Part shown: piece after piece, positions 1 through 64,000 of the stretch
How positions within the stretch are numbered: the first letter of the stretch is position 1
Layout: each line of letters begins with the position of its first letter
Virus record (IMG/VR): IMGVR_UViG_3300036884_000299
Span: 1 to 64,000 of that record
DNA from: a virus
DNA: 64,000 nt
Direction: 5' to 3' (one strand)
Translations under genes and position numbers: made by a program
Notes under the pieces: model-generated
Database searches by the model: none
Seen by the model: only the letters and a program-made list of their open reading frames with translations
Told to the model about the DNA's origin: nothing

Positions 1-1
1 A

Positions 2-136
2 ACTTCTAATGTTGCTATTACTGAGATAGGAATTTTTGATGGTACTAATACTATGGTAGCCTATGCTACTTTTCCTCCTGTTATATACAATAGTAATAAT
101 TATCATTTGGCATTCAATCTCCTTATTGCTAACTAA
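2..136 (+). CDS. C-terminus of a tail fibre-like protein (partial)
   Basis: Open from the window edge to TAA at 134-136, giving about 44 C-terminal residues. The text reads ITEIGIFDG, then a short hydrophobic strand and FPP, a pattern I associate with the ends of phage tail-fibre domains that report 'ite-GiFd...fpp'. The next gene follows 15 nt downstream on the same strand and is also fibre-like, which supports a virion role. The family assignment is from memory and rests on a very short stretch. Confidence 0.55.
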   Translation, partial: TSNVAITEIGIFDGTNTMVAYATFPPVIYNSNNYHLAFNLLIAN

Positions 137-151
137 AAGGACTAATTATAT

Positions 152-1330
152 ATGGGTGGAACTACAGTAAATAATGGTCAACAGCAGGTTTCTATATATC
201 CTGCACAATATCTTTCTTCAGTTTTTGGTAATGAAATACTCTATGGTATAATGAAGCCAGGAACAGGCAATTATTTGGGGACAACTCCTCAAATATCTAG
301 TGTTTCATATGATGGTAGTTCCCTTTATTTGACTATTGCTGCTGGAACTACACTGCTTTTTCAGCGACAAGCCCAAGACCCCTTTAACACTACGGGAACT
401 TTTATTGGAAAGATAATTTTGACAAATAACTATACGTATTCAATTTCTAAAGCAACGTGGGATGGTTTATCTGGTTCGCCCCGATTACACCTAATTGCCG
501 ATTGGACATACAGTACTTCAGATACAGCAACAATCTATGCCGCATTTAGTCTTGTATCGGATTCAGGACTCTCTGGATATGCATTCTCAGGGAATGGTAA
601 TCTAGTACTGATAGCTTCTTTATTAAATAATGTGGCTGCTAATACTGCACATAATGCTAATTTATTCCATGTAAGTTATGAGGGGCAGAGTAATAGAGAT
701 ACTTTTAATAGACTCTATACAAAGAATGAACAGTATCTAGTACAATTCGCATCAGATGGATCAGGGCTGTATGTAGCACAGGGGTCGGCATTTGTGGGGG
801 ATAACTTCCTATCTACAGAAACCCTTTCTAACTGGAGTGCTTCTCCCGTATATCCAGGAACAGCAGGGAATGCATACACTACTATTATAAACCCCCCTTT
901 AGGAATTCTAAATTATATTACAAATTATAATACAGGTGCTATTCTGAACATTACTGGTGCGCTCTCCACTTATTATCAAATTGACTTCTTACGAGTAAAA
1001 AGTGATGAAATACTACACACCTCTTCAATTGTATGGGAAAGTTTTCTACAAAAAAAAGGAAGTTTTACCCTATCTACTTCCTCTACGCAGCAACAGATTA
1101 TAGACTATCTAGCAGGAGTCCCAAACTACCCCCTAAACGGGATAGGCTATACCATCCTGGTATTGATTAGAGACAGGGCAACCCTGAATACTTCTACTTA
1201 TACAAGTAACTGCTGGCCCGAGGCAACGGTTATATTTAAGAATGCAGGGGCTACTGAAATAGGAGCAGTTAACGCACACTCACGATTCAAACTACCCGTC
1301 TGGAAAGCTTCAGACTTAGGATTATCATAA
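152..1330 (+). CDS. Tail/baseplate-associated structural protein, unknown family
   Basis: 392 residues rich in Ser, Thr, Asn, Gly and Tyr, with beta-strand-like alternation and no membrane segment or catalytic motif. It lies at the head of a run of long fibre-like genes and is probably a virion fibre or baseplate component. The start is ATG 152, preceded by ACTAA at 141-145 with exactly 6 nt between; a weak AAAGGA lies further upstream. The stop TAA overlaps the next start as TAATGG, so the two genes are translationally coupled. I recognise no specific domain. Confidence 0.6.
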   Translation: MGGTTVNNGQQQVSIYPAQYLSSVFGNEILYGIMKPGTGNYLGTTPQISSVSYDGSSLYLTIAAGTTLLFQRQAQDPFNTTGTFIGKIILTNNYTYSISKATWDGLSGSPRLHLIADWTYSTSDTATIYAAFSLVSDSGLSGYAFSGNGNLVLIASLLNNVAANTAHNANLFHVSYEGQSNRDTFNRLYTKNEQYLVQFASDGSGLYVAQGSAFVGDNFLSTETLSNWSASPVYPGTAGNAYTTIINPPLGILNYITNYNTGAILNITGALSTYYQIDFLRVKSDEILHTSSIVWESFLQKKGSFTLSTSSTQQQIIDYLAGVPNYPLNGIGYTILVLIRDRATLNTSTYTSNCWPEATVIFKNAGATEIGAVNAHSRFKLPVWKASDLGLS

Positions 1331-2268
1331 TGGATCAGTATTGGAAATTACCCTTTAACCCTGGTGGATACCCACCTATATCTCTTACTTTAGACACTTC
1401 CCAAAATAAAATAGGAGATGTAGTATCATTCTCTAATGATTTTTTTACTTCCAAGGGCTTTGTAGTTAATAATGGTAGCACTGTACTTTCTTCTGGAATA
1501 TTAGGCACTGATATTATATTTGTAAACCAGAATATATATTTATCAGAAACAGCAGGAAATCAAATATATAGAAACATACAGATAGGTACACAGGCAGCAA
1601 TAGGTTTATTATCTATTCAATGTAGTTTTATTGTAGATATTGTAGACCCTATGGACTTCATGCAGTCCTTAACCCCTACCTCAGATGTAACTCACAATAG
1701 TTTAGTTCTTACTTCCTCCCTTACTGCTCAGTCTGCTTCTATTACTAACATTCAAAGTTCAATGATACAGTTGGGAACTTCGTATTTAGATTCTAGCATG
1801 TTGTCTTTGTCAGGAACAACGTTACAAGACTATAATCTTTATTTTTCAGGAAGTAACTTTACTATATCTAATGATGCAAACTATATTACCTATGACCCTG
1901 CCTCCGATTCCTTTAGAAAGAAAAATACAGGTACTAAGGAAGAAGTATCTTTAGTTTCTTTCTATACTTCCTCTTATCCATCGGGGTCAATACCTTTCTT
2001 GAATAGTGCGAATACTTCATACTTATTCTGTAGTCCTGATTTTTATTATACAGCAAATACAAATACTCTATATGTCCAAGCACTATCAACTTATTCTGTT
2101 AATACTAACAGTTTGGTTCTTGGTGCTCACTCTTTTACGGATATTGGGGGTATTTTGATTATTGACGGTTATATCCAATTTAATCCAGCAGCACAAACTC
2201 TCATTATAGGATCATTGGTACTGAATCCTGAGAATCAGACTAAATTACAGAACTTGTTATCACAATAG
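1330..2268 (+). CDS. Tail fibre-like structural protein
   Basis: 312 residues of the same Ser/Thr/Asn-rich, beta-like composition as the flanking genes. The middle contains repeated LTSSLTAQSASITNIQSS-type text, typical of trimeric fibre shafts, and the C-terminus has alternating polar and hydrophobic strands (residues about 240-300). It starts inside the TAATG overlap with the upstream gene and ends 8 nt before the next ATG, which has AGAGGA as its ribosome site. Likely part of the same tail or host-recognition structure. No enzyme motif seen. Confidence 0.6.
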   Translation: MDQYWKLPFNPGGYPPISLTLDTSQNKIGDVVSFSNDFFTSKGFVVNNGSTVLSSGILGTDIIFVNQNIYLSETAGNQIYRNIQIGTQAAIGLLSIQCSFIVDIVDPMDFMQSLTPTSDVTHNSLVLTSSLTAQSASITNIQSSMIQLGTSYLDSSMLSLSGTTLQDYNLYFSGSNFTISNDANYITYDPASDSFRKKNTGTKEEVSLVSFYTSSYPSGSIPFLNSANTSYLFCSPDFYYTANTNTLYVQALSTYSVNTNSLVLGAHSFTDIGGILIIDGYIQFNPAAQTLIIGSLVLNPENQTKLQNLLSQ

Positions 2269-2276
2269 AGGAATAA

Positions 2277-5200
2277 ATGGCATATTTTTCACTTACTACA
2301 TTAGCAACACTTCTAAGACCACCAACAATTGTAGGCACCGATCCTACGGGAACAGATAGTAGCACTACAACTTATCCATTTTCAGGCAGCACCTCTTCCG
2401 CTGTAGGAACCAATAGCACTGTAGTTTCTCCTTTCACAGGCGAGGCAATAAATACCAACTTTTATAATCTATTTGTCAATGCTATTGATAATACTACTCG
2501 TATTTCTAATATAGAATCTAGGTCTATTATATCTGGAAGCATAGCAATAGGATATGTTACTTATAATGGATTAAATGAATACGCAGGAGAGTTTTATTCT
2601 GGTATTCCTCTGTCTCTATTTTCTGGCCCAACTACTCCTTATTCTAATCTTTACTCTACAGCACATACTTTCAATTGTTCTGCTTCTTCTACTTTTGCCT
2701 TAGGCTCTACAAGCCCTCTAGGGTTTACTGTAGCAGTGGGGAATAGTATTGTATACAATGCCGGTACTACTACAATAAATGTAAGTAACTCTAATTTTAG
2801 AACTATAACTTTTAATGATGCTTCTCCTGCAAATGGTTCTCCTTTTAGTACTACTACAGCATTGTTAGCCTATATGAATAATAGGCTTAGATATAATACT
2901 AACGATACTTCTACAATAGCAATGTCCTTCAGATTATATGGAGCAAATGTACCTTCTTTTAATTTAACCTTATCTTATCCTGCTACTTTTATTTTAGGTA
3001 TTAATGATAGTAAATATGCTGGAAAAACAACGATTTGTACTGTGGGGGCGGGACTCTATACTACTATGCTTTCCTTCACCCAAGCCTTTGAAGCAGCATT
3101 AAATTCAGGGGCATCTGCATTAGGATTTAATAGTCCGTTTACAACAACAGGAAATGCTTCTAATATTATTGTTACTGCTGTTTCTAATGATAGAACTTCT
3201 AATGGTATTTATGAGTTTTATTTAGGATTAAATTCTGCTGATCCTAATAGCAGCACTACTGCTAATTCTATTTTAGGGCCTAACTTTTTAGGGCTTATCG
3301 CTTCTGGTAATAATGCTGGTAATTATGCTGAAACATATGATTTAACTTCTTGTTTTACTTTTGGTGTTACAGGAACAGGTCCCTATATATTTACTATAAA
3401 TGGTGTTGGTGCTTCAATAGCATTAGCATTTCAAGATGCTGCTAGTAATGGTATCTTTAGTGCTTATTTTGGAACAGTAGCTACTGCTCCCGGTGGTGTT
3501 CCTGGTCCAACAAGTGGTTATTGGACTCACACTAGATCACCCTCTTCCTTAGGCGCTACAACAGTACTAAACTATGGCGGAACCTTTAATGTAAATAATT
3601 TTACCTGTAATAATCTTACTGTTGGTGGAAATATAACGTATGCAGGTGTGGTGAGTTTTAGTGGTACTCAAACATTTTCTAACATAACTGCTACAGGAAA
3701 TTTAACAATAACCGGCACTACTTCAACAGTAGGGTCATTTGATGCAGGTACATCCTATCCTCCCTCTACTCTTACACGATTAAACTATAATGGTACTCTA
3801 TATGCTGCACAGTTTGTAGGTAGGTCTATTGGTTTACAATTATCTACATATATTTATTATACTCCGCAGAATGCTTCAGTCCCATTAGGTTATTTTGCCT
3901 ATAACGATACTACTGCCGTTCCTACAAATGGATTAGGAGGAACTGCTTCCAATGTAGTATTCTCAACAACAAATACTTCTGTACTATTTGGTAGTTATGA
4001 TATGAGACTCACCTATGGTGGTGCTTCTTCATTAGGCCAGGGTGTTTCCTATGACTTCTCTATAGATTATGGAATGACTACACAGGTATTCCAAATTTCT
4101 TTCTTATTCAATACGTATAACTTCACTTCTGGTGATGTTATGATTTATCTGTATGATAAGGCTAATCTAAACTTTATTCCCTTATCTACACAGTCAGTAC
4201 TAGCTACCTCTGGTTCTCCTTCTATGTTCTTGGCTACATTCTTACCTTCTTCCTCTTCACAATACAGACTATTATTTCATTGTGCTACAGGATGGAACGG
4301 AACAGGAGAATATTTCCAGTTCAACGCAGTATCTGTAACTCCTCAAAATTTATTGAATACAACCTCTTCTATGATAAATGGATGGACACAGTATACTAAT
4401 GGTGGTGCTAATGGTGTATTACAATTAGGTGCAACTGTCACCCCTCCTACCTTTGGTAGTACTGGGACCTTCTATGACTATATAGCACAATGGAGTAGAA
4501 ATGGTAGCGATATGGAATTATCTTACCATATGGTTATTAATGCTGTTGGAAATAATAATGCTGGTTCTGGTGATTATCTATTTCCATTACCTTCTGGACT
4601 GACTATTGACTGGACTAAAATAGCTCCTTCTGCTTCTTATTCTAATCCTATTCAGATTCAAGGAGAAGGACGAGTCTTTTTTAGTGGTAATTATTATATA
4701 GCCCATGCTTATGTTGTTCCTTCAGTATCTCTATCTTCTTTCAAACTTTATTATTCTACTTCTGCTACTGCTGAGGCTATTTGTGGTTCTGCTACGACAG
4801 GGCTAACTACAGCATCTTTGGAGTTTCATTATAATGTACGCCTTCCTATTGCCCAATGGAACGTTCCTACTAATCTTTCTACTGATTATCAAGAGTATAG
4901 CTATAACAGCAGTGCTAATGCTACTACTGATACTACTTCTTTCGCCTATGGAGCCAATGGTACATTAATCTATGGATATAGCCCTTCTTCATTAACATCA
5001 ATACAAAAATATGTTCAATTTCAGAAAACTCTTACTAATAGAGATGATTATATTTTAGAGTTTATGAATCCTGCTGTATCCACCTCTTCATGGTTGACTC
5101 CTGATCAATTGGGAATAGGCTATTATACAAATGGAACTACAGCATATGGGGTAACTGTTACTACGATAAACTCTACTACTTTAAGTGTAAATTTCTTTTC

Positions 5201-5738
5201 AGCAGCTTCTCCTACAGTATTGTGGTCTTCAATAACCACATGGTATTGGAGGCTTCGTAAACGTTCTCAAGGTAATACAGCAGAGCAACCACCAGTAATT
5301 CGTGCTGAGTATGCTATTGTATCTTCTACAATTCCAACATCAGGAAATGTGGTAAACTTTGACACTCTCGTTGAGGATACTCATACATCTGTTCTTCCTG
5401 GTATAGGATGGAAGTTTACAGCACCTCAACCTGGAGTATATTCTGTAGAAACTAATATAGGTTTAGCAACAGCAAAAGCCTTCGCCGCAGGAGAAACGTG
5501 GCTCCTTTATCTCTATAAGAATGGTACTTACTTCTCTACTATAAACTCCTGGACATCTACCGCTGTTTTGGCATCCACTCCTAATATATTTGTTCTTGGG
5601 GGGAATAAAACAATACGATTACGTGCAGGTGATTATGTTCAAGTAGTAGTTTCTTATTCTAACACTTCAGGGACATTCTTACAAGGACTAACAACTCCAG
5701 GGGCTCCTAGAATAACAATAGAACGTATAGGTTCATAA
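2277..5738 (+). CDS. Large tail fibre/adhesin-like protein
   Basis: 1153 residues, low in charge and very rich in Thr, Ser, Asn, Gly and Tyr. Around residues 440-500 lies a shaft-like stretch with 'nLTVgGNiTyaGvvsFsGTQTFsNiTATGNLTITGTTS' character, a common pattern in phage fibre shafts. The C-terminal part (about 1010-1153) has a C1q/TNF-like look, with 'tPqPGvYsVetni', 'WllYLYKNGtY' and 'iRLraGDYVQVvVsys', as in trimeric receptor-binding heads. That fold is my inference. The SD is AGAGGA before ATG. Probably a host-recognition protein. Confidence 0.65.
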   Translation: MAYFSLTTLATLLRPPTIVGTDPTGTDSSTTTYPFSGSTSSAVGTNSTVVSPFTGEAINTNFYNLFVNAIDNTTRISNIESRSIISGSIAIGYVTYNGLNEYAGEFYSGIPLSLFSGPTTPYSNLYSTAHTFNCSASSTFALGSTSPLGFTVAVGNSIVYNAGTTTINVSNSNFRTITFNDASPANGSPFSTTTALLAYMNNRLRYNTNDTSTIAMSFRLYGANVPSFNLTLSYPATFILGINDSKYAGKTTICTVGAGLYTTMLSFTQAFEAALNSGASALGFNSPFTTTGNASNIIVTAVSNDRTSNGIYEFYLGLNSADPNSSTTANSILGPNFLGLIASGNNAGNYAETYDLTSCFTFGVTGTGPYIFTINGVGASIALAFQDAASNGIFSAYFGTVATAPGGVPGPTSGYWTHTRSPSSLGATTVLNYGGTFNVNNFTCNNLTVGGNITYAGVVSFSGTQTFSNITATGNLTITGTTSTVGSFDAGTSYPPSTLTRLNYNGTLYAAQFVGRSIGLQLSTYIYYTPQNASVPLGYFAYNDTTAVPTNGLGGTASNVVFSTTNTSVLFGSYDMRLTYGGASSLGQGVSYDFSIDYGMTTQVFQISFLFNTYNFTSGDVMIYLYDKANLNFIPLSTQSVLATSGSPSMFLATFLPSSSSQYRLLFHCATGWNGTGEYFQFNAVSVTPQNLLNTTSSMINGWTQYTNGGANGVLQLGATVTPPTFGSTGTFYDYIAQWSRNGSDMELSYHMVINAVGNNNAGSGDYLFPLPSGLTIDWTKIAPSASYSNPIQIQGEGRVFFSGNYYIAHAYVVPSVSLSSFKLYYSTSATAEAICGSATTGLTTASLEFHYNVRLPIAQWNVPTNLSTDYQEYSYNSSANATTDTTSFAYGANGTLIYGYSPSSLTSIQKYVQFQKTLTNRDDYILEFMNPAVSTSSWLTPDQLGIGYYTNGTTAYGVTVTTINSTTLSVNFFSAASPTVLWSSITTWYWRLRKRSQGNTAEQPPVIRAEYAIVSSTIPTSGNVVNFDTLVEDTHTSVLPGIGWKFTAPQPGVYSVETNIGLATAKAFAAGETWLLYLYKNGTYFSTINSWTSTAVLASTPNIFVLGGNKTIRLRAGDYVQVVVSYSNTSGTFLQGLTTPGAPRITIERIGS

Positions 5739-5768
5739 AATCCTGACTAATTAGATAGAGGCTTTTTA

Positions 5769-8700
5769 ATGGCAAATTATCCCAGTGAGCACGGTGATGT
5801 ATTCATCTTAGGTGACTCTACTAGACAGCAATTAGCAACAAACATTCATGGAGTGAATTTCTCCTTCCAACCCTCAACATGGTATATGGTAAGTTCAGCA
5901 CAAACCATATATAAAGGTTATGCTGTAGCAGTACAAACTACTCCTACTAATACGGTAGCCATTGCGGATTCAAATTCCGTAACCGCAATAATCGGTATAG
6001 CCATGAATACAGTGGCAGCTACCACTCCTATTACATTAACCGGAACATTAGCAACGGGGTCTTACACCATTACAGGAACAGGTTCTACCGCTGCTCTTAA
6101 CACTATGCTTACTTCAGGTCCAGTTCTAGTAACAGGAACTGGTGTGCCTGTGAATACAGTTGTAGGCTCAGTAGACTCAAGCAGCCAAGTTACATTAAGC
6201 AATGCAATGACTGTAACAGGATCGCAGACTCTAACCTTTGGTCTTGCTATTGAAGTTGCCTCAGAGGGTCCCTATAACTTTGCTTCTACTGCTTTTAACA
6301 CTTCCGATATTGGACTACCTCTTTATTTATATCCAGCAGCGGCTTCTACTTATACAGCATCAGGAACTTTAGGCTCTAACCCACAATTAACTACCTCTCG
6401 ATCCTTGGCTGCTTCCTCTGGTTCACCTTTAATAGAAGTAGGTGTAGTTACATCTATATCTTCTATGATTATTGACCTTCAAGGAGATGTTAGAGGAGCG
6501 ACAGGACTAACCCAAATTACCGCCAATGCTGGTGAAGTTATTCCCAATACAGCAGCTCCTGTAGTAGTTTCAATGGGTTCTGATGGACTTATTTATACTG
6601 CGGATAGAAGAAAATCATATAATAATGTTCAACCCAAAGTATTGATTACCAATAATGCTTGTGGTGTGGGGCTTACCCAAATACAAGTTCAATCCACAGT
6701 TATCACTTTTTCTGTATTGACAGGAGCCTCCGCAGGAGGAACTCTAACGTGGTCAGGATCAGCAAGTGGAACTGTAACTGTAGCGGCTTCTGATACTGCT
6801 GCTCAGGTAGCATACAAAATGACGCAGAGTTTACCTACAGGATGGACAGTATCCGCCCAAGGAACAGCAGTAACAATGACAGTCTTAACTGCTGTAGCCG
6901 TACCTTCCTTGGCTGTTGCTTCTACTGGGGTTACTATCTCTGCATTATCCTTACAGTATTCCTACGCTGCACAAACACAGATAACAGTTACTGCTATCGC
7001 TGGAACATCAAATACGGTAAATATTGCTGGTGTTGTAGTATCATTAAATCCAGCAGTCCAAACTACTACTATACTTACTGCCACAGCTATAGCAAATGCA
7101 TTTAGTGGAAACATCTCATGGACAGCTACATCAAGTACATCAACAGTAACATTAACGCCTATAGCAACAGTAAATAGAAATACTCCCATTGGATTCTTAG
7201 TTGGAGCTAATACTGGTTATGCCAATACGTATAGTACTAATTCAGGAACTATTGGAATCTCCACTATAAAGAAAGTATTGTGGGTAGCAGAACTAGGATT
7301 ATTTGTAGCTCTAGGTTCTTCTTCTACATATGCATATTGGTCTACTGATGCTGTTACCTGGAATCAAGTTTCCCTCCCTGCTTCCAAGAACTGGGTAGAT
7401 GTAACATGGTCACCATCAATAGGACGATTGGTTGCTATATCTACTAGTGATACTCAAGCCGCCACCTCTCCTGATGGGAAGGTATGGACAACAATGTCAA
7501 TGCCTTCAGCAGCAGCATGGGTAGCAGTCAAGTGGTGTGCTTCTCTAACAAAATTTGTAGCCATATGTAGTGGATCAACTACTACAGCATACTCTTCAAC
7601 AGGATTAACTGGATGGACACCAACTACTAATATTGCTTCAGCAACGTGGACATCCCTTGACTGGTCCCCTGACTCTGGTAGACTTGTTGCTATAGCCTCA
7701 GGATCAGCAACTTCCTCTTATTCTACTGATGGTATTACTTGGAATGCTGGTGGAACTGGGATGCCCGCAGGTGGTGGTACTTCTGTAAAATACTCATCTA
7801 CCCTAAAGTTATTCGTTGCTGTAAACCCTGCTGCGAATGTAGGTACAGGAACGTCAATGTCTTCTGTAGATGGTGTTAACTGGGCGCAATCCTCATCATT
7901 GCCAGCAGCAGGAGCATCTTCTAATTGGAGTACATTAGAATGGTGCCCTGACAGAAATATATTTGTAGCCATTGCTAGTAATACTACTACAGCCACAGCA
8001 GCATATTCTTCTGATGGAAAAACATGGGTTTCATTTACCCCTACTAATTTGAATGCAAGTACATGGACTACTATGTCTTGGTCTCCAACATTACAATTAT
8101 TCTCTGTTATAGCACAATCAGCTACAACACGAACTATATATTTTGGTGGACAGATAATAGCGCAGACCCCTGTAGTTATACAAAAAGTAGGTGTAACAAC
8201 GTCTGCTGCATGGTCAGGGCTATCAACAGGCTCCCCAGTATATGCTGATATCAATGGTGGGTTTACTACTAACCTAGCTACTCTTTCTTACTATTCAGAC
8301 ATAGCTTCTCCTTTAGGATACGTGGAATCCCCTAGCTCTATCTATGTAAATATAAGTTATAACACTCAGAAATCTGATGGAAATCAGATTGGCTCTATTA
8401 TTGCTAAACCAGCAAGTCTGGATACTGGGTATCTAACGTGTGATGGGTCTACTCCAAATATCTCTTCCTATCCCGATTTATTCAATGTTATTGGAACTAC
8501 CTTTGGTGGGAATGGTACTACTACTTTTGGATTACCTCCTACTTCTACACCAGCAACTGAAATAAAATATTCTAATTGGTATCAATCCAATCCTCCACAG
8601 GCCCCCTCATTTAGGTATGATACTGGGTGGACCACATGGGGAGCACTACCTAGTGGATGTACAAGTGGTACACCTACTCAATATATCGAAGTTCCTATTA

Positions 8701-10256
8701 CTACTTTCTCTTACAATCCTGATTTTACTTCTTTATTTGCTGAAATCTATGTTTATAAATATGTAAGTATTTATAAAATTGATCCTAATCCTATTACTAT
8801 TACTTATAATTCTGGTTTGAGTTATAAGAGATATGGTTATCAATTGCAGTCAGATACTACTGGATATGTGCGAGTAAACTTCGCTGATGATGGACTTGCC
8901 TACTATCTTTATGGACAATCTCCTCCTGCTAACTATGTAGCTATCGATAATACATGGCAATTCAGGGTAATAATTTATAAGACTGAGAGATATAATAAAT
9001 ATTTTGATTATAATATGGACCAGAAGATGAACCAAGTATGGTCCTTAGGGCTTGTAGATTTTACTGCTGCCTACAATGTTCAAGGGTCAGGGTATTTTGA
9101 TAGAAGTGCAAGTAGTCCTGCACATAACACAGTTCGTCTAAACTATGATGGAGAGCTTTATTTTTACGATGGCTTTGCTACTAATAACCTAACTGTAGGG
9201 ACTAACACTACTGGTGCTCTTACTATCTATTCTTCAATGACATCTACTTCCTCCACTGCTAATATTCTTATTAATACAGCTACAATCAATATAGGTACAA
9301 CTTCTACCACTGCTATATACATTGGAAATGGAAGTTCTGCAAATACCCTTACTGGAACCACTACTGTCCCTGGCGGTTCAACATTGACTATAGCAGGTAC
9401 TTTTAATGTAAACACAGCTACAATTCTCACTAATCAATCTACCATGAACATATTCACTGCTACCGCTTCTACTATAAACATAGGGTCTACAGCGGGCTCT
9501 ACAGTTACGAATATAAGTGGTATCAACACAGGTACTATGTTTAATCTGAAATCCACTAGTGGTCAGATAGGTTTTGGGGAGATAGCGAGCGCCAATATTC
9601 TGTATAGTGCCAACTCATCAAACTCTGCTTCTCTTCAATTGACATTTGCAGGATATAGTGGAAATGCTGGTACTTTTGAGTTCGTAGGCTATCTATCAAT
9701 AAATACGGCCCCTAATGTTTCTTATGATTTGGCTACAAACGCTAATGTTCTTATAGGGGGAACACTACAGATAAGTTCTGCTGGAGTATTACAATATAAT
9801 TTAACTTCTCCTTCAGGAACAGCAGTACTAGGATATAATGGGTATCTCTATGCTACTAAAATGTATAATGCTATATGGAATGATATGGCAGAATTTATCC
9901 ATAGAGAGGGTATTTCGGAAGCTGGAGATGTATTAGTAATTACTAATAATGGGGTAAAAAAAGCAGATAAGAGAGCAGATAAAACAGTTATTGGTATTCA
10001 TTCTGATACCTTTGGCTATGCTCTAGGCGCTCAAGATGAGACAACTAAAACTCCTGTAGGATTAACTGGACGGGTAAAAGTAAAGGTAAAGGAACCATTA
10101 AACATAGGGGATTTACTTATATCTGATAAAGATGGGTTTGCCACTCGGGCTATGTTCTTTGATAGATTTATTCCTGGTGTTATTATTGGTAAGGTAGTTC
10201 AAACTAAAACGGATTTTAGCATAGAGCGAATTTGGGTATTGATACTAAATAGATAA
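5769..10256 (+). CDS. Multidomain tail fibre with propeller-like repeats, collar domain and C-terminal appendage
   Basis: 1495 residues. About residues 500-790 hold six or more repeats with Trp and 'ySsDGktW' or 'WSPslgrlVAIas' text, resembling BNR/sialidase-type propeller blades. About 874-935 reads GSIIAKPAS...GYLTCDGS...YPDLFNVIGTTFGG, the phage tail-collar signature. From about 1369 on, 'WNDMAEFIHREG', 'aGDVLVITNNG' and 'GRVKVKVKEPLNIGDLLI' resemble C-terminal chaperone or autoproteolytic appendages of phage fibres. An internal 'DTAAQVAyKmt...GWTVSaqG' module recurs in the genes at 11045 and 13331. The SD is GAGG before ATG 5769, and an ACTAA motif lies 24 nt upstream of the ATG. A host-adhesion role is well supported; self-cleavage is not shown. 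Confidence 0.75.
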   Translation: MANYPSEHGDVFILGDSTRQQLATNIHGVNFSFQPSTWYMVSSAQTIYKGYAVAVQTTPTNTVAIADSNSVTAIIGIAMNTVAATTPITLTGTLATGSYTITGTGSTAALNTMLTSGPVLVTGTGVPVNTVVGSVDSSSQVTLSNAMTVTGSQTLTFGLAIEVASEGPYNFASTAFNTSDIGLPLYLYPAAASTYTASGTLGSNPQLTTSRSLAASSGSPLIEVGVVTSISSMIIDLQGDVRGATGLTQITANAGEVIPNTAAPVVVSMGSDGLIYTADRRKSYNNVQPKVLITNNACGVGLTQIQVQSTVITFSVLTGASAGGTLTWSGSASGTVTVAASDTAAQVAYKMTQSLPTGWTVSAQGTAVTMTVLTAVAVPSLAVASTGVTISALSLQYSYAAQTQITVTAIAGTSNTVNIAGVVVSLNPAVQTTTILTATAIANAFSGNISWTATSSTSTVTLTPIATVNRNTPIGFLVGANTGYANTYSTNSGTIGISTIKKVLWVAELGLFVALGSSSTYAYWSTDAVTWNQVSLPASKNWVDVTWSPSIGRLVAISTSDTQAATSPDGKVWTTMSMPSAAAWVAVKWCASLTKFVAICSGSTTTAYSSTGLTGWTPTTNIASATWTSLDWSPDSGRLVAIASGSATSSYSTDGITWNAGGTGMPAGGGTSVKYSSTLKLFVAVNPAANVGTGTSMSSVDGVNWAQSSSLPAAGASSNWSTLEWCPDRNIFVAIASNTTTATAAYSSDGKTWVSFTPTNLNASTWTTMSWSPTLQLFSVIAQSATTRTIYFGGQIIAQTPVVIQKVGVTTSAAWSGLSTGSPVYADINGGFTTNLATLSYYSDIASPLGYVESPSSIYVNISYNTQKSDGNQIGSIIAKPASLDTGYLTCDGSTPNISSYPDLFNVIGTTFGGNGTTTFGLPPTSTPATEIKYSNWYQSNPPQAPSFRYDTGWTTWGALPSGCTSGTPTQYIEVPITTFSYNPDFTSLFAEIYVYKYVSIYKIDPNPITITYNSGLSYKRYGYQLQSDTTGYVRVNFADDGLAYYLYGQSPPANYVAIDNTWQFRVIIYKTERYNKYFDYNMDQKMNQVWSLGLVDFTAAYNVQGSGYFDRSASSPAHNTVRLNYDGELYFYDGFATNNLTVGTNTTGALTIYSSMTSTSSTANILINTATINIGTTSTTAIYIGNGSSANTLTGTTTVPGGSTLTIAGTFNVNTATILTNQSTMNIFTATASTINIGSTAGSTVTNISGINTGTMFNLKSTSGQIGFGEIASANILYSANSSNSASLQLTFAGYSGNAGTFEFVGYLSINTAPNVSYDLATNANVLIGGTLQISSAGVLQYNLTSPSGTAVLGYNGYLYATKMYNAIWNDMAEFIHREGISEAGDVLVITNNGVKKADKRADKTVIGIHSDTFGYALGAQDETTKTPVGLTGRVKVKVKEPLNIGDLLISDKDGFATRAMFFDRFIPGVIIGKVVQTKTDFSIERIWVLILNR

Positions 10257-10268
10257 AAGGAGCTTAAA

Positions 10269-10616
10269 ATGAAAAAGATTTTAGCATGGCTTAAAAAGCA
10301 TTGGAAAGTGGTAGCAGAGGTTATTGGTGGTGCTATTGCTACTATTCTAGCAGTGGAATGGTTTACTAACAAAGGTGGACAATCATTAATTCCCAATATT
10401 GATGTAAAAGCCCAAGATGCTAAAATAGATATGAATACAGCTCAACAAGTTACAAATATAAATCAAACAGCAGCACAAACAGTAGCATCCATAAATATGG
10501 AAACTACTACTGAAGCTATACAGACACTATCGGTACCAGCACAAATTAATATTCAAGATGTTGTAGACAAAGCATCACAAGATGCTGCTGATGCTGTTAT
10601 CAAGGACTTGAAATGA
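10269..10616 (+). CDS. Small membrane-anchored protein
   Basis: 115 residues. A Lys-rich amphipathic N-terminus is followed by one hydrophobic segment at about residues 16-33 (VAEVIGGAIATILAVEWF), then a Gln/Thr/Ala-rich, probably helical tail. The SD AAAAGGAG precedes ATG 10269, and the stop overlaps the next ATG (ATGA). Pairing with the following two-helix membrane protein suggests they act together. A lysis or membrane role is only a guess from topology and position after the tail genes. Confidence 0.55.
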   Translation: MKKILAWLKKHWKVVAEVIGGAIATILAVEWFTNKGGQSLIPNIDVKAQDAKIDMNTAQQVTNINQTAAQTVASINMETTTEAIQTLSVPAQINIQDVVDKASQDAADAVIKDLK

Positions 10617-10975
10617 ATAAATTAGAGAAAGATGCAATACAAACTGATTCTAAAATAAGTGCAATGCGAATTGCCTTTTTGTGGATGATAAAATATATTA
10701 TTATTCTTTCTTCGATAGTAGCTATAGCAGCTATTATATTTGCTTTGTTAGGCAAGCCTTTTCCTCTAGGCGCATTCATCGGGCTTATTGGTGTATTAGG
10801 AACAATAGCTTTTGGTGGAAAAGCTGCACAAAGTTTTGGTGAAAATCAATATTCACAATCGTGGAGTGGGTATAATACACAGCCTTTTATGTCTACAACT
10901 ACTACGACTATGCCAGCAGTATCACAAATAAATCCTAGAGTATCAGGTACTGCCGAGGAACCACCTCAACAATAA
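10613..10975 (+). CDS. Putative holin-like membrane protein
   Basis: 120 residues. Two hydrophobic helices at about 22-47 and 50-70 (YIIILSSIVAIAAIIFALLG, then FIGLIGVLGTIAFGG) are followed by a polar Gln/Thr/Pro-rich tail. Two helices, small size and overlap with another small membrane protein fit a holin or a membrane accessory factor. No endolysin is visible beside it, so the call is tentative. It is followed by the structured leader of the 11045 gene. Confidence 0.4.
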   Translation: MNKLEKDAIQTDSKISAMRIAFLWMIKYIIILSSIVAIAAIIFALLGKPFPLGAFIGLIGVLGTIAFGGKAAQSFGENQYSQSWSGYNTQPFMSTTTTTMPAVSQINPRVSGTAEEPPQQ

Positions 10976-10984
10976 ACAATTACT

Positions 10985-11042
10985 AATTTATTAGGACTAT
11001 TAAAGTCTCAGTTAGGGACCCTCTAAGGGTAAATAGGAGAGA
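10985..11042 (+). promoter_or_regulatory. Two-hairpin 5' leader upstream of 11045 gene
   Basis: A first small hairpin (GGACT, loop ATTAA, AGTCT) is followed by a second (ACCCT, CTA, AGGGT), then AAATAGGAGA as ribosome site. An ACTAA motif lies just upstream at 10983-10987. The same layout recurs at 13265-13326 with paired-base changes that keep the first stem, so it is probably a conserved RNA structure and not chance. Confidence 0.6.
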
Positions 11043-11044
11043 TT

Positions 11045-13252
11045 ATGGCTATTGTAAAGAGATTGAAGAAACAAGGTATTGCTCGCTGGACAATAAAAGG
11101 AGCTACCTCAGGAGATTATTTCACTGTTCCTCGTGGATTTAAACTTTTAGATGCTGTTATTGTAGAGAACGGAAATGCACCGTTGAGTGGAACTGGTACT
11201 CTATCTTTAGGTAAAGTTCCTGGTGTTAATGCTGTATATTCAATGACAATTACTAGTGCTATTACTACTGCTGCAACAAACTGGACATGGGCAGGTGGAA
11301 TTATTTCTACTACAGCTCAGATTACTTCAGCACAATTAGCAACAGTTACTGGATTAGTAGGTGGAGCTACAGGTGCATTACAGTTAGCGGCTACTGCTGC
11401 TTTAATTTGTCAGATGACACCAACATTGTTAGGTACTTCTGGAAATATACAACAGTGGGCATTATCTTCAGTCGGAGCAGTAATTTATATTACTGGTATG
11501 GTTCCTGGTGCTGGTTCTTCTGCACCTACCTTTGGTGTAGGTTCCACAGGTATTACCGTTACAAGCGCAACTGCTGCTTCAGTAACCACAGGATCAACAG
11601 ATACCTCTTACATGGTTCCTTCTATGGTTCCAGCATTGACGCCTACTTCAGTATCATTAATTACTATGAATTATGCTTCTCCCACTACTATTCCTTATCA
11701 AACTATAACATGGATAGGTACCGTTGGTGGCTCAGGAACTGTAATTACTGTAGATGGAATTTCATGTACCACTGCTCAAGGTCACACAGCAACACAAGTA
11801 GCTGCTGATATAGCTGCAACTTCTTTTGCTTCAGGCACCGCCTCTGGACAGGCGTGGACAGTAACACAAGTAGGCTCTACCGCTATAAATATTTTTATAG
11901 GTAGTAAAGCTATATATGCCCCACCTCTACAAGCAGGTATTGGCTATGCTTCTATTACAGGAGTTTCAACAACAGGTACTACAGTATATAATGGTGGTCC
12001 TTCTTTTGTTACGTCCCCTATAGTTAATTTCCCTGTAGCTAACTCTCCTTTGACTAACAACTCTTACTCTGGTGCTCAATTAACAGCTACATATACTACT
12101 ACTGCTACTGCTGCTGGTTCCTACAATATTTGTGGAAATACAGTAACTATTCCTAACGGACTTACCGCCCCTAATACAGGATTCTTTATGGGAGGTAGAT
12201 CATATTACCAGTTTACAGTAACATATGTATCTGGTGGTTCATTTACAATCAATGGAGTATCAATAACCGCTGCTACAAACTCAGCTACTACTGCTGCCGC
12301 TATTGCTTCTGCTGTAATCCCTGGCTGGATGGTAGCAGTTCCTGGAGCTTCAAACGTAGTTTATATGTATTCAACCCGTTCTGGTCCAATGCCATTACCT
12401 ACTTTTGGTTCTGGTTATACTACTTACCTTACAATAGGTACAATAGTAAGCCAAATGGGATTCTCAATTCCTGGCTATGTAAATGACAGTACTACTGCTA
12501 TTACCGCTACTACTACATTTACTTCTACAGCAGCTTCTGCTGGTGTATATGCAATAAATGGGACTCCAGTAAATATTTTGAATACCATGACAGCATCACA
12601 GATTGCTCAGGTATTCTCTGGATGTGCTTACTATTACTTTACAGTAACAAGTGGTACTGCTGGTACAAATTATATTAATGGTGTTTCATTTACTGCTGCT
12701 GTTTCTGGTGCTACTACAGCTACGAACTTAGGAAACTTAGTAAATGTTCCTGGTAAAGCTACTGATGCTGGTGGATGGACAATAGTTACCCAAGCTTCAT
12801 CAATAGTATTGATGATAGCACAAAACCCTGGGTACATGGCAGTTCCTACCTTTAGTGCTGGCGCTGTTGCAGCTCCTGTAATTGGTTCCAATACTTTCCA
12901 GCAAGGATTTACTCTAGCTGGATATGTATCTGCATATAATACTTCTACTACTACTGGTTCTACTTCATGGTCAGGACCCTCTCCTGTTATTACTGCCCCC
13001 TCTCCCGCTACTACTACTACTTATGCTACACTGTATTCAGTAGTAGGAACAACAGGAGGAAATTATATTTTTGCTGATTATATAAATAATGCAGGAGCAC
13101 AACCCCCAATATTAAATGCTATTACTGTGCCTACTTCACAAACAGTATCTGTAGTTTCATTACCAGGAGATTATAACTATTATCTAAATTTCTCTAATCC
13201 TGCAATGCAAGGAAACGTAAACGTAACTGCTATAATGCTAAAGTATAATTAA
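11045..13252 (+). CDS. Long repeat-containing virion-like protein, copy 1 of a paralogous pair
   Basis: 735 residues, very rich in Thr, Ala, Ser and Gly. The N-terminus (IARWTIKGATSGDYFTVPRGFKLLDAVIVEN) and C-terminus (NYYLNFSNPAMQGNVNVTA) match the next gene closely. The body repeats a roughly 140-residue unit, YYxFTVTxxxxGxxxINGVSxTA...PGW...VPTF...GFxxxGYV, at about 395-490 and 530-635. An extra 'ATQVAADIAAT...WTVTQVGS' module near 250-290 links it to the tail fibre at 5769. I infer an abundant surface or fibre-associated virion component. No enzyme motif seen. The start is fixed by AGGAGAG. Confidence 0.6.
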   Translation: MAIVKRLKKQGIARWTIKGATSGDYFTVPRGFKLLDAVIVENGNAPLSGTGTLSLGKVPGVNAVYSMTITSAITTAATNWTWAGGIISTTAQITSAQLATVTGLVGGATGALQLAATAALICQMTPTLLGTSGNIQQWALSSVGAVIYITGMVPGAGSSAPTFGVGSTGITVTSATAASVTTGSTDTSYMVPSMVPALTPTSVSLITMNYASPTTIPYQTITWIGTVGGSGTVITVDGISCTTAQGHTATQVAADIAATSFASGTASGQAWTVTQVGSTAINIFIGSKAIYAPPLQAGIGYASITGVSTTGTTVYNGGPSFVTSPIVNFPVANSPLTNNSYSGAQLTATYTTTATAAGSYNICGNTVTIPNGLTAPNTGFFMGGRSYYQFTVTYVSGGSFTINGVSITAATNSATTAAAIASAVIPGWMVAVPGASNVVYMYSTRSGPMPLPTFGSGYTTYLTIGTIVSQMGFSIPGYVNDSTTAITATTTFTSTAASAGVYAINGTPVNILNTMTASQIAQVFSGCAYYYFTVTSGTAGTNYINGVSFTAAVSGATTATNLGNLVNVPGKATDAGGWTIVTQASSIVLMIAQNPGYMAVPTFSAGAVAAPVIGSNTFQQGFTLAGYVSAYNTSTTTGSTSWSGPSPVITAPSPATTTTYATLYSVVGTTGGNYIFADYINNAGAQPPILNAITVPTSQTVSVVSLPGDYNYYLNFSNPAMQGNVNVTAIMLKYN

Positions 13253-13264
13253 TATGTTTTTTAG

Positions 13265-13326
13265 AACTAATTTAATAGGGCTATCAAAGCCCATGTTAGG
13301 AACCCTCTGAGGGTAAATAGGAGATT
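13265..13326 (+). promoter_or_regulatory. Two-hairpin 5' leader upstream of 13331 gene
   Basis: Second copy of the leader: ACTAA at 13266-13270, hairpin GGGCT/loop ATCAA/AGCCC, hairpin ACCCT/CTG/AGGGT, then AAATAGGAGA. Against the copy at 10985, the first stem changes A-U to G-C and G-U to G-C, which keeps the pairing, while the loops and the flanking spacing are preserved. Confidence 0.6.
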
Positions 13327-13330
13327 TTGT

Positions 13331-15205
13331 ATGGCTTTGTTAAAGAAAGTAAAGAAAGGTGGACTAGCTCGCTGGTGGATTAAAGGAGCAACGTCAGGGG
13401 ATTACTTTACAGTCCCTCGTGGATTCAAAGTATTAGATGCTTTAATTGTAGAAAATCCTGGACAGTTAGCAGGGACAGGAACAATTTCATTAGGTAAGGT
13501 TATTGGTGTAAATGATGTTTACACAATTACTGTAACTTCAGCATATACAGGTACTGGTACTTGTACTTGGGGTGGTGGCGTTGTTAATGCTGGTACCGTT
13601 GTAAGTGCAGCTCAAGCTACAGCTATCGCAGCTCTACCTGGTGGTGTTACTGGTGCTTTACAGTTAGCAGCTTCTGCTGCTGCTATTGTTTATAACATTA
13701 CATCAACGATAGGAACTCTTACAGGAGTTGCTGGAAACATTATGGCTTTCAATGTAACCTCCAATGGAGCTAATATTGTTCTAACGGGTGCTGTTCCTGG
13801 TGCTGTATCTACTGCACCTACATTATCTTCAACTGGTGCTGCTACTTTTGGTGCTTTTGTTCACACTACAACAGGATCAGTAGATACTACATATCTATCA
13901 CCTACATGGATTCCAGCAACTACCGCTGCTTCTGTAAGCTTACTTCCATTAGTTACTCCTCCTTCAACCCCTGGTATTTATACTCCTCTAACTAACTCTT
14001 CATATAACGGAAATAGTATTACTACTACTCTAACAACTACGGAAACCGCTGGTGGTACTTACAACCTTTGTGGGCAAACAGTAACTATTCCTTATGCTTC
14101 TGGTACAGCATTAACTGCACCTCAGATGGGATTAGTATTAGGCGGAAGGTCAATGTATGTAGCTACAATGACATGGGTAGCAAACGTGTCAATGACAATT
14201 AATGGAGTTACTGTTGTTACTGGTGGTAACCAGACAGCATGGAACGTAGCATTGAATGCTGCTTATGTTCCTGGTTGGACTATTATAGCTTCAGGTTCAA
14301 GTACTACTGTATATTTCTTTGCTACCCGTCCTGGTGCTACTCCTATTCCTACTCTTGCTGCATTAGGTTCTAACACTGTAGTTACTATTTATTCCCAGTT
14401 AGGGTTTACAATTCCTCAATACGTGAATGATAGTATTACTCCTATTACTAATACTGTTACTATTGCTACTGCTGGTTCTACTGCTACTGCTGGTTTATAC
14501 GCTATCAATGGCACTCTAATACCTATGCCTGCCGTTGCTACTACTGCTTTGACTGTAGCTCAGTCCTGTTTAGTAGCTTCTGGGTGCGCTTTCTATTACT
14601 TTACAATATCTTCATCATCAGGTGGTACCAACTACCTAAATGGTGCTCTATTTACTTCCTCTGGTACTGCTTCTACAACTGCGGCTGCTTTAGCTACATT
14701 AGCAAACGTCCCTGGTAAGCCTGGAGACGCTGGTGGATGGATATGCTATAACCCAACGGGTGCTGCTGTAGTTATGATTGCACAGACTCCTGGTTATATG
14801 TCAGTTCCTACTTTTAGTGCTGGCGCTGTTGCGGCCCCTGTACTAGCCGCATCTCCTGTGTATCAGCAAGGGTTCACATTGAATGGGTATACGATTACCC
14901 CTGCTTCTACTACTGTTACTATTGTAGGTCCTGCCCCAGTATTCCAGAACTTAGTTGCCTTTGGTTCACAAACTACAACTACAGTATGTACTTTAGCTGG
15001 CTCAACAGGGATTGCCTATACTTATACTGACTTGAATAATCCTGGTGGACAACCTCCATACTTTGCTCCTGGTGTTACTGCTCCTGCTAGTACTACTTAT
15101 TCTGTAGCTAATTATCCTGCTGATGTAAATTATTACATTAACTTCTCGAATCCAGCATTACAAGGAAATGTGAACTTGACAATGCAAATAGAAAAGTTTA
15201 GCTAA
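13331..15205 (+). CDS. Long repeat-containing virion-like protein, copy 2
   Basis: 624 residues, a clear paralogue of the gene at 11045. It shares the first ~60 residues (LARWWIKGATSGDYFTVPRG), the repeated INGVxV...YVPGW unit and the C-terminal NYYINFSNPALQGNVNLT. It is about 110 residues shorter because the central 'TATQVAADI' module is absent. Tandem duplication that includes the 5' leader is the simplest explanation. A perfect terminator follows 6 nt after the stop, so this gene ends a transcription unit. Probably an abundant structural protein, inferred from composition and position. Confidence 0.6.
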   Translation: MALLKKVKKGGLARWWIKGATSGDYFTVPRGFKVLDALIVENPGQLAGTGTISLGKVIGVNDVYTITVTSAYTGTGTCTWGGGVVNAGTVVSAAQATAIAALPGGVTGALQLAASAAAIVYNITSTIGTLTGVAGNIMAFNVTSNGANIVLTGAVPGAVSTAPTLSSTGAATFGAFVHTTTGSVDTTYLSPTWIPATTAASVSLLPLVTPPSTPGIYTPLTNSSYNGNSITTTLTTTETAGGTYNLCGQTVTIPYASGTALTAPQMGLVLGGRSMYVATMTWVANVSMTINGVTVVTGGNQTAWNVALNAAYVPGWTIIASGSSTTVYFFATRPGATPIPTLAALGSNTVVTIYSQLGFTIPQYVNDSITPITNTVTIATAGSTATAGLYAINGTLIPMPAVATTALTVAQSCLVASGCAFYYFTISSSSGGTNYLNGALFTSSGTASTTAAALATLANVPGKPGDAGGWICYNPTGAAVVMIAQTPGYMSVPTFSAGAVAAPVLAASPVYQQGFTLNGYTITPASTTVTIVGPAPVFQNLVAFGSQTTTTVCTLAGSTGIAYTYTDLNNPGGQPPYFAPGVTAPASTTYSVANYPADVNYYINFSNPALQGNVNLTMQIEKFS

Positions 15206-15210
15206 TATAA

Positions 15211-15240
15211 AGAGGGACGAGAAATCGTCCCTCTTTTTTT
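15211..15240 (+). terminator. Rho-independent terminator after the paralogous pair
   Basis: A 10-bp perfect stem AGAGGGACGA / TCGTCCCTCT with a GAAA tetraloop is followed by a run of T. Textbook intrinsic terminator on the plus strand. Confidence 0.9.
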
Positions 15241-15271
15241 GCTTCTATTACTAACTTATTGAGGAGACAAA

Positions 15272-15676
15272 ATGAAAAAATTCTTATTAGCATTATGTAT
15301 ATTCCTATTTACACTACCTATTTATGCTCAAACTATTACTATTGATAAAACTGCATTAGAGAATGCAATAAAGACAGAAGTAACTAAAGAAATACAGAAG
15401 GCAGTAGATGATGCTGTTGCAATAGCTATAAAAGATACTACAGATAAATATGTATTACAATTAGCCGCTAGAGATGTAATCATTGCTCAAAAGGATGGAC
15501 AGATTCAGAAGGATAAAATCCAGAAGCAACAGGACAATATTGATTTGAAAAATTCTAAAATAAAATTTGATAATTATAAAGCCAATCATGGGCTAAAACG
15601 AGATTTTATTATAGGTGGAATTACAGGTGCTGCTGGATTACTATTAGGTGTAGTAGCTGAGTCTGCAATAAAATAG
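15272..15676 (+). CDS. Exported coiled-coil protein with C-terminal membrane segment
   Basis: 134 residues. A clear signal sequence at 1-19 (MKKFLLALCIFLFTLPIYA, with AxA-like cleavage after YAQ) is followed by a charged helical coiled coil (about 30-105) and a Gly-rich hydrophobic C-terminal segment at about 112-130. Signal peptide, coiled coil and terminal anchor resemble inner-membrane spanin-like or envelope proteins, but no family is recognised. The SD is GAGGAG before ATG 15272, with ACTAAC upstream at 15249-15254. It starts a new unit after the terminator. Confidence 0.55.
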   Translation: MKKFLLALCIFLFTLPIYAQTITIDKTALENAIKTEVTKEIQKAVDDAVAIAIKDTTDKYVLQLAARDVIIAQKDGQIQKDKIQKQQDNIDLKNSKIKFDNYKANHGLKRDFIIGGITGAAGLLLGVVAESAIK

Positions 15677-15693
15677 ATTTATACTAACTGTAT

Positions 15694-16155
15694 ATGGAAA
15701 AAGTATATACAAATCCAAGATCATTATTTGAACAACGAGTAAATGATATTCTAACTCGTGAAACTAAATCATCGGCCTTCTTCGAAGATATATTCAAATT
15801 ACAACAAATATATACCTTTGAGAAAGCTAAAGTAACACAAAAGTCAGACGACGAAGCCTGGAAGCTACTAATGCACTTATTTACTATTTTAGGTTCAGTT
15901 GAATTTGCTAAACTTATTTCTGTATGTGGGGGTAAGACTATTACCTTTCCTACAGAAGAAGATTATAAGGATTCTATTATAACTTCTTTATGCTATTACT
16001 ATAGAGAAATTGATAATATGGATTGGGATGAAATAAAAGAAAAGATAGATATAAATAAACTGAATACAATAAAATATGGCATTAGAGTACAACAGTTAAA
16101 ATCCTTTATAGATGGACAGATATTCAGAGATATAAAAAAGATGAGTGAAAAATGA
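15694..16155 (+). CDS. Hypothetical protein, helical
   Basis: 153 mostly helical residues. A hydrophobic patch (LFTILGSVEFAKLISVCGG) lies near 65-85, followed by 'ITFPTEEDYKDSI', which superficially recalls Mor-type activators but has no clear helix-turn-helix. There is no SD: ATG 15694 is preceded by ACTAA with exactly 6 nt between. It overlaps the next gene by ATGA. Position between virion-like genes suggests a structural or assembly role, which is unproven. Confidence 0.55.
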   Translation: MEKVYTNPRSLFEQRVNDILTRETKSSAFFEDIFKLQQIYTFEKAKVTQKSDDEAWKLLMHLFTILGSVEFAKLISVCGGKTITFPTEEDYKDSIITSLCYYYREIDNMDWDEIKEKIDINKLNTIKYGIRVQQLKSFIDGQIFRDIKKMSEK

Positions 16156-16637
16156 AGGAAAAAACAGAATTAGAATTAGCTAATGTATCATTGAAAGATA
16201 TGGAAAATACTACTTTAACAGCTTTTAATCCTCATTCTGAAGTATCTACTACTATTGTTTCGTTATTGAAGAAGATAGCAGACAGATTTGATAGTGAGGA
16301 TGAGTATAATAATGAACTAAAATCTCATCTATTAGATAGATTACCTGAAGCTAATTGGTCTGAAATAGCACATCATTTAGAGAATAGGGAAACAAATGAG
16401 AATTTTAGGCTTAAAGAGATATTATCTCCCTTTATTCCTAAAGATGGAGATAGGGTACCTTTATTAGATAATGAACGTAAAGACATGCATCCAGAAGATA
16501 AACTATACAATAGTGCTACAAAGGAGAGTCTACAAGCTATGGATATGCTTAACCGTTTACTCATTGAATATAAAAAAAGGAAAGATGCTCAAGCCACTAC
16601 CACAACCACTGGGGATGGTTTAAGCTCTGGAGATTAA
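16152..16637 (+). CDS. Hypothetical acidic helical protein
   Basis: 161 residues, charged and helical, ending in a Thr/Ser/Gly-rich tail (TTTTTGDGLSSGD). It overlaps the upstream gene at ATGA, so it is coupled to it. No motif recognised. The downstream 97 nt contain no gene but hold a GGGGA-TCA-TCCCC hairpin. Confidence 0.55.
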   Translation: MKEKTELELANVSLKDMENTTLTAFNPHSEVSTTIVSLLKKIADRFDSEDEYNNELKSHLLDRLPEANWSEIAHHLENRETNENFRLKEILSPFIPKDGDRVPLLDNERKDMHPEDKLYNSATKESLQAMDMLNRLLIEYKKRKDAQATTTTTGDGLSSGD

Positions 16638-16734
16638 CTTCTCCTGGTGACGGGTTGGTATAGGTGGAGTGTGCCATGAGCTTAAATAGTTTATGAGAGG
16701 GGATCATCCCCCCTACCGTTAAGACTAATTTAAT

Positions 16735-17253
16735 ATGGATTTGCGTTTACTCCAAGAAGTGTTTTTTGATTATTTCTCTGGTCCTAATTATTGGGGTATC
16801 CAAGAAAACTTTTTTGATTATACTAAATGTATTAGAGGTGATTTTTATACTTATGTAAACCCTACTATAGATGAAATTAAAAAGTTTATAGCTACTGGTT
16901 CTCGTGGGTTTATATCTCCTACTGGTGATTTATATATGGAAGGGTATGAGGAGAATAGAGAATTAGGAGATATTACTCATAGTAATTTTTTTAGGAGTTT
17001 AGAAAATAAAGGTATAATAACCCCTGAGTATGCTATTAATTGGTTTACTCGACATTCAGAAGAAAGCATAAAACGAGAAGGAATAGCAGTACAAAGAGTT
17101 AGACATTCTAATAAAATAGCATTAAGTGAGAGTTATCTTTATTATAAAGATGAGTATAGACGATCAGTACAGATGTTATTTGATATGTGTAAGCGACAGG
17201 GAAATACATATTGGGAATTCCTTCCTATTAAAATTTCATATTTAGAGCCATAA
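16735..17253 (+). CDS. Hypothetical protein
   Basis: 172 residues rich in Tyr, Phe and Glu, soluble by appearance, with no recognised motif. It has no SD; ACTAA at 16724-16728 sits 6 nt before ATG 16735. It is the last plus-strand gene before a bidirectional terminator and a minus-strand block. Confidence 0.55.
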   Translation: MDLRLLQEVFFDYFSGPNYWGIQENFFDYTKCIRGDFYTYVNPTIDEIKKFIATGSRGFISPTGDLYMEGYEENRELGDITHSNFFRSLENKGIITPEYAINWFTRHSEESIKREGIAVQRVRHSNKIALSESYLYYKDEYRRSVQMLFDMCKRQGNTYWEFLPIKISYLEP

Positions 17254-17256
17254 AAA

Positions 17257-17279
17257 ATACCCTCATTTTTGAGGGTATT
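17257..17279. terminator. Bidirectional terminator between convergent genes
   Basis: Stem ATACCCTC / GAGGGTAT with loop ATTTT, flanked by A-rich sequence on the left and T-containing sequence on the right. It sits between the convergent stops at 17253 (+) and 17284 (-), so it can serve both. Confidence 0.8.
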
Positions 17280-17283
17280 CATT

Positions 17284-18624
17284 TTAGTACACGAATTTAA
17301 CTCCACATGCAGGACAATGGGTAAAGTCCTCGGTTGAATCAGTCTTACATTCAGGGCATGGCCCTATTCTCTTGGATGCTAGGGGGCTAAAGACTATTTT
17401 ATAGGCTTTACCAGCACTAGGAGCACTTATTGATACAATCAATTCTTTCTCTTTCTCATTGAGAAAAGTCCATCCGGGTAGGTCCTGTGGAGTAAGGACT
17501 GCTGGAATAGCAGGGGAGAGCTTACGTGCAAGAGGAGCTGGTGGGGATTTTTCCTCATTTTCGGACTCTGATTCACCTTCGTCTCTAGGAGGAAAATCCA
17601 TCTTACTTTCAACTTCCTTGTCAGCGAGATTCTTTAGCTCATCAGCGTAAAAAGTGCCAAGTTGGGCATCTATTTTCTCTATAGTCAAATGCAATCTATT
17701 CCAAAGCTTAGTGTAAGTAGAAGGAGAAAAAAGATGGTCAAGATCGTATTTTTCCCATGATGCTTCTTCTTCAGTCAGAGGCTCAGAGGAGATTAAAGTC
17801 TGTAGAGTCTCGTCTAATACTTTCTCTGGATTCTTAGAGGCATTGAAAGCCTCACCAGGAGTCTCTTTCAAGCCTGTGCGCTCGAAAGCGATATCATATT
17901 GCTCCCAATCTCCATATACCATGCGAATCTTTGTGAGAGGTCCAGAAAGTCCATAGGCAGGTACACCCTTCTCTACGAATTCATTTTGTGTTCCATCGGC
18001 ATAGGTCTTATTGGTTATTTTCTTTGCTAACAAAACAGAATGTTTATTAGCATGGTGCCAATCGTAGAGAGCCCTATCAATGACATTGACAATAAGAACT
18101 TCTTTTCCCTTCCAGCCCTTACCCTGTAAACCAAACTTTCGTTGTGGGTCATTCTCATTCAAGCCATTATAGTTAATAATGTTAAATATCTCAGGATATT
18201 TAGTTCTATTGACATAGAACTTCTCACTCTTCTTTTTTGTAGGGTCTTTGTCGTCTTTTACTTCTACCCAAGCAATGGTATTAATTCTATCATATATCCT
18301 CCACATGATATGATTAGAATCCCTATCATATAAAGGCAATACCACCTCCATCTGCTTACCATTGTCGGCTATAACCCTCGCTAGGTTGACAACACGAGCA
18401 TCAATAGGCGTTATTGTTGGTATTGTAGTACCATAATGCAAATCGGGTTTCTTACCTAGAAACCTCAAGATAAGCATACCTGGGGTTTGGGAAACCCCTG
18501 TCCATTTTATTTTCTCAAATCCACCAGCAGCAGCCCGAGCCTTACGCTCTGCTTGCCTTGCCTTCTCTTCGGCATCTGCTTGCCTTGCAGCAGCCTTAAA
18601 TTCATCGTCCTCTACCTTTGCCAT
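17284..18624 (-). CDS. Putative ssDNA-binding protein (gp32-like) with C-terminal zinc ribbon
   Basis: 446 residues. A basic/acidic Ala-rich N-terminal helix (1-34) is followed by a beta-rich core with 'GMLILRFLGKKPD' and 'LIVNVIDRALYDWHHANKHSVLL', a layout I associate with phage gp32-type OB-fold proteins. An acidic linker (about 345-365) and a final zinc ribbon CPEC...CPAC (about 426-441) complete it. It is more GC-rich than its neighbours and has a strong promoter (TTGACA, 17 nt, TAATAT), so it is probably abundant. The function is inferred. A separate bacterial-type SSB is encoded at 25842. Confidence 0.4.
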   Translation of the reverse strand: MAKVEDDEFKAAARQADAEEKARQAERKARAAAGGFEKIKWTGVSQTPGMLILRFLGKKPDLHYGTTIPTITPIDARVVNLARVIADNGKQMEVVLPLYDRDSNHIMWRIYDRINTIAWVEVKDDKDPTKKKSEKFYVNRTKYPEIFNIINYNGLNENDPQRKFGLQGKGWKGKEVLIVNVIDRALYDWHHANKHSVLLAKKITNKTYADGTQNEFVEKGVPAYGLSGPLTKIRMVYGDWEQYDIAFERTGLKETPGEAFNASKNPEKVLDETLQTLISSEPLTEEEASWEKYDLDHLFSPSTYTKLWNRLHLTIEKIDAQLGTFYADELKNLADKEVESKMDFPPRDEGESESENEEKSPPAPLARKLSPAIPAVLTPQDLPGWTFLNEKEKELIVSISAPSAGKAYKIVFSPLASKRIGPCPECKTDSTEDFTHCPACGVKFVY

Positions 18625-18679
18625 AAAAACTCCTTATAGGCACTCTGGCCTTCTTTTAATGTTTGAGTGTTTAACTCTG

Positions 18680-18708
18680 ATATTATCACTTCTTTACTTT
18701 ATTGTCAA
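18680..18708 (-). promoter_or_regulatory. Sigma-70-type promoter for the 17284-18624 gene
   Basis: On the minus strand TTGACA (18708-18703), 17-nt spacer, TAATAT (18685-18680). The -35 element lies inside the 3' end of the upstream gene. Confidence 0.75.
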
Positions 18709-19015
18709 TAGCCTCTCGTTCTACCTGAAGAACTTCTTTCTTTACTAAAGAAATATTATCTACCAAAAATCGTGTTAATCCTGCTGCTAAAACCTCTATC
18801 TCATTTTCTGATAATTCAATATTACCATCTACACAGACACAATGAAGAATCTCATGTAATAATACCTCTCTTTTTTTAGGAGGTAATAGTGCTTTTCTTA
18901 TTTGTATCTCTATCTTTTCATAATCTGCTTCTCCATTAGCAGCCTCATTTCCATTTACTTCAATATAGGGGACTTCTCTTACTTCATAGGTAAGATAGCC
19001 AATCTTTACTTTCAT
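18686..19015 (-). CDS. Zincin-like metallopeptidase (HEILH)
   Basis: 109 residues. LLHEILHCV, near residues 53-61, matches the HExxH zinc motif, followed by an acidic stretch with Glu residues that could supply the third ligand. Small phage proteins of this kind resemble ImmA/IrrE- or SprT-type minimal zincins; substrate unknown. The start is ATG 19015, not the upstream TTG 19021: ACTAA lies exactly 6 nt before the ATG and no SD is present. The upstream gene stops (TGA) inside this motif. A peptidase role is inferred from the motif only. Confidence 0.5.
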   Translation of the reverse strand: MKVKIGYLTYEVREVPYIEVNGNEAANGEADYEKIEIQIRKALLPPKKREVLLHEILHCVCVDGNIELSENEIEVLAAGLTRFLVDNISLVKKEVLQVEREAIDNKVKK

Positions 19016-19017
19016 GC

Positions 19018-19323
19018 TCAATTAGTAGAAAACATCTCAATCCAGTCTGATTCTCTACATTCTAATTCTCTTATAGAATAATTCTCTACAAAAAGTTCTA
19101 CTCCTTCTACCTTCATTATACAGAAACTTTGATTATTTGTATATGCCTTTCCTTTTTCTTCTAATTCTTTTTTAAAAAGAGAGGCAGCTTCATAATTAGG
19201 AAAATTAAATTCATATTCATGACCCTCTGTTCTAAATGAATCTTCACGTTGGAAAGGGGATGTTCTTATACTTATAGTATAATCTATATCTAATTTCCAA
19301 AAAGTTCTCTTTTTATTAAACAT
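19018..19323 (-). CDS. Hypothetical protein
   Basis: 101 residues with mixed alpha/beta character (YEFNFPNYEAASLFKKELEEKGKAY), resembling small ferredoxin-like folds, but no family recognised. It overlaps the upstream 44-residue gene by 8 nt; AGGGGGA serves as ribosome site. Confidence 0.5.
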   Translation of the reverse strand: MFNKKRTFWKLDIDYTISIRTSPFQREDSFRTEGHEYEFNFPNYEAASLFKKELEEKGKAYTNNQSFCIMKVEGVELFVENYSIRELECRESDWIEMFSTN

Positions 19324-19450
19324 TGGTATCCCCCTTTATCCTTTCTTCTGCCTTGTCTTTTCTAGCTTTATTAGTAGCTCGTGTAGCTCTAATCAAAGCT
19401 TTAGTAGATTCCTGTACCTTATATCCCACTGGTCGTCCTCTCTTACCCAT
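19316..19450 (-). CDS. Tiny basic protein with AT-hook-like motif
   Basis: 44 residues starting MGKRGRPVGYK, which carries the RGRP core of an AT hook, followed by a highly basic helix (RATRATNKARKDKAEERIK). SD AAGGAG precedes ATG 19450. It probably binds DNA in the minor groove, which would suit this AT-rich genome; that is inference from the motif. It overlaps the next gene's start. Confidence 0.55.
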   Translation of the reverse strand: MGKRGRPVGYKVQESTKALIRATRATNKARKDKAEERIKGDTNV

Positions 19451-19460
19451 AATATACTCC

Positions 19461-19673
19461 TTATAATATCCAAATAAATACCAATAAAGCAGCAAATAAC
19501 CCTACACCAGCAACTGTAGTGACTATAGCTCCTGCTACTTGTAAATTTCTACCAAGAATATCTTCAGGAGAATTTGCATCATGCTCTTGAAGCTTTAATC
19601 CTCTATTGATACCAACAATCCCTAGTCCTAATAGAATAATTAAAGTAGCAGTTATACGAAGTAATACAAACAT
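19461..19673 (-). CDS. Small two-helix membrane protein
   Basis: 70 residues. Hydrophobic helices at about 3-23 and 47-68 are joined by a polar loop. SD GGAGAG. A strong promoter lies just upstream (19690-19718), so it heads its own short unit with the AT-hook and zincin genes. Function unknown. Confidence 0.55.
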   Translation of the reverse strand: MFVLLRITATLIILLGLGIVGINRGLKLQEHDANSPEDILGRNLQVAGAIVTTVAGVGLFAALLVFIWIL

Positions 19674-19689
19674 TTTATTCTCTCCTTAG

Positions 19690-19718
19690 AGTATACTACA
19701 ACTGAAGATAAATGTCAA
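19690..19718 (-). promoter_or_regulatory. Sigma-70-type promoter
   Basis: Minus strand TTGACA (19718-19713), 17-nt spacer, TATACT (19695-19690), 17 nt before the start of the small membrane protein at 19673. It lies at the very end of the SNSSSSSF operon. Confidence 0.8.
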
Positions 19719-20239
19719 CCTAATAGAAATTCTTTGAATTTTGAATATTTCTCATTATAAGTTTCTTTTATTTCAGAAAGTATTTTAGTTTCATTAAGCC
19801 CTGTTTTTTCGTATACATATTGTATATATTCACTAGGATATAATTTCTTTCTTCTTTTATTTATTTCTTTTACTTTTATAAAAACGTCCTCATGGGTATA
19901 TTGTGGAAATTTTTTACTTAAGTATCTATCAATATCTTTATTAGATGCTACTTCAAATTGACAAATAGGGCAAAATTCCTCGGAAATGCATGAACCAATC
20001 ATATCTACTGCATTACGAATTTCAGATGAATATTCATCAGGATCACCATTATTACCAGTATTATCATAGATAATATATCCTTCTAATGCTTCATCTTCAC
20101 ATATAATATGCTCATTTTGGCATTGTATGAAACCAAAATCTTGGGGGGAAGCATCCATACCCGCTTCTGAAGCTCCACATATATCACAAACAAAGCTTGT
20201 AGTGGAACTATTTGAAACAAAACCTTTACGTATCTTCAT
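19715..20239 (-). CDS. SNSSSSSF-tag protein A, Cys-rich
   Basis: 174 residues. The N-terminus MKIRKGFVSNSSTTSFVCD is the tag shared by four genes in this operon. It is followed by a Cys/His cluster (CDICG near 18-22, CQNEHIIC near 39-46, CPIC near 90-93), suggesting zinc sites, and then a charged helical C-terminus. SD GGAGGA before ATG 20239. The same tag occurs on otherwise unrelated phage and bacterial hypotheticals in my memory; its role is unknown to me. It is the last gene of the operon led by the radical SAM gene. Confidence 0.6.
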   Translation of the reverse strand: MKIRKGFVSNSSTTSFVCDICGASEAGMDASPQDFGFIQCQNEHIICEDEALEGYIIYDNTGNNGDPDEYSSEIRNAVDMIGSCISEEFCPICQFEVASNKDIDRYLSKKFPQYTHEDVFIKVKEINKRRKKLYPSEYIQYVYEKTGLNETKILSEIKETYNEKYSKFKEFLLG

Positions 20240-20424
20240 AAGTCCTCCAATTTAAGTGTAAATTTATACCCACATTCCCCACATTCAATCTCCTCTGATT
20301 CATATCTTATAAAGCCTTTACCATAGTATCTATCATAATAATTAGGATTAGATGTAGAATAAAATTCAATATTAAGGGGAGGAGTTTCATATACATATTT
20401 ACAGGAAGGGCATTGATATTTCAT
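20236..20424 (-). CDS. Small zinc-ribbon protein
   Basis: 62 residues from ATG 20424 (MKYQCPSC). CPSC near residues 5-8 and CGEC near 47-50 give a four-cysteine zinc ribbon around a Tyr-rich insert. The upstream ATG at 20454 lacks a ribosome site, whereas TGGGGGTAAT precedes 20424. It overlaps gene A by ATGA. It belongs to the SNSSSSSF operon but has no tag itself. Confidence 0.55.
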   Translation of the reverse strand: MKYQCPSCKYVYETPPLNIEFYSTSNPNYYDRYYGKGFIRYESEEIECGECGYKFTLKLEDL

Positions 20425-20425
20425 A

Positions 20426-20806
20426 TTACCCCCAATGCTGCCTTTTGATAGCAATTCCTTCTAAAAATTCTTGCACAGGCCATGGAATAGAATTGCTAAA
20501 AGTAGAATCCACAATAATAGCAGGTTTATCAAATTGACCCTTATCTAAATATTTTATTTCCTCATCATAATAGTCATGATTCATACCTTCATAGAATCCC
20601 TTTATTTGATTTAGAAATTCTTGTCCACTTGACCTTTCATAGATTTCACAAATATCATCAACAATAAATTCTTCTTTATCAATAAGAGAAACAGCCTTTA
20701 ATACATTTTCAATTACTTCTCGTATCAATGAAGCTGAATATTTTGTTCCATCTAAAATAAAGGAGGTAGTTGAGGAATTTGATATAAAACCTAATCTAAT
20801 TTTCAT
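20426..20806 (-). CDS. SNSSSSSF-tag protein B
   Basis: 126 residues starting MKIRLGFISNSSTTSFILD. After the tag the body is acidic and helical, with no resemblance to proteins A, C or D. ATG 20806 overlaps the stop of gene C (ATGA), with GGAGAG as SD. That the short N-terminus is kept while the bodies differ is the striking point. Confidence 0.6.
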   Translation of the reverse strand: MKIRLGFISNSSTTSFILDGTKYSASLIREVIENVLKAVSLIDKEEFIVDDICEIYERSSGQEFLNQIKGFYEGMNHDYYDEEIKYLDKGQFDKPAIIVDSTFSNSIPWPVQEFLEGIAIKRQHWG

Positions 20807-21303
20807 CCATTTCTCTCCGCACCAATAACTACTTTACAATCTGTCAATATACCTGTTTCTTCTTTGAAAAGATTGATAATAGATTGCTGTCGTTCAGAAT
20901 AAAAAGATTCTTTTTTGGCGACTTCGTAGTTAAAGTTACCTGTTCCATCCATTTCATTCTCTTCATAAATAAAAGGAGGGCCATCACCTTCATCATTATG
21001 AATTTCTACAATAGCTATTCTCTTATTCCAATAATTATTAAGGCTCTGTGGGACTAATAGTTCAGTATCATTTCCCCCACAAAGAATTCTATTGTCTGCT
21101 TTCATTTCATAAAAAGTATCAAATACGCTAATAATACTATTCCAATCTTCACTCTGATATGTGTTATAATCCTGTGTTCCATCTATTATGATTTTATTCT
21201 TTTTAATATAGGACTTAAAAGAATTTTCGTCCTTAATTATTCCATATCCAATAATAAAAGAACTTGATCTTGAATTTGATACAAATCCTTCCCTACTCTT
21301 CAT
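20803..21303 (-). CDS. SNSSSSSF-tag protein C
   Basis: 166 residues from ATG 21303 (MKSREGFVSNSRSSSFIIG), preceded by GAGGAGGA. An upstream in-frame ATG at 21357 would place 18 unrelated residues before the tag and has no better ribosome site. The tag has one Arg in the Ser run. The body is acidic alpha/beta with 'IAIVEIHNDEGDGPPF'. It overlaps gene D by 11 nt. Confidence 0.6.
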   Translation of the reverse strand: MKSREGFVSNSRSSSFIIGYGIIKDENSFKSYIKKNKIIIDGTQDYNTYQSEDWNSIISVFDTFYEMKADNRILCGGNDTELLVPQSLNNYWNKRIAIVEIHNDEGDGPPFIYEENEMDGTGNFNYEVAKKESFYSERQQSIINLFKEETGILTDCKVVIGAERNG

Positions 21304-21652
21304 AGTATTCCTCCTCAAATATACCTGCCTCTTGAGATGTCCAATTGTCAACTTCAATAGATTTAATTGTATATCCTTTTTTTGCTAAGGAAGAGAAATC
21401 ATCATCAATATTCATATCATATTCACAGGAATACTTAGCTACTTTAAGTAGATAACAATCCTCTGGTAATCCCCTAGTCTTGATTATTTCTTTAGTTTCA
21501 GGCTCCAACTCAAAAAAATCTATACCCTCACTCAAACCATGACCCTCAAACCAAATATCAGTATCATCAATATTTTCTATTGTAACAGATTTACAAACAA
21601 TAATAAATGAAGATGATGAACTGTTAGATACAAAGCCTTCTCTAATTTTCAT
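21293..21652 (-). CDS. SNSSSSSF-tag protein D
   Basis: 119 residues from ATG 21652 (MKIREGFVSNSSSSSFIIV), with AGGGGGA as ribosome site. The longer reading from 21709 is rejected because it puts the tag internally. This is the canonical form of the tag. The body is acidic and ends in a Glu/Tyr-rich tail. First of the tagged proteins downstream of the radical SAM gene. Confidence 0.6.
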   Translation of the reverse strand: MKIREGFVSNSSSSSFIIVCKSVTIENIDDTDIWFEGHGLSEGIDFFELEPETKEIIKTRGLPEDCYLLKVAKYSCEYDMNIDDDFSSLAKKGYTIKSIEVDNWTSQEAGIFEEEYYEE

Positions 21653-21662
21653 TATAATCCCC

Positions 21663-21872
21663 CTATTTATGTAGACCAGAAGCACCCTGTTCCTGTGCCC
21701 ACCGAACAAAATAATAATTGATATTTCTGTATACTTTTAATACAACAGTTTTCCACAATTCATTATCCCATATTTCAGGATTAGGATTTTCTTCTGAAAT
21801 CTTCTGTGCTTGAAGATCTAGTACATCTCTAATCTCAGCAAAGCGACATTCCTCAATAATAATTGCTTTCAT
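21663..21872 (-). CDS. Hypothetical protein between radical SAM and tag genes
   Basis: 69 residues, helical, acidic in the first half, with several Trp (IWDNELWKTV). It overlaps the end of the radical SAM gene by ATGA-type coupling. It lacks the tag. Its small size and position would suit a partner or carrier protein for the enzyme, but no known carrier family (for example RRE) is recognised. Confidence 0.5.
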   Translation of the reverse strand: MKAIIIEECRFAEIRDVLDLQAQKISEENPNPEIWDNELWKTVVLKVYRNINYYFVRWAQEQGASGLHK

Positions 21873-22960
21873 TATCTATCCTTACAATCATTAACATCAT
21901 AGACAAAACATGACCTACACATTCCACTATACTTACAATTACAATTTTTACTTGAATTCAATAGAGTTTTTCTATATTGTATTACTCGTGGATTGAACCA
22001 TACATCTTTAATATAATCCTCTATTGATAAAATGTCAATACCCTCTTTCCACTCTTCAGTTTGTCCTTGTAAAAATGAGCATGGGTAGCCATTGCCATCA
22101 ACATCAATATAAAAAGAGAACAAAGTAGATTCACAATTATCTACTGATTGAATTAGTTTTTCTGCATCTTCTCTATCTGCTACTGCTTTCATGAACATTG
22201 CAGAAGAGCAAGAATCAAAACCAAATTTAACCATATCAGATAAACAAAAATCCACTAAAGTTTTAAACTCTTGAAATGAAGGAGGATGATAATGGGCTTT
22301 AGGGTTTTTATCCTTATATTGTAAGAATACAATAGCGTTCATATTCCGTAGCCGGGGGTCTTCATTCATATCATGGAGAACCTCATGAGCAAAATCTAAA
22401 GTCTCTTTAGCTAGCATAAAATGTATATTTACTTGGTCCATGCCAGTATCAGTATAAAGCTTAATTGCGTTATATGCTGTTTCTTTATTATGCTTGTAAA
22501 CACTTACAGCTACAGCGCCACATAATTCTTTTGTTTTTTTTGCAACTTCTTCAGTAACATCAATACCATTAGTAGTATAATTAGGGATAATATCTCTATC
22601 CCTCGTATATTTTAATATATTCCAAAAGTCAGGATTAGCATCAATATCAGTTATTCCAAAAGCTATTTGAGTTAGAGTAGGAACATTTATTTTTTCAAAA
22701 AGTTTTATATATGTATCTATATCCATATACTCTATAGGAAGATTAGGTTGATTACCCTTATAGCAAAATTGACAGCCGCCCTTGCAACCCCCAGAAGCTA
22801 TTTCAATATCTAGTATTTCTGGACCATAGGGAGAATATAGAGGATCATCACTTATGGTTCTACCCCATCGCATGAAATGTCCTGTTTTCATATTAAAAGT
22901 ATAATTATAATTATTAGACTTATAATATTTCACATTCTTGACTATGGTGCTCATCGCCAT
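21872..22960 (-). CDS. Radical SAM/SPASM enzyme
   Basis: 362 residues. C59, C63 and C66 (GGCKGGCQFCYKG) form the CX3CX2C cluster that binds the SAM-cleaving [4Fe-4S] centre. The C-terminus carries a SPASM-like set: CX12GX4C (NCEST...GNGYPC), then CX1CX5CX2C (NCNCKYSGMCRSC) and a last Cys in NDC. Such enzymes usually modify peptides or proteins (RiPP maturases, anSME). It heads an operon, from the promoter at 22978-23006, that runs through four proteins sharing one N-terminal tag, so the tag is a plausible substrate or recognition site. That link is inference. Confidence 0.8.
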   Translation of the reverse strand: MAMSTIVKNVKYYKSNNYNYTFNMKTGHFMRWGRTISDDPLYSPYGPEILDIEIASGGCKGGCQFCYKGNQPNLPIEYMDIDTYIKLFEKINVPTLTQIAFGITDIDANPDFWNILKYTRDRDIIPNYTTNGIDVTEEVAKKTKELCGAVAVSVYKHNKETAYNAIKLYTDTGMDQVNIHFMLAKETLDFAHEVLHDMNEDPRLRNMNAIVFLQYKDKNPKAHYHPPSFQEFKTLVDFCLSDMVKFGFDSCSSAMFMKAVADREDAEKLIQSVDNCESTLFSFYIDVDGNGYPCSFLQGQTEEWKEGIDILSIEDYIKDVWFNPRVIQYRKTLLNSSKNCNCKYSGMCRSCFVYDVNDCKDR

Positions 22961-22977
22961 GTTAGGCTCCTTATATT

Positions 22978-23006
22978 ACTATACTAAACTTCTAGTGAAT
23001 TGTCAA
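22978..23006 (-). promoter_or_regulatory. Sigma-70-type promoter of the radical SAM/tag operon
   Basis: Minus strand TTGACA (23006-23001), 17-nt spacer, TATAGT (22983-22978), 18 nt before ATG 22960. No terminator is visible before 19715, so seven genes can be read from it. Confidence 0.75.
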
Positions 23007-23445
23007 TAGTCTCCCAGCCCGTCTCTACTCTCCGGTAGAATGTCCACTGCTGATAAGGAATAGAAAAGAAATCCTCATTATCCATGAACCTATTTGATAC
23101 TTGGGTTATTTTAGATTCCTTTATTATACTCATATCAATCATGCCTAAACATGTACAATTATGATTGAACATAACATAAAAATTAGCCTTACTCGTTGCC
23201 TTCCTATGAGGAACCCTGATATCTGGCCATATTGTCTGCCAATTAGATTCATTCTTCCATTGAGATTTTATTTCTACTTCAGCAATATAATTATGCCCAT
23301 TTAATTTCATTTGAATATCGCCATCTTTCAGCATCTCTGTAGGGTCTAAATCTCCATAACCTAATTGCCTTAAAAACTGTATTGCAACTTCCTTACCTTT
23401 TTTATCATTCTCTTCGTATAACTTACGTGAAAACCTCTTATTCAT
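22984..23445 (-). CDS. Putative PD-(D/E)XK nuclease-fold protein
   Basis: 153 residues. 'DGDIQMKLNGHNYIAEVEIKSQWK' (about 42-65) gives D...EVEIK, the spacing of a PD-(D/E)XK active site, preceded by a basic helix. It lies directly downstream of the SbcC-like gene, in the direction of transcription, in a DNA-metabolism block. The start is ATG 23445 with AAGGAG. Nuclease activity is inferred; the fold could also serve DNA binding only. Confidence 0.45.
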   Translation of the reverse strand: MNKRFSRKLYEENDKKGKEVAIQFLRQLGYGDLDPTEMLKDGDIQMKLNGHNYIAEVEIKSQWKNESNWQTIWPDIRVPHRKATSKANFYVMFNHNCTCLGMIDMSIIKESKITQVSNRFMDNEDFFSIPYQQWTFYRRVETGWETIDNSLEV

Positions 23446-23455
23446 GATGCTCCTT

Positions 23456-25513
23456 TTAGTAGTCTATGTTATTTTCAAATACCCCTCCCTTTACCTTATA
23501 GATTTTAGCTCCTTGATATCTAAGGATAGGGAGTACATTTTCTTTATGTGTAATTACAAATAGTTGCTTAAAGCCCCCTATGGAAGCTATTGTTTCGAAC
23601 AGCTTTTCCGCTGTTTGTGGGTCTGCATTTGCTTCAGGCTCATCTAAGAAAATCATGTCAGAACCAAAAGCACGAGCTACAGATACATTAAACCCTAATG
23701 TAGATAACGCTGATTCAAAGCCGGAAACCATCCTCAAACTTCTCCATTCTGGTTCTAAATTAGATTTATAATAGAATGAAATTCCTTTTTTGTCAGATTG
23801 CAATGCTACCTCAAAATGATCCTTAGTAGTAGCAAAGAAACTATTCATATGAGACTCTAGAAGCTTACACGCCTTCATATTAATAAAGGAAGGGAAGTCA
23901 ATAGTATAAATCTGATTAACCAGATTGAGGTTATTCACTTTAGACTCTAATGCATTTATCTCCAAGTTCAAATTAATAATAGTATTCTCATCTTTTTCTT
24001 TAGCTTTTTTTGACTTCTCATTCATCTCAGCTTTAGTTATATTGCTTTGAATTCTTTTCTGAATATCATCAATAGCAGCCTGAATATCTTTTACAGACTT
24101 ATTAGTAGCTTCGTTAATTTCAGGTTTAGGATTTATTTCTAGCCATTCTTGAATCTTAACCATTTCCTTTTGAGTATCATTAATATTTTTTTGAGCAGTA
24201 TCTATACTAATACTATGTTGAATAAGCTCTTCTTTTATCTCCTCCATACGGGCTTCATACCCTGATAAGGTTTGCCTAATATACCCCAGTTCATTTTCCT
24301 TTTTTTCTATTTCTTGTTTATAATCTAAATCTATACGGTCAGATTTTTTCATTTCCTCTTCATAATTCTGTATTGTTCCTTTATCTATAGTAATATTAGT
24401 TTCAATATGGAATTTTTCTTCATTGAACTTAGTAATAATACTAGTAAATTTTTCTATTCCCTCTATTGAGCAGTCTTGACCACATTCTGTACATTTCCCT
24501 TTTTTATGTGTCTCTAAATACTTTTTATTTATACTTATTTCTGATTTTAATTCTATTAATTTGTTTTCTTGGGTTTGTAAATCTTTATATACTTCTTCTA
24601 TATTAAATTTGGATTTATACCCATCCATTTCTTTCTTATTATGTACTATATATATTTTTATTCTTTCTATAGACTCTATTAAAGGCTGTATTTCATTTTT
24701 CTTTACTTCATAATCCGTTTGGATTTTAATTAGCATTTCTTTTGTTCTTTCTTCTCTTACCAAATAATTTTGAACTTCTCTTTGAGCTTTTTCTATTTTT
24801 TGTTGGGTTGAATTTAACTGATTTAACTTATCAGTATATATATCCAATTTCTCATAAAGATACTCTGTTAGATGCGCCTGTTTTAATTCATCTTGTAATT
24901 GAGTTAATTCTGATTCATCCACTGAAATAACTCTAAACAAGGGATACTCCATATTTTTTAATGCATTTATTCCTGCTTTTTTTGCTATTATAGATTTCTG
25001 TATTTCGTCCTTATCAATTTTTATTTTCTCTACAATATCTATAAAATCTGAATTAAATAATTTCTTGAATATATCTCTTCTCTCTGTTGGTGTCATTAAT
25101 GCTAATGGTTGCTTACCTTGGAGATTGAATATGACTTTACTCATAATATCCAAGTCGAACTTTAATCCAAGGAATTGGTCAACTTCTGAATTTTTATAGG
25201 TATTACCTTTATATGATGCTTCTTTTGAAACTGAAGCCCTTCCGGTATCACCCCTAATGACCAGTACCATAGGTGACTCTTTATTGTTTCCGAATACATA
25301 GCCGAGTCTAATCTCAAAAAACTTTTCACCAGTCTTGATATATTCTCTCCATGTATCTCCTCGCCTATAATCAGAAATGGCGTAGGCTATAGCAGCAAAT
25401 ACTGCTGATTTACCTGAACCAACAATACCTTGGATTAGATTTATACCCTCAATAAATTCTAAATGAGCATCAGAAATATTCATCCAGTTTTTTAAATCTA
25501 AGAATTGTATCAT
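23456..25513 (-). CDS. SbcC/Rad50-like recombination ATPase (gp46-type)
   Basis: 685 residues. Walker A GIVGSGKS at 29-36; two long coiled-coil arms flank a zinc hook CTECGQDC near 341-348; the C-terminal half has the signature region (VSGFESALSTLG) and Walker B FLDEPEANAD near 624. This is the subunit that, with an SbcD/Mre11 nuclease, processes DNA ends; the likely partner is encoded at 36176 on the other strand. Its start overlaps the stop of the upstream coiled-coil gene (ATGA). Strong assignment to the family; the phage gp46 role follows from context. Confidence 0.85.
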   Translation of the reverse strand: MIQFLDLKNWMNISDAHLEFIEGINLIQGIVGSGKSAVFAAIAYAISDYRRGDTWREYIKTGEKFFEIRLGYVFGNNKESPMVLVIRGDTGRASVSKEASYKGNTYKNSEVDQFLGLKFDLDIMSKVIFNLQGKQPLALMTPTERRDIFKKLFNSDFIDIVEKIKIDKDEIQKSIIAKKAGINALKNMEYPLFRVISVDESELTQLQDELKQAHLTEYLYEKLDIYTDKLNQLNSTQQKIEKAQREVQNYLVREERTKEMLIKIQTDYEVKKNEIQPLIESIERIKIYIVHNKKEMDGYKSKFNIEEVYKDLQTQENKLIELKSEISINKKYLETHKKGKCTECGQDCSIEGIEKFTSIITKFNEEKFHIETNITIDKGTIQNYEEEMKKSDRIDLDYKQEIEKKENELGYIRQTLSGYEARMEEIKEELIQHSISIDTAQKNINDTQKEMVKIQEWLEINPKPEINEATNKSVKDIQAAIDDIQKRIQSNITKAEMNEKSKKAKEKDENTIINLNLEINALESKVNNLNLVNQIYTIDFPSFINMKACKLLESHMNSFFATTKDHFEVALQSDKKGISFYYKSNLEPEWRSLRMVSGFESALSTLGFNVSVARAFGSDMIFLDEPEANADPQTAEKLFETIASIGGFKQLFVITHKENVLPILRYQGAKIYKVKGGVFENNIDY

Positions 25514-25797
25514 GAATGTTCCTTAAGTAGAATATTATATTTATTTTCCCATTCTTCAGCCCTTTCCTTATACACAAAGGCTTCATCTTCAGCATCAATA
25601 ACAGCATCTTTAGCATCTTCAACATCTGATTCTAAATCAGATATTTTATCTTCATATCCCCCAATTTCAATTTTTGTAAACTCCTCTAAGGGAATAAATC
25701 TTCCAAATTCTTTGGATATGAGAATATTTCTATCTTCGTCTAAAACTTGTAAATCATATTCAATTCCACTTACATCAGTTATCTTGAGATATGCCAT
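25510..25797 (-). CDS. Small acidic coiled-coil protein
   Basis: 95 residues from ATG 25797 (MAYLKITDV), preceded by GGAGGA. A beta-like N-terminal half is followed by a strongly acidic heptad-repeat helix (ISDLESDVEDAKDAVIDAEDEA). The longer reading from 25845 overlaps the promoter and is rejected. Overlap with the SbcC-like gene suggests co-expression. Function unknown. Confidence 0.55.
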   Translation of the reverse strand: MAYLKITDVSGIEYDLQVLDEDRNILISKEFGRFIPLEEFTKIEIGGYEDKISDLESDVEDAKDAVIDAEDEAFVYKERAEEWENKYNILLKEHS

Positions 25798-25816
25798 TTT
25801 TGATCCTCCACAAAAG

Positions 25817-25845
25817 AGTATACCACAGATGGTAGTGATTGTCAA
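25817..25845 (-). promoter_or_regulatory. Sigma-70-type promoter for the SbcC-like operon
   Basis: Minus strand TTGACA (25845-25840), 17-nt spacer, TATACT (25822-25817), 20 nt before ATG 25797; the -35 element overlaps the end of ssb. Confidence 0.8.
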
Positions 25846-26159
25846 TAGTCTATACTGGATGCCATTATCTTAACTCGGGTTAGATGTTCTCCCTCTGCTG
25901 AATCCCATCTATCTTGCTTTAGTCTACCTATGACTCGTACAGGAACACCATATTTTACTTTCTCTTTGGCTACTGTAGCTATGTCTCCCCATGCTTCTAC
26001 CATGAAATAGGAGATTTCTTTTTTATACTCTTCATCTACTTTATAGGTGCGAGTGCAGCTAATAATAAAAGAAACAACAAGATTTTGAGTAGAAGTAACA
26101 TGAACTTTAGGTTCATACGTAGCAATACCTTCAATAACAACGGAATTTAGTGAGCCCAT
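25842..26159 (-). CDS. ssb: Single-stranded DNA-binding protein
   Basis: 105 residues of the bacterial SSB/PriB OB fold: NSVVIEGIATYEPK at the N-terminus, VVSFIISCTRTYKVDEEYKKEISYFMVEAWGD in the centre and VRVIGRLKQDRW near 75-86. It lacks the usual acidic C-terminal tip, ending in IDY, so it may not bind host SSB partners. It opens the leftward block and faces the rightward dUTPase-like gene across a 225-nt control region. Confidence 0.8.
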   Translation of the reverse strand: MGSLNSVVIEGIATYEPKVHVTSTQNLVVSFIISCTRTYKVDEEYKKEISYFMVEAWGDIATVAKEKVKYGVPVRVIGRLKQDRWDSAEGEHLTRVKIMASSIDY

Positions 26160-26318
26160 AGGTATCTCCTTATATAGAGAGTAGTCTTTCTATTTAGTTT
26201 TGTCTACTTATATAGTAATTCTACTATATAGAAGTATTGATGGTTTGAATATATGAATCTTCATATACTAGGGTAACATTATTAGTATAATACAATAAAT
26301 ATAATAAGATTAATATTA

Positions 26319-26335
26319 GGGAGGATTCTCCTCCC
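26319..26335. terminator. Short GC-rich hairpin just upstream of a promoter
   Basis: GGGAGGA / TCCTCCC with a TTC loop, 7 perfect pairs, ending 2 nt before the -35 box of the next promoter. No clear T run follows on either strand, so it may be an insulator or operator and not a terminator. Confidence 0.35.
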
Positions 26336-26337
26336 TG

Positions 26338-26366
26338 TTGACAATTTTAAGCATATATACTAATAT
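26338..26366 (+). promoter_or_regulatory. Sigma-70-type promoter for the rightward block
   Basis: TTGACA (26338-26343), 17-nt spacer, TAATAT (26361-26366), 18 nt before ATG 26385, followed by AAGGAG. Confidence 0.8.
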
Positions 26367-26384
26367 ATAGTAAGGAGAATTATA

Positions 26385-26906
26385 ATGATTGAATTTGCTC
26401 TGATTCGTGATACTCGTATTCCTTCTAGAGGTACTTCGAAATCTTCAGGTATAGATATTTTTTGTCCTAAGATGGATGATGCTTTCATAAAGACGTTTAA
26501 TTCCAGAAATAACCACGCCCGTTCTATGGCATACTACGATGATTCACATCATAATATTTTTGTATACCCTCATGGACAAGTAATGATTCCTACAGGATTA
26601 CTAGTAAATTTTTTAGAGCAGGAGGATTCTACTCTTATTGCTCTAAATAGAGGTTCAATATCCTGGGAGCCTAGATTAACATTATTGGCATGTAATATTG
26701 ATCAAGATTATCAGGGTGAGCTGTTCATCAGTATGCAGAACTATTCCGACTTGGCTACTATTATTCTGCCTGAACAGAAATTAACCCAAGTGGTAAGGGT
26801 GCCTGTATTCTATGATGAAATAAAAATAGTAAAAGAAAGTGAGATTTTTAATACAATAACAGAACGAGGAATTGGAGCTTTAGGGTCAACGGATACAGCT
26901 CTATAA
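26385..26906 (+). CDS. dUTPase-family protein
   Basis: 173 residues. The trimeric dUTPase motifs can be followed in order: SSGIDIFCP (about 20-28), LNRGSISWEPRLTLLACNIDQDYQGEL (about 87-113), an NYSDLATIILPEQKLTQVV segment (about 119-137) and RGIGALGSTD (about 160-169, the P-loop-like motif V). The first motif has I in place of the usual Y (AGYDL), which could alter base recognition, and there is an extra segment at 33-60. Role: keeping dUTP low or balancing nucleotides during replication. Family call solid, exact substrate less so. Confidence 0.75.
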   Translation: MIEFALIRDTRIPSRGTSKSSGIDIFCPKMDDAFIKTFNSRNNHARSMAYYDDSHHNIFVYPHGQVMIPTGLLVNFLEQEDSTLIALNRGSISWEPRLTLLACNIDQDYQGELFISMQNYSDLATIILPEQKLTQVVRVPVFYDEIKIVKESEIFNTITERGIGALGSTDTAL

Positions 26907-26925
26907 AACATAATAAGGAGGTATA

Positions 26926-27114
26926 ATGCTCGAAGAAAATGAATTTAAGTTTCTAAATTCTGAACAAGAAATAATTGATGAGCATGGACAGGCATATTAT
27001 GATAAACTAACTAAAATAGTAAAATATCAAGATGAAGTTGTATCTAAAATGTCTGAGAAAGAAAAAAGAGATAAGGTAGTGAATTTTATTATGAATGGGC
27101 CGGGAGGTGACTGA
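26926..27114 (+). CDS. Hypothetical small protein
   Basis: 62 residues, charged and helical. SD AAGGAGG precedes ATG 26926. Its last codons (GGG AGG TGA) contain GGAGGTGA, which looks like the original ribosome site of the gene now displaced to 27992 by the homing endonuclease. Function unknown. Confidence 0.5.
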   Translation: MLEENEFKFLNSEQEIIDEHGQAYYDKLTKIVKYQDEVVSKMSEKEKRDKVVNFIMNGPGGD

Positions 27115-27138
27115 TTAGCTAATTCATACTAACTATGC

Positions 27139-27999
27139 ATGAGTATAATAATATATTGTGCTATTAACATGGTGAATAATAAAATATATATTGGAAAAAC
27201 TAAACAAAACCTAAGAAATAGAATATTAGGCCATAAGTCCCATGCTAAAAGTGGGACTAATACTCTATTTTATACTTCTATAAGAAAGCATGGGTTTAAT
27301 AAATTTTGTTGGAAAACGCTAGACATAGCTCAAACGGATGAAGAAGCTTGTATGCTAGAACAAATTTATATTGAAATGTTTGGGACTAATTTTAAGGAAT
27401 TAGGGTATAATATGACTTTAGGAGGAGAGATAGGTAACAGCCCGAATCAAGAAGTTAGGAATAAAATATCTGTATCATTGAAGGGAAGGTTTGCAGGAGA
27501 TAAAAATCCAAATTATGGTAGAAAGCATACTGAAGAAGAAAAAAAACTAATGGGTAAAGCTCATGTAGGAAATTTAAATATGCTGGGTAAGCATCATTCT
27601 AAGGAAACAAAGGAAAGATTAAGTAATCTTCATAAGGGGAAAACAATATCCACTGAAACAAAAAGTAAAATGAGTTTAGCCAGTAAAGGAAAGCCTAAAA
27701 CTGAAAAGCATAAACAACATATGCATAATCCTAAGTCTGAAGAGCATAAAAGAAAAATAAGTCAGAGTAAATTAGGGGTACCTCGCTCTGAAATAACTAA
27801 ACAAAAATTAAGAGAGTGTAAGCTAGGCCAAAAAAATGTAGGGTGTAGACAGGTTAGGTGTATTACTACCGGAGAAGTTTTTGCTTATATTAAGTTAGCA
27901 GCAGGAAAATATAATGTAGATAATAGTGCAATTACAAAATGTTGTAAAGGTAAACAAAAACAAACTGGTAACTACCAGTGGGAATATTATTATGGATGA
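27139..27999 (+). CDS. GIY-YIG homing endonuclease
   Basis: 286 residues. The N-terminal GIY-YIG nuclease domain shows IIIYC...KIYIGKT, catalytic-type Arg in LRNRILGH and Glu in MLEQIYIEMF. The middle has several NUMOD3-type DNA-binding repeats (GDKNPNYGRKHTEEE, GKHHSKETKERL, GKTISTETKSKM), and the C-terminus a NUMOD1/IENR-like helix-turn-helix (AYIKLAAGKYNV...WEYYYG). It has no SD; ACTAA lies 6 nt before ATG 27139. Its stop overlaps the next gene's ATG at 27992. No intron boundary is seen, so it is free-standing. It cleaves DNA at cognate intron-less sites to spread itself. Confidence 0.85.
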   Translation: MSIIIYCAINMVNNKIYIGKTKQNLRNRILGHKSHAKSGTNTLFYTSIRKHGFNKFCWKTLDIAQTDEEACMLEQIYIEMFGTNFKELGYNMTLGGEIGNSPNQEVRNKISVSLKGRFAGDKNPNYGRKHTEEEKKLMGKAHVGNLNMLGKHHSKETKERLSNLHKGKTISTETKSKMSLASKGKPKTEKHKQHMHNPKSEEHKRKISQSKLGVPRSEITKQKLRECKLGQKNVGCRQVRCITTGEVFAYIKLAAGKYNVDNSAITKCCKGKQKQTGNYQWEYYYG

Positions 28000-28492
28000 G
28001 TATGGTAGGTTTAAATATCCAGAAATTCAATTCCAGTATCTCATTTACCAGAATTGGTTAGACCGCAACGCAACGTGGTACTATATGGATGGATCACCTT
28101 CAAGAAGACTAATGAATATGGATTCTTTTATGCAAATGATAAAGGACCATTATCCTTCCCTAGTTCATGATGTATATGAAAGTATGCGAGATACTTCTTT
28201 TCACTTATTAAACACTGTAGATATGACAGTAACTCATCTAACCCCTCATAGTGAAGCTGATGCTCCTTACTTAGATTCAATTCAAAATTTAGTTGATAGT
28301 AAAAAAACTAAAAAGCCTGTAAAGCATATGCTGACAGAGAAGACACCTCTATTAGATGCACTGAATAAGATGGGGTTCAATGCTCCATCTAAAAGTTCCG
28401 TAGAGAATCTAACAGTATCTTTAGAGAAGAAGGATACTGACAGGGAAGGATTTATCTCACGTTTTTTGGGTAGGAAAGGCGGTGGTAGGTAG
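27992..28492 (+). CDS. Hypothetical protein
   Basis: 166 residues from ATG 27992 (MDEYGRFKYPE), overlapping the endonuclease stop. The longer reading from 27926 would run inside the endonuclease gene and is rejected. Soluble, with a central Asp/His-rich stretch and a basic Gly-Arg end (FLGRKGGGR). No family recognised. The homing endonuclease probably invaded just before this gene. Confidence 0.55.
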   Translation: MDEYGRFKYPEIQFQYLIYQNWLDRNATWYYMDGSPSRRLMNMDSFMQMIKDHYPSLVHDVYESMRDTSFHLLNTVDMTVTHLTPHSEADAPYLDSIQNLVDSKKTKKPVKHMLTEKTPLLDALNKMGFNAPSKSSVENLTVSLEKKDTDREGFISRFLGRKGGGR

Positions 28493-28495
28493 TAC

Positions 28496-28523
28496 TTGAC
28501 TTTTTTATTTTTTGTCTTATACT
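28496..28523 (+). promoter_or_regulatory. Sigma-70-type promoter for primase gene
   Basis: TTGACT (28496-28501), 16-nt spacer, TATACT (28518-28523), in the 49-nt gap before the primase start. Confidence 0.7.
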
Positions 28524-28541
28524 CTATGTGAGGACTATAAA

Positions 28542-29501
28542 TTGTCAAGATTGAATACCAATGATTATTTTGAATTTATTAAACTTCTCATTCGTCATAA
28601 GGGCTTGAAAGTAAAGTCAATAAGTCAAGATACTGCTGTAATTGAATGTCCTTTTCATGAGGACTGGAATCCTTCATTGAGTGTTAGTTTCAGTCGAGGG
28701 CAATACTATTGTTTTCAATGTGGTAAAGGTGGTAGCCTAAGTGCGCTCTCTCGTGAATATGAAGCCTTTGGTAAACCAATAACAGTAGTTTTAAATAAAA
28801 TGGATGATTGGGATACTTTAAATCCCTCTGAACCCTATGAGAAACCATTAGTTAGAAAAGTATTTTCTTCTCTTGATATTCGAGGTAGGTTTATTCCTTA
28901 CTACAATTCTGATAAGGCTTTAGGATATATAAAAAGACGAGGCATATCTAAGGATGTAGCTGATGCTATGCAGTTTATGTATTGTAAGGAGGCATATATA
29001 AATGGTACTCATTTTGTAGATAGAATTATCATTCCTGTCTATGATGAAGATGGCAACTATATAAATGTGGAAGGTAGAGAAATTAACGGGAGTGATACTC
29101 TAAAATGTCTTTATCCTAAAAAAGGAATTAAACCTTTATATGAGTGGTATAGACAAAACTGTGCAGAAACACTATACTTATTTGAGGGACTAATAAAAAT
29201 GGCTGTAGCTCGTACTGATACTTTTTTTGCCAACTCTACTACTACTATGGGATGCTTATTTTCAGATTTTCAACTAAAGCAGCTCCAACAGTTTCCTTCA
29301 ATTACTTTAGTTAGAGATATGGATGATGCTGGGTATGAAATGGCAGTCAAATTAAAAGAAATATATAAAGGTAATTTACATGTATGGTATTTATCTAATC
29401 CTGCCATAAAAGATGTGGATGAAATACCAACTATACTAAATATGACAGTGAAAGAGTATAGGGAACAGGGTGGTTTTGGTGAAGAGATTGAGTTTATGTA
29501 A
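28542..29501 (+). CDS. DnaG-type primase (CHC2 zinc finger and Toprim)
   Basis: 319 residues from TTG 28542, which has GAGG 8 nt upstream; the earlier TTG at 28512 lies inside the promoter and is rejected. The zinc finger is C36-x2-H39...C57-x2-C60 (CPFHEDWNPS...YYCFQCGKGG). The Toprim core follows with LYLFEGLIKM and VRDMDDAGYEMA, which carries the acidic metal ligands. It synthesises RNA primers for lagging-strand replication. No helicase domain is fused, and no separate helicase gene is seen in the window. Confidence 0.85.
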   Translation: MSRLNTNDYFEFIKLLIRHKGLKVKSISQDTAVIECPFHEDWNPSLSVSFSRGQYYCFQCGKGGSLSALSREYEAFGKPITVVLNKMDDWDTLNPSEPYEKPLVRKVFSSLDIRGRFIPYYNSDKALGYIKRRGISKDVADAMQFMYCKEAYINGTHFVDRIIIPVYDEDGNYINVEGREINGSDTLKCLYPKKGIKPLYEWYRQNCAETLYLFEGLIKMAVARTDTFFANSTTTMGCLFSDFQLKQLQQFPSITLVRDMDDAGYEMAVKLKEIYKGNLHVWYLSNPAIKDVDEIPTILNMTVKEYREQGGFGEEIEFM

Positions 29502-29520
29502 ATAAATATAAGGAGGAAAA

Positions 29521-29667
29521 ATGAAGATATTATCTGAGAAAGAGCGAATAAAGGAAACAAGAGCGTTTGGCTATCCTCTCAATATTGAAGTGGGTAAGCC
29601 TGAAAAACATTTAAAAATGGAAAATAAGCCTATACAATGGCGAAAATTAAGGAGAAGGATAAAATAA
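29521..29667 (+). CDS. Tiny basic hypothetical protein
   Basis: 48 residues, start ATG 29521 with a strong SD (AAGGAGG). Ends in a basic WRKLRRRIK. Its stop overlaps the next ATG as TAATG. Unknown function. Confidence 0.5.
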   Translation: MKILSEKERIKETRAFGYPLNIEVGKPEKHLKMENKPIQWRKLRRRIK

Positions 29668-29993
29668 TGGAAGAGATACATGCTGAAGTAATAGAACCTA
29701 CTATTGAGGTAAAACCTCAAGAAAAAGTAGAAATAAAAACTCCTGAAGAAACACCAGAAGAAGAAGCTTCAAGATTACAACTTGAATTGGATATTAGGAA
29801 TACTCATTTACCTAAATCAGTTCGCAAGGGTAGAACCCCACAAGAGATACAAAAACTACGAAACAAGACTCATGCTAAAAGAGTAAAAGAAATAGAGAGA
29901 CAAATATATAAAATAGAAGAAGCAAAAAGAAAGAAGGAAGAGAAAGAAAAAATATTAGATTTAGAAATAAAGGAGGCACAAAATTCACTATAG
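29667..29993 (+). CDS. Charged coiled-coil protein
   Basis: 108 residues from ATG 29667, chosen over 29637 because AAGGAGAAGG sits just upstream and the TAATG junction couples it to the previous gene. Glu-rich first half, then a basic helical region with KxxE repeats (KEIERQIYKIEEAKRKKEEKEK). Likely a helical adaptor or nucleic-acid-binding protein; no family known to me. Confidence 0.5.
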   Translation: MEEIHAEVIEPTIEVKPQEKVEIKTPEETPEEEASRLQLELDIRNTHLPKSVRKGRTPQEIQKLRNKTHAKRVKEIERQIYKIEEAKRKKEEKEKILDLEIKEAQNSL

Positions 29994-30342
29994 AAATGGG
30001 CGTGAAGCAGTAGTAGGAGATAGAGTTATTGGTAAAGGCTACAATTATGGTATTGTAGCAGGTACAGTATTATCAATAACACCAGGGCATGATACTTGTA
30101 ATTGTATAGTTGGATTCTTAAAAACAATTCCAATAGATCAACATTTTGGGTTATTAGTGGGATTGAGACGAGATTCTGATGGTGGTTCAACAGGAAATAT
30201 GAATGCTATTGTATATCAAGAAGAATATACTCAATGTGATAATTTACTGCATGTGGATGATGCTTGGGGGAGAGCGGTAGGTACCTCTGAGCCTGATGAA
30301 GAAAAAGGAGATAAAGATGATAAAGATGATAGTACCATTTGA
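29983..30342 (+). CDS. Conserved phage hypothetical protein with apparent AUU start
   Basis: 119 residues if started at ATT 29983, which has a perfect AGGAGG 6 nt upstream. The N-terminus (xHYRNGREAVVGDRVIGKG) and the ending 'LLHVDDAW' match a small phage protein type I remember with an ATG at exactly this place. No ATG, GTG or TTG exists in frame between the upstream stop (29968) and GTG 30157, which would delete the conserved half. Contains PGHDTCNCIVGF. Function unknown, possibly a small beta-barrel protein. The start is inferred. Confidence 0.6.
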   Translation: MHYRNGREAVVGDRVIGKGYNYGIVAGTVLSITPGHDTCNCIVGFLKTIPIDQHFGLLVGLRRDSDGGSTGNMNAIVYQEEYTQCDNLLHVDDAWGRAVGTSEPDEEKGDKDDKDDSTI

Positions 30343-30568
30343 TTTTAATGATGATCTTATTGGTAGTAAAGTTATAGGAACATGGATTCAGGAGGGTCTT
30401 CCTCCAAAAGTAATTAAGACTATGGTAATGGCTCAAGATGAAGACAGTGTAAGGACATTTAACTGGGTTAGCTATAAGGATTTTATGGAGCATTATATTT
30501 TTTCAGATGGAAGTTCTTGTGGGAAGGAAATACAAAAAGATGAAGCTATAAAAGGGGAGGAAGAATAA
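30317..30568 (+). CDS. Hypothetical acidic protein
   Basis: 83 residues from ATG 30317, with AAGGAG 6 nt upstream (alternatives 30296 and 30326). Overlaps the preceding gene. No motif recognised. Ends next to the GroES-like gene. Confidence 0.45.
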   Translation: MIKMIVPFDFNDDLIGSKVIGTWIQEGLPPKVIKTMVMAQDEDSVRTFNWVSYKDFMEHYIFSDGSSCGKEIQKDEAIKGEEE

Positions 30569-31036
30569 ATGACACAAATGAATGTAGAGGATTTTGAGAA
30601 GACCTATGCCGATCCTGTGCCTGTGAATGGAGCTGTATTAGTAGAGGTAGTAGAGAAAGACACAACACGAACTACTAAAGGCGGTATCATAGTTCAGGAA
30701 GATGCTATGAGCACTGGTATCGTAGTCAACCCTTATCTTGTAGTGTTGGCTTTAGCAGAGGACATTGATGAAGCTGTAAGGGGTAAAGTGGAAGTAGGGG
30801 ATATCATACAAATTTCTACTAATAGGGTGAATGCATTCTTAGGGAAAGATATGGTTAGATTAGGACTTGTGGCTAGTGAGGATATCTCTGCTATCCATAA
30901 GCACCTTGTAGGAACTAAAATAAAAATAACTAAGAAGGAAGCAAAGCCTAAGCAAGCTATTCTAGGTGGTGAGGGCAGAGCACAGCCTAAACAAAGTATT
31001 ATAGGTGGTGATGGTAAAATAATTATTGCCAACTAA
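30569..31036 (+). CDS. GroES-like co-chaperonin (gp31-type)
   Basis: 155 residues. 'DPVPVNGAVLVEVVEKDTTRTTKGGIIVQEDA' (about 15-47) is the GroES N-terminal strand pattern, with the mobile-loop region at about 30-40; 'VEVGDIIQIS' and 'KDMVRLGLVASEDISAI' follow. Phages use such proteins to replace host GroES when folding capsid or other large proteins. It is longer than GroES because of a C-terminal repeat of 'KQxIxGGxGR/K' (about 127-150), which is unusual. SD GGGGAGGA. Moderately sure. Confidence 0.55.
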   Translation: MTQMNVEDFEKTYADPVPVNGAVLVEVVEKDTTRTTKGGIIVQEDAMSTGIVVNPYLVVLALAEDIDEAVRGKVEVGDIIQISTNRVNAFLGKDMVRLGLVASEDISAIHKHLVGTKIKITKKEAKPKQAILGGEGRAQPKQSIIGGDGKIIIAN

Positions 31037-31054
31037 TTTATAAAGGGGCAATAA

Positions 31055-31633
31055 ATGTTATGTTCAAAAACCGACTCACAAACGTATATCTCAGCCTTTA
31101 GAAGGAAGATGGATAATTTTGCCGAAAAGGCACCAATGCGGATATCCTATGCTACTTCTCCTACAGGAGTAGAACTATTGAATGAGGATACAGATAATAT
31201 ATTTTCTTTTGAGTGGGACTTTTCTATACCTATAAAGACATTTATTTATGGAATAAAACAAACCCTCATAAAGGCAAAATGGTATCCTATTATTACTAGA
31301 ATAGAAAGGGTAGAGGTTCCTTTAACTAAGGATGAACAAGTTCAGATGGCGATAGCTGGTACCCCTGTAGTAGAAGTACCTACAAAAAAATATGTACGAA
31401 AGGAATATTTATTTTTAATAGATAAAGTTATTTCATACAAAGATATCTTTATTGTGGAGGACTTGCAGACGCATCAAAAATTTAGATATCATATGAAAAG
31501 AAGCTGTATTTTTTTTCTTACTGATATGCGAAAGGGAAGATTAGATTCATATACAGGGGCTGATTTTTTCTTCAAGAATAGTGAGTTAATGAATGAAATT
31601 CAAAGTAAGTCTGAGATGAATAGTGATGCGTAG
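31055..31633 (+). CDS. Hypothetical protein
   Basis: 192 residues, mixed alpha/beta, soluble. SD AAAGGGG before ATG 31055; ACTAA lies at the previous stop (31030-31034). Overlaps the HNH-like gene. No family recognised. Confidence 0.5.
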   Translation: MLCSKTDSQTYISAFRRKMDNFAEKAPMRISYATSPTGVELLNEDTDNIFSFEWDFSIPIKTFIYGIKQTLIKAKWYPIITRIERVEVPLTKDEQVQMAIAGTPVVEVPTKKYVRKEYLFLIDKVISYKDIFIVEDLQTHQKFRYHMKRSCIFFLTDMRKGRLDSYTGADFFFKNSELMNEIQSKSEMNSDA

Positions 31634-32027
31634 AGATAAAGATGATGAGCAATGGCAAGAAGCCAAAAAAATTGTCTTTGCTCGGGATAAGAGTTGTAGA
31701 GTAATACAAGTTCTAACAGCAGTAGAGTTCCTTATTCTACAAAAAAATGCTGGTATTATGCTTAATCGATTTGACCCAGCTCATGTATTCGGAGTAGGCT
31801 CTTACCCTAAACTTATATATGACATTAATAATATAGTAAAATTAAATAGGTATAGCCATGAATGTTTAGATACAATGCGATGTCCTATTGATGGTAATCC
31901 TATTACAAAAGAGGAAAAAAGAGTATGGTGGGAGCGAATCATTGGCACCCAAATGTATGAATCTTTACTAAATAAATTGAAGGAGAAAGAAGATGGAAGA
32001 ATTGAAGGAAGTAGTGATAAAGATTAA
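31626..32027 (+). CDS. HNH-like nuclease-fold protein
   Basis: 133 residues from ATG 31626. 'FDPAHVFGVGSYPKLIYDINNIVKLNRYSHECLD' (about 50-83) shows the H...N...H order of an HNH core, with a short Cys-containing N-terminal helix. It lacks the usual two CxxC zinc knuckles. Because it sits among replication genes and not at a gene junction, it may act in recombination and not in homing. Activity inferred. Confidence 0.5.
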   Translation: MRRDKDDEQWQEAKKIVFARDKSCRVIQVLTAVEFLILQKNAGIMLNRFDPAHVFGVGSYPKLIYDINNIVKLNRYSHECLDTMRCPIDGNPITKEEKRVWWERIIGTQMYESLLNKLKEKEDGRIEGSSDKD

Positions 32028-32139
32028 TGGAGTCCCTGTAACCCCTCAAGAGTTAGAGGAGAAGAAGAAAGACAAGAATATTCGTCTTATCCAGGAGGAC
32101 GAACAATCCTATCGTGTTCTGACTCGTATGATAGAGTAG
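31993..32139 (+). CDS. Tiny hypothetical protein
   Basis: 48 residues, ATG 31993 with AAGGAG upstream, overlapping the end of the HNH-like gene in another frame. Acidic/basic alternating helix (LEEKKKDKNIRLIQEDEQ). Ends one base before the next promoter's -35 box. Confidence 0.5.
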   Translation: MEELKEVVIKINGVPVTPQELEEKKKDKNIRLIQEDEQSYRVLTRMIE

Positions 32140-32168
32140 TTGACATTTATCTAAAAATAGAATACCAT
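32140..32168 (+). promoter_or_regulatory. Possible sigma-70-type promoter
   Basis: TTGACA (32140-32145), 17-nt spacer, TACCAT (32163-32168). The -10 box is poor but -35 and spacing match the other promoters. Confidence 0.45.
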
Positions 32169-32174
32169 CTTCTT

Positions 32175-32357
32175 ATGGTACTCTATAAGGATATAAATCA
32201 ATTTGGGCATCTTCTCATTAAAACTAAAAATATAATTAATGCTAGACATATTATGCATATAACTTCTGATTATCCCCTTAAATTACGATATTTTAAAATA
32301 AGTAGTAATTTTCAACGTTTTTATTCATTGTCATATAATAGGATAAAAAATGTATAA
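32175..32357 (+). CDS. Small hypothetical protein
   Basis: 60 residues, basic and aromatic (KISSNFQRFYSL). ATG 32175 follows the promoter almost directly, so the leader would be extremely short; no SD is seen. Its end overlaps the exonuclease start. A similar 'IKVSSNHCFLS' string occurs in the small gene at 33516, so the two may be related. Confidence 0.35.
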   Translation: MVLYKDINQFGHLLIKTKNIINARHIMHITSDYPLKLRYFKISSNFQRFYSLSYNRIKNV

Positions 32358-33303
32358 TAATCTTATTTTTGATGCTGTAAATACCGGATATATTATTTTT
32401 AATAATACTCAACATGTAAAAGAAAATATATCCGAAATCATTACTTTCCAGGACAAAAGAGTTTATAGATTTTTCCTAAAAAACTTTATTGAGACAGTAG
32501 AAATATTAAAGAATAAATTTCTAGATGAAAATGGACAAATAATATTCCTTTTTGACAATTATGAGAGTAGGGATGAACTTAATAGGCTTCTTCGCCCTTT
32601 GAAAGAAAGCGATAATAGGCGTAAAGTAAATAAGGAGTATAAATCTACTCGTATTAGACAAAAGATGGAATTCTATAATACATTAGATGTAGTGCGATAT
32701 TACTACCTTATACAAACTAAAGAATATCATACTGCGCATATTCCCAATCTTGAAGCTGATGATTTAATTCCTCGTTGTTTGGAAAAATGTTTAGGTACTA
32801 CTCTTTTAATTTCTAATGATTCTGATTGGTGCAGATATATGTCAGAAACTGTTCATACTCTTCCAGATTTGTATTGGAATCCCCTTGATAGACAAGGTTT
32901 CATAGAGAAGAATGGATACGAACCATTAGAAGGAAAGATAATCTTAAATAAGATATTATGGGGGGACCAAGCAGACCATATTGATGCTGTATTCCCTGAC
33001 TTAAAGCCAGAACTAAAGAAGTATATTGTAGAACACTTTGATGATGTTCAAGATTTTATGTTGAATGCTAGTAATAATATTACAACAAGTCCTTTTGTTG
33101 TTATGATAAAAGATAGAGAAGCAGATATTAGATTAGCATATCAAATGTTAGTGGCTATACCTGTGGCTGAAAACCATTTTAACGCTATTTTCACTACAGG
33201 GAGAAACTCTTCAGCTATGTTGAAGACTATGCGTAAAAAAGTGTATGGTGAAGATCCAGATGAATTTCAATTTGGGGTTACTATGCCTCGGGTGAACCCA
33301 TGA
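32350..33303 (+). CDS. FEN-type 5'-3' exonuclease / RNase H-like
   Basis: 317 residues. PIN/FEN motifs are present in order: LIFDAVNTG near the N-terminus, a basic arch region (KVNKEYKSTRIRQK, about 94-107), EADDLIPRC (about 136-144), ISNDSDWCRY (about 154-163) and GDQADHIDAVFP (about 205-216), the helix-hairpin-helix edge. Such phage enzymes remove RNA primers and flaps on the lagging strand. It lies near the primase, which fits. The start overlaps the preceding small gene. Confidence 0.75.
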   Translation: MYNNLIFDAVNTGYIIFNNTQHVKENISEIITFQDKRVYRFFLKNFIETVEILKNKFLDENGQIIFLFDNYESRDELNRLLRPLKESDNRRKVNKEYKSTRIRQKMEFYNTLDVVRYYYLIQTKEYHTAHIPNLEADDLIPRCLEKCLGTTLLISNDSDWCRYMSETVHTLPDLYWNPLDRQGFIEKNGYEPLEGKIILNKILWGDQADHIDAVFPDLKPELKKYIVEHFDDVQDFMLNASNNITTSPFVVMIKDREADIRLAYQMLVAIPVAENHFNAIFTTGRNSSAMLKTMRKKVYGEDPDEFQFGVTMPRVNP

Positions 33304-33515
33304 TACAAAAACGAACACATCGAGTAGAATATATTTCTGATAGTATATATAAAAAAATTCTTAATGCTCATGCTATAGATGAATATCATAGAGATGATGA
33401 AAATAAGTTTTATACTAGACAATTTCTAGCAACTCGTAGATTTTTTGTGTCTCAAAAGCATCTTAAAATTATACGGTGTTTTTGGACCGCTGCTAAAGTA
33501 ATCGAGGATTATTAA
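33300..33515 (+). CDS. Small hypothetical protein, cassette member 1
   Basis: 71 residues, basic and aromatic, ending KHLKIIRCFWTAAKVIEDY. ATG 33300 overlaps the exonuclease stop (ATGA) and its stop abuts the next ATG (TAAATG). First of five compact overlapping genes. Confidence 0.45.
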   Translation: MIQKRTHRVEYISDSIYKKILNAHAIDEYHRDDENKFYTRQFLATRRFFVSQKHLKIIRCFWTAAKVIEDY

Positions 33516-33674
33516 ATGATTGGAAAAGGATGTCTTCCTATATACTTCAAGGTATGCCCTTTTACTCCTCTACAAAAAGCATCTGACGTTTTAAGACATT
33601 CTTATATTATAAGGTATCCCTGGATAAAAGTAAGTAGTAATCATTGTTTCCTTTCCATTAGGAAAAATATATGA
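33516..33674 (+). CDS. Small hypothetical protein, cassette member 2
   Basis: 52 residues. ATG directly follows the previous TAA and the stop overlaps the next ATG (ATGA). Hydrophobic/aromatic with 'YPWIKVSSNHCFLSIRK'. Unknown. Confidence 0.4.
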   Translation: MIGKGCLPIYFKVCPFTPLQKASDVLRHSYIIRYPWIKVSSNHCFLSIRKNI

Positions 33675-33853
33675 AAAATAATATTTACAGAAATTTATTA
33701 GTTTTTAATACCTCTTCTAAAATGAATCATAAATGTCTAAAATTAGGTTTGTTTACATTCTCTCATATAAATAGAAGCCCCCTCTCTGTTCATATTGGTG
33801 CTTATTATTATGAAAAGTATCCTATTTATAATAGGAACTCATATGGAAACTGA
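33671..33853 (+). CDS. Small hypothetical protein, cassette member 3
   Basis: 60 residues, basic, His/Tyr/Asn-rich. ATGA overlap upstream; it overlaps the next start by 11 nt. AGGAA sits upstream of ATG 33671. Unknown. Confidence 0.4.
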   Translation: MKNNIYRNLLVFNTSSKMNHKCLKLGLFTFSHINRSPLSVHIGAYYYEKYPIYNRNSYGN

Positions 33854-34046
33854 ATTTATTTTTGATAAGATTATACGTAATAAAATAAAGAAGGATTATA
33901 CATTAGTCCAGAATGAGAATTTAGTTTATACTAGTCTTGACATAAAACACAGAGTATGCTATGATAGTTTTGGTAAGGAAGAACTCTATATAAATACCAG
34001 AATAATCACTGAGTCACGATTCTGGAAGGATACTTCAATATGGTAA
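33843..34046 (+). CDS. Small hypothetical protein, cassette member 4
   Basis: 67 residues from ATG 33843 (METEFIFDK), which has AGGAAC upstream; the reading from 33795 adds a hydrophobic stretch but no ribosome site. Overlaps the next ATG. Unknown. Confidence 0.4.
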   Translation: METEFIFDKIIRNKIKKDYTLVQNENLVYTSLDIKHRVCYDSFGKEELYINTRIITESRFWKDTSIW

Positions 34047-34264
34047 TATTTACTAGATTAGTAAGAGCATCATTATTTTCTAGTACTGCTATGTGGGGGC
34101 ACTTTAGTGATGAATATAGTATTCATGATTATTTTTGGGCACAGAATCATGCTAATCATAGCAGGTCATTTCCTATAAAAGTAGAACTGGCTACAGGGAA
34201 AGGTTTCAAAACTCTAAAGGACTCTCTTTGTAAAGATTCTGAGGCTGGGGGTATGGGGTATTGA
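34040..34264 (+). CDS. Small hypothetical protein, cassette member 5
   Basis: 74 residues, ATG inside the stop of the previous gene (ATGGTAA). Aromatic and His-rich (MWGHFSDEYSIHDYFWAQNHANH). Its stop lies within the promoter for the AAA+/HslV pair. Unknown. Confidence 0.4.
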   Translation: MVIFTRLVRASLFSSTAMWGHFSDEYSIHDYFWAQNHANHSRSFPIKVELATGKGFKTLKDSLCKDSEAGGMGY

Positions 34265-34289
34265 CATTTTTTAAGAAGTTTAGTATACT
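34261..34289 (+). promoter_or_regulatory. Sigma-70-type promoter for the AAA+/HslV operon
   Basis: TTGACA (34261-34266), 17-nt spacer, TATACT (34284-34289), 18 nt before ATG 34308. An AAAGGA ribosome site lies between. Confidence 0.8.
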
Positions 34290-34307
34290 ATAATAAAGGA
34301 AGCACAA

Positions 34308-35525
34308 ATGGCGAATAATGATCCTGGCTACTATGTATTGAATTTGTATGGCAAACTTATTCAAAAAGAATTCCCTGGTGTCACTGACTTTGGCATCGCC
34401 TTTCTGGCAGATTCCGAAGATTATGCGGAGGTAATTGAACCTATTGAAGAGGATGTGGGGGTACAACTTAATAAAGATGGAATGTATCCTATTCGTTCGG
34501 GTGTTGAAACGGAAAGCCCCTCTATAACTATCCATGCCCATTTTGATTACAATGATAATCTTCTTGATTCCATTATCCTTTCTGAAGTAAATCGTTGTTT
34601 TATTAAGGGGATGAAGTTTTTAAAAATAATCACTCCTTTATTTGTGGGGGACTCACATGATATTATCCTCGCTCCTAATGATATAATCAAAGATATAATT
34701 TTAGCAGCTAAACAGCTTAAAGACAATAAAATAAACACCGCTATCCATGCACCTCTGATTGATTTGCCTTTAGATATGCTTAAAAAAGATATCCTAGACT
34801 TTCTTATTAATGAGGATTTTGCCAAGTTCTGTAAGCAGTACTCTATCAAACAGAAAAGAGGATTTATTTTTTCCGGTCCCCCTGGGAATGGCAAGACCCT
34901 TTCTTTAGCTTGGTTAAAGTCCCAAGCTATACAAAATAAAATTGAATTTAGAGCGTATAAATCTGCACGAGACTTTTTAGAGAATCAAGAGGGAGATAAT
35001 CAAAATAAGCGAATCCTTGTATTCGAGGAGTTTGATACTTATGTACAAGAACGAAAACACAATGAAGATGATGATAGGGAACAAACCAATTCTAATAATG
35101 TTTTGGGAACCCTATTACAAATCTTAGATGGCATTGAAGATGTATCTAATGCTGTTTTTATCCTTACTACGAACTTTATCTCTACATTTGATTCTGCCTT
35201 GATGCGCCCCGGACGTATTGATAAGGTTATTACCTTTGAGCCTCCTACAGAAGAGAGTCAAAGAAAATTCTTACAAACATATCTTTCCGAGTATACTAAT
35301 CATGGGATGATTTTGATATACTTGAAAAAGAAGAATGCTGCCATCTCTTATGCTATGTTGAAGGCTATTGTAGATAATATTCGTATTCAGGAGTTCTGGC
35401 TACAGCAGGAAAAGATAGAGGATACTCATATTGGGGATGAGGCTATCATGAAAATTATTAATTCTGTACTTGACAATGCCAATAGGGGAAAAGAAGTGAA
35501 GAATACTGAGGAGTCTATACTATGA
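34308..35525 (+). CDS. AAA+ ATPase, likely unfoldase partner of the HslV-like peptidase
   Basis: 405 residues. An N-terminal domain of about 170 residues that I do not recognise is followed by one AAA module: Walker A GPPGNGKT (about 190-197), Walker B ILVFEEFD (about 236-243, Glu in place of the usual first Asp), sensor-1 ILTTNF and the second region of homology with ALMRPGRIDK. This classic-AAA look (Cdc48/FtsH-like) differs from HslU, and no HslU I-domain is visible. It ends in ...ESIL; HslU also ends in -IL, which docks into HslV. It overlaps hslV by ATGA. A partnership is inferred from gene overlap. Confidence 0.7.
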   Translation: MANNDPGYYVLNLYGKLIQKEFPGVTDFGIAFLADSEDYAEVIEPIEEDVGVQLNKDGMYPIRSGVETESPSITIHAHFDYNDNLLDSIILSEVNRCFIKGMKFLKIITPLFVGDSHDIILAPNDIIKDIILAAKQLKDNKINTAIHAPLIDLPLDMLKKDILDFLINEDFAKFCKQYSIKQKRGFIFSGPPGNGKTLSLAWLKSQAIQNKIEFRAYKSARDFLENQEGDNQNKRILVFEEFDTYVQERKHNEDDDREQTNSNNVLGTLLQILDGIEDVSNAVFILTTNFISTFDSALMRPGRIDKVITFEPPTEESQRKFLQTYLSEYTNHGMILIYLKKKNAAISYAMLKAIVDNIRIQEFWLQQEKIEDTHIGDEAIMKIINSVLDNANRGKEVKNTEESIL

Positions 35526-36073
35526 TAAAATTACATGGAACTACAATACTAGCAGTACGCTATAATGGGCGTACCACTATGGCTGCTGATGGACAGGCTA
35601 CTGCTGGAGATATAGTGTTAAAATCTAATGTACGTAAAATCAGGAAGTTCCTTGATGGAAAAATTATAGTAGGCTTTGCTGGTAGTGTAGCTGACGCTAC
35701 CTCACTATTAGATTTCTTTGAAAAGAAAATAAATACTACTAAAAACATGGAACGTGCTGCTGTAGCTTTAGCTAAAGAATGGAGGACAAATAGAATATTT
35801 GGTAAACTAGAAGCAGAATTGCTTTTAGCAGATAAGGATAATATTCTTCTTCTTTCCGGATCAGGAGATGTCATTGAAGCTGAAAATAATAGTCTTGCTA
35901 TTGGCTCTGGAGGACAATATGCTCTAGCTGCTTCAAAAGCATTAATGTATGCTTATAATGCTTTTGATATTCCAGAAAATGCTAGTCTAATTGCACGTAA
36001 ATCTTTAGAAATAGCCTCTGAAATCTGTATTTATACTAATAATAATATTATTGTGGAGGAAGTAATTGGCTAA
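35522..36073 (+). CDS. hslV: HslV/ClpQ-type threonine peptidase
   Basis: 183 residues, matching bacterial HslV along its whole length. A six-residue propeptide ending in LHG precedes TT; with Thr7 as mature Thr1, Asp23 and Lys39 fall at mature positions 17 and 33, the catalytic residues. GFAGSVADA, AKEWRTNR, KLEAELLLADKD, IGSGGQYALAA and ICIYTNNN are all kept. The LHGTTI start resembles ClpQ of Gram-positive bacteria (FHATTI) more than enterobacterial HslV. The enzyme should form a dodecameric chamber gated by an ATPase. It is probably active, as no key residue is missing. Confidence 0.9.
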   Translation: MIKLHGTTILAVRYNGRTTMAADGQATAGDIVLKSNVRKIRKFLDGKIIVGFAGSVADATSLLDFFEKKINTTKNMERAAVALAKEWRTNRIFGKLEAELLLADKDNILLLSGSGDVIEAENNSLAIGSGGQYALAASKALMYAYNAFDIPENASLIARKSLEIASEICIYTNNNIIVEEVIG

Positions 36074-36176
36074 GAAAACAGAGATTAAGTTGAATGATTG
36101 GCTTGTCATTAAATATAAAGTAAAACCAAACTGGATACAAAAAATTATACTCAATTGGTTTTATAGGAATGCATAA
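36066..36176 (+). CDS. Tiny basic hypothetical protein
   Basis: 36 residues from TTG 36066 with GGAGGA 5 nt upstream, overlapping the end of hslV and the ATG of the phosphoesterase gene (TAATG). Basic with Trp (NDWLVIKYKVKPNWIQK). Could be a short coupling or accessory peptide. Start codon and reality are moderately supported. Confidence 0.45.
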   Translation: MAKKTEIKLNDWLVIKYKVKPNWIQKIILNWFYRNA

Positions 36177-37144
36177 TGATAGTAGCCTGGGGAGATTTGC
36201 ATTGCTCAGATGCCCGGTCTTGGTCTTATAATGTATCCAAGGAAATAATAAAAACTATTATTGATAGTGAGTATAATGTCAAGGAGAATACACTAGTATT
36301 ACTAGGGGACTTGACTGAGACTGCATTCCCCTCGGGGCTCATTACTGATTTATTATTAATTTTATTCTCCAATCTGAACTATAAAGAGGTATATGTATTA
36401 GTAGGGAACCACGATAAAAAACCAAATAAACAGGGCAAGCTTGTTTTAAGCTATAAGTTTTTACAATCTAAATCTGTCAGTAGATTGTTCTCCCGTACTA
36501 AAATAACTGTAGTGGATGAATTACTTGAGACTACTATTGAAAATAAGAATATATTGTTTATGCCTTACCTGTTTTCAGATTCGAAAATGAAATGGGAGGA
36601 CTATGAGAAGATAGATACTGATTGTGATATTCTTTTTGGGCATTTTACTGATACTTCTCTAATGGATATAAAAGAAAGAACTGTAAACATAAGTAAGATA
36701 AAGGCTAAATATATATGTTTAGGGCACCAGCATAATCCTGCTAAACATTATATTGGTTCTGTAGTTCCTAATTCTACTTCCGAGGCTAATAAATCTAGAG
36801 CCTTCTGGGTATTTGATGAAAATAAAAAGATTATACCTTTGCCTACTCTATGCGATTACTATACAGTTAGGTTTCCTAATCCTCTGCCTGAAGTAGAAGC
36901 TAAATATCCAATCTGGACTATAGAAAATTGCGCTTCGCCCGAGATAGCTCAAGAGCAGTATGGAGATATTTATATTCATAAAACACTATATTCTGCTGAG
37001 ATAGATACTGAAGGTTTGACTGATTTAGGCGTATTAGGAAATAAGGAAGAGTTCACTAATGCTAAATTATTTGCGTTCTGGAAGAAGGATGCTCAATATG
37101 ATAAATCTATACTAGATTTAGCAGAAAGTTATATGACTAATTAA
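36176..37144 (+). CDS. SbcD/Mre11-like metallophosphoesterase (gp47-type)
   Basis: 322 residues. Calcineurin-type motifs in order: GDLH (6-9), GDLTE (about 44-48), GNHDKK (about 78-83), GHFTD (about 155-159) and GHQH (about 180-183), giving the two-metal nuclease centre. The C-terminal domain is less clear. It should act with the SbcC/gp46-like protein (23456, opposite strand) in end resection and recombination-dependent replication. Confidence 0.8.
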   Translation: MIVAWGDLHCSDARSWSYNVSKEIIKTIIDSEYNVKENTLVLLGDLTETAFPSGLITDLLLILFSNLNYKEVYVLVGNHDKKPNKQGKLVLSYKFLQSKSVSRLFSRTKITVVDELLETTIENKNILFMPYLFSDSKMKWEDYEKIDTDCDILFGHFTDTSLMDIKERTVNISKIKAKYICLGHQHNPAKHYIGSVVPNSTSEANKSRAFWVFDENKKIIPLPTLCDYYTVRFPNPLPEVEAKYPIWTIENCASPEIAQEQYGDIYIHKTLYSAEIDTEGLTDLGVLGNKEEFTNAKLFAFWKKDAQYDKSILDLAESYMTN

Positions 37145-37151
37145 TAGGGTA

Positions 37152-37180
37152 TTGACAATAGTGAAGTTCTAGTTTACACT
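37152..37180 (+). promoter_or_regulatory. Sigma-70-type promoter for tRNA-Thr
   Basis: TTGACA (37152-37157), 17-nt spacer, TACACT (37175-37180), 12 nt before the tRNA. Confidence 0.75.
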
Positions 37181-37192
37181 AATAATGTAAAT

Positions 37193-37266
37193 GCCATTTT
37201 AGCTCATCTGGTTAGAGCGCAGCACCTGTAATGCTGATGTGCCGGGTTCAAGTCCTGGAAATGGCT
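37193..37266 (+). tRNA. tRNA-Thr (anticodon UGU)
   Basis: Cloverleaf visible: acceptor GCCATTT / AAATGGC; D-stem GCTC/GAGC; anticodon stem CAGCA/TGCTG around loop CCTGTAA (anticodon TGT); T-arm CCGGG, TTCAAGT, CCTGG. The CCA end is not encoded (discriminator T then GCT), so host CCA-adding enzyme is required. ACA-type Thr codons are common in these Thr-rich virion genes, which would explain carrying it. Confidence 0.93.
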
Positions 37267-37297
37267 GCTGAGATGTATAGTCATAGCGAGAATTAGA

Positions 37298-37837
37298 GTG
37301 AAATTATTAGATATTTTAAAGAAAGAGTTTACCTTCTCAACCTATAGTCCAACAGTAGGCTGGATAGAGGCTACTCGCTGGAATGGAACTATTTTTCTTC
37401 ATAATATTTTGTCTAACTTTACAGAGGTAGGAAATGAGCAACCTTATGAAACTGCTGCTCCTACTTATAATGGTGGCATTATTGTATTTGCTGTAGATGT
37501 AAATGCTCAAATAGAACAGCAGTACCCTGACGCTTCTCCTATGAAGAAGGCATTAATGGGTGCATGGGAGTCTATCACTAACAGGATAAATCAAAATTTG
37601 AAGCATCCTGAAGTGTTTGGTTATTCTATAGGTAAGCTATTCAAGGGGAAGTATAAAGCTCAAGATGGGTATTTATATGATGAAAACTCTCTTTCAATAG
37701 AAATCATTGATATTCCTTTTGACTTAGTTTGTGTTATTGGGGCTGAGATAGCCCGTTCCTTTAAGCAACAATCGGTATTAGTAAAAGATAATAGCAGTCA
37801 TACTATTCTTTTTGTTATACCAAAGGCTGTATTATGA
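37298..37837 (+). CDS. Hypothetical protein
   Basis: 179 residues, GTG start at 37298 with only a weak ribosome site. Its C-terminal part (IDIPFDLVCVIGAEIARSFKQQSVLVKDNSSHTILFV) resembles the C-terminal part of the next gene (GMPLDESIELGKKFNQKSIIHKNTKVFAIFY), so the two share a domain. Overlaps the next gene by ATGA. Function unknown. Confidence 0.5.
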   Translation: MKLLDILKKEFTFSTYSPTVGWIEATRWNGTIFLHNILSNFTEVGNEQPYETAAPTYNGGIIVFAVDVNAQIEQQYPDASPMKKALMGAWESITNRINQNLKHPEVFGYSIGKLFKGKYKAQDGYLYDENSLSIEIIDIPFDLVCVIGAEIARSFKQQSVLVKDNSSHTILFVIPKAVL

Positions 37838-39000
37838 ACATAAAAGACATTTTATCGGATTTCCACTCAATGGAGTATATAGGACCCTCAGAGTTTCCCG
37901 AGGCTACATTAATGGGGGGTTACTGGGCGCATGGAACTACAGTATATGAAGTATCCGGTAGCCATCATATCCAGTTTATTGTTGAACATCCAGATTTATT
38001 TAATCTTACTATAGATGAGATAAAATCTATATTTAATAAAAATGGAGAAGAGTTTCAAACTGCGGCTACTCGTGAAGGAAAGGCACGAGAAGAAATAATA
38101 AAACTTGTTGCTCAGGATGGCTGGATCAGGGTGCGTCATTATATTAAACCTAGAGACTATTGGTCTATTCAATGTGATAGAGTAAAGCTTAGAAAAGAGA
38201 ATTTGAGAGACTTTGTTAATTGGGCTTTAGATAAAAAAGTCATGGGATATCATGATGAGGCAATTATTTTAGGATATGAAGACGACTATAGAGATTTATA
38301 TGACTTCCAGTCAGGAGGGATACAAAATTTCTTAATGGAAGAATCTAAAGTAAAAGAATCTTCTTATAGTACTATTATTAAGCATATAGAAAATGGTACT
38401 ATGTTCAGTATAGTTTCTGGTTGTAGAGGAATAAATAAGATAAATGGCTGGAACCTAGATGAGGGTAAATCTGATATTAGTAAAGAAGATGCGCTAAAAC
38501 TGGATTTAGAAGCAGGAGAAAAATTAAAACTTTATCTAAAAGGAGAGGGATATGGCTATATTGAACAGGCGGCTGTATATGATAATGCCCCAGAGTTTTC
38601 ATACTTTATTTTAGGTATGCCCCTAGATGAATCAATTGAACTTGGAAAAAAGTTTAATCAAAAGTCTATAATTCATAAGAATACGAAAGTTTTTGCTATT
38701 TTTTACACTAAGGATTTTGTTGATGGTAATAAAGAATATCATATTGGGGACAAAGGTGTGTCCTTTAAACAACGTGTAGCTAAAAATGCTTTAGGTAATT
38801 CTGTTATTACCTTTAATCCTGAAGTTTTACAATATGCCAATTCTCAACTACTTCATGCTAATAAGAATCAACGTAAACCTTTTGCTTTCATTGCTGAACA
38901 TAAAATTAAATGGTATGAGTATCATATATTAGAGCGCTGGAATGGATTACAAGCATATAAGGAAGGAAGACCTACAAAATACTGGGTAAGAATTAGATAA
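37834..39000 (+). CDS. Hypothetical protein, two-domain family member
   Basis: 388 residues. An N-terminal domain (about 1-170; DFHSMEYIG...GGYW, then DGWIRVRHYIKPRDYWSIQCDRVKLRK) recurs in the gene at 39015 and in the partial gene at 63656. The C-terminal domain (about 180-388) has the 'LGMPLDESIELGKKFNQKSII' pattern shared with 37298. No known enzyme motif. Part of a dispersed paralogous family. Confidence 0.5.
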   Translation: MNIKDILSDFHSMEYIGPSEFPEATLMGGYWAHGTTVYEVSGSHHIQFIVEHPDLFNLTIDEIKSIFNKNGEEFQTAATREGKAREEIIKLVAQDGWIRVRHYIKPRDYWSIQCDRVKLRKENLRDFVNWALDKKVMGYHDEAIILGYEDDYRDLYDFQSGGIQNFLMEESKVKESSYSTIIKHIENGTMFSIVSGCRGINKINGWNLDEGKSDISKEDALKLDLEAGEKLKLYLKGEGYGYIEQAAVYDNAPEFSYFILGMPLDESIELGKKFNQKSIIHKNTKVFAIFYTKDFVDGNKEYHIGDKGVSFKQRVAKNALGNSVITFNPEVLQYANSQLLHANKNQRKPFAFIAEHKIKWYEYHILERWNGLQAYKEGRPTKYWVRIR

Positions 39001-39014
39001 AAACAAGGATAGAC

Positions 39015-39503
39015 ATGGACATAAATGATATTAAATCAGATTTTCATCCTATGGAGTATATAGGCACTTTACAAGAAGGTACCCTCCAAAAAGGATATTG
39101 GGTTAAGGGCTCTAAAATATATAACATAGGTAATAATGATGGACACTTCCAATTTGTGTTGGATAATCCTTCACTATTTGATATTGATATTTCTATTGAA
39201 CCCTTATTGCCCGAACAAATAATGAAAAAATTATTCATAGAGGGGTGGTTGCGTATACGTTATTATACCATAAGCACAAATAATGGGTTTACGGGTTTTT
39301 GGTTGGTAGGGTGTGATGTAGTAGCATTAAGAAAACCAGAAATAAAAGATTTTTGTTATTGGGCTATAAAAGAAAATATAATGGAATATCATGATAAGAT
39401 TACCCTGATGAGACAAACTGAAGGGGATGTAGAGATATACGATATTGATTCAGGAGGAGTCACCACTCTTTTACAAGAAAAACGAAGTTACACTAATATA
39501 TAA
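39015..39503 (+). CDS. Hypothetical protein, single-domain paralogue
   Basis: 162 residues, covering only the N-terminal domain of the preceding gene (DFHPMEYIG...KGYWVKG...EGWLRIRYY...GFWLVGCDVVALRK). Tandem duplication followed by loss of the second domain is likely. SD AAGGA before ATG 39015. Confidence 0.5.
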   Translation: MDINDIKSDFHPMEYIGTLQEGTLQKGYWVKGSKIYNIGNNDGHFQFVLDNPSLFDIDISIEPLLPEQIMKKLFIEGWLRIRYYTISTNNGFTGFWLVGCDVVALRKPEIKDFCYWAIKENIMEYHDKITLMRQTEGDVEIYDIDSGGVTTLLQEKRSYTNI

Positions 39504-39513
39504 GGAGATAGAA

Positions 39514-39801
39514 ATGGCAGAAGCATTAGATGTGAAATTGACTGATGAGGAACTAGAGAGTATCAGGATGATTGTATCGAAGAAAGTCACGGCAGACTCC
39601 GCTATGAATAGAACGGAATTTCCAAAGGAAATGGAAGCTAATTTAATTTCAGCCTTTTATAAAGCTGCTGGTGAGAATCTAGCAGAGGCTAAGTATCAAG
39701 AATCAAAGTGGTGGAAATTAGTAACGGCTAAATATAATTTAGGCGATACCTCTTTGGATATGGCAAGTGGTACTCTATCTAAGGTTGAGAAAAAGGAGTA
39801 A
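39514..39801 (+). CDS. Hypothetical small helical protein
   Basis: 95 residues from ATG 39514, with AAGGAGA upstream; the reading from 39445 lies inside the previous gene. Helical, acidic. Unknown. Confidence 0.5.
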   Translation: MAEALDVKLTDEELESIRMIVSKKVTADSAMNRTEFPKEMEANLISAFYKAAGENLAEAKYQESKWWKLVTAKYNLGDTSLDMASGTLSKVEKKE

Positions 39802-39803
39802 AT

Positions 39804-39986
39804 ATGACACAAATGAAGGCATTTAGCATTGTAGAGACAGGTGGCTTAGCTAAAGACATCAATGATTTTATTGATGTTGGTAGGACTGCTACAGGATATG
39901 CTCATGTAGCGTTTGTAGATAGGGTAGAAGTACATCCTGCTGTTAATACTGCTTTTCTTGTTTATAGTGATTGTGATCCACGTTAA
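39804..39986 (+). CDS. Hypothetical small protein
   Basis: 60 residues, ATG 39804 with AAGGAG. Reads like a compact beta protein (GYAHVAFVDRVEVHPAVNTAFLVYSD). A second short open frame in +1 (39967-40083, GTG start) overlaps its end. Unknown. After it, 40084-40145 holds an ACTAA motif and the ribosome site of the next gene. Confidence 0.5.
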   Translation: MTQMKAFSIVETGGLAKDINDFIDVGRTATGYAHVAFVDRVEVHPAVNTAFLVYSDCDPR

Positions 39987-40145
39987 TGAATGGGCAGCAT
40001 TGATAAAAGATATCACTGCTAGAAGTAAGATGGAAGGACACCAGTTTAGTGACTGCTGGCTAAGAGTAGTTCGCTTAGTCTAACTTCCTTTTATACTAAT
40101 TAATTACCCAGTTGCACTAACAACTTAAAAGGTAAAGGAACTACA

Positions 40146-40745
40146 ATGTATGGTATTATTTATTATGCTCTTAATATACTTAATAATAAAAGGTATATAG
40201 GGCAAACTGTAAGAGCTTTAGAAAAAAGAAAGTATTTTCATATTTATGAGTCTAAACACAAAAGATTAGATTATCATTTTTATAGGGCTATTCGAGAATA
40301 TGGGGAAAATTCTTTTATTTGGGGGGTATTAGAAGAAACAGAAACAAGAGAAAAACTTTTAGAAAGAGAAATATACTGGATAGCCTTTTATGACACCACA
40401 AATATAGATAAAGGTTATAATATGACTAACGGGGGAGATAATTATGGAATACCCACCCTAGAAGTAAGAAAAAGGATGGGAAGGTGTATGATAGGTAAAA
40501 AGAATCCTTTTTATGGTAGGAGGCACTCTTTAGCTACATTAAAAAGAATATCTAAAACTAAAAAAGAAAGAAAATGTGGAGTAAAATCTGTATTTTGTAT
40601 TGAAACACAAGAAGTTTTCCCTTCTATTGATAAAGCTGCTATTAAATATGGTGTACACGCTAGTAATATTTGTATGGCATGTAAAAGAAAAATAAAGACT
40701 TCAGGAGGTTTTCATTGGGAATACTATAAAGAAAATAAAGACTAA
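40146..40745 (+). CDS. GIY-YIG homing endonuclease
   Basis: 199 residues. GIIYYALN...KRYIGQT, Arg in LEKRKYFHIY, Glu in LLEREIYWIAFY, then one NUMOD3 repeat (GKKNPFYGRRHSLATLKR) and a C-terminal IENR/NUMOD1 helix-turn-helix (FPSIDKAAIKYGVHASN...GGFHWEYY). Its end closely resembles that of the 27139 enzyme (WEYYYG), so they are relatives. SD AAAGGTAAAGGA. It ends 8 nt before the nucleotidyltransferase-domain gene. Free-standing; no intron signs. Confidence 0.85.
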   Translation: MYGIIYYALNILNNKRYIGQTVRALEKRKYFHIYESKHKRLDYHFYRAIREYGENSFIWGVLEETETREKLLEREIYWIAFYDTTNIDKGYNMTNGGDNYGIPTLEVRKRMGRCMIGKKNPFYGRRHSLATLKRISKTKKERKCGVKSVFCIETQEVFPSIDKAAIKYGVHASNICMACKRKIKTSGGFHWEYYKENKD

Positions 40746-40753
40746 TTGAGTAT

Positions 40754-43357
40754 ATGGAAGAATTTGATGAATTTAGCCTTAGAGACCTTTCTAAGAGAAA
40801 AGATTTTGATTTAGCCTCTGCTACTACTCGGTGGTACTCAAAAGAAAGAACATCTATTGAGGGTGATGCACCAAAAAGTACGAAATTAATTGAAGTAAAA
40901 TTAAATAAAGAGAAAAATACTATTGAGTGTTCTCTTCTTGTTACTGCTACGGAAAAGTATGGTCCCACCCATATATATAAATCTGTAAACCCTCAGAAAG
41001 ATTTTGCTATAGAAAGAGACCCTTCAGGACTTTACACTATTTATATTTCTTTTTTGGGGTTAAATAAGTTATATGCTTTAGCAAAATCAAGACAGCAAAA
41101 AAAGAAATTTAATCCCCAAGATACTCGAAAATCTAATACTCCAGTAAACAACATCTCTATAGAGGAAATTAAGGCGTTCCTAACAGATACTGATTTTAAG
41201 ATTTTTTGTGATGATGTTTCTTGGCAATATCAGGGGGCTAATTATAAATTATCACAGTTAGGGGGGGCTTTATGGCCTACAAATATTCCTCCAACACATA
41301 AACATTTAGGTCCTGATGGTAAAACAAGAATGGGATGGCTGGATATTCACCCTATGAATAGTATTCTAACAAAGCATACATTAGAGTTTTTTGTTCATAT
41401 TAAATTTTTCCTAAATCAAATAGCGGGGTCCGTGCTAAAACAAATTAGGAACCCTAATTTGCCAGGGGAATCAAACCCTACCCCTCCACCTACTGCTGCC
41501 CCAAAAGCCCCTATACCATCTCAAAATGGGCATGGGTCAAGTGTGAAGCCTATAGTAGATATAAACCCTACTGATACCCCTGTGAATCAGGCCAAGACAC
41601 AAGCTTTACAGCAGAAAGACCCCGCACAGCAAATAATGGCTAATAGGACAGTTAATAGTCCTGTAAATCAACAAATTCAGCAATCCCAAGCTTATCCTGG
41701 GAACCCCAATGAGAATCCGCAGCAGTATAATTTAGATAAAGAGGAAACACCTATGCCAGAAAGTACAGTTCAATCACCTTATGGTCCTATGCTTATACAA
41801 GAAGTAGAGGGAAAGCAATATAGAACATGGTTTAATAATACTGTAGAGCACCTAAAACATCGTGTTTTAGAGTTAGACTCAAAATATGAGAACTATGAAT
41901 TTGAGCTCCCTATGAAATTAAATGTAGATACACGAACTTCTCTCTATGAAAGCCTATCTAAACTCAAAGAAATAGTTATCCAATTTGAGACGGGAGCTGA
42001 AGAACAACGCTATCAACAGATGATACAGGAGACATTGAATTTCATCAAAGAAAATAGCCCTGATATTATTACCTTTGAGTCTACATTACTTGAATATTCT
42101 CATGCCCATATGTCTAAAGTATTGGCAGAAACTATTCAATTAGCATTTCCAATTTATAATAAGATTGTAGCTAATAGTAATAATTCTAATGATTTTACCC
42201 TTTCTTTAATCAAAAGAGATAGAAACCCCCTACATGAAATAGATTCTTTTCCTGGTAATAAAGAACAGACTGGTGAAGAGAATCCTGAAGAACCTAAAGG
42301 TAAGGCAGATATGGAAGACCCTAACAAGGGGTTGCCAGCTCCTCCAACCGAAGAAGATAATAAGGTTCCAGGTAAAAAATTAGTATGTGCCTTTGGTTCA
42401 TTCAATCCTCCAACTAAACAACACTTTGAAATGCTGAAGAAAGTAAAAGCTACAGCAGACCACCAGCAGGCAGAGGCTATAGTGTTTTTACAAAGGGATA
42501 AGACATTTAGTGGTGATGAAGTTTCAGTGAAGCAAAGAGCACAAATAATAGAGGAGTTGACTAAAATAAAATGCTGTTTTGATAAAGAAATTACTGATTT
42601 CAATGCTGCTATGGATTGGGCATATACCCACCATTATAATGAGGTAATGGTTATAGCTGGCTCTGATGAAACTAAAGATATGCTAGAAATTGGTACTACC
42701 AACAAAGGACAGCATACTGCTCAGGGCTTCTTTGACTTTGAGCATTTTAGAGTAGCATCTTATGGTGGTAATAATCCTGATAACTCTGAAGAGTCCATTG
42801 AGGCTGTAAATGCTATTATGAATAATGATGAACAAGGATTTCTAAAGGCTGTTGATTTACCTTATGTAAAACAGCTAAAAAAACTATTTGCTATTTGTAG
42901 GTATGAATTACAGAATAAGATGGGGATGAATGAGAGTGCCCACCTCCAAGAAGCAAACCTCCAATTATTATATAATATGTTGATAAATCCAAAGAAACAA
43001 CAAGATTTAGTGGGATGGTATAATGATGGAACATTAGAAGGAAGACTTTTTCATGACCCAACCCCAACTAATGGAACAGATAAGATTCCGTATAAACAGG
43101 CAATTAATATTTTCAAAAAGTTATATAAACCCACAAGAGATACAACAAATATTGGAAGAAACGAGGGTGGTGAGGAGCTTCAAACATATATATGTGGTAT
43201 AATTAGATGGGCATTAATAAAATGCTATGGTAAAGAAGTATCTCCAGAGCAAATAGGTAAAGATTTAGATTATGGTATAGTGAATACTACTGGTGGTATG
43301 GAAACAGCAGGGGAAACCTCAGATACTTCTCCAAAAGACCAGGGATTGAATTGGTAA
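40754..43357 (+). CDS. Large protein with C-terminal NMNAT/cytidylyltransferase-like domain
   Basis: 867 residues. N-terminal domain (about 1-235) unknown; Pro/Gln/Asn-rich linker (about 240-345); a helical region (about 360-500); then 'KLVCAFGSFNPPTKQHFEMLKK' (about 541-562), the nucleotidyltransferase G-x-F-x-P-x-T/H-x-x-H signature, with a helix and 'AGSDETKDML' typical of NMN adenylyltransferase or phosphopantetheine/cytidylyltransferase folds. The final part is unassigned. It could act on NAD or a lipid/sugar head group; the missing ISSTxxR motif leaves the substrate open. The start follows ACTAA with 8 nt, no SD. Confidence 0.6.
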   Translation: MEEFDEFSLRDLSKRKDFDLASATTRWYSKERTSIEGDAPKSTKLIEVKLNKEKNTIECSLLVTATEKYGPTHIYKSVNPQKDFAIERDPSGLYTIYISFLGLNKLYALAKSRQQKKKFNPQDTRKSNTPVNNISIEEIKAFLTDTDFKIFCDDVSWQYQGANYKLSQLGGALWPTNIPPTHKHLGPDGKTRMGWLDIHPMNSILTKHTLEFFVHIKFFLNQIAGSVLKQIRNPNLPGESNPTPPPTAAPKAPIPSQNGHGSSVKPIVDINPTDTPVNQAKTQALQQKDPAQQIMANRTVNSPVNQQIQQSQAYPGNPNENPQQYNLDKEETPMPESTVQSPYGPMLIQEVEGKQYRTWFNNTVEHLKHRVLELDSKYENYEFELPMKLNVDTRTSLYESLSKLKEIVIQFETGAEEQRYQQMIQETLNFIKENSPDIITFESTLLEYSHAHMSKVLAETIQLAFPIYNKIVANSNNSNDFTLSLIKRDRNPLHEIDSFPGNKEQTGEENPEEPKGKADMEDPNKGLPAPPTEEDNKVPGKKLVCAFGSFNPPTKQHFEMLKKVKATADHQQAEAIVFLQRDKTFSGDEVSVKQRAQIIEELTKIKCCFDKEITDFNAAMDWAYTHHYNEVMVIAGSDETKDMLEIGTTNKGQHTAQGFFDFEHFRVASYGGNNPDNSEESIEAVNAIMNNDEQGFLKAVDLPYVKQLKKLFAICRYELQNKMGMNESAHLQEANLQLLYNMLINPKKQQDLVGWYNDGTLEGRLFHDPTPTNGTDKIPYKQAINIFKKLYKPTRDTTNIGRNEGGEELQTYICGIIRWALIKCYGKEVSPEQIGKDLDYGIVNTTGGMETAGETSDTSPKDQGLNW

Positions 43358-43359
43358 AT

Positions 43360-43653
43360 TTATTTCACCTTAAATAGTTCCTCCACTTCCAGTGAGCAGG
43401 TATACTTAGGATACTTTTTTACTTTGATACCATGGATTCTAGCAAGAAATTTAAGTCTGTTCCAACTGAGTATATCATATAATAAGTTATTCACTTTCCA
43501 TAATTTTTCTTTATAGACTTGTAAGTTCAACTTATAGTATATACTATTCTCATCGCCTAAATGATTATTTGAAACCATTTGATGAATACATTCCGTTGCC
43601 ATTGTTTGTAGTATATTCCTAAAAAATTTCATATTCTCCTCCTCACTCATCAT
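43360..43653 (-). CDS. Hypothetical protein
   Basis: 97 residues, basic and helical, His/Tyr-rich. SD GGAGGAG before the start. Overlaps the upstream gene. Unknown. Confidence 0.5.
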   Translation of the reverse strand: MMSEEENMKFFRNILQTMATECIHQMVSNNHLGDENSIYYKLNLQVYKEKLWKVNNLLYDILSWNRLKFLARIHGIKVKKYPKYTCSLEVEELFKVK

Positions 43654-43876
43654 AATCTAGTAACTGGGGATTCTTCTCCAGTTCATCTAAAGAAATCTCA
43701 GTCAAGTGGTAGTAATCAATTTGAGGTAGAAATGCTTCTTCCTCATATTGAAAGCCCCACTTATCACCAATGATATTATAGAGAGTAGTTCTTGTTTCAT
43801 TGCATGTTCCAGCAATCTTCACAAATCTACTCTTCAAGAGAGGCTGCTTGAACATAAATCTAAAATACCAGTTCAT
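43643..43876 (-). CDS. Hypothetical small protein
   Basis: 77 residues from ATG 43876, with AGGAGGGA upstream; the longer reading from 43921 would start inside the promoter. Aromatic N-terminus, acidic C-terminus. Unknown. Confidence 0.5.
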   Translation of the reverse strand: MNWYFRFMFKQPLLKSRFVKIAGTCNETRTTLYNIIGDKWGFQYEEEAFLPQIDYYHLTEISLDELEKNPQLLDYDE

Positions 43877-43892
43877 ATTCCCTCCTATAAGA

Positions 43893-43921
43893 AGTATACT
43901 ACCTATAAAGGTAAATATCAA
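43893..43921 (-). promoter_or_regulatory. Sigma-70-type promoter
   Basis: Minus strand TTGATA (43921-43916), 17-nt spacer, TATACT (43898-43893), 16 nt before ATG 43876. Confidence 0.7.
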
Positions 43922-43924
43922 GAA

Positions 43925-44302
43925 TTATCCTGATAAATTTTGTATTAGTTCAGGGAAGGGGTATATTATACCTTTTGGAAGTATCACCTGCATTGCTTGA
44001 GCCCCTACTCTGTTTTGAGTATGAAAATATACTTTAGTATTATTAAACTCTTCATGAGCTTGGAGGAATTCTGCTATGCGGGTACCTACATTAGAATCAT
44101 CAGAACTAACATAGACTCTACCACCTAAGTCATGATCAAGGAAAATAAAATCAATATGGATACCTTCTTTTAAGATATACTCTAAAGTTTTTTTACCCTG
44201 TTCTACATCTTTAGCAATGTAAAGAGTATGATTTTGTAGCTTCTCTTGAAATAAGGGTATTCTATAGTTGCTAGGGTCGTCCTCTAAAATAAATACATTC
44301 AC
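43925..44302 (-). CDS. Cyclic-phosphate-processing receiver-like protein (cREC)
   Basis: 125 residues from GTG 44302, which overlaps the upstream stop (TAGTG) and has GGAGAG as SD. EDD at the N-terminus, 'DFIFLDHDLGG' (about 50-60), 'SDDSNVGTRIAEFL' and 'VYFHTQNRVGAQAMQ' match the receiver-like family I remember as cyclic-phosphate processing receiver (LDHDL, HTxN-GA). That family is predicted, not proven, to act on nucleic-acid or nucleotide cyclic phosphates. Together with RtcB and an RNA ligase it suggests RNA-end metabolism. Confidence 0.65.
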   Translation of the reverse strand: MNVFILEDDPSNYRIPLFQEKLQNHTLYIAKDVEQGKKTLEYILKEGIHIDFIFLDHDLGGRVYVSSDDSNVGTRIAEFLQAHEEFNNTKVYFHTQNRVGAQAMQVILPKGIIYPFPELIQNLSG

Positions 44303-44454
44303 TATTCTCTCCACTCAGGATGATTGTAAGGAGTTGCTATTTTGGAAACCTCTCCTGGCTGCCTTTCTATTAATATATCTTTAGGATATAAGTCCTCTAT
44401 ACTCAGTTCCCCTGATTCAATAAGGAATTTTAAGTTTCTCTCATCATCATTCAT
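44302..44454 (-). CDS. Tiny acidic hypothetical protein
   Basis: 50 residues, ATG 44454 preceded by AAGGAGAAATACT, stop overlapping the next GTG. Acidic/aromatic (ELSIEDLYPKDILIERQPGE). Unknown. Confidence 0.5.
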   Translation of the reverse strand: MNDDERNLKFLIESGELSIEDLYPKDILIERQPGEVSKIATPYNHPEWRE

Positions 44455-44465
44455 AGTATTTCTCC

Positions 44466-44675
44466 TTAGTTTTCATCCACAAAATTAAAAGAACATAATG
44501 TAGTATTACACATAGTGAGTATCTTCAGTAAATCTGGGGGCATTTGTGATGCTTGAGGATCAGAAATAAGATCATTCAAGCTTTGTTTTACATTTATTAA
44601 TTTTAGTAGAGCTTCTGGCACTTCGCTAAACTGAGCTTCTATTACTTTTTTCTGAACCTCTACAACATCACTCAT
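44466..44675 (-). CDS. Hypothetical small protein
   Basis: 69 helical residues with LLKLINVKQSLNDLI; SD AGAGGAAA. Overlaps the upstream gene at ATGA. Unknown. Confidence 0.5.
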   Translation of the reverse strand: MSDVVEVQKKVIEAQFSEVPEALLKLINVKQSLNDLISDPQASQMPPDLLKILTMCNTTLCSFNFVDEN

Positions 44676-44980
44676 ATTATGTTTCCTCTGCTCTTTGCTT
44701 TTGCTATAGCTTCTTGTGCCAATTGATATGCTTTATTAAGCCCCTTATTCCCATCAGTTTTCATTGCCTTTACAAATGCCCTACACGCATCATATAATTC
44801 TATTGAAGCAGCCATCAGATAGGCATTATCCCAACCCTCCTCTGATTTTTCATTATCCACCTCAATACAGACTTCTGCTAATGCCGCCCATTCAGGACTA
44901 TGTATGCCTACATACCCTTCCCTCTGGCCTTCATAGCTATCCCCTACCCACCATTTTCCAACAGTATGTTTATTTTTCAT
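44672..44980 (-). CDS. Hypothetical protein
   Basis: 102 residues from ATG 44980, with GGGAGG upstream; the extra N-terminus from 45040 lies inside the deformylase gene. WWVGDSYEGQREGYVGIHSPEWAALAEVC, then a helical tail (LMAASIELYDACRAFVKAM) typical of small phage proteins of unknown role. Its start overlaps def. Confidence 0.5.
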   Translation of the reverse strand: MKNKHTVGKWWVGDSYEGQREGYVGIHSPEWAALAEVCIEVDNEKSEEGWDNAYLMAASIELYDACRAFVKAMKTDGNKGLNKAYQLAQEAIAKAKSRGNII

Positions 44981-45419
44981 GTTTAACCTCCCAATTATAA
45001 TACTTGATAAATAGAATTCCGTCAAGATGGTCATATTCATGTTGGATTACCCGTGCTAACATACCTGATGCCCACATACCCTGTTTTTTATTTTCCTCGT
45101 CATAATACTCAATCATTATCCCTTCCGGCCTTTCTACAGGAAAATAGATTCCAGGAAAAGACAGACAGCCTTCCTCCATGCTACAAGTCATAGCAGAGAT
45201 AGATGTTATTTTAGGGTTTATGAATATTCTTTTTTTATCTCCCACTACGTCTGTAATAAATAAACGTAGTGAAACTCCTACTTGAGGAGCAGCCAAACCT
45301 ATTCCTCCTTTATCTAAAACTTCAAACATGTCTGATACCAGTTTAGGGATTACAGTAAAGTCTGTAACCTCTTTAGCTTTACGAGTTAGAATTTCATTAC
45401 CAAATGTAAGTATTTCCAT
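44970..45419 (-). CDS. def: Peptide deformylase
   Basis: 149 residues. All three signature motifs are intact: GIGLAAPQ (39-46), EGCLS (83-87) and HEYDH (127-131), giving Cys85, His127 and His131 as metal ligands and Glu128 as base. It removes the formyl group from nascent proteins. It lacks most of the C-terminal extension of bacterial enzymes, as phage deformylases do. ATG 45419 has no SD; ACTAA lies exactly 6 nt upstream. Likely speeds maturation of phage proteins in the infected cell. Confidence 0.9.
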   Translation of the reverse strand: MEILTFGNEILTRKAKEVTDFTVIPKLVSDMFEVLDKGGIGLAAPQVGVSLRLFITDVVGDKKRIFINPKITSISAMTCSMEEGCLSFPGIYFPVERPEGIMIEYYDEENKKQGMWASGMLARVIQHEYDHLDGILFIKYYNWEVKHEK

Positions 45420-45421
45420 AG

Positions 45422-45601
45422 TTATTTAGTCATGCCCCACTTCTCTTCCTGTGTTACCTGCTTATAATACTTATAACTAGAGCATGCCAAATTTCCCATT
45501 TTTAAGTTCTTTATGCATTCAGCAGCATAATTAGGATCATCCTGATACATACAGTCTACATAGAGAAAACCACAAGTAGAACAGGGATTAGGTGTATTCA
45601 T
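45422..45601 (-). CDS. Small Cys-rich protein
   Basis: 59 residues from ATG 45601, with GAGGAGGA upstream. CSTCG...C...C...C spacing suggests a metal-binding or zinc-knuckle fold. Overlaps the end of the KH-like gene. Unknown. Confidence 0.5.
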   Translation of the reverse strand: MNTPNPCSTCGFLYVDCMYQDDPNYAAECIKNLKMGNLACSSYKYYKQVTQEEKWGMTK

Positions 45602-45602
45602 A

Positions 45603-46010
45603 TCAATAATCCTCCTCTTCTGTATAATCAACAGGATAGATGAAGTCATTCAATGTTTCCTCTACTAGCTTTATCTTTTTGAGACTAGGATTCTCTTCCT
45701 TCAGTTTCTTCTCTATACCATACAGATTATCCCCTATGGACCCTATGAATATGCCAGGACGATGAAGTTGAATGGTAAGAATACCATCATCTTCATTAAA
45801 CTGAAATCGAGTTATACCTAGCATAAGTATATCTTTATCAGCTTTAGCATAAGCAGAATGATACTGATTTATTTGAGCATAAGTAAGAGTGCCTTCTGGA
45901 ACTGACTCAAAGTTAGGCATATACTTGTCTAAATAAAAATAACCAAACTCCCTCAATAGGACCTTCTCTGTCCCAGTATAGCGCCCTGGTTTAACTTCTT
46001 TGATTTCCAT
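45603..46010 (-). CDS. KH-like (ribosomal S3-type) protein
   Basis: 135 residues. 'ILTIQLHRPGIFIGSIGDNLYGIEKKLKEENPSLKKIKLVEE' (about 76-117) has the type II KH pattern, with a hydrophobic GxxG loop region (PGIFIGSIG) as in ribosomal protein S3. This would bind single-stranded RNA or DNA. The N-terminal part is unassigned. SD AAGGAGAAAAG. It sits two genes from peptide deformylase, so a translation-linked role is possible. Confidence 0.5.
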   Translation of the reverse strand: MEIKEVKPGRYTGTEKVLLREFGYFYLDKYMPNFESVPEGTLTYAQINQYHSAYAKADKDILMLGITRFQFNEDDGILTIQLHRPGIFIGSIGDNLYGIEKKLKEENPSLKKIKLVEETLNDFIYPVDYTEEEDY

Positions 46011-46021
46011 TTCTTTTCTCC

Positions 46022-46276
46022 TTATAGATTAAACTGAAGTCCTTTAGTGATAATACTACTATCCTCTTCTCTTGATTCTACTCCAAGCCCTGTTGATTCT
46101 CCATAACAAAGAGCCCTTAAACAAAGATTCTTACAGTCATCTTCGTAGGTATCAAAATTTACAAACCCAGCAGAAATTACTTGAAACCCTAAAGTAGTAT
46201 GAGGCATAAAAATAGGAATGAGAACAAAAGTGTCATTTTCATTCATTACATACTTCATTTTCATTTTCACTTGCAT
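46022..46276 (-). CDS. Hypothetical protein
   Basis: 84 residues, beta-rich centre (FVLIPIFMPHTTLGFQVISAGFVNF); SD AAGGAGA before ATG 46276. Unknown. Confidence 0.5.
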   Translation of the reverse strand: MQVKMKMKYVMNENDTFVLIPIFMPHTTLGFQVISAGFVNFDTYEDDCKNLCLRALCYGESTGLGVESREEDSSIITKGLQFNL

Positions 46277-46288
46277 TTTCTTTTCTCC

Positions 46289-46489
46289 TTATATCCAAAC
46301 TTTTCTAACTATATGCCCAGGGTATTTTGTTTGTGCATTCTCAAGATTCCAAGCAATAAAATACCTCTTCTTTCCCTGAAGATAGACTTCATAGATTTTT
46401 TTATGTTCTTTGATGGCATATAAAACCCCTATAAAGTCTATCTTCATTTCTTTAGTAAATATTCTGTGAAACAGAAAGTGCAACATCAT
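46289..46489 (-). CDS. Small basic hypothetical protein
   Basis: 66 residues, basic and aromatic. Its ATGATG overlaps the stop of the AAA ATPase gene. 'KRYFIAWNLENAQTKYPGHIVRKVW' looks like a small beta-hairpin module. Unknown. Confidence 0.45.
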   Translation of the reverse strand: MMLHFLFHRIFTKEMKIDFIGVLYAIKEHKKIYEVYLQGKKRYFIAWNLENAQTKYPGHIVRKVWI

Positions 46490-47397
46490 ACAACTCCATT
46501 AAGTGCAGCTAACTTCCAGTGGCCATCAGTGCGCTTATCCTGATAATCCAGAAAGCAATCTATCGACACGTTGTAGAAGAGATTGAAGTCCACCCTGGGG
46601 AACGAGGCAAGATTAGAAGCGAAGAAGTTGTAAACCTCTATCCTCACCGAAAGGGGAATCTCCTTCATGAAGGTTCCAAACTTGCTCTTGATATAGTCTA
46701 GAACCTGCATCTTAGAGGTATTGAAACCCATGATTTTGCAGCGGGACTGAATAGCAGCGTCCAATCTACACTTGTTAGAGATGAAGATAATGGAGGAGGT
46801 GAACTCGAAGTTCTCAGGAAGCTTGTCTCCCTTCGTCCTCTTGGTTCCGTCCATCCAGGTAATAGTCCTTACAGGCTTGTTCTGGAGTGCTATCTTCAAT
46901 ACGTCTACCTGGGTTTGGGTCTTGAACACAGAGTCAAAGTCGTCAAATATCAGTACCTTACCTTCCCTGTTATTGTAGAGAATCTTAGCAAGTTCATAGC
47001 TACCTTTAACTCCACCAGAGAAGTACTGATACTTGTCATTGGTCTTGGGAAGAAGCTTCTCCACTGTCAATGTCTTGCCTATTCCAGGCTCTCCATGAAC
47101 GTAGAGAGCTTTAAGAATTCCGCTGTCCACTATCTTCACATACCTCTCCAAAAGGTCAAACTGCTCAGTGAGGCTCAGAAGGTTTTCCTTCTTGACGGGA
47201 GCTTCAGGAGCCTCGAAGGTATGGAGAAAAGAGACGTAGGACACTTCTTTCTTTCCAGTCATTTGAGCCCAATCCCGATAGAGATTGTAAGCGCTCATTA
47301 TAGAAGTGTCAGTAAAGTCCACATGGGAGTTGGCAATTTTGAACTGCTCAACAGCCTCAGATACAAAAGGCTTCCTACCCATTCCAACAGTATTCAT
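46486..47397 (-). CDS. AAA-family ATPase
   Basis: 303 residues from ATG 47397, with GGAGAG upstream; the reading from 47433 overlaps the promoter. Walker A GEPGIGKT (about 99-106), Walker B VLIFDDFD (about 145-152), sensor-1 IIFISNK (about 205-211) and an arginine finger-like QSRCK (about 219-223). The single module with an N-terminal helical domain resembles phage AAA proteins without a firm family. It is clearly richer in G+C than most neighbours, like the DUF932 gene. Target unknown. Confidence 0.65.
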   Translation of the reverse strand: MNTVGMGRKPFVSEAVEQFKIANSHVDFTDTSIMSAYNLYRDWAQMTGKKEVSYVSFLHTFEAPEAPVKKENLLSLTEQFDLLERYVKIVDSGILKALYVHGEPGIGKTLTVEKLLPKTNDKYQYFSGGVKGSYELAKILYNNREGKVLIFDDFDSVFKTQTQVDVLKIALQNKPVRTITWMDGTKRTKGDKLPENFEFTSSIIFISNKCRLDAAIQSRCKIMGFNTSKMQVLDYIKSKFGTFMKEIPLSVRIEVYNFFASNLASFPRVDFNLFYNVSIDCFLDYQDKRTDGHWKLAALNGVV

Positions 47398-47424
47398 ACA
47401 CTCTCCTTCATCTAAGCTAATAAT

Positions 47425-47453
47425 AATATACATCTTATTAGGAAGGGTGTCAA
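47425..47453 (-). promoter_or_regulatory. Sigma-70-type promoter for AAA ATPase gene
   Basis: Minus strand TTGACA (47453-47448), 17-nt spacer, TATATT (47430-47425), 28 nt before ATG 47397. Confidence 0.75.
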
Positions 47454-47471
47454 TATAATTCGTATTATTTT

Positions 47472-47648
47472 TTATTGTTTCACGACGATTTTAAATCTCC
47501 TTGACATAATAAGAAAAAAGGGATTAATATACCCTCGTTCTATCAATTCATCCAGTTTATTATTTTCCTGTTTGGTGATCATAAGAGGATAATGACTATC
47601 AACAGCTTCATATATCTTGTCTTTGAATTTTTTGTCTTCTGTTGTCAT
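47472..47648 (-). CDS. Small hypothetical protein
   Basis: 58 residues, ATG 47648 with AAGGAG upstream; charged with a hydrophobic centre (YINPFFLIMSRRF). Lies between a terminator hairpin and the AAA promoter. Unknown. Confidence 0.5.
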   Translation of the reverse strand: MTTEDKKFKDKIYEAVDSHYPLMITKQENNKLDELIERGYINPFFLIMSRRFKIVVKQ

Positions 47649-47660
47649 ATTATTCTCCTT

Positions 47661-47688
47661 AAAAAATAGGGGAAGTTTCCTCCCCCTT
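47661..47688 (-). terminator. Terminator after DUF932 gene
   Basis: On the minus strand a GGGGGAGGAAACTTCCCC stem-loop is followed by TATTTTTT. It separates the DUF932 gene from the 58-residue gene. Confidence 0.65.
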
Positions 47689-47698
47689 TATACTTACT

Positions 47699-48622
47699 TT
47701 ACCTTACGTTGAAGGCTCTGGCGATCCTGCGGTCCAGAACGTCCTGCTCCACAGCGGAGGTAATCTGATGGGTGGAAACATCGGTAGCGACGTTGTAGAC
47801 TGCCCAACCGGAAGCATTTGTTTTGATGCTCTCAATTTCCAGCACTTCCCTCTTCTCGCCCTCTACCAGGGGCCTTCTAACGCTCTTGATGGTGGCATAG
47901 GGTGTCATTTTCTCAATAACAGCGAGCTTAAATTTGGCAGGGAAATCGCCATTGATGAGGTTCTGAAGATAGTTGATGCCCTTCTCCTGATTCAGGCGAG
48001 CGTAGACCTTCTCCACGAGGGAACTGTTCTCTTGGATTCGCTCGAAGAGAACATTCTTGATTTTCTCAAGGTCGAATTCCTGATTGTGGCGATAGAACAG
48101 GGAAGTCTCGGAAACGAGAAGAGCCATGCCATTGGTGCAGCGGAGGCGAGCGCATCCGTACCCAAATCCGAGGCGTTCCGTCTTGTTGTAGGAGTTCCGG
48201 GCCTTGACGAAGGGAACCAAAACTTCCTCATCGAGGAAATTGTGACCACCAATGTCAAGAGCGGTGGAAGGAATTCCAAGGTTCTTCGCAGGGTTGAAAG
48301 ACAGGTCGGGGAAGTAGATTGTCTGGAAGAAACGGGCTCCCTTGGTTCCAACCCGAATATCCTTGGGATCAGAGGTGAACTTGATGCCAATGTCGGTGAA
48401 GAGGTTCTGGATAGTGTCGCTAACTTCTTTGTGGGTAACGACTTTGTAACCCTCGGAAATCCTGCCCAGGGTGTCCTTCGTGTTCATATTGACGATAGCA
48501 CGGAGACCATCATCAGTACCATCTTCTCTGATATACTTCTGGGTTTCAACGGGGAAGAAAGCATCCATGTGGGCGCTCTTGTCCGTCCTGGTGTGCATCG
48601 GAATGTGAATTGTCGTATTCAT
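47699..48622 (-). CDS. DUF932 (phage/plasmid-like) protein
   Basis: 307 residues. 'VNMNTKDTLGRISEGYKVVTHKEV' near the N-terminus, 'FGYGCARLRCTNGMAL' (about 151-166) and a helical C-terminal third match the DUF932 family found on phages and plasmids, whose role is unknown (often near replication genes). G+C is about half by eye versus roughly a third nearby, with many C/G-ending codons, fitting high expression or recent acquisition. A strong promoter lies upstream and a terminator downstream, so it is a single-gene unit. Confidence 0.75.
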   Translation of the reverse strand: MNTTIHIPMHTRTDKSAHMDAFFPVETQKYIREDGTDDGLRAIVNMNTKDTLGRISEGYKVVTHKEVSDTIQNLFTDIGIKFTSDPKDIRVGTKGARFFQTIYFPDLSFNPAKNLGIPSTALDIGGHNFLDEEVLVPFVKARNSYNKTERLGFGYGCARLRCTNGMALLVSETSLFYRHNQEFDLEKIKNVLFERIQENSSLVEKVYARLNQEKGINYLQNLINGDFPAKFKLAVIEKMTPYATIKSVRRPLVEGEKREVLEIESIKTNASGWAVYNVATDVSTHQITSAVEQDVLDRRIARAFNVR

Positions 48623-48666
48623 ATTAGCTCCTTTGACTGTTTAGGTTGTCAACCTCTCTTAATTAG

Positions 48667-48695
48667 AATATACTACTCTTTTATTATTATGTCAA
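48667..48695 (-). promoter_or_regulatory. Sigma-70-type promoter for DUF932 gene
   Basis: Minus strand TTGACA (48695-48690), 17-nt spacer, TATATT (48672-48667), with a ~45-nt leader before ATG 48622. Confidence 0.8.
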
Positions 48696-48707
48696 GCATT
48701 ATTTTTA

Positions 48708-48959
48708 TTATTTTTTAAAATCAGATTTTTTATATCCAGTAATCATTGCTTCTTCTAGTAGATACACCACGAGGTTAGCTAAAGGTGATTCATTATCTAT
48801 CGCTAAAGTAGCTCTAAGTTCACTCATAGCCTCTAAATAGAGCTTTTTAGGAAATCCTAAATAAGAACTCCTCTTTATGATGATACAATCACAATCATCC
48901 TCTAATTCAGAAAGGTTCATATTTTGAATAAAATTTTCCTTTCTTTCTTTTAACGTCAT
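48708..48959 (-). CDS. Hypothetical small protein
   Basis: 83 residues, acidic in the middle (LSELEDDCDCIIIK), helical C-terminus. Preceded by ACTAAAGGAG. Unknown. Confidence 0.5.
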   Translation of the reverse strand: MTLKERKENFIQNMNLSELEDDCDCIIIKRSSYLGFPKKLYLEAMSELRATLAIDNESPLANLVVYLLEEAMITGYKKSDFKK

Positions 48960-48970
48960 AGTATTCTCCT

Positions 48971-49207
48971 TTAGTATTTCAAATTCCTTACATACCGCTC
49001 ATTATTATAGTTAGCTTTTCTTTTCCTGCCCATAGAATAGCTATTTTCATACTTGAATGCCCCTGCTATGTATGCACGTAGTTCTATTCCATCCCATTCC
49101 TCAGGGAACTTTTCTATTTCACTAAGGAATGTGTTCCTCATGCTATTGAGGAAATTATTAATAAATAGTTCTTTGTCTTTAACAGTCATATTCAACTCCT
49201 TATTCAT
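48971..49207 (-). CDS. Hypothetical small protein
   Basis: 78 residues, overlapping the end of rtcB by 8 nt. Helical N-terminus, basic Tyr/Asn-rich tail. AAGGAG before ATG 49207. Unknown. Confidence 0.5.
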   Translation of the reverse strand: MNKELNMTVKDKELFINNFLNSMRNTFLSEIEKFPEEWDGIELRAYIAGAFKYENSYSMGRKRKANYNNERYVRNLKY

Positions 49208-50339
49208 TCGCCTTGAAGCTATATACAGGCTTTAAAGTATACTTTATATCTACAGTATCCCCTATCAAATCCTGTATTTCCTCATAAGGCTTATAAGCCA
49301 TTGGGGATTCATCAATAGTATCCTTAGAAACGCATGAAGTCCATATTCCCTTCATTGAATCCTCAAAGTCAGATAATTGTAATGATTTCTTTGCTACCTG
49401 CCTACCCATGATACGACCAGCACCATGAGGAGCACTGAAATTCCAGTCTGGATTGCCCTTTCCCGTGCCTATAATCAATCCATCTCGCATATTCCAAGGA
49501 ATAATCACAGGCTCATTTAGCATAGCTGATATTGCTCCCTTACGGATAATTTCATGGTCAAGATCAATATAGTTATGGACAGACTCAACAGAACGACCAT
49601 CACCATAGACTAAATCCATCTTCTCTTGAATCTGCTGTAATATATACTCTCGATTCTTATGAGCATAAATTTGAGCTATCATCATATCTGTCAAGTATCC
49701 TTGATAGTCCTCATCCTTTAAATACTCCAACCCATTCATGGTACCTTCAGTACCATGAGTTTTAGCCTTCGCTATAGATTGCCAGTAATTGGCAATCTTC
49801 AAACCAAAGTTACGAGAGCCTGAATGAACAGTAAGCCAGAGTAGGCCATCTTGATCCTTATCTACCTCACAAAAATGGTTGCCTCCCCCACTCGATCCTA
49901 GTGAAGCCATAACTCGATTAAAATCCTGATCTTGCTTCTCACATATTTTTCTGACATCATCATAGATGGAAGATTTCTTAAAATCTTTTTGAATCCATTC
50001 ACCACCAGATTGAGAAGTATGTACATTGTGACCTGAAGGTACATAGGTATGAATGATGTCATCAAGTTTCTGGAAATCTATATCCTTTTTTCCTATACAT
50101 ATAGAAGTGATTCCACACCCAATATCAACACCTATTAAATTTACTATTATTTTATTTGTAAGAGTTGCAGTATACCCTATGACACACCCTGCTCCTGCAT
50201 GAACATCTGGCATAATACGAATTTTACTTCCAATAGAAACCTCATTATTTAGAAGAGCATAAATTTGAGATAAAGCTGACTGTTCCACATTATCATTATA
50301 AATGATAGCAGAATTGTATTTTCCACGAATTTCTAACAT
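49200..50339 (-). CDS. rtcB: RNA-splicing ligase RtcB
   Basis: 379 residues. MPDVHAGAGCVIG, GVDIGCGI, GSSGGGNHF, HSGSRNFG, HNYIDLDH and SAPHGAGR supply the metal ligands and the guanylated His of the RtcB family. It joins RNA 2',3'-cyclic phosphate or 3'-phosphate ends to 5'-OH ends, as needed to repair RNAs cut by host anticodon nucleases. ATG 50339 uses an AGGAG lying inside the C-terminal codons of the upstream homing endonuclease. Shorter than many bacterial RtcB proteins but no motif is missing. Confidence 0.9.
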   Translation of the reverse strand: MLEIRGKYNSAIIYNDNVEQSALSQIYALLNNEVSIGSKIRIMPDVHAGAGCVIGYTATLTNKIIVNLIGVDIGCGITSICIGKKDIDFQKLDDIIHTYVPSGHNVHTSQSGGEWIQKDFKKSSIYDDVRKICEKQDQDFNRVMASLGSSGGGNHFCEVDKDQDGLLWLTVHSGSRNFGLKIANYWQSIAKAKTHGTEGTMNGLEYLKDEDYQGYLTDMMIAQIYAHKNREYILQQIQEKMDLVYGDGRSVESVHNYIDLDHEIIRKGAISAMLNEPVIIPWNMRDGLIIGTGKGNPDWNFSAPHGAGRIMGRQVAKKSLQLSDFEDSMKGIWTSCVSKDTIDESPMAYKPYEEIQDLIGDTVDIKYTLKPVYSFKANE

Positions 50340-51076
50340 AATAAACTCCTAATATAGGACAAAGTATTTTCTTTATCCTTTTTATATTTCTCACTCCATA
50401 TAATAATAACAGTATACCCTAGTTCTGTCAAGACCTTTTCTCTTATTTTATCTTTGCTCCAAATATCTTTAGCCTTTACATTATGGTGAACAACATCTTC
50501 TTCTTGGTAACGATCAGAGTGAGCGTGCCAATATTCACCATATAATTCTATTATTATTTTTTTACTTTCAATGTAGATATCTGGTAAATACCATTTTTCA
50601 GTAGTTTTAATAGTATAGTGTTCTTGTGCTTCTGAACAAAATTGTTGTATATCATATAATAGAGATTTTTCTATTTTACTGCTATTGTAAGAAGAATGCT
50701 CATTATAGGAAATACTCCCAGACTTCCAAGATTCTTTCATAGCCTCTCTTCTTATATCTAACTGCTCTGGGTTATCTCTATACCATTGAGTTATTCTTTC
50801 ACTTTGCTCTTTTTTAAAACCCTCTCTTCGAGGTTTAGAGATAGCTTTTATTACTTTTTCCCTATACCCCTTATCTTTCCATAAATCTTTAGATATTTCT
50901 TTTAATTTTATTTTTGTAGCTTCAATAGTTTTCTTATCATGATGCTTACCATAGAAAGGATTATTTTTTCCTGTTCGATCTCTATGGAGAGAACACTTTC
51001 CACCTTTATTACTATCTATTATTTGCTTTCCACAAATAGAACAGGTTTTCCCTAACTTATATGACTTATTGTTCAT
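50333..51076 (-). CDS. Homing endonuclease with zinc finger, NUMOD3 and Vsr-like nuclease domain
   Basis: 247 residues. CSICGKQI...CSLH zinc finger (about 16-31), a NUMOD3 motif (GKNNPFYGKHHDKKT, about 36-50), then helices with WYRDNPEQ and a C-terminal Vsr/EDxHD-type nuclease: LPDIYIESKKIIIELYGEYWHAH (about 169-191) and 'LTELGYTVIIIWSEKY' (about 217-232). This architecture resembles Vsr-like homing endonucleases of phages. No SD; ACTAA is 6 nt before ATG 51076. Its stop overlaps rtcB. Confidence 0.75.
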   Translation of the reverse strand: MNNKSYKLGKTCSICGKQIIDSNKGGKCSLHRDRTGKNNPFYGKHHDKKTIEATKIKLKEISKDLWKDKGYREKVIKAISKPRREGFKKEQSERITQWYRDNPEQLDIRREAMKESWKSGSISYNEHSSYNSSKIEKSLLYDIQQFCSEAQEHYTIKTTEKWYLPDIYIESKKIIIELYGEYWHAHSDRYQEEDVVHHNVKAKDIWSKDKIREKVLTELGYTVIIIWSEKYKKDKENTLSYIRSLLC

Positions 51077-51123
51077 AGATAATTAGTGGTTTCCACCTTC
51101 CAGAGTTTCTAACCAATACAAAT

Positions 51124-51150
51124 AAAAAAGGAGGGTGTTTAACCCTCCCT
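51124..51150. terminator. Terminator downstream of the acidic protein gene
   Basis: Stem GGAGGGT / ACCCTCC around a GTTTA loop, with a T6 run following on the minus strand and a T-rich tail on the plus strand. It separates the 51174 gene from the homing endonuclease/rtcB unit. Confidence 0.8.
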
Positions 51151-51173
51151 TTATTTTTACATAGTATTTTTAT

Positions 51174-52583
51174 TTATTCTGATAGATGAGAATAGTCTCC
51201 ATTCATCAGTTTTTTAAAATCCAGTTCTTCATCCAACACACTTACTTTTCCATCCGGTTTTACTATTGCTGACTCTTGCTGTCTACGAGCTACACGAGCC
51301 CTCTTAACTGCCTCTAAGCGGGCCTTTGTGGTAGTAGTGCTCTCACCTGCCCGAGCTGTCTTAGCCATCGTCATTACAGTAGTATCTGATACCGGGTTAG
51401 CATCCTGTTTAGACTGCTTTCCAGGGTTTCCCATTCCTACCATTTCTGGTTGTGCTGGGTAATCCTTTGGGTCTAAAGGAGAAATGGGTGTTACCTGTCC
51501 AAACAAATCCTCTTTATTAAAATCTTGAGAATCCTTTCCAGGATCATTTTGACCATCCTCAGCCCCTACCTCTTCCTCATTTAAATACGTACTCTGAAGC
51601 CACTTCTTGAAGGATTCTACAGTAGGAGCAGCAAGCTTATTTACTTTACCACCACCAGTCTGTCCCTTAGAATCTGACCCAGGCTCATAAGGTGATTTAG
51701 AATCAGTAACAGTGTATTGATCACCTGTAGCAGCACGAGCTACAACAGCATACTTAGTATCACCAGTTACTGGTTTGAAGTTCATTCCTGCTAATCCACC
51801 ATTCTGACCTTTAGTTACAACATAATCACCAGTGAAGAGTTCTTTTAATTCTGATTCAGCAAAGTCCTTCATTTTCAATAATTTTCTAACATAGTTAGCT
51901 TTCTCTTTCTTTGACTTTGCACTCTCTTTCATTACTCTTTTACGTGGAGCAGCTTCAGGGAATTCAACATCGTCGTCCTCAGGTTCAACTTGGCCCATAG
52001 GAGGAGGCTCTGTATTGAGTCCTTGTCCACCTTCATCACCAAATTCCTCATCACCAAATTCATCCCCTTCCATCCCCTCTTCGGGCTCTTCTGGAACTAA
52101 TTTGAATCTCTGTCCTTGGATTTCAACGGTAACCTCATCAGCTACTTCGTCGCCACCTTCGCCTTCGCCTTCCATTCCCTCTTCATCTCCGAATTCATCA
52201 TCCATGGGCTCTTCCATCTCTGGGGGAACATCATCATCTATGCCCTCTCCACCCATGCCCTCTCCCTCAAGATTGTCCATTCCCTCTTCATCTTCAAACT
52301 CTCTCATTCTTCGTTCTTTTACTGAGAGGTCTTTAGTATCAGCAGCGCCTTTCTTTGGCTTTGAAACTTCTTGATTATCACCGCCATTGGCACCAAGTTT
52401 ATCAAAACGAGCTTCGCCTTTCTTAGCATATAATGTCTTTACATCGGGGCCATTTCTACCATCATATCCTGGCTTTAATCTTTTAGGATCATAAGCCTCT
52501 TCCAATTTACTACCATCGTGAAGAGACTCTTCGTTCTCATTCATCCACCATAAATGTTCTCTCTTTCTTTCTTCAATTCTCAT
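51174..52583 (-). CDS. Highly acidic protein, candidate scaffold or prohead component
   Basis: 469 residues from ATG 52583, where GGAGGA is correctly spaced; the ATG at 52595 overlaps this SD. Residues about 90-215 are dominated by Glu, Asp, Gly and Met repeats (GDEEGMEGEGEGGDE), with proline-rich patches; the C-terminal third is basic and Ala/Thr-rich, ending in DYSHLSE. It faces the terminase genes across 140 nt. Disordered acidic phage proteins near terL are often scaffolds or internal core proteins; no family is recognised, so this is inference. Confidence 0.4.
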   Translation of the reverse strand: MRIEERKREHLWWMNENEESLHDGSKLEEAYDPKRLKPGYDGRNGPDVKTLYAKKGEARFDKLGANGGDNQEVSKPKKGAADTKDLSVKERRMREFEDEEGMDNLEGEGMGGEGIDDDVPPEMEEPMDDEFGDEEGMEGEGEGGDEVADEVTVEIQGQRFKLVPEEPEEGMEGDEFGDEEFGDEGGQGLNTEPPPMGQVEPEDDDVEFPEAAPRKRVMKESAKSKKEKANYVRKLLKMKDFAESELKELFTGDYVVTKGQNGGLAGMNFKPVTGDTKYAVVARAATGDQYTVTDSKSPYEPGSDSKGQTGGGKVNKLAAPTVESFKKWLQSTYLNEEEVGAEDGQNDPGKDSQDFNKEDLFGQVTPISPLDPKDYPAQPEMVGMGNPGKQSKQDANPVSDTTVMTMAKTARAGESTTTTKARLEAVKRARVARRQQESAIVKPDGKVSVLDEELDFKKLMNGDYSHLSE

Positions 52584-52734
52584 AAAATCCTCCATTTGAT
52601 TTTATTGTAATAGGTAATACAAAGCCTTTAGCCTATATTCAGTGCTATTAGTCCTATTATTTACAATAGGATAAGCTTATACATATGAAATCCCCTATTC
52701 AACTAAATAATTAGTTATTAAGGAGACTAATAAG

Positions 52735-53256
52735 TTGGAAGTTAATAGTAATGTTATTAAATGTGCTTTAATGAGTTTTTATAGATTTAAAAAAGGGTAT
52801 TTATGTTGTTCTGAATTAAGTTACTCTCAGGGAATAGCAGATGTTATCGCTATTAATGATATTACAGGAGAAGTCATAGAGATAGAAATAAAGATATCAA
52901 AGTCAGATCTATTGAATGAAAGTAAGCATAAGAAAGAAAAGCATCAAAAATTTGTAGAAGCAGCACTTTATGATGAAACTTCAGACCCAATAATATGCCC
53001 TAATAAATTTTATTTTGCTGTTCCATCTTACCTTATTGATGATACTAAAGAATATTGTTTAGCAACAAACAAAGATTATGGAGTATTAGAGTTTGATTGT
53101 AACCATTATTATAAATTACCGGAATATTCAATATTCTATCGTAGACAAGCGCATAAATTACATACTGCTGAAGTAGGTTGTTATTTCAAGCCTAATTTAA
53201 TTAAACGTATATGTAATGATAATATTGTATTTTATAGAGATGAATATTGGAAATGA
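52735..53256 (+). CDS. PD-(D/E)XK nuclease-like protein next to TerL
   Basis: 173 residues from TTG 52735, with AAGGAGA 8 nt upstream. 'GIADVIAINDITGEVIEIEIKISKSDLL' (about 34-61) shows the D...E-x-K core of a PD-(D/E)XK fold, similar to MmcB-like repair proteins. It overlaps terL (ATGA), which suggests a role tied to packaging or DNA processing. The region upstream (52596-52734) holds no gene but has CCTATT/AATAGG and AACTAA/TTAGTT palindromes. Confidence 0.55.
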   Translation: MEVNSNVIKCALMSFYRFKKGYLCCSELSYSQGIADVIAINDITGEVIEIEIKISKSDLLNESKHKKEKHQKFVEAALYDETSDPIICPNKFYFAVPSYLIDDTKEYCLATNKDYGVLEFDCNHYYKLPEYSIFYRRQAHKLHTAEVGCYFKPNLIKRICNDNIVFYRDEYWK

Positions 53257-55346
53257 ATACAAATTTAATAGATATAAATAAACAAGAGAATTTAAATGAC
53301 ATTCTTTTTGATGTATTAGAAGGGGATACTGAGCTTATAGATATGTTTGATGTTTATAATCAATTAGATATCAGTAAGATACAGACAGCTTTAGACTCAA
53401 TAATAAGTAATGATAATTTAAATGCTAAAGCCAAATTGGATTTATTAAATAATAGTTGGAGAGTAAATTATAGATTAAAACCCCCTACACCAGAGGAATT
53501 TCTAACTGCTAAGTATCTAGGACCTGTCGCTGAATCCATTTATCCACGAGTACGAAAATGGTTTATTGAATTCATGAACGACAAGGAACCCTATAGAGAT
53601 GCTGTTTTATATACCTACATTGGTTCAGGCAAAACTACATTATCAGTATTGATAAATCTCTATATGACTGTTCATTTAGCATTAATGCGGGACCCAAAGA
53701 AATATTTTGGAATTATGTCTTCAGAGACATTGAGCTTTGTATTATGTTCTTATAATTTACGTAAAACATCAGAATTATTGTTATCCCCTTTCATAAATAT
53801 GCTTGAAGGCTCTACCTTCTTTTGTAAGGTACGAACTAGAGAGGATATGATAAAAAGAGAACGGGATTATCAACGGGAGAAGAAAATAGATACTCTATAT
53901 TGGACTACAGCCTCCCGGTATGGTGTATCTGCTTTACAATTCTCTAATAATCTTCACTATAAGTTAGCTTCAAATCCTGTTACTATACTAGGGCTGACTA
54001 TTATATGTGGTACTATGTCAGAGATAACATTTTTCCGACAAGCAGGAAAGAGTGATGAGTTTGTTATGCGACTTTTTAATGATATGAAGCGTCGTGTTGA
54101 TTCTCGTTTGATGGGAAACTACTGGGGTAGAACTATTTTAGACTCTTCACCTAATGATTTGGAATCCCCTATTGATACTTATTGTATGTTTGATGCACCT
54201 AATAGCCCTAAAAATTTTATTATAAAAGGGGCTAAATGGGAATGGCAACCAGAAGAATTTTCTAATCTAGAACATACATTTCCTGTATTCAAAGGAGGAT
54301 CGGGAAAACCCCCCACTATTCTCAATAATATTCAAGGATATGATGAAAGTGATATTATTAGGGTTCCCTATGGAACTATTAGTGACCCTAATGGTATGTA
54401 TCAATTATTCCATGATGATTTACATAAATCATTAAAGGACTTTGCTGGCATACCACAAGGAAATTTGGATAAATTATTCTATGATTATGATAAAATAAAT
54501 AATTGCTTTGTACCACAGATGAAATCTATAGAACATTGTCTTCATGTTGATGCTCGTATGGAACCTCATGAACTGATATGGAAAGTCATACGGGATACTC
54601 TTTTTGAGAAAGCAGGATTTGGTTATCATTTTTACTATAAACCGGGGATTCCTCGGGTGTTTCATATTGACCAATCAGTATCTAATGATATGTCTGCCAT
54701 AGCTTTTGTACATGTGGAAAGAAAGAAAACTGATAAAGCATTAGATATAGAACATGATATCATGTATATAGTAGACTTTGTTTTACCTATACATCCTTTC
54801 GGAGGAAGAATCAATCTAGATGCTATTAAAGAATTCATATTCGATGTATTTACTAAAGGACAAATGCCAATAATAATGGGTTCATACGATACTTTTCAGT
54901 CCGAAGCAGCATTACAGCACCTAGAGAGAGCGGAAATTGAAATGGACCATATATCCGTAGATGAAACTATGGACCCCTACCTATTTCTAGCGCAACAAAT
55001 AGAACAGGGGAATTTGAAGATGGGACGAAATGTATTCATAAAAAATAATCTAAAGTCATTGAGAATCACACAGCGTCCTCGGAGTAAAACTCTCACTATA
55101 AATCATACTATGGGTGATTCCCCCAATCCTGCTACTGCGGATTATGCCTGGGATACCTCTGTACTAGGTATAAATGCCAAGGACTGTAGTGATGCTGTTG
55201 CTGGTGCTGTTTATCTTGCTCATAAGTATTTAGCCACTGATGGACAATCATTATTACAGATTTGGGATGAAAATAAAGTAATCCTAACTAACGATGATAT
55301 AAAGAAAAACACCGAAGACTTGATTAGAAAATTAGGGTTTCAGTAA
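53253..55346 (+). CDS. terL: Terminase large subunit
   Basis: 697 residues from ATG 53253 (overlapping the upstream stop), chosen over TTG 53247. Walker A-like IGSGKTT (about 124-130), a following ATPase region with 'IMSSETLSFVLCSYN', and the RNase H-like nuclease: FHIDQSVSNDMSAIAF (about 471-486), YDTFQSEAA (about 549) and KDCSDAVAGAVYLA (about 645-658), supplying the acidic metal ligands. It packages and cuts concatemeric DNA into proheads. A Walker B is less clear. No intein or frameshift. Confidence 0.85.
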   Translation: MNTNLIDINKQENLNDILFDVLEGDTELIDMFDVYNQLDISKIQTALDSIISNDNLNAKAKLDLLNNSWRVNYRLKPPTPEEFLTAKYLGPVAESIYPRVRKWFIEFMNDKEPYRDAVLYTYIGSGKTTLSVLINLYMTVHLALMRDPKKYFGIMSSETLSFVLCSYNLRKTSELLLSPFINMLEGSTFFCKVRTREDMIKRERDYQREKKIDTLYWTTASRYGVSALQFSNNLHYKLASNPVTILGLTIICGTMSEITFFRQAGKSDEFVMRLFNDMKRRVDSRLMGNYWGRTILDSSPNDLESPIDTYCMFDAPNSPKNFIIKGAKWEWQPEEFSNLEHTFPVFKGGSGKPPTILNNIQGYDESDIIRVPYGTISDPNGMYQLFHDDLHKSLKDFAGIPQGNLDKLFYDYDKINNCFVPQMKSIEHCLHVDARMEPHELIWKVIRDTLFEKAGFGYHFYYKPGIPRVFHIDQSVSNDMSAIAFVHVERKKTDKALDIEHDIMYIVDFVLPIHPFGGRINLDAIKEFIFDVFTKGQMPIIMGSYDTFQSEAALQHLERAEIEMDHISVDETMDPYLFLAQQIEQGNLKMGRNVFIKNNLKSLRITQRPRSKTLTINHTMGDSPNPATADYAWDTSVLGINAKDCSDAVAGAVYLAHKYLATDGQSLLQIWDENKVILTNDDIKKNTEDLIRKLGFQ

Positions 55347-55358
55347 GACTAATTATAT

Positions 55359-56585
55359 ATGCTTAATGAGACTATTTATGGTAATGTAGCTACGGTATAC
55401 CATAGAACTAATGAAGAAAAACTAATAGACTCAATAAATAAAGAAGGATTTAAAGTAGGAGGAGGAGACTACTATGGTAGAGGCTTCTATGCCACTTATG
55501 ATTTAGAGTCTCAGCTTACTTCAGACATGCAATCCAAATATGGACAATATGTAGTAAAGTTTGGAGTAAATTTAAGTCATTTCTTTTTCTTTGACTATAA
55601 TGAGTTTGTGAAAACACCCCTATTTAGAGAGCATAATAAACGATATCCTAATAGACAATTCACTGAACAGAATTTTATTGATTATCAATTCCTTTACTAT
55701 AAGATGTTATTAACCCCTAAAGAACGAGAAGAATATCAAAGAAAAACTAATAATACCAAATTTACCTCAGATGTGGCTCGTGAGTGTACTCGCAATATAA
55801 AAAATTTCACTTTATTATGCGCAGGTATAGTATTTACAGGTAGACAAGATGGATTAGTTTTAGTCGCATATAGAACAGGACAGATAAAACCATTATCTTA
55901 TGTAGAAACAGAGGATTTACAGCCTAAGATACTCTATCTTGAATGTAGTCTTTACGGTGAAATAAAAGATGAACCTTCACCACATTTTGCTGGTTATTGT
56001 CAATATAGTTTATATTATTTCCAGGGTGATGATTATGATATAGAAGAAAATGCTACTAACGAAACTTCTTCTTCATTTGATATATATCAATTATTACCAA
56101 ATGAAGAGCCTTTACCAGATCACTTAGATATGTTAAATGAATTTGAAGGATTTAATATCAATAATGGTAGAGGGCTATATATAGAGTATACAGAAGATTA
56201 TACTATGGAAGATGCAGAGAGAGAAGCAAGTAGAATATGGACTTATGATGAGAGTATGGATATTGACTCTTCCGAGTTAGAGTTAGAAAGAAATTTAAAA
56301 GAGTATCTTGATCATCCTTCTTATGATTATATCATAGTAAAACAAGAAGCATTAGAGTCGTGGATGGAAGATTTTTTGAGCAATAATTTTAAGTTCTATA
56401 ATAAAGAGGAATTCAAACGAACTAAAGCATATATAGAGCTAGACGTTGAGGATTATTCTGGTAATACCTATAATATTTATTACCAAGAAGAATATAATAG
56501 AACAAAGAGAAATAATGATGATTGGGTATCAACAGCAGCACAGAGAAAATATGACCATCAATTGGATTTAGATTATGGATTATAA
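55359..56585 (+). CDS. ADP-ribosyltransferase-like N-terminal domain plus shared C-terminal module
   Basis: 408 residues. 'VYHRTNEEKLIDSINKEGF' with His15 and 'YYGRGFYAT' (38-46) match the H and Y motifs of ART/PARP-like folds; the third catalytic residue is not clear. The C-terminal module (about 245-408: GRGLYIEYTEDYTMEDAE ... DWVSTAAQRKYDHQLDLDYGL) recurs in the next gene. No SD; ACTAA lies 6 nt before ATG. It follows terL and may be an injected or virion protein that modifies host targets. Activity is not shown. Confidence 0.45.
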   Translation: MLNETIYGNVATVYHRTNEEKLIDSINKEGFKVGGGDYYGRGFYATYDLESQLTSDMQSKYGQYVVKFGVNLSHFFFFDYNEFVKTPLFREHNKRYPNRQFTEQNFIDYQFLYYKMLLTPKEREEYQRKTNNTKFTSDVARECTRNIKNFTLLCAGIVFTGRQDGLVLVAYRTGQIKPLSYVETEDLQPKILYLECSLYGEIKDEPSPHFAGYCQYSLYYFQGDDYDIEENATNETSSSFDIYQLLPNEEPLPDHLDMLNEFEGFNINNGRGLYIEYTEDYTMEDAEREASRIWTYDESMDIDSSELELERNLKEYLDHPSYDYIIVKQEALESWMEDFLSNNFKFYNKEEFKRTKAYIELDVEDYSGNTYNIYYQEEYNRTKRNNDDWVSTAAQRKYDHQLDLDYGL

Positions 56586-57945
56586 TACACTATTACAAGA
56601 AACAAAAGAAGCTATGATAAACATGATACCTTCTTTAAGTGATGAACAGAAAAAACAGATAAAGGATTTCTTCAAAATACATCCAAACTATGAATCTAAA
56701 ATAGATTGGAATGATTGGCGTACTTTAACCTATAATGATTTTGTTCCATTATTATCTCAAATTAGTAAAACTGCTAGACAGAAAATGGTAAAGAATACTG
56801 GTATTAACGGATTAGATGAAGGAACTGATTATATTATTGCCTATAACAGTGGTACTATTGTAGGATATTGCCCGCTGGATTGGGAAGCATCAAAAATGAT
56901 AGCATCTTCTTATGTGGGTGCTAGTAAAACAACAGGTAAGTGGTGTGTTGCACTGCACAATAATAGAAACTTTTGGGATAATTATGTATCTGAAGAGGGC
57001 GATAATAATAATCGTTTTCTTTATCTTGTAGACTATAATCCTGATTCCACATGGGGTAAAATAGCAATAAGAATGTGGCTAAATCTTGACTATCAAGCCT
57101 GGAATTGGAAGGATGAAGTAATATTTAGTTCAATGTCAGCTACCGCTAGATATAATGTTCCTAACAAATACCCTAATTTTATCTTTAATGTAGATAAGAT
57201 GAAATCTTTGATTGATAAAGCTTTAGTACTAATAATGGATGCAGGGGACGCCCGCTCTGAGTTAGATAAAGAGTATTTTATTGATTGTTATATACAGGAG
57301 GAAATTGAAAATGATATTCTAAAAGGGGGGGTTTCTTTTGTTCAACTAGTTCGAATTGGTGATGATATTGAGGATGAAGATACTAGTGTTGAAGGTTTAT
57401 CTTCTTCATTCGAAATTCAAAGGGTAGGAGAAGGTATAGATAATGCTGATTTAGGTTTCCTAGATGAGCTGACTATGGATGATGGGAGAAAATTTGCTAC
57501 CGGCAGAGGTAGAGGTATATATATTGTGTATGAGAATGATTATACTCCTGATGATGCTCAAAAAGCTTCTAATAATTTACGAGGGGACATCACCGATATT
57601 GATGATTATGAAATAAAACGAACGGCATTGAGATTATTAGATCCAATAAATGCTAAAAAAATTCTTCATCATCTAGATGCTGATTCCTCTCTGCAATATA
57701 GTTATATTTTAATTAAAAATGATATTTCTATTGATGAGTACTTAATGAATATTCTGGGTCGCTATATTAAAGTAAGTAAATGTAAACAAGACACTTTATA
57801 TGATTCTGCTGAAGTATCTTATTATGTATACTATAGGGATGATTATGACTGGGAAACCCCCGACAAATATGCAGGGACTGACTGGGTATCAACACCAGCA
57901 CAAAGAGCTTATGACCATCAATTGGACTTAGATTATGGATTTTAA
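56575..57945 (+). CDS. Modular hypothetical protein with 'WC' domain, copy 1
   Basis: 456 residues. The N-terminal part (about 15-210: LSDEQKKQIKDFFKIHP...WNDWRTLTYNDF...KWCVALHNNRNFWDNYVSE) forms a domain shared with the next gene; a 'GkWC-A...f..Y' core recurs in other phage proteins in my memory, function unknown. The C-terminal module (GRGIYIVYENDYTPDDAQ...DWVSTPAQRAYDHQLDLDYGF) is shared with the previous gene. Its start lies within GATTATGGATT at the end of that gene. Confidence 0.5.
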   Translation: MDYNTLLQETKEAMINMIPSLSDEQKKQIKDFFKIHPNYESKIDWNDWRTLTYNDFVPLLSQISKTARQKMVKNTGINGLDEGTDYIIAYNSGTIVGYCPLDWEASKMIASSYVGASKTTGKWCVALHNNRNFWDNYVSEEGDNNNRFLYLVDYNPDSTWGKIAIRMWLNLDYQAWNWKDEVIFSSMSATARYNVPNKYPNFIFNVDKMKSLIDKALVLIMDAGDARSELDKEYFIDCYIQEEIENDILKGGVSFVQLVRIGDDIEDEDTSVEGLSSSFEIQRVGEGIDNADLGFLDELTMDDGRKFATGRGRGIYIVYENDYTPDDAQKASNNLRGDITDIDDYEIKRTALRLLDPINAKKILHHLDADSSLQYSYILIKNDISIDEYLMNILGRYIKVSKCKQDTLYDSAEVSYYVYYRDDYDWETPDKYAGTDWVSTPAQRAYDHQLDLDYGF

Positions 57946-59221
57946 TATGATATTAACAGAAAAGAAAGACCATATAATAAGTAAAATTCCTGCATTGTCT
58001 CCTGAGCAGAAATCACAAATAATTCAATACTTCAATGTTTACCCAAATGAGGAAGGACAGATAGATTGGAATAATTGGAAGAACCTAAAATATGAAGATT
58101 TTACTTCCCTTATCAATAGTGTATCAAGGACAGCCAAAAAGAAAAATGTAAAAAATAGTGGTATTGAAGGTTTAATTCCAAATGAGGACTATGTTGAGGT
58201 ATATAATCAAGATAATATAATAGGATATGTTCCTCTCACACATGAAGCCTCTAAATTGATAGCATCTAAATATATAAATGGTATAGAGGGTACGTGGTGT
58301 ACTGCTGAAAACAGTGCTTTTGCCTGGAAGTCATATTGTAAAAAGCTAAATAAATTTCTAATTTATTTTATTAACTATAATCCTAAATTCAAATGGAAAA
58401 AAATAGCTATCTTAGCTAATAGTAAGAAAACTTCTGTTTTTGAAGATTATACTTGTTATAGTTCTACAGATCTTATTATAAATTTACCCCTACCATTCAC
58501 TCTTACGGATATGACATCTATTATAGCTCATGCTAGAGTAGGGATACAAAAGTGTGGTGGTATTAAAATGCCCCCTGAGAAAAAAGTTTGTGTAACCCAA
58601 CAAATAAATAGACTAGACAAGTATACTATAGAGGTTATTCACCATTATGATATACGTCAGAAAGAGAAAAAGGAAGGCAAAAGGCACTGGAGCATACTAC
58701 CAGGGCAGGAAGTAAACGAAAAGATTATAATAAAACAAATAGGTAAAGGGGTAGATGTAAGGAATAACGCTGATTTTCTATATTTAGATTTTTCTATTAT
58801 GAATGGCACTGGATTCTATATTAATGATAAGGAATATAATAAAGGGGAAGAAGTTAGGAAATTATGTAAATTAGCAGGTAGTACTGTTGATGATATGGTT
58901 TATATGACATATCAGTATTATATAGCAAGCATAATACAACGTATGATTCCCCCCCCTAGTGTAGACTTTGTTATATGGGGCGATGATAGACGCATCTATA
59001 ATGGGCAGCTAAACTATGGTTTTATGGCAAATTTGTCGAGATACCTTTTTAGTATATCGTGGAGTGATATAAAGGATAAAGTATTTCATGATAGATTATC
59101 CAGAGAGGGATATACTATTTATTATGATAAATATTACGATTTTCATAATAAAATATTTGATATGGTAATGCTGCCTTCTCAAAACATTTTACAAGAAAAT
59201 ACAACTTTATTTGGATTGTAA
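57935..59221 (+). CDS. Modular hypothetical protein with 'WC' domain, copy 2
   Basis: 428 residues. N-terminal domain similar to the 56575 gene (LSPEQKSQIIQYFNVYP...WNNWKNLKYEDF...GTWCTAENSAFAWKSY), then a divergent C-terminal half that keeps only 'NGTGFYINDKEYN' of the shared module. The junction with the previous gene repeats GATTATGGATT, where the LDYGF ending encodes the next ATG. Ends at a bidirectional terminator. Confidence 0.5.
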   Translation: MDFNMILTEKKDHIISKIPALSPEQKSQIIQYFNVYPNEEGQIDWNNWKNLKYEDFTSLINSVSRTAKKKNVKNSGIEGLIPNEDYVEVYNQDNIIGYVPLTHEASKLIASKYINGIEGTWCTAENSAFAWKSYCKKLNKFLIYFINYNPKFKWKKIAILANSKKTSVFEDYTCYSSTDLIINLPLPFTLTDMTSIIAHARVGIQKCGGIKMPPEKKVCVTQQINRLDKYTIEVIHHYDIRQKEKKEGKRHWSILPGQEVNEKIIIKQIGKGVDVRNNADFLYLDFSIMNGTGFYINDKEYNKGEEVRKLCKLAGSTVDDMVYMTYQYYIASIIQRMIPPPSVDFVIWGDDRRIYNGQLNYGFMANLSRYLFSISWSDIKDKVFHDRLSREGYTIYYDKYYDFHNKIFDMVMLPSQNILQENTTLFGL

Positions 59222-59248
59222 AAAAGCCCTTCATTACAAAGGGCTTTT
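59222..59248. terminator. Bidirectional terminator
   Basis: AAAAGCCCTT / AAGGGCTTTT around a six-base loop, between convergent stops at 59221 (+) and 59252 (-). Confidence 0.85.
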
Positions 59249-59251
59249 AAT

Positions 59252-59719
59252 TTATTTCATGCTTTGAACAGCAGCATCAGCAGTATCAACAGTAGTATCT
59301 ACAGTAGTTCCTACTTGTACAGTTACATTTTCTGTAGTTACAGCTACTTTATCAACTTCCTTAGTTGCATCTACAGCTACAGTAGAAGCTTCTTTCTCTA
59401 CATCAGAAGCAACAGCAGCAATACCTTTATCAATATCAGCAGCTACCTTAACTTCTTCAGCTTTTATAGTAGCATCAATAGCATCAATCTTAGCCTTAGC
59501 TTCATTAGATAACTTTACTGCCTCTGCTTTGATTTTAGCATACAATTCGTCTTTGGCTTCCTTGGTTAGAAGATGGAACCTCTCGGCTACTTCTCCCCAT
59601 AGATGAATAGCTAAACTCTTACCATTGATTAGAAGCGTTTTACCACCATCGGTAAGCTCTACTAAGTCCTTGTCCATATCAGCTTTAAGCCGAGTAAATA
59701 ATTCATGACTAATAAACAT
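59252..59719 (-). CDS. Ala/Val-rich helical protein
   Basis: 155 residues. N-terminal 50 residues resemble a folded domain (LLINGKSLAIHLWGEVAERFHL); the rest is an Ala/Lys/Glu/Asp coiled coil with Thr/Val repeats, likely extended. SD AAGGAG before ATG 59719, ACTAACT 20 nt upstream. Possibly a virion or head-core protein, from composition only. Confidence 0.5.
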   Translation of the reverse strand: MFISHELFTRLKADMDKDLVELTDGGKTLLINGKSLAIHLWGEVAERFHLLTKEAKDELYAKIKAEAVKLSNEAKAKIDAIDATIKAEEVKVAADIDKGIAAVASDVEKEASTVAVDATKEVDKVAVTTENVTVQVGTTVDTTVDTADAAVQSMK

Positions 59720-59741
59720 ATAAATCTCCTTATTTAGTTAG

Positions 59742-59903
59742 TTATAATCCTGAAAATGGATTGTCTTTATTTATTGTTTGACTTCCTTCGTCTACTAAAT
59801 CCCAAGTAAATTTAGGATTATTGTAATCCAAAGTATCGCCTTTATCTTCTAATAAATCTTTAACAATCGGTATTAAATTCGTCTGATTCGTCTGAGTCTC
59901 CAT
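59742..59903 (-). CDS. Small acidic hypothetical protein
   Basis: 53 residues from ATG 59903, with GAGG upstream, overlapping the end of the zinc-ribbon gene in another frame. Acidic, Asn-rich (GDTLDYNNPKFTWDLVDEG). The 3' end abuts the leader of the 59719 gene. Fairly well supported by composition and placement. Confidence 0.5.
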   Translation of the reverse strand: METQTNQTNLIPIVKDLLEDKGDTLDYNNPKFTWDLVDEGSQTINKDNPFSGL

Positions 59904-60093
59904 GTTCAGTTAGTTCCTCAGAGCATTGTGGACAAAAATTATTAGTCCAACCCAACTCTAATAAAGACTCTTTTATCGAATCTTTTATTTTTTGCCCATC
60001 ATCACCAGAAAACTCTATACTGAAGGAAGTGTCGCATTTATTACACTGTACCTCTGCTACACCCTCATAGTTATACTCTGTTATTGTATACAT
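59860..60093 (-). CDS. Small zinc-ribbon protein
   Basis: 77 residues. CNKC (about 17-20) and CPQC (about 54-57) form a four-Cys zinc site, followed by an acidic tail (HGDSDESDEFNTDC). SD AGGAG; ACTAAG 15 nt upstream. Unknown role. Confidence 0.55.
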   Translation of the reverse strand: MYTITEYNYEGVAEVQCNKCDTSFSIEFSGDDGQKIKDSIKESLLELGWTNNFCPQCSEELTEHGDSDESDEFNTDC

Positions 60094-60123
60094 TAAAACT
60101 CCTGCATACTTAGTATTAGAGGA

Positions 60124-60456
60124 TTACTGAATGATTATAGTGTCTCCTGGTAATTTATTACCGTATATTTTAGTACTATATTGTACAGTAGTAATAGAGG
60201 GAGGAGGTATAACAAAATAATTCTGATTTATAGCTGTAGTTATATCAGTAGAAATAGCTGAAACAATATAATTTTGTAATAACAAAGTTAAATTAGTAAA
60301 ATTTTCTATTTCAGATTGGAACACTGTAGGAATAAATACTATAGGTATATTGGTTCCTGATTGTAATTCAAAAGTAGTGCCATGATTTATAAGTTTTACT
60401 GTATAGGCAGGAAATGAGTTTTTTATTCTGTGTAGAAACGTTAAGCTTATCATCAT
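60124..60456 (-). CDS. Tandem paralogue 3 of small virion-like family
   Basis: 110 residues, sharing with the two genes that follow in coordinate order (upstream in transcription) a pattern of basic N-terminal helix, 'VFIPTVFQSEIENFTNL', then 'LLLQNYIVSAISTDITTAI'. The shared layout indicates tandem duplication. No SD seen. Unknown. Confidence 0.5.
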   Translation of the reverse strand: MMISLTFLHRIKNSFPAYTVKLINHGTTFELQSGTNIPIVFIPTVFQSEIENFTNLTLLLQNYIVSAISTDITTAINQNYFVIPPPSITTVQYSTKIYGNKLPGDTIIIQ

Positions 60457-60464
60457 TTAATATC

Positions 60465-60818
60465 TTATTGAATAGTCATAGGATCACCAGTAATGCCATC
60501 AGAACCATTATTTACAACTAATAATGAGTTATTTACTAATACTGGAGCATTGATAGAAGCTTGAGAGGACGTAAAGTAGTTGGAAGCTGCTGCTGTAGTG
60601 ATAGTAGAAGTGAAATCAGTTAGGATTGCTGTTTGCAATGAGGATTGCAAATTAGGGAAGGTCTCCATTTCATTGATCCACTTTTGAGGAATGAACGCCA
60701 CTGGGGAGTATGTTCCTGACTGTACTAGCATAATAGTACCACTAAAATTTATCTTAAATGTATATGCAGTGTTACCATTATTTCTCAATGCACGTACAAA
60801 GGCTGCTGAAACCATCAT
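60465..60818 (-). CDS. Tandem paralogue 2 of small virion-like family
   Basis: 117 residues: 'SAAFVRALRNNGNTAYTFKINFSGTIMLVQSGTYSPVAFIPQKWINEMETFPNLQSSLQTAIL'. AGAGAGGAG precedes ATG 60818; ACTAATTATATA lies upstream. Composition fits a small structural protein. Confidence 0.5.
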   Translation of the reverse strand: MMVSAAFVRALRNNGNTAYTFKINFSGTIMLVQSGTYSPVAFIPQKWINEMETFPNLQSSLQTAILTDFTSTITTAAASNYFTSSQASINAPVLVNNSLLVVNNGSDGITGDPMTIQ

Positions 60819-60856
60819 AAAATCTCCTCTCTATATAATTAGTAGGTAAAATGAGA

Positions 60857-61072
60857 CTATCTATTCATAAATACAATAATATCGCTAGTAATATCATTGA
60901 GTATTTGTTCTTGTAACCCTAAAGTTAATTGTGAATACATGCCTATTTCATTTATCCATCGTGACGGATTATAGGGAGTTCCATCTATAGAGAGAGTAGT
61001 CTCATCAAAAGATTCAATATCATTGTTAGAGAAATTAGATTGGAGCTGGGTAACAAACATCATATCTATCAT
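60857..61072 (-). CDS. Tandem paralogue 1 of small virion-like family
   Basis: 71 residues, a shorter relative (FVTQLQSNFSNN...NPSRWINEIGMYSQLTLGLQEQILNDITSDI). AGAGG precedes ATG; ACTAAATAAG upstream. Lies just after the RNA ligase terminator. Confidence 0.5.
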   Translation of the reverse strand: MIDMMFVTQLQSNFSNNDIESFDETTLSIDGTPYNPSRWINEIGMYSQLTLGLQEQILNDITSDIIVFMNR

Positions 61073-61098
61073 AAAAATACCTCTACTTATTTAGTAAT

Positions 61099-61125
61099 AA
61101 AAAAGGCTACCATTTCTGGTAGCCT
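61099..61125 (-). terminator. Terminator after RNA ligase gene
   Basis: On the minus strand AGGCTACC, six-base loop, GGTAGCCT, then TTTTTTA. Eight perfect pairs plus T run. Confidence 0.85.
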
Positions 61126-61150
61126 AATTAAAAAGGGCATGGGGGAGCCT

Positions 61151-62425
61151 TTATGCCTGTTCTTCTATATCGATAACCTCTTCTTCATGTGCCTTTGACT
61201 CCTTCAAGAGGAATGCTTCAGACTTCAGCTTGTAAGCCTCGATGTTCATACCCTCGATCCTGATAACGATACCCTCATCAGGGTTACCATCGCAATCTTC
61301 GGCCTTTTTTTCCAAATAATTAGCCTTCAATTCATTAATAAAATAGCTAACCCAATACTCAGGATTGGTAGGATTGGAGTATAGAGGGAAATCGGAAGCC
61401 TTGCCATAGTAGAATTCCTCTACCATAGGCACCTGAAGTTCTTCGCAGCGCTGTTTCATTGCTTGCCATGAATACTCATACACAGTACCATCAGTACCAG
61501 TAGCAGTAATCCTATAGACAGCAACTTTATACGTATTAGGTATACAACCATAACGATATCCCTTCTGGATAGCATTGCCAGAAGGGAGGAATCCCACTAT
61601 CTCATAGTAGACAGTTTCACCAGCATGAAGTTTAGTTAGGAAATATTTTTTTCCAGCCTCAGTCCAGATATCTTCCTTGTAGAAGCCAGAAGTAGTAGCA
61701 TCGTTCTTGACTACTGACCTGGATGCATAGAGATAATCGTACTCAGTATCCTGTATCTTTATTCCTATACTCTTTGCTATTTTCTCCAGCAGGTTTAATT
61801 TCCTCTTTACTAGAGCATTAGCACAGATAGCTGAAGTTCCGTGTATTTTCCGACTGATACTGATTATCTGGTTAGGATTAAACTTATGTACATTTCGCAA
61901 TAGTTGTGAAGTATCAATATGGAAATGAAACTGATCAGGGATTAGACGAGAAGTTTTCTTTACTTTCCTTCCCTTCTTACCTTGAACCTGAATCTGCTTC
62001 TGTGGAGGCACATATTTGTGGCAGACATCAACACCATTAAGGGAAGTAAAACTATTCCCTTCCTCAAGATCAACATTGTAGGGCTTAAACTTGCCTACCC
62101 CTATTGCAAGCCCCAGTGAAATAGTATTTTTGAGTCTCACTACCTTTACCCGATTACCTTTGGATAAATAGCTCCCGATTGACTTAAACTCCTCCTTACC
62201 ATAATCAGGAGATTGCTTATCTACTACCTTAATAAAATCTAAGTTTAATATCATATTGGAGTCAAAAAATACTACATTATTTTCTTCATAAAAATCATTT
62301 TTACCTACTACTACCTGCCCCTGCTCTATTCCCTCTAGGCTAAGTATAGCTTTGACAATGTTATCTGCTCCTACTATAGGTTCTATCCTACTAATTTTCA
62401 TCACTACTGCTGTGTTATTCTGCAT
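61151..62425 (-). CDS. RNA ligase (Rnl-type, with N-terminal OB-like domain)
   Basis: 424 residues. N-terminal domain (KISRIEPIVGADNIVKAIL, then LSLGLAIGVG) resembles the OB domain of Deinococcus-type RNA ligases; nucleotidyl-transfer motifs follow: ISRKIHGTSAI with the AMP-accepting Lys (around 195), YEIVGFLPSG, DEGIVIRIEG and a last motif AYKLKSEAFLLKE. It seals nicks or breaks in RNA. Moderately GC-richer than neighbours. ATG 62425 uses AGGAG encoded within the overlapping homing endonuclease. Confidence 0.75.
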   Translation of the reverse strand: MQNNTAVVMKISRIEPIVGADNIVKAILSLEGIEQGQVVVGKNDFYEENNVVFFDSNMILNLDFIKVVDKQSPDYGKEEFKSIGSYLSKGNRVKVVRLKNTISLGLAIGVGKFKPYNVDLEEGNSFTSLNGVDVCHKYVPPQKQIQVQGKKGRKVKKTSRLIPDQFHFHIDTSQLLRNVHKFNPNQIISISRKIHGTSAICANALVKRKLNLLEKIAKSIGIKIQDTEYDYLYASRSVVKNDATTSGFYKEDIWTEAGKKYFLTKLHAGETVYYEIVGFLPSGNAIQKGYRYGCIPNTYKVAVYRITATGTDGTVYEYSWQAMKQRCEELQVPMVEEFYYGKASDFPLYSNPTNPEYWVSYFINELKANYLEKKAEDCDGNPDEGIVIRIEGMNIEAYKLKSEAFLLKESKAHEEEVIDIEEQA

Positions 62426-63356
62426 ATTTACTCCTTAAAAATAAAATTTTAGATTGGAAGAATTCCCACCAATCTTTATCATTTCCTAAGAAATTATACT
62501 TAAAAAATTGATAATTGTCAATACCAATTTCTCGTAGAAGTGTTCTAATATTATGAATAGAAGCCTTCCCTACAGGGATATCTTTGTAAGAGACTCCCTT
62601 ATTATTACTAAGATAATCTAGAACCTTTATTCTTATCTTTAGTGATTCTTTTTTGATATTGAACTGTCTTTTAAGGCTAACTTCTACTTTTTTATCCTTC
62701 ATCACCTTAGCAGTTGTGATTCCATATATCTCTTCATATGTCTTTCCTCTACGAGCAACGCTCATTTTTTGCTTATCCTCATTAGTAAGATGATACCCAT
62801 GATTCCCTCCATGGTGTATAGGGGGCTTATGCCCAATATTTTTTAAGGTTCTACTTATTTTAAGCTTGATAGCATCAGAACGATCCTTTCCATAAACTTC
62901 CTCAAAGGTCTTTCCTTTCAGATGTTTACCTAATTTTACCCTATTCTCAGGTAATTGATTAAAATGTTCTACCCCTAACTTTTGAGCAGATTTCTTTCTT
63001 TTCATAGCTTGTTTCTTATACAGTTCTTTTTTATTTTCTTCTGACCATCCTTCTAGCTTATTACATTTCTCTCCACCACCAGTCATATTATAGCCAAAAT
63101 CCCTATTAGTGGTGTTATATTGTTTTATCCAATACTGTTCCTTTTCACTACAATTCTCTTTATTACACTCTTCCACTTGGTAAATAATAAAATTATCTAT
63201 ACCATATTTATTCATAGCATCATACAAAACTTGATTCTTTCTTCTAATCATGCATTTTTTATGGGCACAAAATCTTTCTTCAATAGTTTTAGATGTTTGC
63301 CCTATATATTTTTTGTGGTTTATTATGTTCTCAATACAATAAATGAAATACGCCAT
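62415..63356 (-). CDS. GIY-YIG homing endonuclease
   Basis: 313 residues. FIYCIENI...KYIGQTSKTIEERF (nuclease core with Arg) and Glu in SEKEQYWIKQY, followed by two related repeats (GKTFEEVYGKDRSDAIKLKIS and GKTYEEIYGITTAKVMKDKK) that look like DNA-binding NUMOD-type units, and a helix-turn-helix-like end. No SD; ACTAA lies 6 nt before ATG 63356. It overlaps the RNA ligase start and the 3' end of the short gene at 63323. Confidence 0.85.
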   Translation of the reverse strand: MAYFIYCIENIINHKKYIGQTSKTIEERFCAHKKCMIRRKNQVLYDAMNKYGIDNFIIYQVEECNKENCSEKEQYWIKQYNTTNRDFGYNMTGGGEKCNKLEGWSEENKKELYKKQAMKRKKSAQKLGVEHFNQLPENRVKLGKHLKGKTFEEVYGKDRSDAIKLKISRTLKNIGHKPPIHHGGNHGYHLTNEDKQKMSVARRGKTYEEIYGITTAKVMKDKKVEVSLKRQFNIKKESLKIRIKVLDYLSNNKGVSYKDIPVGKASIHNIRTLLREIGIDNYQFFKYNFLGNDKDWWEFFQSKILFLRSKYAE

Positions 63357-63451
63357 GTATAGTTAGTGAGACTATCCGCCAAAGGTTGATAACTCTTATC
63401 CTTAATAGGCTGGATATTATCAAGATAAACTATCATTTGCTCTCTACTCAT
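63323..63451 (-). CDS. Short gene overlapping the homing endonuclease start
   Basis: 42 residues, ATG 63451 with AAGGAG upstream (MSREQMIVYLDNIQPIKDK). Its last ~14 codons run into the endonuclease gene, so it may be a native gene truncated or refitted by the endonuclease insertion. Function unknown. Confidence 0.4.
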   Translation of the reverse strand: MSREQMIVYLDNIQPIKDKSYQPLADSLTNYTWRISFIVLRT

Positions 63452-63461
63452 TTATTTCTCC

Positions 63462-63656
63462 TTATATTGAACGTTTTAATGTTCCACTCAACCCCAATAT
63501 CTTAACATGTCCATCCTTTAATGTCAATATCACTTCATCATTCTGGATTAATCCTGATACTACATTATCATAAAAATAAGTATTATAATGAGCACCATGA
63601 GTATCATATCGATGGGCTTTACCATTCTGGATTTTAATTACATAGTTTTTGTCCAT
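63462..63656 (-). CDS. Small hypothetical protein
   Basis: 64 residues with beta-like repeats (KIQNGKAHRYDTHGAHYNTYF, ILTLKDGHVKILGLSG). TAATG overlap with the upstream partial gene. Unknown. Confidence 0.5.
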   Translation of the reverse strand: MDKNYVIKIQNGKAHRYDTHGAHYNTYFYDNVVSGLIQNDEVILTLKDGHVKILGLSGTLKRSI

Positions 63657-64000
63657 TATTTATACTCCCTTAGCAAATCATCTAATTTTACTTCAGAGTT
63701 TTCCTCCATTCCTACCTTTCTAAGGAAAGCAACAGCCCCACCTTCCTCAGATTTGTATATATCCATTTCATCATTAGAATCCAATCCAATGATAATCAAT
63801 TTAGCATTATATTCCATAAGCTTATTTTTAAGAGCAAAATCTTCAATAAAATCTCGTATGGTTCTTTCTCTAAGCTTAATTTTATCACATTGAATAGACC
63901 AAAAATTTTGTGGAGTAATATAATGACGAACCCTAATCCAACCTTGTTTACATGCAATGAAAATTAACTGTTCTCTCGTTATTTTATCATGCTCTAGAGT
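63656..64000 (-). CDS. C-terminal part of a family member related to 37834/39015 (partial)
   Basis: About 114 residues are visible before the stop, entering from the right edge. 'QGWIRVRHYITPQNFWSIQCDKIKLRERTIRDF' matches the 37834 gene (DGWIRVRHYIKPRDYWSIQCDRVKLRK...RDF) nearly residue for residue, followed by a similar acidic tail. It lies on the opposite strand, 25 kb away. Unknown function. Confidence 0.6.
   Translation of the reverse strand, partial: TLEHDKITREQLIFIACKQGWIRVRHYITPQNFWSIQCDKIKLRERTIRDFIEDFALKNKLMEYNAKLIIIGLDSNDEMDIYKSEEGGAVAFLRKVGMEENSEVKLDDLLREYK

Follow-up and report, generated by a model that had tools for sequence, protein, structure and literature searches.

Operon Organization

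The analyzed window (64,000 nucleotides of an IMG/VR virus record of 86,672 bases) contains seven tightly spaced minus-strand genes, running from 22960 to 19715. The first encodes a radical SAM/SPASM enzyme and the second a 69-aa protein; three genes for tagged proteins (A, B and C) follow, then one for a zinc ribbon and a last one for a further tagged protein, D. The overlapping or near-overlapping gene starts described in the first-pass annotation were confirmed on this strand, and all seven genes are preceded by Shine-Dalgarno-like sites. The enzyme (362 aa; 21872..22960, minus strand) was assigned by Pfam and as phrog_7293. It is followed by the ORF of the 69-aa protein (21663..21872, minus strand), no relative of which was found among the enzyme neighbors in 47 representative loci. 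The tagged proteins, which share an N-terminal tag described below, are protein A (119 aa; 21293..21652, minus strand; MKIREGFVSNSSSSSF; body family FAM12), protein B (166 aa; 20803..21303, minus strand; MKSREGFVSNSRSSSF; FAM5, which also takes in proteins of phages RB43, RB16, and KP15), protein C (126 aa; 20426..20806, minus strand; MKIRLGFISNSSTTSF; FAM21), and protein D (174 aa; 19715..20239, minus strand; MKIRKGFVSNSSTTSF; FAM3, a Cys-rich family of 43 members). Their assignment to four different families bears out the earlier description of the bodies as unrelated, and scanning the entire window in six frames yielded exactly these four tags. The ORF between C and D encodes a small zinc-ribbon-like protein without the tag (62 aa; 20236..20424, minus strand).

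A sigma-70-like promoter, TTGACA-N17-TATAGT, assigned by consensus match only, lies 5' of the enzyme gene (22978..23006, minus strand). The earlier proposal that one promoter drives the operon holds insofar as this site is present and fits the consensus at 11 of 12 positions; promoter-like sites in the region were no more frequent than in shuffled sequences (48 vs. 45.4, sd 6.8). A single-promoter operon is plausible.

Radical SAM/SPASM Enzyme

The enzyme of the window was recognized by the Pfam models Radical_SAM (PF04055, 9e-9, over the cut-off) and SPASM (PF13186, 1.5e-4, 22.4 bits against a cut-off of 21.5), in agreement with its initial assignment; Pfam, which was also the test for a tag-binding or RRE domain, revealed no other domains. 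The cluster motif is C59-x3-C63-x2-C66 (CX3CX2C), and all three cysteines are invariant. The SPASM part contains GFDSC, CE, and PCSF, together with C-terminal cysteines; the SPASM cysteines are retained in the family, with part of the C-terminal set missing in some phage members. None of the curated NCBIfam equivalogs of radical SAM enzymes (mycofactocin, PqqE, StsB, NirJ, and others) reached its cut-off, the best scores being 26 bits (cut-off 380) for the window enzyme and 94 (cut-off 265) for an enzyme of the bacterial branch, and the generic SPASM domain model TIGR04085 was passed only by bacterial members. The enzyme subfamily and the tag are covered by no Pfam or NCBIfam model; in PHROGs, the enzyme corresponds to family 7293 and one of the tagged families to 7397, both without function.

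The Tag and the Tagged Proteins

The tag comprises 16 residues with the consensus MKIRxGFVSNSSSSSF. In total, 416 distinct complete tagged proteins were collected, mostly 90-212 aa long, and their bodies form 97 families, among which phmmer detected no relationship and no common core motif was found. The set of enzyme and tagged proteins is held by many phages and by some bacteria and archaea.

N10 and S11 are invariant, R4 occurs in 415 of 416 tags, and so does S12, the sole exception being protein B of the window; position 16 is always F or Y, and F7-x-S9 is present in nearly all tags. As the search patterns fixed R/K/H at position 4, N at position 10, and an aromatic residue or Leu at position 16, the invariance of G6, F7, S9, S11, S12, and S15 is more telling. 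In 416 of 422 cases the tag opens directly with the start codon, and in the other six a single residue precedes it; Shine-Dalgarno-like sites precede 73% of the tagged ORFs, compared with 14% of random ATGs.

An AlphaFold model of a family common to bacteria and phages, built with an alignment, has an ordered domain (pLDDT 86.6) that follows disordered residues 1-10 (pLDDT 42), with a strand starting at residue 13; the model of protein B was less good (70.9; about 52 for residues 1-10). Fold searches with two tagged families gave no match at E <= 0.001. The C-terminal residue is Gly in 20 and Cys in 10 of the 97 family representatives, compared with 5% and 1.8% of other ORFs. In open PMC, no relevant paper was found to contain the tag strings, and the libraries and papers covered contained no comparable tag-based modification system.

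Linkage between the Enzyme and the Tag

The association extends beyond the phage of the window. Ten IMG/VR relatives of the window enzyme (41-49% identity) all have one to eight tagged ORFs at their loci. In a larger set of 64 enzyme loci, collected by alignment against IMG/VR without use of the tag, tagged ORFs were found within 10 kb of the enzyme in 54 loci and within 5 kb in 53, with 233 of 234 tags on the enzyme strand; 61 of the 64 records contain a tag somewhere. After clustering at 60% identity, tags lie within 10 kb of the enzyme in 36 of 40 clusters and in the record in 38 of 40, these clusters comprising viral enzymes only, with bacterial enzymes found via the tag left out. Five of the ten loci lacking a tag within 10 kb belong to T4-like phages, apparently KP15, RB16, RB43, Lw1, and CfP1. 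These do carry tags (two in RB16), and in such pseudo-T-even phages the pair is kept together even though its parts are about 20 kb apart; the Escherichia coli phages RB43, RB16, and Lw1 are among those with both enzyme and tag. Variant tags are present in L221 and a single distant variant in L232, while no tags were detected in the enzyme-bearing records of L198, L211, and L235. The L211 enzyme sits at a contig end, and the contig of L235 measures 10 kb. Besides the tagged genes, no neighbor family occurred in more than six of the 47 representative enzyme loci, the one reaching six being composed of enzyme fragments; in the same loci, no protease or transporter gene recurs next to the pair.

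The reverse search, which the first-pass annotation had proposed, started from an exact DNA pattern for the tag, which occurs in at least 119 stretches in IMG/VR and in 32 stretches in GTDB species genomes. The samples are the pattern hits among the matches listed, not a random draw, and enzyme-family matches were accepted at E<=1e-3. Among the matches listed, the enzyme was found in 59 of 96 tag-bearing viral records, more often where the record measures 100 kb or more (35/43) than in shorter ones (24/53). It lies within 5 kb of the tag in 41 of these 59 records, at a median distance of 1.1 kb, and on the same strand in 57. It was not detected in the remaining 37 of 96 records listed, including 8 of the 43 of at least 100 kb; therefore, the tag may act without the enzyme or be modified in trans. 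Among cellular genomes with the tag, 28 of 31 have an enzyme-family match, mostly on the contig of the tag where inspected; exceptions are G030, with a weak match (2.8e-5), and G025, with a match on another contig. Among 50,697 records of isolate phages, about 171 have the enzyme, and two tagged families occur in 174 and 175 records, respectively; the three counts are equal for each genus name except Klebsiella (110, 114, and 115). Common ancestry explains much of this near-equality.

RtcB, another gene of the window, served as control; dUTPase, also tried as a control query, gave no relatives. No tags were found around RtcB in 36 loci. Only one of the 26 records with RtcB has the strict tag, and it alone has a strong enzyme match; another of the 26, G447, combines five variant tags with a weaker enzyme match (1.3e-60). 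L240 and L241, near relatives of the window by RtcB, gave no operon match in a search that had no positive control. A chance origin of the tag was rejected, as the loose tag pattern gave no hits in 3.4 Mb of reversed sequence.

Concerted Variation of Tags

Three phages have tags that depart from the consensus in the same way in every copy found in the genome: T6 in all eight tags of G457, D6 together with T9 in all five tags of G447, and S6-L7 in all four tags of L214. Several of the bodies that carry these variants belong to families (FAM0, 1, 2, 3, 4, 7, 9, 10, 11, and 12) in which the tags of the remaining members have G6. Over all loci, tags that share a record but belong to different families resemble each other more than expected (13.95 vs. 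13.55 of 16 positions), a value reached in none of 300 permutations. Concerted variation of this kind would be expected if the tags of a genome co-adapt to a single tag-reading factor, and the enzyme is the sole consistently linked candidate for this factor. Any other shared tag-binding partner would also give concerted tag change, and gene conversion is a possible alternative route by which a tag could spread within a genome.

Bacterial Branch

In Veillonella parvula SKV38, Acetatifactor, and Lachnobacterium, the pair is found in an operon encoding an MBL protein, a protease-NACHT ATPase, a protein of about 136-140 aa, the tagged protein (tag GFVTNSSSTSF), the radical SAM enzyme, and a protein of about 302 aa; two more Firmicutes loci have most or all of this gene order. 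Sulfuricurvum instead has a STAND NTPase together with SIR2 and HerA. Of the 32 genome stretches with a tag, 8 include a STAND gene, the remainder being only partly annotated; L165, L166, and L169 have a protease-NACHT gene with an MBL neighbor. PADLOC gave hits to Avs2 and Avs1b models in this branch; no PADLOC model matched the tagged protein or the proteins of about 136-140 and 302 aa, and the enzyme matched viperin models weakly, via the common radical SAM domain. No further case of the strict tag was found in 299 genomes sampled from the Veillonella phylum, so in this phylum the strict bacterial form is uncommon. The location of the bacterial branch in defense-like operons suggests a role in phage-host conflict.

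Possible Function of the Tag

The first-pass annotation suggested that the tag may be the modification or recognition site of a phage post-translational system. The linkage in both directions and the concerted variants favor such a site, while "phage" proved too narrow, as cellular genomes also have the pair; the chemical step is a proposal. We consider it likely that the enzyme puts a modification on the tag. It would be a dedicated maturase whose recognition site is the N-terminal tag, MK-x-R-x-G-F-V-S-N-S-S-S-S-S-F, a disordered stretch borne by several folded proteins that are otherwise unrelated, and it would introduce a single radical-based modification into this tag. We infer both binding of the tag by the enzyme and 5'-deoxyadenosyl radical chemistry upon it; candidate products are an oxidation, an epimerization, or a side-chain crosslink, and the likeliest site is at or around the invariant N10-S11-S12. 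Since F7 is replaced by Leu in all four L214 tags, no single chemistry requiring F7 fits all cases, which weakens an F7-S9 cyclophane as the universal product. A broader scheme has, in our estimate, even chances: one enzyme would put the same new modification on as many as about eleven unrelated proteins of a phage genome, at their N-termini, enzyme and tag would co-evolve as a code, and bacteria would use the same writer and tag in STAND defense operons.

Alternatively, the tag could be a RiPP-like leader that is bound by the enzyme while residues of the body are modified. RiPP enzymes are usually guided by a leader (PMC8326336), and C-terminal Gly and Cys are enriched among the family representatives; we find this reading unlikely, nevertheless, as the 97 body families share no core motif, one of them is modeled as an ordered globular domain straight after the tag, invariance is concentrated in the tag itself, and no protease or transporter gene recurs alongside. 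The strictly N-terminal position of the tag on unrelated bodies, several per genome, would also suit a sorting or packaging signal, with the enzyme acting on the same proteins in some other way. The capsid-targeting sequence of T4 internal proteins provides a precedent, and yet the enzyme is the only recurring neighbor, and tags occur in bacterial defense-like operons too, which makes a signal of this kind quite improbable.

There is little to recommend the tag as an integral part of one ancient fold, its bodies being diverged homologs and the linkage a matter of operon inheritance. A beta-strand does begin at residue 13-14 in both AlphaFold models, and some families have in common a C-terminal strand followed by G-x-R-x-G/C, but residues 1-10 are disordered in the better model, phmmer connects no body families, the fold searches gave no match, and fold constraints give no reason to expect concerted changes in one genome. 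Hardly credible is a nucleic-acid element (DNA or RNA) at the beginning of genes, such as a recombination or translation signal: the position fits, whereas the tags use every one of the four Gly codons, and their Ser codons change freely from AGY to TCN and back. The Ser codon usage implies selection on the tag as protein, and codon use rules out an element acting at the DNA level.

If modification of the tag by the enzyme is correct, this would be a post-translational modification system common to phages, bacteria, and archaea, in which a 16-residue N-terminal tag earmarks unrelated proteins for radical chemistry. It would provide a lead on about 100 uncharacterized protein families and tie phage genes to candidate bacterial immune operons. 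The classical E. coli phages RB43, RB16, and Lw1 allow immediate testing, and a transplantable tag with its enzyme would serve as a protein-engineering tool.

Comparison with Known Systems

The anaerobic sulfatase-maturating enzyme (anSME), of radical SAM/SPASM type, acts on folded proteins, the sulfatases, at a short linear motif, C/S-x-P-x-R. Enzyme type, short motif, and folded substrates are alike in the system described here, whereas its motif forms an N-terminal tag and occurs on about 100 families that are unrelated; the sulfatase motif is absent from the tag, and the tagged proteins scanned gave no Pfam sulfatase hit. RiPP biosynthesis involves a short precursor with a leader and a released core, unlike the candidates here, which are mostly 90-212 aa long, with one family modeled as a folded domain. 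Triceptide synthases such as MscB form a three-residue cyclophane by a Phe-Ser crosslink (PMC11002830). The tag includes an aromatic-x-Ser motif, F7-V8-S9, with L7 instead in the four tags of L214; the substrates here are not small precursor peptides.

In relation to Avs-type (AVAST) systems, known from PADLOC as Avs1/Avs2, the bacterial branch adjoins either trypsin-NACHT/STAND NTPases with MBL (LmuA/Avs1a-like) or SIR2 with HerA. The bacterial branch shows the AVAST trait of a STAND NTPase with an effector domain; no STAND gene recurs next to phage pairs in the 47 representative loci. VMAP ternary conflict systems combine a radical SAM/SPASM gene with a C-terminal FxSxx peptide, in pairs of the FxsA/FxsB type and others (PMC7159879). 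Common to both is a radical SAM/SPASM gene with a motif-bearing partner; VMAP loci are NTPase-centered, and the bacterial branch lies next to STAND NTPases. In VMAP systems it is the C-terminal FxSxx peptide that is processed, whereas here the tag is N-terminal and common to many proteins, mostly of phages.

Gene context and composition of the tagged families

In the bacterial branch, a candidate defence operon is conserved at locus L165 (7996-14694) and at four further loci (L166, L169, L174 and L177). In the L165 type the genes run in the order MBL, protease-NACHT, a protein of ~140 aa, the tagged protein, the radical SAM/SPASM enzyme and a protein of ~302 aa; neither the ~302-aa nor the ~140-aa protein of L165 matched any Pfam or PADLOC model. 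In a Dehalococcoidia genome (locus L173), a radical SAM gene adjoins the gene of a tagged protein (7380-9491, 704 aa) that has a hydrophobic stretch immediately after its tag. E. coli phage RB16 has two tagged genes, and these flank a gene for a VWA-domain protein of 739 aa (L239 3921-6140, corresponding to RB16 67920-70139). Among the C-terminal residues of the 97 tagged families, Gly and Cys are over-represented and Lys is under-represented relative to the other ORFs in the loci.

Other genes of the window and interrupted enzyme genes

Judging by eye from its sequence, the phage of the window also seems to encode an HslV-like protease (35522-36073), a peptide deformylase (44970-45419) and an RtcB-like RNA ligase (49200-50339); relatives were collected for the RtcB-like gene.

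The radical SAM/SPASM gene is broken up in some phages. At locus L013 (9896-10831), an intein-like C-terminal motif, HN|C, falls exactly at the radical SAM cluster cysteine. In the other interrupted cases (locus L229 and records G038 and G089) the enzyme is divided into pieces, and an HNH-like ORF lies close to the split gene of L229.

Follow-up and report, generated by a model that had tools for sequence, protein, structure and literature searches.

On the + strand of the window, the 64,000-nt stretch of DNA analysed here, a gene for an AAA ATPase is followed by hslV (Table 1). The window is part of an 86,672-bp IMG/VR virus record filed as linear, whose source is, judged from its genes, a tailed phage. 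A terminase-large-subunit-like gene at window positions 53247-55346 matches Rhizobium phages of some 154-208 kb with 24.7% identity and, because of the size of these terminase relatives, the 86.7-kb record is probably incomplete. Other families on the record include a phage primase, SbcC-like, SbcD-like and exonuclease-like proteins, RtcB and an RNA ligase. The AAA-hslV pair sits between a 5'-3' exonuclease-like gene and the SbcD-like gene, a position that, as far as neighbours can indicate, favours a DNA-metabolism setting rather than virion maturation; from the reading frames, the operon seems to continue past hslV via a 36-aa ORF into the SbcD-like gene, directly after which stands a tRNA-Thr (TGT) gene (37193-37266). 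A match to a GroES-like co-chaperonin (30569-31036; phrog_3188, 27.8 bits) lies 3.3 kb upstream of the pair and may represent a second proteostasis gene of the phage. Elsewhere in the window, on the - strand at 19715-21357, three adjacent small proteins open with a near-identical motif (around GFVSNSSTTSF) and apparently form a paralogous family.

Table 1. Features of the AAA-hslV locus (window coordinates).
Feature	Position	Strand	Remarks
Sigma-70-like promoter match TTGACA-17-TATACT	34261..34289	+	11/12 consensus; 18 nt before AAA start codon; consensus match only
Shine-Dalgarno-like AAAGGAAG of AAA gene	34295..34302	+	Read from sequence
AAA ATPase, 405 aa	34308..35525	+	Residues about 27-147, N-domain; about 148-330, classic AAA core; 331-393, small domain; 394-405, C-terminal tail with the end EESIL
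Proposed HslV-docking tail (codons of the final seven AAA residues, NTEESIL)	35502..35522	+	Sequence comparison
GAGGAG, Shine-Dalgarno-like site of hslV	35508..35513	+	Same bases are codons Glu401-Glu402 of AAA tail; read from sequence
hslV, 183 aa	35522..36073	+	6-residue propeptide MIKLHG before catalytic Thr, codon 35540-35542
Possible 36-aa ORF, TTG start	36066..36176	+	Overlaps hslV end and SbcD-like gene start; read from sequence

The two genes overlap by ATGA, the last codon (CTA) and stop (TGA) of the AAA gene overlapping the ATG of hslV, exactly where the preliminary description had placed hslV across the AAA stop. The same description credited the operon with a strong promoter of its own; a near-consensus match does stand ahead of the AAA gene, but such matches do not prove function. 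Four promoter-like sites of at least 11/12 occur on the + strand of the window, where first-order Markov sequences contain 2.05 on average. Near-perfect TTGACA-17-TATNNT sites recur at 33937 and 34261 (+) and at 19718, 22038, 23006, 25845, 47453, 48695, 50431 and 62521 (-), several of them directly upstream of genes, and are probably host-sigma-70-type promoters of the phage.

The product of the second gene (P0002) is, on its profile scores, a complete true HslV: it exceeds both NCBIfam cut-offs (PRK05456, 223.8 bits, cut-off 137; TIGR03692, 218.7 bits, cut-off 157.75), and its AlphaFold model (mean pLDDT 92.7) has the N-terminal nucleophile fold and superimposes on Thermotoga maritima HslV (1m4y_A; Z 28.0, rmsd 1.4, 170 aligned), also the nearest solved structure (phmmer E 1.2e-53). 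Thr1, Asp17, Lys33 and the GSGG segment, which the preliminary description had reported as kept, are all in place together with Ser124, and the catalytic Thr1 (residue 7), Asp17, Lys33 and Ser124 are identical to those of 80/80 cellular HslVs. Gly precedes the catalytic Thr, as in 22 of the 78 cellular HslVs (of 80) read at this position. In the HslV tree the phage protein occupies a branch of 1.96 outside every cellular clade sampled, a placement that is unsure because this is the longest branch. In view of the single genome that carries the pair, hslV might be taken for a stray host capture or an assembly artefact that serves the phage in no way, and all 5 inspected of 13 HslV matches in the named-phage collection did prove to be bacterial hslV-hslU stretches; with so long a branch outside the cellular clades, an intact frame with conserved catalytic residues and a location embedded among phage genes, we regard such an origin as very unlikely.

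The first gene encodes what is by its motifs a classic AAA ATPase (P0001), not HslU: PF00004 matches with E=1.2e-14, and the protein carries Walker A (GPPGNGKT), a Walker B-type EEFD and RPGR. HslU is absent among its NCBIfam matches, and no TIGR00390 (HslU) match was found anywhere in the 86.7-kb record, even at E<=1. The N-domain (about residues 27-147), modelled with low to middling confidence, received no name in a Pfam search, so that the earlier picture of a classic-AAA partner with an N-terminal domain of no recognised family can be upheld. In sequence the core comes closest to the second rings of Afg2/p97 and to proteasomal ATPases; by fold it is nearest to the proteasomal Rpt/p97/Mpa motors (top Z 18.4, rmsd 4.5, 240 aligned, the comparison covering mainly residues 137-401). 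With PAN, Rpt, Mpa and p97 it shares a classic AAA core followed by a C-terminal tail, yet it falls far below the cut-offs for PAN (51.7 vs 500 bits) and the pup-type proteasomal ATPase (52.7 vs 504.75 bits), and it lacks an HbYX tail. We identified no canonical pore-loop aromatic in the AAA protein.

The best Foldseek match to the whole chain is Bcs1, at an rmsd of 13.1 and therefore without establishing a shared N-domain; in Pfam, the window AAA gave no Bcs1 N-domain match, a difference from Bcs1/YjoB. Bcs1 is a translocase of folded protein, and its Walker-B-type motif resembles the EEFD of the window AAA. Profiles of IetA, the ATPase of the IetAS anti-phage system, also match the core (2.1e-14). 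IetA is likewise encoded in a pair with a protease, IetS, which is subtilisin-like, whereas the partner here is HslV and the IetA score stays below the NF042959 cut-off (37.9 vs 510 bits). Among the viral contigs, an AAA beside a subtilisin-like protease in an IetAS-like arrangement was seen at L018:3-3333, in a record filed as phage that resembles mobile bacterial DNA; an AAA ATPase of Tunturiibacter phage Tunturi_5 (L019:2407-3636) is annotated 'major head protein', apparently a mislabel.

These affinities raise the alternative that the AAA protein acts by itself as a Bcs1/IetA-like chaperone or remodeller, next to an HslV working as a peptidase without coupling to it, a situation that has been proposed for partnerless phage proteasome homologues. 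Besides the Bcs1 and IetA matches, a relative of the AAA that has no hslV next to it (see below) would accord with this, and for new proteasome homologues, of which PPH and AAH are phage members, PMC8665760 states that no co-occurring AAA+ partners were found. It leaves the ends of the AAA proteins (YIL and IL) and the gene overlap without explanation, and HslV without HslU is only weakly active according to PMC6429459; we consider uncoupled action unlikely.

Coupling between the two proteins is suggested by the C-terminal tail of the AAA. As described in PMC6429459, HslU activates HslV through its C-terminus, which enters pockets between HslV subunits; peptides of the last 8-12 HslU residues can replace HslU partly or fully towards small substrates, in the L. 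major system five of the last six tail residues are essential, and tails of HslU from distant species activate a given HslV. We compiled HslU tails from 80 cellular hslV loci, counting the 63 with a complete HslU ORF; omitted were the 17 whose flank contained no full HslU ORF, 12 of them from Bacteroidota and part of the others cut by contig ends. The 63 complete tails follow the consensus D-L-S-x-[YF]-I-L, ending in IL (57), VL (5) or II (1), with Y or F third from last in all 63, D at -7 in 60 and S at -5 in 54. The AAA of the relative, L020, ends KDNSNYIL (D-N-S-N-Y-I-L), an HslU-type tail, although it was picked up through its core and not its tail. The window AAA, ending N-T-E-E-S-I-L, keeps I-L alone of the HslU motif and is without the aromatic, Ser and Leu borne by HslU peptides. 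When the tails of viral AAA relatives in the matches listed were compared (79 distinct ones, after removal of 3'-truncated ORFs and repeated tails), L020 was the only one with an IL ending. Moreover, if ORFs of >=100 aa are counted, the AAA is the sole IL-ending protein among 101 in the window record, and the L020 AAA the sole one among 81 in its own record (G002), where composition predicts 0.6-0.8% for IL and about 4e-6 for DxSx[YF]IL (the latter for G002). Divergence at E-E of the window tail has an ordinary reason, since these codons double as the ribosome-binding site of hslV; the loss of the aromatic is not accounted for by that overlap.

Changes are also present on the HslV side. The HslU tail is reported to lodge at HslV residues 54, 57 and 114 (PMC6429459). 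In this pocket the phage HslV has Thr54, found in 0/80 cellular HslVs (Phe 62, Ile 14, Met 4), Leu57, present in 13/80, and the ordinary Glu114 (71/80). Five of its six departures from positions conserved at >=90% fall in residues 49-90 (Fisher p=0.010 for a region picked post hoc), compared with one of five in the HslU-paired phage HslV of L007. Small and post hoc as this result is, it fits an altered ATPase interface. One might instead suppose that the phage HslV joins host HslU and redirects or boosts the host protease, the AAA having another job and merely sharing the operon. Lys28, Lys33 and Arg35 are indeed retained, as are 47 of the 53 positions that are highly conserved, distant HslU tails can activate a given HslV, and phage HslVs with canonical HslU exist; all the same we deem host HslU an improbable partner, given Thr54 and the clustered changes on the 49-90 face, the ATGA overlap, and an AAA family that itself bears an HslU-type tail.

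Scans with HslV, the AAA or their motifs covered viral contigs (eight scans) and genome contigs (two). Close-relative scans with single proteins found none. Among the matches listed for viral contigs (80 AAA loci kept, 225 confirmed), L020 is the only full-length relative of the AAA, with 46% identity overall, 52/133 aligned residues identical in the first 147 and 95/183 in the AAA core. A second AAA motif scan returned L020 again from viral contigs and nothing from genome contigs, the latter a weak result because the AAA patterns used were short; among named phages and plasmids, no match covered 80% of the AAA. The 77.9-kb record of L020 belongs to a related phage, which shares the terminase-like gene at 34%, a nuclease and others. 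It holds no proteasome-family gene and its AAA is not adjacent to hslV, so that the pairing is known from one genome only, although this record, too, may be incomplete. The search of phage genomes for adjacent hslV and AAA genes that the preliminary description had proposed yielded no further pair: of 105 viral loci with a proteasome-like ORF, none had such an AAA within the stretch of DNA covered around it.

Its view that complete hslV genes are rarely described in phages fares better, as true HslVs are rare on viral contigs, where at least three others were found among the matches listed (L007, L350 and L349). L007 (6001-7933) and L350 (1-1537) are phage contigs, both from metagenome series 3300035698, with hslV followed by canonical HslU; L349 was set aside as a phage hslV, being a phage-like stretch that adjoins ordinary hslVU. 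The L350 pair adjoins genes resembling tail sheath/tube. With an HslV model of which P0002 was part, L007 scores 246.0 bits and the other proteasome-like viral ORFs <=34.4. The window AAA gave no match in the L007 record. PHROG 4339, filed as unknown function, strongly matches phage HslU (378.6 bits).

Set against known systems, the pair resembles bacterial HslVU (ClpQY) in its HslV, a true one as judged from NCBIfam cut-offs, from its fold and from its catalytic residues, and in AAA tails that end like those of HslU (IL in the window, DNSNYIL in L020), and differs in having a non-HslU ATPase. With the phage hslV-hslU pairs (L007, L350; PHROG 1040 and 4339) it shares a true HslV on a phage contig, whereas their partners are ordinary HslU, that of L007 scoring 578.3 bits (cut-off 362.45) and ending DEDLSKYIL, that of L350 ending NEDLSRYIL. 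The PPH, AAH and CPH phage homologues covered in PMC8665760 are likewise proteasome-superfamily peptidases but of other families, PPH having about 140 aa as opposed to the 183 aa and HslV equivalog score of the window protein; in Table 1 of that paper, as far as its excerpt goes, the HslV row carries no evident phage mark, and the paper names HslU as the sole known AAA+ interactor of HslV. For a Salmonella jumbo phage, two HslV-annotated ORFs without HslU are reported in PMC7823757. The present pair thus differs from PPH, phage hslVU and IetAS-like pairs in family, motor and protease, respectively, and in the literature we recognised no report of HslV with a non-HslU ATPase or of an AAA-hslV pair in a phage.

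Taken together, we assign a probability of roughly 0.6 to the two genes encoding a phage-specific ATP-dependent compartmental protease, HslVU-like with a swapped ATPase. HslV would remove its own 6-residue propeptide to yield a double-ring peptidase whose nucleophiles are Thr residues; rings of the AAA would sit on its ends, their C-terminal tails (...IL) entering the pockets between HslV subunits and thereby opening and activating it; the N-domain would select substrates, and the AAA ring would unfold and thread them. The substrates, the least certain step, would probably be host or phage proteins during takeover. Counting for coupling is the ATGA overlap, with the GAGGAG of hslV inside the last AAA codons; the intact HslV, the missing HslU on the record, the HslU-type tail of the L020 AAA, the Ile-Leu end of both AAAs, and Thr54 with the changes clustered at HslV 49-90 point the same way, and the modelled AAA core, with a fold like proteasomal Rpt/p97/Mpa, would suit a swapped motor. 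Counting against are the window tail without aromatic, Ser and Leu, the pairing in one genome and the relative without hslV, the Walker B region and fold that are also Bcs1-like, the ordinary Glu114, the pore-loop aromatic not identified, and the two other phages with ordinary hslV-hslU. The protease reading is strengthened relative to the preliminary description and plausible, short of proof.

More tentatively, and as something rather less likely than not, we suggest that a phage classic-AAA family independently gained an HslU docking tail, which would have turned it into a second activator of HslV besides HslU. It might commandeer host HslV in phages such as the L020 relative; in the window phage, which encodes an HslV itself, tail and pocket would have changed together, so that the machine would no longer need or mix with host HslU. 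Should the swapped-ATPase reading hold, a proteasome-clade motor on a natural HslV would exemplify motor swapping directly and open the docking rules to testing, and the phage would be seen to carry its own targeted-degradation machine.
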